12,854 nt of DNA from Candidatus Latescibacterota bacterium (GTDB taxonomy: Bacteria > JAAXHH01 > JABIQT01): the NCBI GenBank assembly GCA_018667995.1, contig JABIQT010001086.1, positions 1-12,854 of the forward strand, read 5' to 3'. Numbering within the stretch: position 1 is the stretch's first letter; every line of letters begins with the position of its first letter. Of this stretch, positions 1-12,854 are shown piece after piece. The position numbers and the translations under genes were made by a program. The notes below the pieces were generated by a model, which worked only from the letters and a program-made list of their open reading frames with translations, had not been told where the DNA came from and made no database searches.

Positions 1-295
1 ACGGCTTCGAACCGCCTTTTGGGGGCACCACCACCCGGAGCAACTCATTGGCACGCCGAGCTGCAACCAACTCTGTTTCAAGCTCGACGATCCTCCTGTT
101 CGCTGCGGCCAACCCGATGCTCTCCACCGACGACGTTCCCGGCTTGCGCCCGGTGTCGACCAGATGCTGGTTCCACCAGTTGTAGATCGTCGCTGCCGTC
201 ACCTCCAGACCGCCAGCGACCTCAGTCACCGACATGCCAGACTCGATCAAATCGATCACACGGCGGCGATACTCGAACGGATAGAACCTCGGCAT
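1..295 (-). CDS. IS3-family transposase OrfA (partial, runs off left edge)
   Basis: The visible protein starts MPRFYPFEYRRRVIDLIESG and has the helix-turn-helix typical of Transposase_8/IS3 OrfA (about residues 8-45, including TAATIYNWWNQH). A leucine-zipper-like region follows (about residues 60-88, with LETELVAARRANELL). OrfA binds the IS ends and is the N-terminal part of the OrfAB transposase. The ATG at 295 is chosen because GAGGAGG lies seven bases upstream and the terminus precedes it. No OrfA stop is reached before base 1. In the -1 frame the last bases read PKRRFEAV, the start of a typical OrfB, so the fused product would form by frameshifting at bases 17-23. The catalytic DDE domain is outside the window. 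Confidence 0.88.
   Translation of the reverse strand, partial: MPRFYPFEYRRRVIDLIESGMSVTEVAGGLEVTAATIYNWWNQHLVDTGRKPGTSSVESIGLAAANRRIVELETELVAARRANELLRVVVPPKGGSKP
17..23 (-). promoter_or_regulatory. Programmed -1 ribosomal frameshift site of the IS3 transposase
   Basis: On the minus strand the bases read C CCA AAA in the OrfA frame, an exact X XXY YYZ slippery heptamer. The OrfA frame continues GGC GGT TCG. The -1 frame continues AGG CGG TTC GAA GCC, encoding RRFEA, which matches the usual OrfB start (PPKRRFEA). The position at the end of the OrfA leucine zipper is where IS3 elements normally shift. Any stimulatory structure would be beyond the left edge. Confidence 0.7.
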
Positions 296-396
296 CTCAA
301 TGCCTCCTCGCTGTCAGGAAACATGACCCATTCCAACAAACCGACTCCACCAAACCCAAGGCACATCATCATCACCTGCGTGAAACCCGGGGCGAT

Positions 397-1536
397 TCAG
401 TCCGGATCTATTACGCTCTTACAGACTCTTTCAAGTCGTATCATTACGTCATCAAGTTGAACTAGTCGTATGAGGCGACACACTTCATAAACCAGCAACT
501 CATTAGTTGAAACCCAAGGATAATCAGCAAATCTATTCGGTGGGTCGTCGTAAACAGTATTCTGCGAGTCTGGGCCTGCAGGAATCTTTTCTACGCGATT
601 CATGCACAAGAACAAACCGCTATTATGAGTTACTCGTTGTATCAACCGAAAGTAGGCTGCTATCTGAGGGTGAGTCATTTCCTGGAAGGATGATATATTA
701 ACTGATACGTCAACAGTGTCATCAGGGATCAAGCTGATCTGTCCTGGTGTAAGAAATGCAATATCAAAGTCGTCATTCCAGCCATTCTCCCTGAACTCAT
801 TCGGAAGTCCCAATCGGGCAGTTGGAAAGAGATTGGCAAGGAAGGGAATTGAAACTGACAGCATTTCAGGGAGATCAACAAGGATTACTCTTGTGTACGG
901 AAGGTCATGTAAACACAACGATGCGAAGTTTCCATTACCCCCACCAATCTCCAGAATAGTGCTAAGTTTCTCAGGTTCGGCATTTCCACGTAAGATATTG
1001 TATAGGTAGTATTGAATAATAATGTTCCATGATGGAGACAATCCAACCCAGCCGCGGTAGTGTTCAGATAGGGAGTGAGTATCGCTGAACACTCCATCAA
1101 CGAGCGCGAGTGCTGAATGATCAATTCGATAGGGGGACCTAATTGCTCCTGCAATTTCTTTGTTCTGCATCACAGCGTCAAATGCTTGAGGATAACTAAG
1201 GAACACCGGGCCACCAATGTGGATTGGGAACCAGCGCAATAGACGTCTTCCAATCGCGACCAATATTGCCCTCGGAACGCGTTGCAGCCTACCTAACAGA
1301 CCGTTTCGAGTAAAGACGAACTTTATCGAGGCACCTGGCCGAAGTGAGGGTGTAATGTAGATCCCAGAGCGCCCTCGGACAAGGACCGTTGCCTTCTTGA
1401 GATCGGCAGAGACAAGGCTGGCATGGTGCTGCCAGTAGGAACTCTTGGAGTCCGGCAACCCCTCATTGAATTCCTGGGACTTGAGGAACGCGGCATAACG
1501 CTTGGAAGAGTCCTCCGTCAGTTTCAGGGAAGTCAT
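397..1536 (-). CDS. Putative sugar O-methyltransferase (SAM-dependent), 3' end abutting an IS
   Basis: This 379-residue protein has a class I SAM-binding motif ILEIGGGNGNFASL (residues 194-207), an acidic motif DLPEML (221-226), NISSFQEM (280-287) and RFADYPW (335-341). This pattern fits the putative sugar O-methyltransferase family found in surface-polysaccharide loci. It would transfer a methyl group from SAM to a sugar hydroxyl in the cytoplasm; the substrate is unknown. The ATG at 1536 has GAGG nine bases upstream. The ending VIDPD-stop is unusual: the TGA is the first three bases of the IS end, so the native C-terminus may have lost a few residues. The family usually ends soon after the RLVQLDD-type segment seen at about 355-361, so the core is probably intact. 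The gene is visibly AT-richer than the operon middle. Confidence 0.8.
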   Translation of the reverse strand: MTSLKLTEDSSKRYAAFLKSQEFNEGLPDSKSSYWQHHASLVSADLKKATVLVRGRSGIYITPSLRPGASIKFVFTRNGLLGRLQRVPRAILVAIGRRLLRWFPIHIGGPVFLSYPQAFDAVMQNKEIAGAIRSPYRIDHSALALVDGVFSDTHSLSEHYRGWVGLSPSWNIIIQYYLYNILRGNAEPEKLSTILEIGGGNGNFASLCLHDLPYTRVILVDLPEMLSVSIPFLANLFPTARLGLPNEFRENGWNDDFDIAFLTPGQISLIPDDTVDVSVNISSFQEMTHPQIAAYFRLIQRVTHNSGLFLCMNRVEKIPAGPDSQNTVYDDPPNRFADYPWVSTNELLVYEVCRLIRLVQLDDVMIRLERVCKSVIDPD

Positions 1537-1697
1537 AAGTTCACGCCTCGGTAGGAGTGTCTACACATTGATACTAGGTGAATACTGATGTGTAACTGAC
1601 CAAGACAATAGTTTGTACTTGGTGATAGCGAGCAGGTAATTCATCTGGTACTTGATTGGAGTTCATCCCCCATCTCACACAGCGGTTGAAGTCTAGT

Positions 1698-1937
1698 TCA
1701 CCGCCGAAATGTCAGCAATGATTCCGCTCCTAGGCAATTGAATATATCAGTAAAGTAACAGAGTGGTCGTCTCTGTGACTGGCCGGGTCGTAGAGGTACG
1801 TACAACAACCTGCACCCGGATAATTCACTCAGCCACTCGAAGCCGGCAGCGGCCATGATTTCCGCAACGGCAGGATCGGCCAAGGTCAGCCGCGTGCCTA
1901 TGGTGGGACGATCCGGCGAGAACCCTCGTATTGACAT
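1698..1937 (-). pseudogene. HpcH/HpaI-family aldolase, N-terminal relic
   Basis: The 79-codon reading frame begins MSIRGFSPDRPTIGTRLTLA and continues DPAVAEIMAAAGFEWL, close to the N-terminus of HpcH/HpaI class II aldolases, which usually proceed FEWLVIDLEHS. Here similarity stops abruptly at FEWL and the rest is unlike any aldolase, with no metal-binding or catalytic residues. Full-length family members are about 250 residues. GGAGG lies ten bases before the ATG, and the start is 23 bases after the acyltransferase stop, so an intact operon gene once stood here. An aldolase of this class would act on 2-keto-3-deoxy sugar acids or similar. I read it as a deletion remnant; expression of the stub is possible but probably without function. 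Confidence 0.6.
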
Positions 1938-1960
1938 CGGGTTTAGTCCTCCACCTCTAT

Positions 1961-2587
1961 CTAATCTGTCCGTTCCGCAATCTGTCGAGCAGGGATTCCG
2001 ACATTGATTGAGAACGATTCTAATGAGTGTGTGACAACGCTATGAGCACCAACGACTGCTCCCATGCCAATGGTCACGCCAGGGAGAACGGCAACGTGAG
2101 CGGCCAACCAGGCTTCCTCTCCTATAACTATGGCCGCCCGGTGGTGGGGCTGCTCACGAATCGGAATCGATCTTGCAATGCCATGTCCAGAACTCTGTAT
2201 GTAGCAGAAGCCGGAAATTAGAACGCCTTTCCCGACCGTCACATCTGCTCCACAATTGAAGATAGTAAAGCAACCCACATCAGCACCGGTTTGAAGATGA
2301 AGAACGGCTTCCGCTGCCGCAACAAGTCTGCAGTCCCGGTCCAAAGTGACACCGTCGTCAATCTGGATCTGGCCGTTCTCCCGAGTCCGAAGGTCAATCG
2401 CTCCGTGAACACGGACGCCGTCGCCGATCATTACCGCTCCTCGGCAACCATTAAGTTTGAGATAAGGGAAGCCCTCAATGTAGAAACCGCGCCCGACCCT
2501 TACGCCTCTGCATCGAAGGACTAGTGCGACGACTGGGCTAGATAGCCGGTAGACCCAGCGGCCTAGAAGGGCGGCCAGAAATCTCAT
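1961..2587 (-). CDS. Left-handed beta-helix (hexapeptide repeat) O-acyltransferase
   Basis: This 208-residue protein has a hydrophobic N-terminus (about residues 1-25) followed by irregular hexapeptide repeats from about 48 to 186. SSGHG (132-136) carries the likely catalytic His135. The turn region GEEAWLAAHVAVLPGVTIG spans 156-174, and the ending GIPARQI (197-203) is typical of the maltose/serine/WcaF-type acetyltransferase group. Such enzymes transfer acetyl or another acyl group from acyl-CoA to a sugar hydroxyl or amine. The ATG overlaps the TGA of the upstream lactonase-like gene by ATGA, so the two are probably translationally coupled. The substrate cannot be read from sequence; in this cluster O-acetylation of the glycan is the simplest reading. 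Confidence 0.85.
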   Translation of the reverse strand: MRFLAALLGRWVYRLSSPVVALVLRCRGVRVGRGFYIEGFPYLKLNGCRGAVMIGDGVRVHGAIDLRTRENGQIQIDDGVTLDRDCRLVAAAEAVLHLQTGADVGCFTIFNCGADVTVGKGVLISGFCYIQSSGHGIARSIPIREQPHHRAAIVIGEEAWLAAHVAVLPGVTIGMGAVVGAHSVVTHSLESFSINVGIPARQIAERTD

Positions 2588-3318
2588 CTGTGGATCGTCT
2601 CACCTAAAATACTCGATTCGACTGCCTCATTAAAAGCGGAAGCGGCTTCCTCGTCCAAGACCCAGTTATACCCAAGGAGCGCTGCAGCTGGACAGTCGTC
2701 AACGTTTGGACTCTCGGACACCATCTTCGAGATTAGTTCCCCCTTCCGCCGTCCACGAGCAAGAACAACAATTTCTCGTGCTGTGTGTAAAGCCCCGATA
2801 GTAAGAGAGACACGACCTGTAAATGGTGGTGGGCCAACTGTGACTGCAACCCGTCCAGATTGGACTAGTGAATTCAGTTCTCCTGGGAAGAGGGAGGCAA
2901 AGTGTCCGTCAACGCCGAGCGTAAAGAGAAGGAGGTCAAAAGTCGATGGGAGCCTCTGGTCGTATTCCCGTGCGGCTGATCGCGGGTCCGAGACATCTGG
3001 GGTGACCATGCGGATCCCGGCCGGCAGCGAGTTTGAAAAGAGGCTTCGGCGAACCATTCCATGATTGCTACCAGAATGATGCGTTGGGACACACCGTTCG
3101 TCACTCAAGTAGATCGCCAGCGGTGGCTTTGGCTGATCGGGATAAGTCGACCAGTGTCGATAGACAGCTTCCGCCGTATTTCCTCCAGTTAACGCGATAT
3201 GTGCCTCCTGACCTTGGGCCTGGGCGACCTCAATGGCCCGTCGAAGAAAGGAGACAACTGTCTCCTCGTACGTGTCGGCTCGTGGCACAACTACCTTTAT
3301 CTCGCGAGCAGTGGTCAC
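2584..3318 (-). CDS. 6-phosphogluconolactonase/glucosamine-6-phosphate isomerase-like protein
   Basis: This 244-residue protein matches the 6-phosphogluconolactonase (NagB/RpiA-like fold) family: LTGGNT (43-48), LSDERCVP (71-78), SNHGM (84-88), GVDGHFASLFPG (135-146, His139) and GRVSLT (168-173). The length fits the family. One glycine of the usual GMGxDGH loop is replaced (TLGVDGH). The classical role is hydrolysis of 6-phosphogluconolactone in the pentose phosphate pathway, but the gene sits 16 bases after a LIC12162 transferase gene and overlaps an acyltransferase gene, with no zwf or gnd in view. A glycan-pathway substrate, such as another sugar lactone or phosphosugar, is therefore more likely (inference). 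The start is GTG at 3318, with AAGG eight bases upstream. Confidence 0.8.
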   Translation of the reverse strand: MTTAREIKVVVPRADTYEETVVSFLRRAIEVAQAQGQEAHIALTGGNTAEAVYRHWSTYPDQPKPPLAIYLSDERCVPTHHSGSNHGMVRRSLFSNSLPAGIRMVTPDVSDPRSAAREYDQRLPSTFDLLLFTLGVDGHFASLFPGELNSLVQSGRVAVTVGPPPFTGRVSLTIGALHTAREIVVLARGRRKGELISKMVSESPNVDDCPAAALLGYNWVLDEEAASAFNEAVESSILGETIHR

Positions 3319-3334
3319 AAGTCAATCCTTGGAG

Positions 3335-5170
3335 TCAACGGCCAAAGTTCTTGTTGTGATGCGCGGCATCAGCCGTCCGATGGATGACTCCCTTGATCTG
3401 GGACAGCAAATCTGGTGGACAACGATTGAACTGGTCGTTAAACCCATTGATAGCGGATTGAACTTCGACACTACGCCACCAAGCGTCCGTGTTGGTCCAA
3501 ATCTCTCCAATGAACTCGGCAGCATGAACTGGTTCAGGGTGGTAGACGCCGACCGATTCGAGTGCGCGAAATGCCCCGTCTGCTGAGTCCCTGAGTTCCC
3601 AGTGGACGGGGTCCCAAAGAAGAATCGTGGGGATACCTAGGTGGAAGGCCTGAAGAAAAGTTGTGGAGTTAGCGGTGGCAACATAGAGGCGACAATCTTC
3701 AACAAGTTTGAGCAACGGCCTTTCTCCAGCGTCAACTTTGACGTTGGGATGTTGCGACTCCCACCGCTCCACTTGGTCCCATCCCAGATCACTAGAGACA
3801 GTCCGGATCACAAGGCTTTTTCTTACATATTCCGGTAACGATTCGATGAACTGACTCTGGAAATCGAAATAATTGAGCCATTGGCTGCTAATAATGCCAG
3901 CAACGGCTTCCTTCGCACAGCGAGTCATCACGTGGCTGACTAGAACGGCATTAGGACGCTCTGAGAATCCCCCCTTAAGTGGCTGGACCGCTGGAAACTG
4001 GCCGACCGGCTCGTATCGATGACCGTTGGATTCCGTCCACCCCCATGTAAGAGAGACATCGCTGATGTTCCTCTCATGCTCCTCTGTCGGATTAAAGGCA
4101 CTAGTGCCGAAGTGCCCACCATGCTGTCCGATGATCAGGGGAATTCCCCGCTCCACCTTTTCCGCTGCCCAGGCGTTAAAAACATCGCCCGAGCAGTGTG
4201 CGTTAGAAGTCCAGATTGCCCGGGGATTCGTGGGCCATGGAAGACTGGCAGAAGTGTGCTCCAACTGCTTGAAGCCTTCAAGCAAGACAATTGGCAGGTC
4301 CTGCCAGATCTCACCTGTCACCGCTGATTCAAATGGTGAGTCGACCTGCAAGTCAAGCGTCAGTGCCGCTCGGCGGTCACGCTCAGGCAAAATCCCTTGA
4401 CCGATCCGCGGAAGGGCCGGTCGGATGCAAGGCACCTGGCCGAGCATTACTCCCAGTCGGAGTTCCTCTCGCGGGTCAAGATAGGTCTGGTACATGACCA
4501 CATCGTTCTCCTGAGAGACTCGGACGGCAACCGTGTTGCACCGGTCAAAGAGGCGGTGCACGAAGGGCCTCAAGGGTCTCGGTTGTTCCCTGGCGCATTC
4601 CGGTTCTGACAACGGAGGTCCAGACTGCAGTCGATCGTCGAACCCCCTCAGACTGAGGATGCGGGCGAACAGGGCGTGGTTCCATGTGTCCGACACCAGG
4701 TAAGCGTTGGAATGGGTGGTATCGGTGGGTGGAGGAAGGGAAAGCGCTCCGTCCAGAACAATCGAGGTGTCAAAGCCCACGGCTTCTGCAGTTCGGATGA
4801 CTTCGAAGCGATCGAACAGGATATGAAGGTATCTCCAGAGCCACGGTCCAACCACCATCCGCCAGTACCTGACCCCATGGTCAGTGTGATGGACTTCGTT
4901 CAGGCAGCGGTGGAGACTCAGCAGGGCGCGTTCAAATAATTCTGTGAGGTATCGGTAGTCCTCAGCTAGTTTGGCGCGAGCGTCCCAGTGGTAGGGGACA
5001 ACCTGGCACGGAAGACCATTCCATAGGCTGCGTCTAGAAAAACGTTGACACCATTGGCCGAGGAACAGGATCTGTCCTTTCGCATCCGGCCATGACTCCT
5101 CCAGCGACGTGGTCACCAGGATCGTTTCGGAACGATCTCGCATTGAAGAGATTTCACCCTGCGACATCAT
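3335..5170 (-). CDS. LIC12162-family putative glycosyltransferase
   Basis: This 611-residue protein has the N-terminal signature of the LIC12162 family: TSLEESWP (21-28), ILFLGQWC (34-41), PYHWDAR (59-65), NEVHHT (91-96) and RYWRMVVGPWL (101-111). The C-terminal third resembles a GT-B donor-binding half, with a region around ANSTTFLQAFHLGIPTILLW. The family is known from O-antigen and surface-glycan loci, and its exact reaction is not well established to my knowledge. Neighbouring NeuB suggests a nonulosonate or similar acidic sugar as donor (inference). Two adjacent ATGs open the frame at 5170, with only a weak ribosome site. The ATG at 5143 (residue 10, MRDRSETILV) is an equally plausible start. 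A stable hairpin lies 30 bases upstream. No membrane segments are apparent, so a cytoplasmic or peripheral location is expected. Confidence 0.82.
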   Translation of the reverse strand: MMSQGEISSMRDRSETILVTTSLEESWPDAKGQILFLGQWCQRFSRRSLWNGLPCQVVPYHWDARAKLAEDYRYLTELFERALLSLHRCLNEVHHTDHGVRYWRMVVGPWLWRYLHILFDRFEVIRTAEAVGFDTSIVLDGALSLPPPTDTTHSNAYLVSDTWNHALFARILSLRGFDDRLQSGPPLSEPECAREQPRPLRPFVHRLFDRCNTVAVRVSQENDVVMYQTYLDPREELRLGVMLGQVPCIRPALPRIGQGILPERDRRAALTLDLQVDSPFESAVTGEIWQDLPIVLLEGFKQLEHTSASLPWPTNPRAIWTSNAHCSGDVFNAWAAEKVERGIPLIIGQHGGHFGTSAFNPTEEHERNISDVSLTWGWTESNGHRYEPVGQFPAVQPLKGGFSERPNAVLVSHVMTRCAKEAVAGIISSQWLNYFDFQSQFIESLPEYVRKSLVIRTVSSDLGWDQVERWESQHPNVKVDAGERPLLKLVEDCRLYVATANSTTFLQAFHLGIPTILLWDPVHWELRDSADGAFRALESVGVYHPEPVHAAEFIGEIWTNTDAWWRSVEVQSAINGFNDQFNRCPPDLLSQIKGVIHRTADAAHHNKNFGR

Positions 5171-5199
5171 TGTTAAGGCCCTACGGTCACAGTTTCACG

Positions 5200-5240
5200 G
5201 CGACGATGTATACCGACCTGTATCCGGTACACATCGTCGC
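5200..5240 (-). promoter_or_regulatory. Strong RNA hairpin in the leader of the LIC12162 gene
   Basis: Bases 5200-5215 pair with 5225-5240 around a nine-base loop. On the DNA there is one A/C mismatch (5210/5230). In the minus-strand transcript that position becomes a G-U wobble, so the 16-base-pair stem is continuous only in RNA made in the operon direction. It sits in the 108-base gap between the 129-residue gene and the LIC12162 start. No U-tract follows, so it is not a classical intrinsic terminator. It may act as a processing or stability element, a weak attenuator, or a translational control element. Confidence 0.55.
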
Positions 5241-5278
5241 AGAAAGCCAATGTGGAGGGGCGTTCTCAACGGGTACGG

Positions 5279-5668
5279 TCATCGGGAAGAGTCAATAAGT
5301 GCCAACCCGCGAACGAGGTCATCAAGGGCCTCATCGGTATCCAGCCATGTGACGATTGAGATCTGGTCCTCATCCAGGTACCGCTGGAGTTCACCCGTCC
5401 GACCGTCTTCGACTAGGAATACGTAGAACTTGCCGAACCGGTTTCGTACAAGCACAGCGTGAAGGCCGTTATCCAAGAGTCGCCCATTCAGCGATGGAGT
5501 GGCGTAGAACCCCCAGTCCTTACGGACTACGTCATATTCGGACTCTCCTAGAAGGAAGGTCACCTGTTCATCCGGTTCTAGGTGAAGAGTGCCGCAATCG
5601 CGAATTTCCCTTGATGCCTCAACTCCGACGGTGAACGTCCGTGGTGGCTTGTTCTCAGAAAACTCCAA
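5279..5668 (-). CDS. Small protein of unknown function in the glycan operon
   Basis: I do not recognise a named domain in this 129-residue protein. It is acidic, has no signal peptide or membrane segment, and contains the tracts EYDVVRKDWGFYATPSLNGR and NRFGKFYVFLVEDGR, then RYLDEDQISIVTWLDTDEAL near the C-terminus. These well-formed alternating segments look like a compact alpha/beta domain. The start is TTG at 5668, supported by GGAGG eight bases upstream at 5677-5681. It lies 76 bases after the amidotransferase gene and 108 before the LIC12162 gene, in the same direction. Its position between an N-acetyl sugar amidotransferase and a transferase suggests an accessory role for one of them, which is only inference from context. 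Confidence 0.72.
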   Translation of the reverse strand: MEFSENKPPRTFTVGVEASREIRDCGTLHLEPDEQVTFLLGESEYDVVRKDWGFYATPSLNGRLLDNGLHAVLVRNRFGKFYVFLVEDGRTGELQRYLDEDQISIVTWLDTDEALDDLVRGLALIDSSR

Positions 5669-5744
5669 CCAACTCGCCTCCTATAGAGCCTTGACAACTA
5701 GTTCAACTCTACCGTGCCGTCTCAAATCAGTCAGACGATCGGAC

Positions 5745-6866
5745 CTATCGCCACCAGTCCTCTGAGACAACGTGGCCAGGTATTCGCCAGCCTGCAACCT
5801 CCCGAACCCAGATGGCCTGATTTCGGAATTGTTCTGCGTGATCCATAAATTCCTCAACCGACCATCCGACGAACTGGGCGAAAGCAGCAATGTCCCCGTC
5901 GGGCCTCTGCTCACCCAACTCTTCCAGGATAGAGAGGGCGTCATCGCGGCTCATTCGTCTGTTGCGGATCTCGAGTGAAAGATTGTCGAATAACCGTGTA
6001 AAGCCGAACTTGTACCATTTCAACCAATGATGGACAGAGATGAACGCGTCATCAATGTCAGTGTGAGCGTAATAGCCGGTACGAGGACCCTCTGAGCGCC
6101 GTTGCAAACCATGAGACTCAGCAATCGTCGCTGTCTCAGCAGGGTCCCACCGGAAGTAGTTGCCAAGGAAAACACCGCGAGTCCCAGCCGTGTGCAGTTC
6201 AGTACTAGTCGGGCCGAAGTAAGCGGAGAGTTCCTTAGCCGTGAAGCCTTCAGCAATCCAGTCAGCCGCGGTGGTCCCGTGTGTGACGCCATAGCGCTGG
6301 ATCCACTCTTCGTCGAGCAGGAAAGCCATCCGCCCCTCTTCGGCGCCTCCGTATTCGAACGCTGAGTTCTCCCCCCAGACGATAAGGGGGATGTCAAACC
6401 GTGTGGCAATCACTCGTGGGATATTGAAGATGGCCAAGTGCATTGGGATCGCAGTCGATCCATAGAGTTTGAAAGCCCTCTGTGCAAAGCGACGCTCAAT
6501 ACTTGGGTTTATCTGGTAGTCAATGTGGTCGACTCCCAGTTGGACAAGATTGTCGAGATTGCGTTGACCGAGTTCGGTCCGGCCAGGGGGCCTCCAAGTA
6601 ACAGCCAGGGGAGTAAGGCCATACTCAAGGCACTTGAGCACCTGCCACGTGCTGTCTTTTCCTCCACTTACTGGGATGACACAGTCATACCTCTCAGTTC
6701 GACTGATGGCTTGTTCGACTATCTCCCGAAACGCCTCTACGCGACCTGGCCAGTCGATCGACTCCTTCGTGCGGTGTGAGAAGCAGGCGGTGCAGACACC
6801 ATCTTCACCGATCTCGAGATTTGGCCTGGTATCCGGAAGTATGCACTCTTGGCAGAAACAGATCAT
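5745..6866 (-). CDS. N-acetyl sugar amidotransferase (WbpG/PseA/LegX type)
   Basis: This 373-residue protein begins with a CxxC...CxxC zinc-knuckle (Cys5, Cys8, Cys25, Cys28) around PDTRPNLEIGEDGVC. The ATP-pyrophosphatase P-loop SGGKDST follows at 67-73. NYFRWDP and the C-terminal HHWLKWYKFGFTRLFDNLS segment are family hallmarks. Members adenylate the acetamido oxygen of an N-acetyl sugar and introduce nitrogen, giving an acetamidino group. Some (WbpG/WbuX) need HisH- and HisF-like partners for ammonia; others (PseA) work with none encoded nearby. Neither partner is visible here, while an AsnB-type protein with its own glutaminase domain is encoded 29 bases upstream. The ATG at 6866 has GAGG seven bases before it. 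Family assignment is firm; the sugar substrate is inferred to be a nonulosonate or its precursor. Confidence 0.92.
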   Translation of the reverse strand: MICFCQECILPDTRPNLEIGEDGVCTACFSHRTKESIDWPGRVEAFREIVEQAISRTERYDCVIPVSGGKDSTWQVLKCLEYGLTPLAVTWRPPGRTELGQRNLDNLVQLGVDHIDYQINPSIERRFAQRAFKLYGSTAIPMHLAIFNIPRVIATRFDIPLIVWGENSAFEYGGAEEGRMAFLLDEEWIQRYGVTHGTTAADWIAEGFTAKELSAYFGPTSTELHTAGTRGVFLGNYFRWDPAETATIAESHGLQRRSEGPRTGYYAHTDIDDAFISVHHWLKWYKFGFTRLFDNLSLEIRNRRMSRDDALSILEELGEQRPDGDIAAFAQFVGWSVEEFMDHAEQFRNQAIWVREVAGWRIPGHVVSEDWWR

Positions 6867-6895
6867 TCTGTGACCTCTCTGGATCGTACTAGCCC

Positions 6896-8725
6896 TTAGC
6901 CGTGCAACTCGAGGAACATGTTGGCATTGATTACATTGAAGAGGAACTTGCTCTCACTATTGCTGAGTAGCCGACCATCACAGAGACCATCGATCGATTC
7001 TCTCTTCACGAAGTCAAAGATCGGCCCGTTCGACAGGGCCGCTCCCGGCGATGCGGTGTCCCGGGTGTCGAGGACGCTCTGGAGCGGCACATTGAAGCCA
7101 ACCTTGCGAGGATTCGAAAGGATCAGGTCGGGGGCGATGCCCTGCATGGCCTTCCGGAGAATTGCTTTTGCCAGGCCATCCTGGATCAGATAGCGGGTGG
7201 GAATGGTTTGGGAGAATTCGAAGAGTTCACGGTCCAGAAATGGTGTCCGGTTCTCAACAGAGAAGAACATTGCATTCAGATCGTCTTCGTGAAGGATAAC
7301 TGGCACGGTTTCATGGAACATTTCATTCAACATTCGGTTACGTAGTAGATCATCCGAGTACGGGAATTCATTGAAGGGTTCGCTCCAGTCCTCGTGGAGG
7401 AATGATCGGAATTGTTGCGATCCATGGAAGAGATGATCGCGGAATCGGGAGTCGTCAATGAATAGTCGAGGGTTCTGGAGGTCGGGGTTCCGCACCACGG
7501 GTCGAACATTCCGGTTCCATCCTTCCAGGGCGTCCTGGTGCGCCCGCCTATCATTGCGGACCTCGTAGAGGTAGGCCAGATGGTGATCAAAATACCCACT
7601 GAATAACTCGTCAGCCGCCGTTCCGCTTACTGAGATTCGGTATCCGTCTGCAGCGATCGCCTCCATTAGACGCCAGTGCACGTAATAGGAAAGTGTGTAG
7701 ATTGGCGCGTCGTGGTACTCGATCAGCGTTCGCAAACCGGGAATGAAGCCATCAGTCGTGAGTTGGAGAAATCTGTGACCGATACCCAACTCGGAGACAG
7801 CATGCTCCACCATCTCCAACTCCTCGTACCTTTCGTCAGTGTTTAGGATTGTGTACCCATTCACCTCGTATCCGAAGATTCGCTTGGCGATACTGATGAG
7901 GGACACGGAATCGATGCCGCCACTCATGCAAAAGGCCATTGGCACGTCGGCCCGGAGCCTAAGTTCGACGGCGTGTAACAGTCGGTCGCGGGTGCCAGCA
8001 ACGGCCTCCTCAACAGTCATATCCACTTGCTGAGCCAGTTTGGGAATCCAGTAGCGATCCAGGTGTTCTGAACCGTAGGGATCGATTCTGAGAGTGGTTC
8101 CCGGGGGGAGTTCCTCGACACCGGCGAAGAAACTATGAGGTTTCTTATAAAGCGACTTATAACTATTGGTCATGTAACGGAGAAGGTGGTCGGTGTTTAC
8201 CGCCAGCCTCTTCCCTATGAGCGCCACGAGGGTCTTGATCTCGGAGGCGAAGTAAAGACCATCAATATCACGGTATAGGTATAAGGGCTTCTCGCCGAAT
8301 CGGTCCCGAGATAGAAGAACTGTTTCTGCCGCTTCGTTGAATGCGGCAAAGGCCCACATGCCCTCACAACCGTCTAGGCCGTCGGCCCCCTCCGAATCGA
8401 GGACTGCGGCCAGGACCTCGCTGTCTGACTCTGTCAGGAGTCTGGTGCCACTTCGCTTCAGACGATTCCCAACTTCGACGTAGTTGTAGAGTTCGCCATT
8501 AAAGGAAAGCCAGGTGCCACCAGAACGGATTGGCTGGTCAGCCCGACGGGCAAGATCGATGATGGAAAGGCGGCTGTGAAGAAGGCAGACGTGCCTACCG
8601 GAGGACAACTCCCAGTGCTTCCAGGACGCAGCATCGGGACCACGGCGACGCATTGACTCAAGAGCACGGTCCAGTCGCTCTACTGGAGGGTTTCGATTAC
8701 CTACATGACCTGCTATTCCACACAC
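6896..8725 (-). CDS. Asparagine synthase (glutamine-hydrolysing) family amidotransferase
   Basis: With the GTG at 8725 as start, the mature protein begins with Cys2 (then GIAGHVG), the N-terminal nucleophile required by class II glutaminases. GGAGG lies seven bases upstream. The longer ATG frame from 8743 would bury this cysteine and is rejected. The 609 residues hold the glutaminase domain (RRGPDA; SRLSIIDL; FNGELYN at 75-81) and the synthetase domain with the ATP P-loop SGGIDS (268-273) and SGTAADELFSGY. AsnB homologues in O-antigen loci amidate uronic-acid carboxyls instead of aspartate. Linkage to a sugar amidotransferase suggests a glycan substrate, or a supply of ammonia, rather than asparagine synthesis (inference). 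It follows a 206-base gap, so it may head its own transcript. Confidence 0.9.
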   Translation of the reverse strand: MCGIAGHVGNRNPPVERLDRALESMRRRGPDAASWKHWELSSGRHVCLLHSRLSIIDLARRADQPIRSGGTWLSFNGELYNYVEVGNRLKRSGTRLLTESDSEVLAAVLDSEGADGLDGCEGMWAFAAFNEAAETVLLSRDRFGEKPLYLYRDIDGLYFASEIKTLVALIGKRLAVNTDHLLRYMTNSYKSLYKKPHSFFAGVEELPPGTTLRIDPYGSEHLDRYWIPKLAQQVDMTVEEAVAGTRDRLLHAVELRLRADVPMAFCMSGGIDSVSLISIAKRIFGYEVNGYTILNTDERYEELEMVEHAVSELGIGHRFLQLTTDGFIPGLRTLIEYHDAPIYTLSYYVHWRLMEAIAADGYRISVSGTAADELFSGYFDHHLAYLYEVRNDRRAHQDALEGWNRNVRPVVRNPDLQNPRLFIDDSRFRDHLFHGSQQFRSFLHEDWSEPFNEFPYSDDLLRNRMLNEMFHETVPVILHEDDLNAMFFSVENRTPFLDRELFEFSQTIPTRYLIQDGLAKAILRKAMQGIAPDLILSNPRKVGFNVPLQSVLDTRDTASPGAALSNGPIFDFVKRESIDGLCDGRLLSNSESKFLFNVINANMFLELHG

Positions 8726-8751
8726 GGGCAATCCTCCGCCCACTCTCCGCT

Positions 8752-8782
8752 CGACCTAGACGAGGTCGGGTCATAGGGACCC
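8752..8782 (-). promoter_or_regulatory. Two adjoining small hairpins in the asparagine synthase leader
   Basis: Bases 8752-8757 pair with 8763-8768 (CGACCT/AGGTCG, five-base loop), and 8768-8772 pair with 8778-8782 (GGGTC/GACCC, five-base loop). They share base 8768 and lie 27-57 bases before the GTG start, between the candidate promoter and the ribosome site. Stems this short occur by chance, so a regulatory role is only possible. Confidence 0.25.
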
Positions 8783-8854
8783 ACATTGACATTTTCGATA
8801 TTGCGTCGTCTCAGTTGAAGACGATCACTTCAGACACCATAAGATAGTTTCCAA

Positions 8855-8882
8855 ATTGTATTTCGCTTGCCATTACTATCAG
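8855..8882 (-). promoter_or_regulatory. Candidate sigma-70-type promoter for the asparagine synthase transcript
   Basis: On the minus strand CTGATA (8882-8877) and TACAAT (8860-8855) are separated by 16 bases, giving 4/6 and 5/6 matches to the consensus -35 and -10. The site lies in the AT-rich 206-base gap between the GNAT and the asparagine synthase genes and would give a leader of about 120 bases. AT-rich DNA yields such matches by chance, so confidence is low. Confidence 0.3.
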
Positions 8883-8931
8883 ACACACAGCAGTATTTCT
8901 CACAATATAAAACTATCAAGATGTCGAATTT

Positions 8932-9672
8932 TCATCTTATGAGCTTTCCATTTTCGCAGTGGGCGTGTAGTATGTACTCGCTGCTACGCACACGAAAACC
9001 TTGGTTCTCATAGAAACGAATCGATGAGGTATTAGCTGCCTGGGTCCCAACACGTAGAACTCGGCACTGATCAAGCCACTCCTTTTCGAAGTACGAAACC
9101 AGCGACGCTCCAACCCCCAGCCCTCTGGCATTCCTGTCAACACCGATTAGATCGATCACTGCGATTTCTCCTTGCCGGTCAGACGTGATCATCGTCGCGA
9201 GAAAGCCAACCGCCTGTCCTCTCAGATAAGCAACATAGAGGACGTCGCCACGGGTGCCATCAAAGTAACTCTCTACCCACCGACGTTTGATTCGGTCCGC
9301 GATGTCATTCGGGATCCGCGGATCAAGGTGAAAGCGGGAGAACTGGAAACTAGATTCTGCAATCCGTAACACCTCTTCTCGATCCGCGGGATTTACGCGC
9401 CTTACTAAGTGTGAATGTTCTTGGTGGTGAGTTCGGGCAGTGGACTCGAGGGAGATCCTAATATCAACGGGGAAGAACCCAGAGTTGAGGAGTTGCCAAC
9501 AGGGCTCGACAGCGCTCGTGTCAACCATGCAGAAGATCAAGACATGATCGCCACTGCCAGCAACAACTTGAAGAGCGGATCGGACTTCAGATTCTAGTGT
9601 ATCAAGAGGGTAATCTAGGCGCTGAACCTCCCAGCCAGTGCTAGCCGTCAACCAAAGATCAGGAGTCAGCAT
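8932..9672 (-). CDS. GNAT-family sugar N-acetyltransferase (WecD/RffC-like)
   Basis: The protein has a C-terminal GNAT domain: SSFQFSRFHLDPRIP (about residues 107-121 from the chosen start), then DVLYVAYLRGQAVGFL, then the acetyl-CoA pyrophosphate loop RNARGLGVG with RGLGVG at 183-188. The SRFHLDP tract and overall plan resemble WecD, which N-acetylates a dTDP-4-amino-sugar. I choose the ATG at 9672 (246 residues) because GAGG lies nine bases upstream. An in-frame TTG at 9708 has no ribosome site. The gene follows the duplicated epimerase tail. In this pathway it would acetylate an amino group of the nonulosonate precursor using acetyl-CoA in the cytoplasm (inference). Confidence 0.82.
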   Translation of the reverse strand: MLTPDLWLTASTGWEVQRLDYPLDTLESEVRSALQVVAGSGDHVLIFCMVDTSAVEPCWQLLNSGFFPVDIRISLESTARTHHQEHSHLVRRVNPADREEVLRIAESSFQFSRFHLDPRIPNDIADRIKRRWVESYFDGTRGDVLYVAYLRGQAVGFLATMITSDRQGEIAVIDLIGVDRNARGLGVGASLVSYFEKEWLDQCRVLRVGTQAANTSSIRFYENQGFRVRSSEYILHAHCENGKLIR

Positions 9673-9740
9673 TACAAGAGACCTCGACAGTTCCTCAACT
9701 GGTACCAACCAGTGCTGGGAGGATTCATGGCCAGATCGGC

Positions 9741-9815
9741 CTTTCTAACCAACTCGGCTTCGATACCAATAGAGGTATTGACGAAAGCCCTTCTCAAGGG
9801 GCCATAACGGCTCAT
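9741..9815 (-). pseudogene. Duplicated 3' tail of an epimerase/dehydratase gene
   Basis: Read on the minus strand, bases 9815 to 9760 match 12829 to 12774 at 53 of 56 positions. In the same frame they encode EPLWPLEKGFRQYLYWYR, against EPLWSLEKGFRQYLDWYR in the gene at the right edge, followed by SRVG and a TAG stop at 9743-9741. Only the last two dozen or so codons are present and no start is available, so this is a relic. It lies in the gap between the deacetylase stop and the GNAT start. Confidence 0.8.
9760..9815 (-). repeat. 56-base repeat, copy A (partner at 12774-12829)
   Basis: This is a direct repeat of 12774-12829 with three mismatches (at 9771, 9781 and 9801). Outside the block the flanks of the two copies are unrelated, so both ends of the shared segment are sharp. 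The two copies bracket the neuB, formyltransferase and deacetylase genes. Confidence 0.9.
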
Positions 9816-9837
9816 TATTGTTACAGCCATCCAGCAG

Positions 9838-10731
9838 TCAGACCTTTGAGCCATCAACCAAGATCCGCTTCAACTCAAACGGATCCGACCGGAACTCATT
9901 GAACCCTTCGATGGCAGTTGGGCAGCACCTGACGCCAAACTGTCTTAGTACCCGGATTACCTCCGGTGAGTAGCAGTTGGGCATGCCCTCTGGATACGAG
10001 TGGTGAATAACCGGATGACCGACCACCCTTTCCAGCAGGTTCACGCTCGTACGTATTTCGTCAACCAACTCATCATGCCCCAAGTGGGAAAGAATTCGGT
10101 GAGTGTGACCATGCCCCCCTACGGTGAACAGAGGTTCCTTGTCTAGGTCCCGCACCTGATCCCATGTCATTTTTGCGTCCAACTCTCCGCAAAACTCAAT
10201 TTGCCGGGGGCCAATCGCTTTAACCAGATTACTAGCGTATTCATAGGGATCGATGGCTGGATCAGTCTTGACTTTCTGTCGGATTTCCTCCATAAGTGCT
10301 TGCTTTTCTTTAGCAGACTCATAATGCCCGTCAACACCCTGGCCGACTCCTCGAATATCCACTACAGTCTCATCTTCCAACGCGGACTCGATCTCATCCG
10401 TCCAGGAGCGCAGATCAGTTCCAATAAACCCTGTGGACACGTAAAACGTCGCAGGAACACCAAGATCGGTCAAAATGGGGGCAACTATTGAAGCGTTGTT
10501 CTCAAATCCGTCATCGAATGTGACAGCAAAAGGTGACGGAGGAAGATCCGAGTCGCCCAAACACGCCTTCAAGCATTCATCCATTGTCACTGGTTGATGC
10601 AACTGAAGTGTTTCTCTCATAAATGTCACAAACTGGTCAATGCTCAGATGCTTCCGAGTGTAGTTCCTGACCATATGGCGGTGTTCTCTGACAACTCCAT
10701 GGAAAAGAAAAATACGCATTTTTCCATTCAT
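9838..10731 (-). CDS. Polysaccharide deacetylase (NodB homology domain)
   Basis: This 297-residue protein has the NodB signatures TFDDG (71-75, Asp73/Asp74), the metal-binding H-x3-H in GGHGHTH (His207, His211) and SYPEG (245-249). Family members are metal-dependent carbohydrate esterases that remove N- or O-acetyl groups. There is no signal peptide or transmembrane segment, so it is probably cytoplasmic and acts on a sugar nucleotide or lipid-linked precursor rather than on finished wall polymer. The ATG at 10731 overlaps the TGA of the formyltransferase gene (ATGA). A second in-frame ATG at residue 5 is also possible. Tight coupling to a formyltransferase suggests that removal of an acetyl group prepares an amine for formylation (inference). 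Confidence 0.88.
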   Translation of the reverse strand: MNGKMRIFLFHGVVREHRHMVRNYTRKHLSIDQFVTFMRETLQLHQPVTMDECLKACLGDSDLPPSPFAVTFDDGFENNASIVAPILTDLGVPATFYVSTGFIGTDLRSWTDEIESALEDETVVDIRGVGQGVDGHYESAKEKQALMEEIRQKVKTDPAIDPYEYASNLVKAIGPRQIEFCGELDAKMTWDQVRDLDKEPLFTVGGHGHTHRILSHLGHDELVDEIRTSVNLLERVVGHPVIHHSYPEGMPNCYSPEVIRVLRQFGVRCCPTAIEGFNEFRSDPFELKRILVDGSKV

Positions 10732-11468
10732 ATTCTATCTATTTCGCGGCGCGCACAATCACGTCTCTGAGTGTAGGAATAAAACTTTTTCTGACAATCA
10801 CTCTTAAGGGCGCTTGGCATTGCGGAATAGTAACGGCCCTCCTCTCCCTGCGGGGCAGATGGGATATCTCGTCCGTCACCTAGGATCGCAAGCGTCTCAG
10901 TAAACAGTCTCAGACAACTTTCAGTATTGGCAGCTCGGAGTTGGTGAATATCCATATTCTGGGAGATCTCTATAGCCTCTGAGCAAACTATAGGTCCCGA
11001 ATCATAATTCAGATCGACATGGTGAAGAGTAGTAATCAGATTCTCAAAGTCTGAGTGATAGATAGTCCAATAATGACTGTCTAATCCTCGATACTTTTCA
11101 GGGTTGCCGCCATGCAGGTTTAAGCAGGCTTGACTGGGGATTACTATTGTCTCAGGGAGAAGGCGCCGAGTTCCAAAAACTATTATCAATTCCGGTCGGA
11201 TTTGACTTATCCAGCCTTGTGTCACCAGATCATTGACGCTAGAAGTTGTATGAGTCTGCGTTAAGGTTGAAAACTTTGGAATATCCTCCTTGAAGAAATA
11301 CTCCTTCTCATATTCGTCTCGTACTACCTCAAAAGGGTGAAATGTAGAAAATGTCGGCCCTCGCGGCGGTGCCTCGAGAACAATTCCGGAAAGACAGTCA
11401 GTCTCGGACAACATCGCGGAGAAGTAGAGATGATGAAGTGTGTCGGTAGTAAGTAGGACCACTTTCAT
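10728..11468 (-). CDS. GART/Fmt-type formyltransferase, probably for an amino-sugar
   Basis: This 246-residue protein carries the N10-formyltetrahydrofolate-dependent formyltransferase core: IIVFGTRRLLPETI, then NLHGGNPEKYRG (117-128, with Asn117 and His119), and Asp156 in LNYDSGPIV, matching the Asn-His-Asp triad of the family. It is shorter than methionyl-tRNA formyltransferase (about 310) and lacks its C-terminal OB domain, so a sugar amine is the likelier acceptor, as in dTDP-4-amino-sugar N-formyltransferases. It starts four bases after the NeuB gene and overlaps the deacetylase gene. The coding sequence is visibly AT-richer than NeuB, suggesting a different origin. The acceptor is unknown. 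Confidence 0.83.
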   Translation of the reverse strand: MKVVLLTTDTLHHLYFSAMLSETDCLSGIVLEAPPRGPTFSTFHPFEVVRDEYEKEYFFKEDIPKFSTLTQTHTTSSVNDLVTQGWISQIRPELIIVFGTRRLLPETIVIPSQACLNLHGGNPEKYRGLDSHYWTIYHSDFENLITTLHHVDLNYDSGPIVCSEAIEISQNMDIHQLRAANTESCLRLFTETLAILGDGRDIPSAPQGEEGRYYSAMPSALKSDCQKKFYSYTQRRDCARREIDRI

Positions 11469-11472
11469 GCAA

Positions 11473-12489
11473 TCACCAGGACTGAACCATTTCCTCTGTA
11501 AAGGGCTCGCCCCTCTCTACCGCTCGTGTAGTGGAGTTTCCGATCAATAGTTCTTCCTGCCCTGGTAGCAAACCATTCCGCGGGCGAAGCCAAGTCAGGT
11601 CATCGGACTCTATTCGATAGCCTTCGGGAAGATCTCTCGCGGCAGCGATGCTTCGCCGAATCGAAAGCGCCGCTTCTCGCTCGCATGGAGCGACACTCTT
11701 CTCGCCGTCACCCATGACCTCCTCCATCTCCCTGATCGCCCCAGCGAGCTTTCGCATCTCGGTTGGATCCGCTGATATCTGGTGATCCCGAAAGGACGAG
11801 TAATCCTTGTCCAGCGTGAAGTGCTTCTCGATGAGCCGCGCTCCGAGGGCCACCGCACCAAGACAGGCGGTGATCCCAAGAGTGTGATCCGAGTAGCCAA
11901 TTTCACATTCCGGGATTGATTGCAGGCTGGTAATCGCTCGGACATTCGCGAACTCTGGCAGCGCCGGATAGGCGGAGACACAGTGCAGGAGGGCCAACTC
12001 CCCCTGGTGGCCACGGCTCCCCCACTCACGGTGAACCAACTCTGCGATCCGCTTGCATAACTCCAAGTCGGTAAGGCCGGTGGAGACCACAAGAGGCTTA
12101 CCGGTAGCACAAACTGATCGCAGAAGCGGAACAAAGTCATTGTCTCCCGACGCGACCTTGAAAGCGTCAACATGCGGTATCAGGCCCTCGACACTCCTCA
12201 GGTCGAAAGGGGTGGACAAATATGCTAAGCCCAACTCGCGCGCGTGAACCGAGAGCTCGGCGAACTCGTCGATAGTCAACTCAAATGACTTGAGCCGGTC
12301 AAACCTCTCTGTGTCAGCGCCAGATACATAGTCCTCCGTCCGGAATGTTTGAAACTTGACAGCGTCTACACCCGAATCTCCCGCCGCGGTGATCATCTCC
12401 TTAGCTACCGAGAAAGATCCCTCGTGGTTGTTGCCGATCTCCGCGACGAGGACGACTCTTGCTTCGGTATCTAGTTTGCCGATGATCAA
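11473..12489 (-). CDS. NeuB-family nonulosonic (sialic/legionaminic-like) acid synthase
   Basis: This 338-residue protein has the full NeuB architecture: a TIM barrel (about 10-265) with AEIGNNHEG (16-24), KFQTF (45-49), KVASGDN (111-117), HCVSAYP (169-175), GYSDHT (198-203), EKHFTLD (221-227) and DHQISADP (235-242), then a C-terminal SAF/antifreeze-like domain (about 280-338). NeuB enzymes condense phosphoenolpyruvate with an N-acyl-hexosamine to form a nine-carbon ulosonic acid. Sequence alone does not tell neuraminic, legionaminic and pseudaminic synthases apart. The start is TTG at 12489, with a strong AGGAGGAGG sequence ending five bases upstream. It is followed after four bases by the formyltransferase gene. 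This gene gives the cluster its identity. Confidence 0.92.
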   Translation of the reverse strand: MIIGKLDTEARVVLVAEIGNNHEGSFSVAKEMITAAGDSGVDAVKFQTFRTEDYVSGADTERFDRLKSFELTIDEFAELSVHARELGLAYLSTPFDLRSVEGLIPHVDAFKVASGDNDFVPLLRSVCATGKPLVVSTGLTDLELCKRIAELVHREWGSRGHQGELALLHCVSAYPALPEFANVRAITSLQSIPECEIGYSDHTLGITACLGAVALGARLIEKHFTLDKDYSSFRDHQISADPTEMRKLAGAIREMEEVMGDGEKSVAPCEREAALSIRRSIAAARDLPEGYRIESDDLTWLRPRNGLLPGQEELLIGNSTTRAVERGEPFTEEMVQSW

Positions 12490-12699
12490 CTTGTCCTCCT
12501 CCTAGAGGTGAGTGCGGATCTGTCGAGATTGGACTAAATGAGATTCCGACGTTGGCATTCACAGAGAGCTGGCGTGCACACAACCATGTGTTTCCTAGCG
12601 AATGTCGATCTCTGAACGAACCAACTGCGGCCAAGCAGTGCTTGAATGACCACACCAAGCGAATGTCTCATGTACCGCATGCAGGCGAGTTGAGGTCCA

Positions 12700-12722
12700 G
12701 GGGTGGTCACGACCGACACCCC
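12700..12722 (-). terminator. Possible weak terminator hairpin after the epimerase gene
   Basis: GGGGTG (12722-12717 on the minus strand) can pair with CACCCC (12705-12700) across an 11-base loop, 28-50 bases after the epimerase stop at 12750. No U-tract follows. It is the only sign of transcript punctuation in the 260-base gap before the neuB gene. The rest of that gap (12490-12749) shows no gene I can support. Confidence 0.25.
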
Positions 12723-12749
12723 ATCCAGTTGCACGCGACACCCCTGAAG

Positions 12750-12854
12750 CTAGCCACTGACGCTGGGCCGTTCTCGATACCAATCGAGGTATTGGCGAAA
12801 GCCCTTCTCAAGGGACCATAACGGCTCATAACCTAGAAGGGATCGCGCCTTTTC
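12750..12854 (-). CDS. NAD-dependent epimerase/dehydratase (SDR), C-terminal end only, runs off right edge
   Basis: The last 34 codons read KARSLLGYEPLWSLEKGF, then RQYLDWYRERPSVSG and TAG at 12752-12750. KA+-LLGYEP-xxxLxxG-xxxxxWYR is the usual C-terminus of extended SDR sugar-nucleotide epimerases and 4,6-dehydratases. The Rossmann domain and catalytic YxxxK are outside the window, so the substrate is unknown. Upstream of neuB it would supply the hexosamine precursor (inference). Its last codons are duplicated at 9741-9815. Confidence 0.8.
   Translation of the reverse strand, partial: EKARSLLGYEPLWSLEKGFRQYLDWYRERPSVSG
12774..12829 (-). repeat. 56-base repeat, copy B (partner at 9760-9815)
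   Basis: This is the coding copy within the 3' end of the epimerase/dehydratase gene. It matches copy A at 53 of 56 bases, in the same orientation. Distance between the copies is 3014 bases, exactly enclosing three complete genes. Confidence 0.9.

Follow-up and report, generated by a model that had tools for sequence, protein, structure and literature searches.

A displaced acetyltransferase gene and an epimerase stump point to a reshuffled nonulosonic-acid-type operon in a Latescibacterota contig

The contig analyzed here (12,854 nucleotides of a Candidatus Latescibacterota bacterium, hereafter the window) probably carries a widespread nonulosonic-acid-type operon whose genes have been reshuffled. 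In this reading, to which we give a probability of about 60%, tandem partial copies of the operon, made locally or imported, would have gone through complementary loss. We favour such an ordinary operon rearrangement over a switchable foreign cassette.

The starting point is a direct repeat of 56 bp with 53 identical positions, at 9760-9815 (copy A) and 12774-12829 (copy B), with a spacing of 3014. It lies exactly where the sequence-only reading had placed it and encloses the same three genes, all on the minus strand: a nonulosonic acid synthase gene (NeuB), a formyltransferase gene (FT) and a polysaccharide-deacetylase-family gene (DAC). The repeat scores 47, compared to 12-15 for the best direct repeat in each of 20 dinucleotide-shuffled versions of the window, and no third copy was found elsewhere in the 6.06-Mb genome (E 2.4e-18). 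Copy B, on the minus strand within the coding end of a sugar-nucleotide epimerase/dehydratase gene (Epi), reads EPLWSLEKGFRQYLDWYRERPSVSG followed by a stop codon; copy A, on the same strand and flanked by AGCCGAGTTGG, reads EPLWPLEKGFRQYLYWYRSRVG followed by a stop codon. The three base differences between them cause an S to P change, one silent change and a D to Y change. Translation of both copies confirmed that a crossover between them would preserve the epimerase reading frame, as had been proposed. The position of the D to Y change is never Y among 12 Epi orthologues, so copy A looks unselected, as expected for a scrap of gene.

All genes of the window are on the minus strand, and the order of transcription is Epi, NeuB, FT, DAC, the Epi stump, an N-acetyltransferase gene (GNAT), AsnB, WbuX, a small conserved protein and a LIC12162 transferase, with further genes beyond. 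Epi is represented by its 3' end (12750..12854, 34 codons and the stop). It is followed by a non-coding gap of 260 bp (12490..12749), with a Shine-Dalgarno-like AGGAGGAGG ahead of the TTG start of neuB. NeuB (11473..12489) has both the NeuB (PF03102, 2.5e-65) and SAF (PF08666) domains; FT (10728..11468) has ArnA and PseJ as its nearest solved relatives, and DAC spans 9838..10731. Copy A starts 22 nt past the DAC stop and belongs to an in-frame epimerase stump that lacks a start codon (9745..9813), right behind DAC. The distance from the stump to GNAT, a WecD-like N-acetyltransferase gene (8932..9708, an ATG at 9672 being the likelier start), is 72 nt. Beyond some 190 bp of AT-rich sequence (8744..8931, 41% GC) come an AsnB-type amidotransferase (6896..8743, probably starting with the GTG at 8725), a WbuX-family N-acetyl sugar amidotransferase (5745..6866, TIGR03573, 6e-89), a small conserved cluster protein with no Pfam match, found behind WbuX in most relatives (5279..5668), and the LIC12162-family transferase (3335..5170, TIGR04331, 1.9e-129). 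No Rfam match was obtained, and promoter and terminator scans gave results at chance level.

The contig ends 25 bases beyond copy B, which leaves no more than the final 34 codons of Epi. A search of the assembly for the remaining gene body found nothing, and the tail gave no Pfam hit, the piece being too short. The assignment rests instead on a match of this tail to the C-terminus of the orthologous epimerase of G038, a genome of another phylum (53% over 30 amino acids, E 3e-6), and on the tails of the 12 orthologues.

G038, in which the epimerase tail directly precedes the GNAT gene, was found by a protein search with GNAT. A contig profile search with the GNAT alignment gave six loci, searches with the epimerase alignment added more, and a plasmid search added an Azospirillum locus; gene order at each locus was determined by BLAST against the proteins of the window and of G038. 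Orthologues of Epi separate from its paralogues by E-value (<1e-160 versus about 1e-80). The 12 loci with an orthologous Epi come from several phyla and usually show the order Epi-GNAT-NeuB-(FT-DAC)-AsnB-WbuX. GNAT directly follows Epi in 9/12 and is itself followed by NeuB in each of the 10 loci whose cluster contains it; both loci carrying FT-DAC (L080 and L084) have the pair between NeuB and AsnB. In L080 (Neomarinimicrobiota) the full order is SpsF-Gfo/Idh-DegT-Epi-GNAT-NeuB-FT-DAC-AsnB-WbuX; L084 (Planctomycetota) is the same with a methyltransferase gene between Epi and GNAT and a hexapeptide gene before WbuX. The order Epi-GNAT-NeuB-AsnB-WbuX, devoid of FT-DAC, is seen in a Deltaproteobacterium (L060/L083, which likewise has a hexapeptide gene ahead of WbuX), in Minwuia (L081), Methylocystis (L082) and Azospirillum (L101), and in L096, L098, L102 and L103. 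L097 has Epi-NeuB-AsnB-WbuX and lacks GNAT, while in L095 Epi is present and the cluster absent.

The window has the same gene set as these relatives (Epi tail, GNAT, NeuB, FT, DAC, AsnB, WbuX and the small conserved protein) but a different order: GNAT is behind DAC and not ahead of NeuB, whereas GNAT behind NeuB was seen in none of the 12 loci. NeuB-FT-DAC is, by this comparison of predicted genes, normal cluster content in its normal internal order, and the displaced element is GNAT. Given the usual order of the relatives against that of the window, copy A is best read as an Epi stump that still marks the old border between Epi and GNAT. Its layout, with the last Epi codons, 72 nt and then GNAT, is just that expected of a fragment of that border.

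These results bear directly on the earlier proposal that the three genes form a discrete cassette, bordered by a duplicated gene tail. The reading of the gene-tail repeat as a recombination border is supported, but that of a discrete inserted cassette is not, since the same three genes are contiguous operon content in L080 and L084. Under the cassette proposal, NeuB-FT-DAC would have been inserted as a unit between adjacent Epi and GNAT genes, with duplication of the Epi tail. Adjacent Epi and GNAT, which the sequence-only reading had suggested looking for in other genomes, are indeed the normal state elsewhere, seen in distant loci only and always with NeuB after GNAT. FT-DAC presence varies among clusters, and FT is AT-rich compared to its neighbours (GC3 0.44). 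However, the three genes are ordinary operon content, in identical order in two other phyla, and their composition is not uniform: GC3 is 0.64 for NeuB and 0.53 for DAC, beside 0.53 for GNAT and 0.62 for AsnB. Every GNAT-bearing cluster has NeuB, so that an Epi-GNAT-AsnB operon devoid of NeuB would in itself be an unusual recipient. The interval between the copies holds only NeuB, FT and DAC, and no mobility gene such as a recombinase or transposase; the sequence-only reading had likewise seen no integrase. We consider the insertion of a unit cassette distinctly improbable. Its site-specific variant, in which integration at the 3' end of a gene would have produced the tails as its attL and attR sites, has a negligible probability in our view: a tail duplicated with restored frame is reminiscent of islands that insert at the ends of genes, yet no integrase is present in the segment, the copies are not identical and the cargo consists of ordinary operon genes. 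Two full epimerase genes in relatives with the inner one decayed, which would have pointed to simple decay after gene duplication, were not seen.

The idea of a switchable N-modification module found no support. The longest run identical between the copies measures 19 bp, whereas a threshold of about 30 bp is cited for RecA-dependent exchange (PMC2884548), and excision would remove the core synthase NeuB, which makes switching unlikely. No alternative state was found. Further NeuB-family genes of the genome occur on two contigs, C1059 and C947. C1059 has two complete ones, which share only 38% and 32% identity with the NeuB of the window and belong to a different cluster. A related speculation is that FT-DAC is an exchangeable pair of nonulosonic acid operons that swaps N-acyl groups by deacetylation and then formylation, that the Epi tail is a recombination border at which close relatives trade versions of the operon, and that the two states, coexisting in this population, break the assembly at Epi. 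We regard it as a long shot.

If the operon was reshuffled as we propose, we infer from the stump and the gene order an intermediate, a set of losses and a direction of events. The intermediate would have consisted of tandem partial operons, ...Epi-(GNAT)-NeuB-FT-DAC followed by Epi tail-GNAT-NeuB-(FT-DAC)-AsnB..., with a joint between the end of DAC and the final codons of an Epi gene. No simpler intermediate seems to account for the stump as well as for the gene order. Two routes to the second copy are about equally likely, a tandem duplication in place and the import of an Epi...DAC segment from a close relative; import would involve homologous exchange within Epi on one side and an illegitimate joint on the other. 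Of the upstream copy, Epi and NeuB-FT-DAC would then have been retained, with GNAT lost. Of the downstream copy, GNAT and the genes from AsnB on would have been retained, with NeuB(-FT-DAC) lost and Epi reduced to a 22-codon stump (copy A).

Gaps coincide with both predicted sites of loss, namely the 260 bp between Epi and NeuB and the approximately 190 bp between GNAT and AsnB, where relatives have NeuB(-FT-DAC). Differential loss also predicts remnants at these sites. DNA alignment against shuffles and tblastn with the relatives' proteins gave no convincing remnant of GNAT, NeuB or other genes in 12490-12773 and 8744-8934. With a divergence of just 5% between the tails, this absence counts against the reading, and we keep the mechanism on the assumption that the genes were cleanly deleted.

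The stump and the displaced gene could also have moved together. According to this alternative, a unit made of the Epi stump and GNAT was inserted between DAC and AsnB of a GNAT-less operon, the host having lost, or never had, GNAT behind Epi. Only two events are needed, a GNAT loss and a GNAT gain, and a GNAT-less cluster does exist in L097. Gene trees and AU tests on the cluster proteins, which were partly resolved, speak to this point. The GNAT of the window groups with those of L082, L098 and L103 (support 98/95.6), and its AsnB falls among the loci devoid of FT-DAC. Both proteins thus group with FT-DAC-less loci, so GNAT is not foreign-looking, which argues against the unit move; this counterpoint is limited by the weak placement of AsnB, whose joining of the whole other clade was not rejected (p 0.22), while grouping with L080 and L084 alone was (p 1.4e-6). 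We hold the move of a GNAT unit to be unlikely. NeuB forced into the group of L082, L098 and L103 was rejected (p 0.019), and NeuB with L098 alone was not (p 0.22). Overall, the trees hint at a mosaic, short of proof, and do not separate local duplication from import. It is possible that the three genes were imported at the Epi gene on the DNA of a close relative.

No relative near enough to display an intermediate state was found, and the shared proteins of the compared relatives are about 32-62% identical to those of the window. Genomes of the same order (G001-G015) had no Epi orthologue and no real GNAT relative. Plasmids gave distant DAC relatives only and a single cluster, from Azospirillum, in normal order; IMG/VR gave no DAC relative, and Epi relatives at 50% or less only. 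None of the direct repeats of L082, L097 and L102 is at a cluster gene tail, and those of L097 and L102 resemble short intergenic repeats.

The arrangement might instead be an assembly error, if the metagenome assembler had joined the loci of two strains at the junction of DAC and the Epi tail. The bin is made of 1165 contigs with 4.16% contamination, and the contig breaks off just past copy B. Against this, the genome has no second occurrence of the junction (9816-9840), and the copies share no exact stretch longer than 19 bp, which is shorter than the usual assembly words. Such a misjoin is highly unlikely.

The proposed reshuffling shares with tandem duplication-random loss a change in gene order and a leftover duplicated fragment at one border. 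It differs in that the redundant copies are fully gone here and that the second copy may just as well have been imported; the papers found on that process mostly concern mitochondrial genomes. With homology-facilitated illegitimate recombination it has in common one homologous end, one illegitimate end and a direct repeat at the border, as described in PMC2884548 and PMC3240628, the latter documenting homology-assisted illegitimate recombination in bacteria. Direct repeats flank 10-18% of small variable within-species segments in three species (PMC2884548). Here the repeat is 56 bp, compared to under 30 bp for most of those reported, and the process was not observed between strains. The case shows how a short leftover gene tail can reveal a former operon order, and it speaks for a comparison with relatives before any block between repeats is labelled a cassette.

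The predicted proteins of the cluster suggest a nonulosonic-acid-type pathway that includes amidotransferases. The NeuB synthase has its SAF domain, and the window shares with legionaminic- and pseudaminic-type clusters a NeuB synthase, a WecD-like GNAT and AsnB- and WbuX-type amidotransferases; the relatives add a DegT aminotransferase, an NAD epimerase/dehydratase and a cytidylyltransferase. Dehydratase, aminotransferase and CMP-sugar synthetase genes are upstream of Epi in relatives, and the contig ends short of there. In contrast to known clusters, FT and DAC are optional here and GNAT is displaced in the window. No published description of the cluster with FT was found in the literature searched. 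The FT alignment matches the sugar N-formyltransferases PseJ and ArnA by profile, the similarity being distant, and FT together with DAC might swap N-acetyl for N-formyl. What the comparison brings out is a surface-sugar operon conserved in several phyla, in which the FT-DAC pair is optional and would merit biochemical study.

Short direct repeats were found in non-coding or gene-edge DNA near the cluster ends of two relatives, at 1038-1115 and 1995-2072 in L097 (a locus without the GNAT gene) and at 3396-3431 and 4370-4404 in L102 (a locus without the FT-DAC genes). Each pair brackets one unrelated gene, and both look like ordinary intergenic repeats.

A small protein is encoded at 5279-5668 of the window, and its homologues (35-57% identity) lie behind the amidotransferase gene WbuX in most relatives. 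Neither this protein nor these homologues showed a match in Pfam. Past the 3' end of the cluster, the minus strand carries a transposase OrfA-like gene (PF01527; 2-295) that is truncated by the contig start.

The source genome harbors a second nonulosonic-acid-type cluster on contig C1059 (L215), with two NeuB-family genes. In the Hydrogenedentota locus L061, a relative of the GNAT gene (12125-12844) is preceded by three large, related ORFs and lies apart from the epimerase orthologue of the same genome. Two IMG/VR viral contigs (L136 and L138) carry DegT and epimerase genes side by side, followed by apparent phage genes; their epimerases are 42-44% identical to that of G038, a genome of another phylum.
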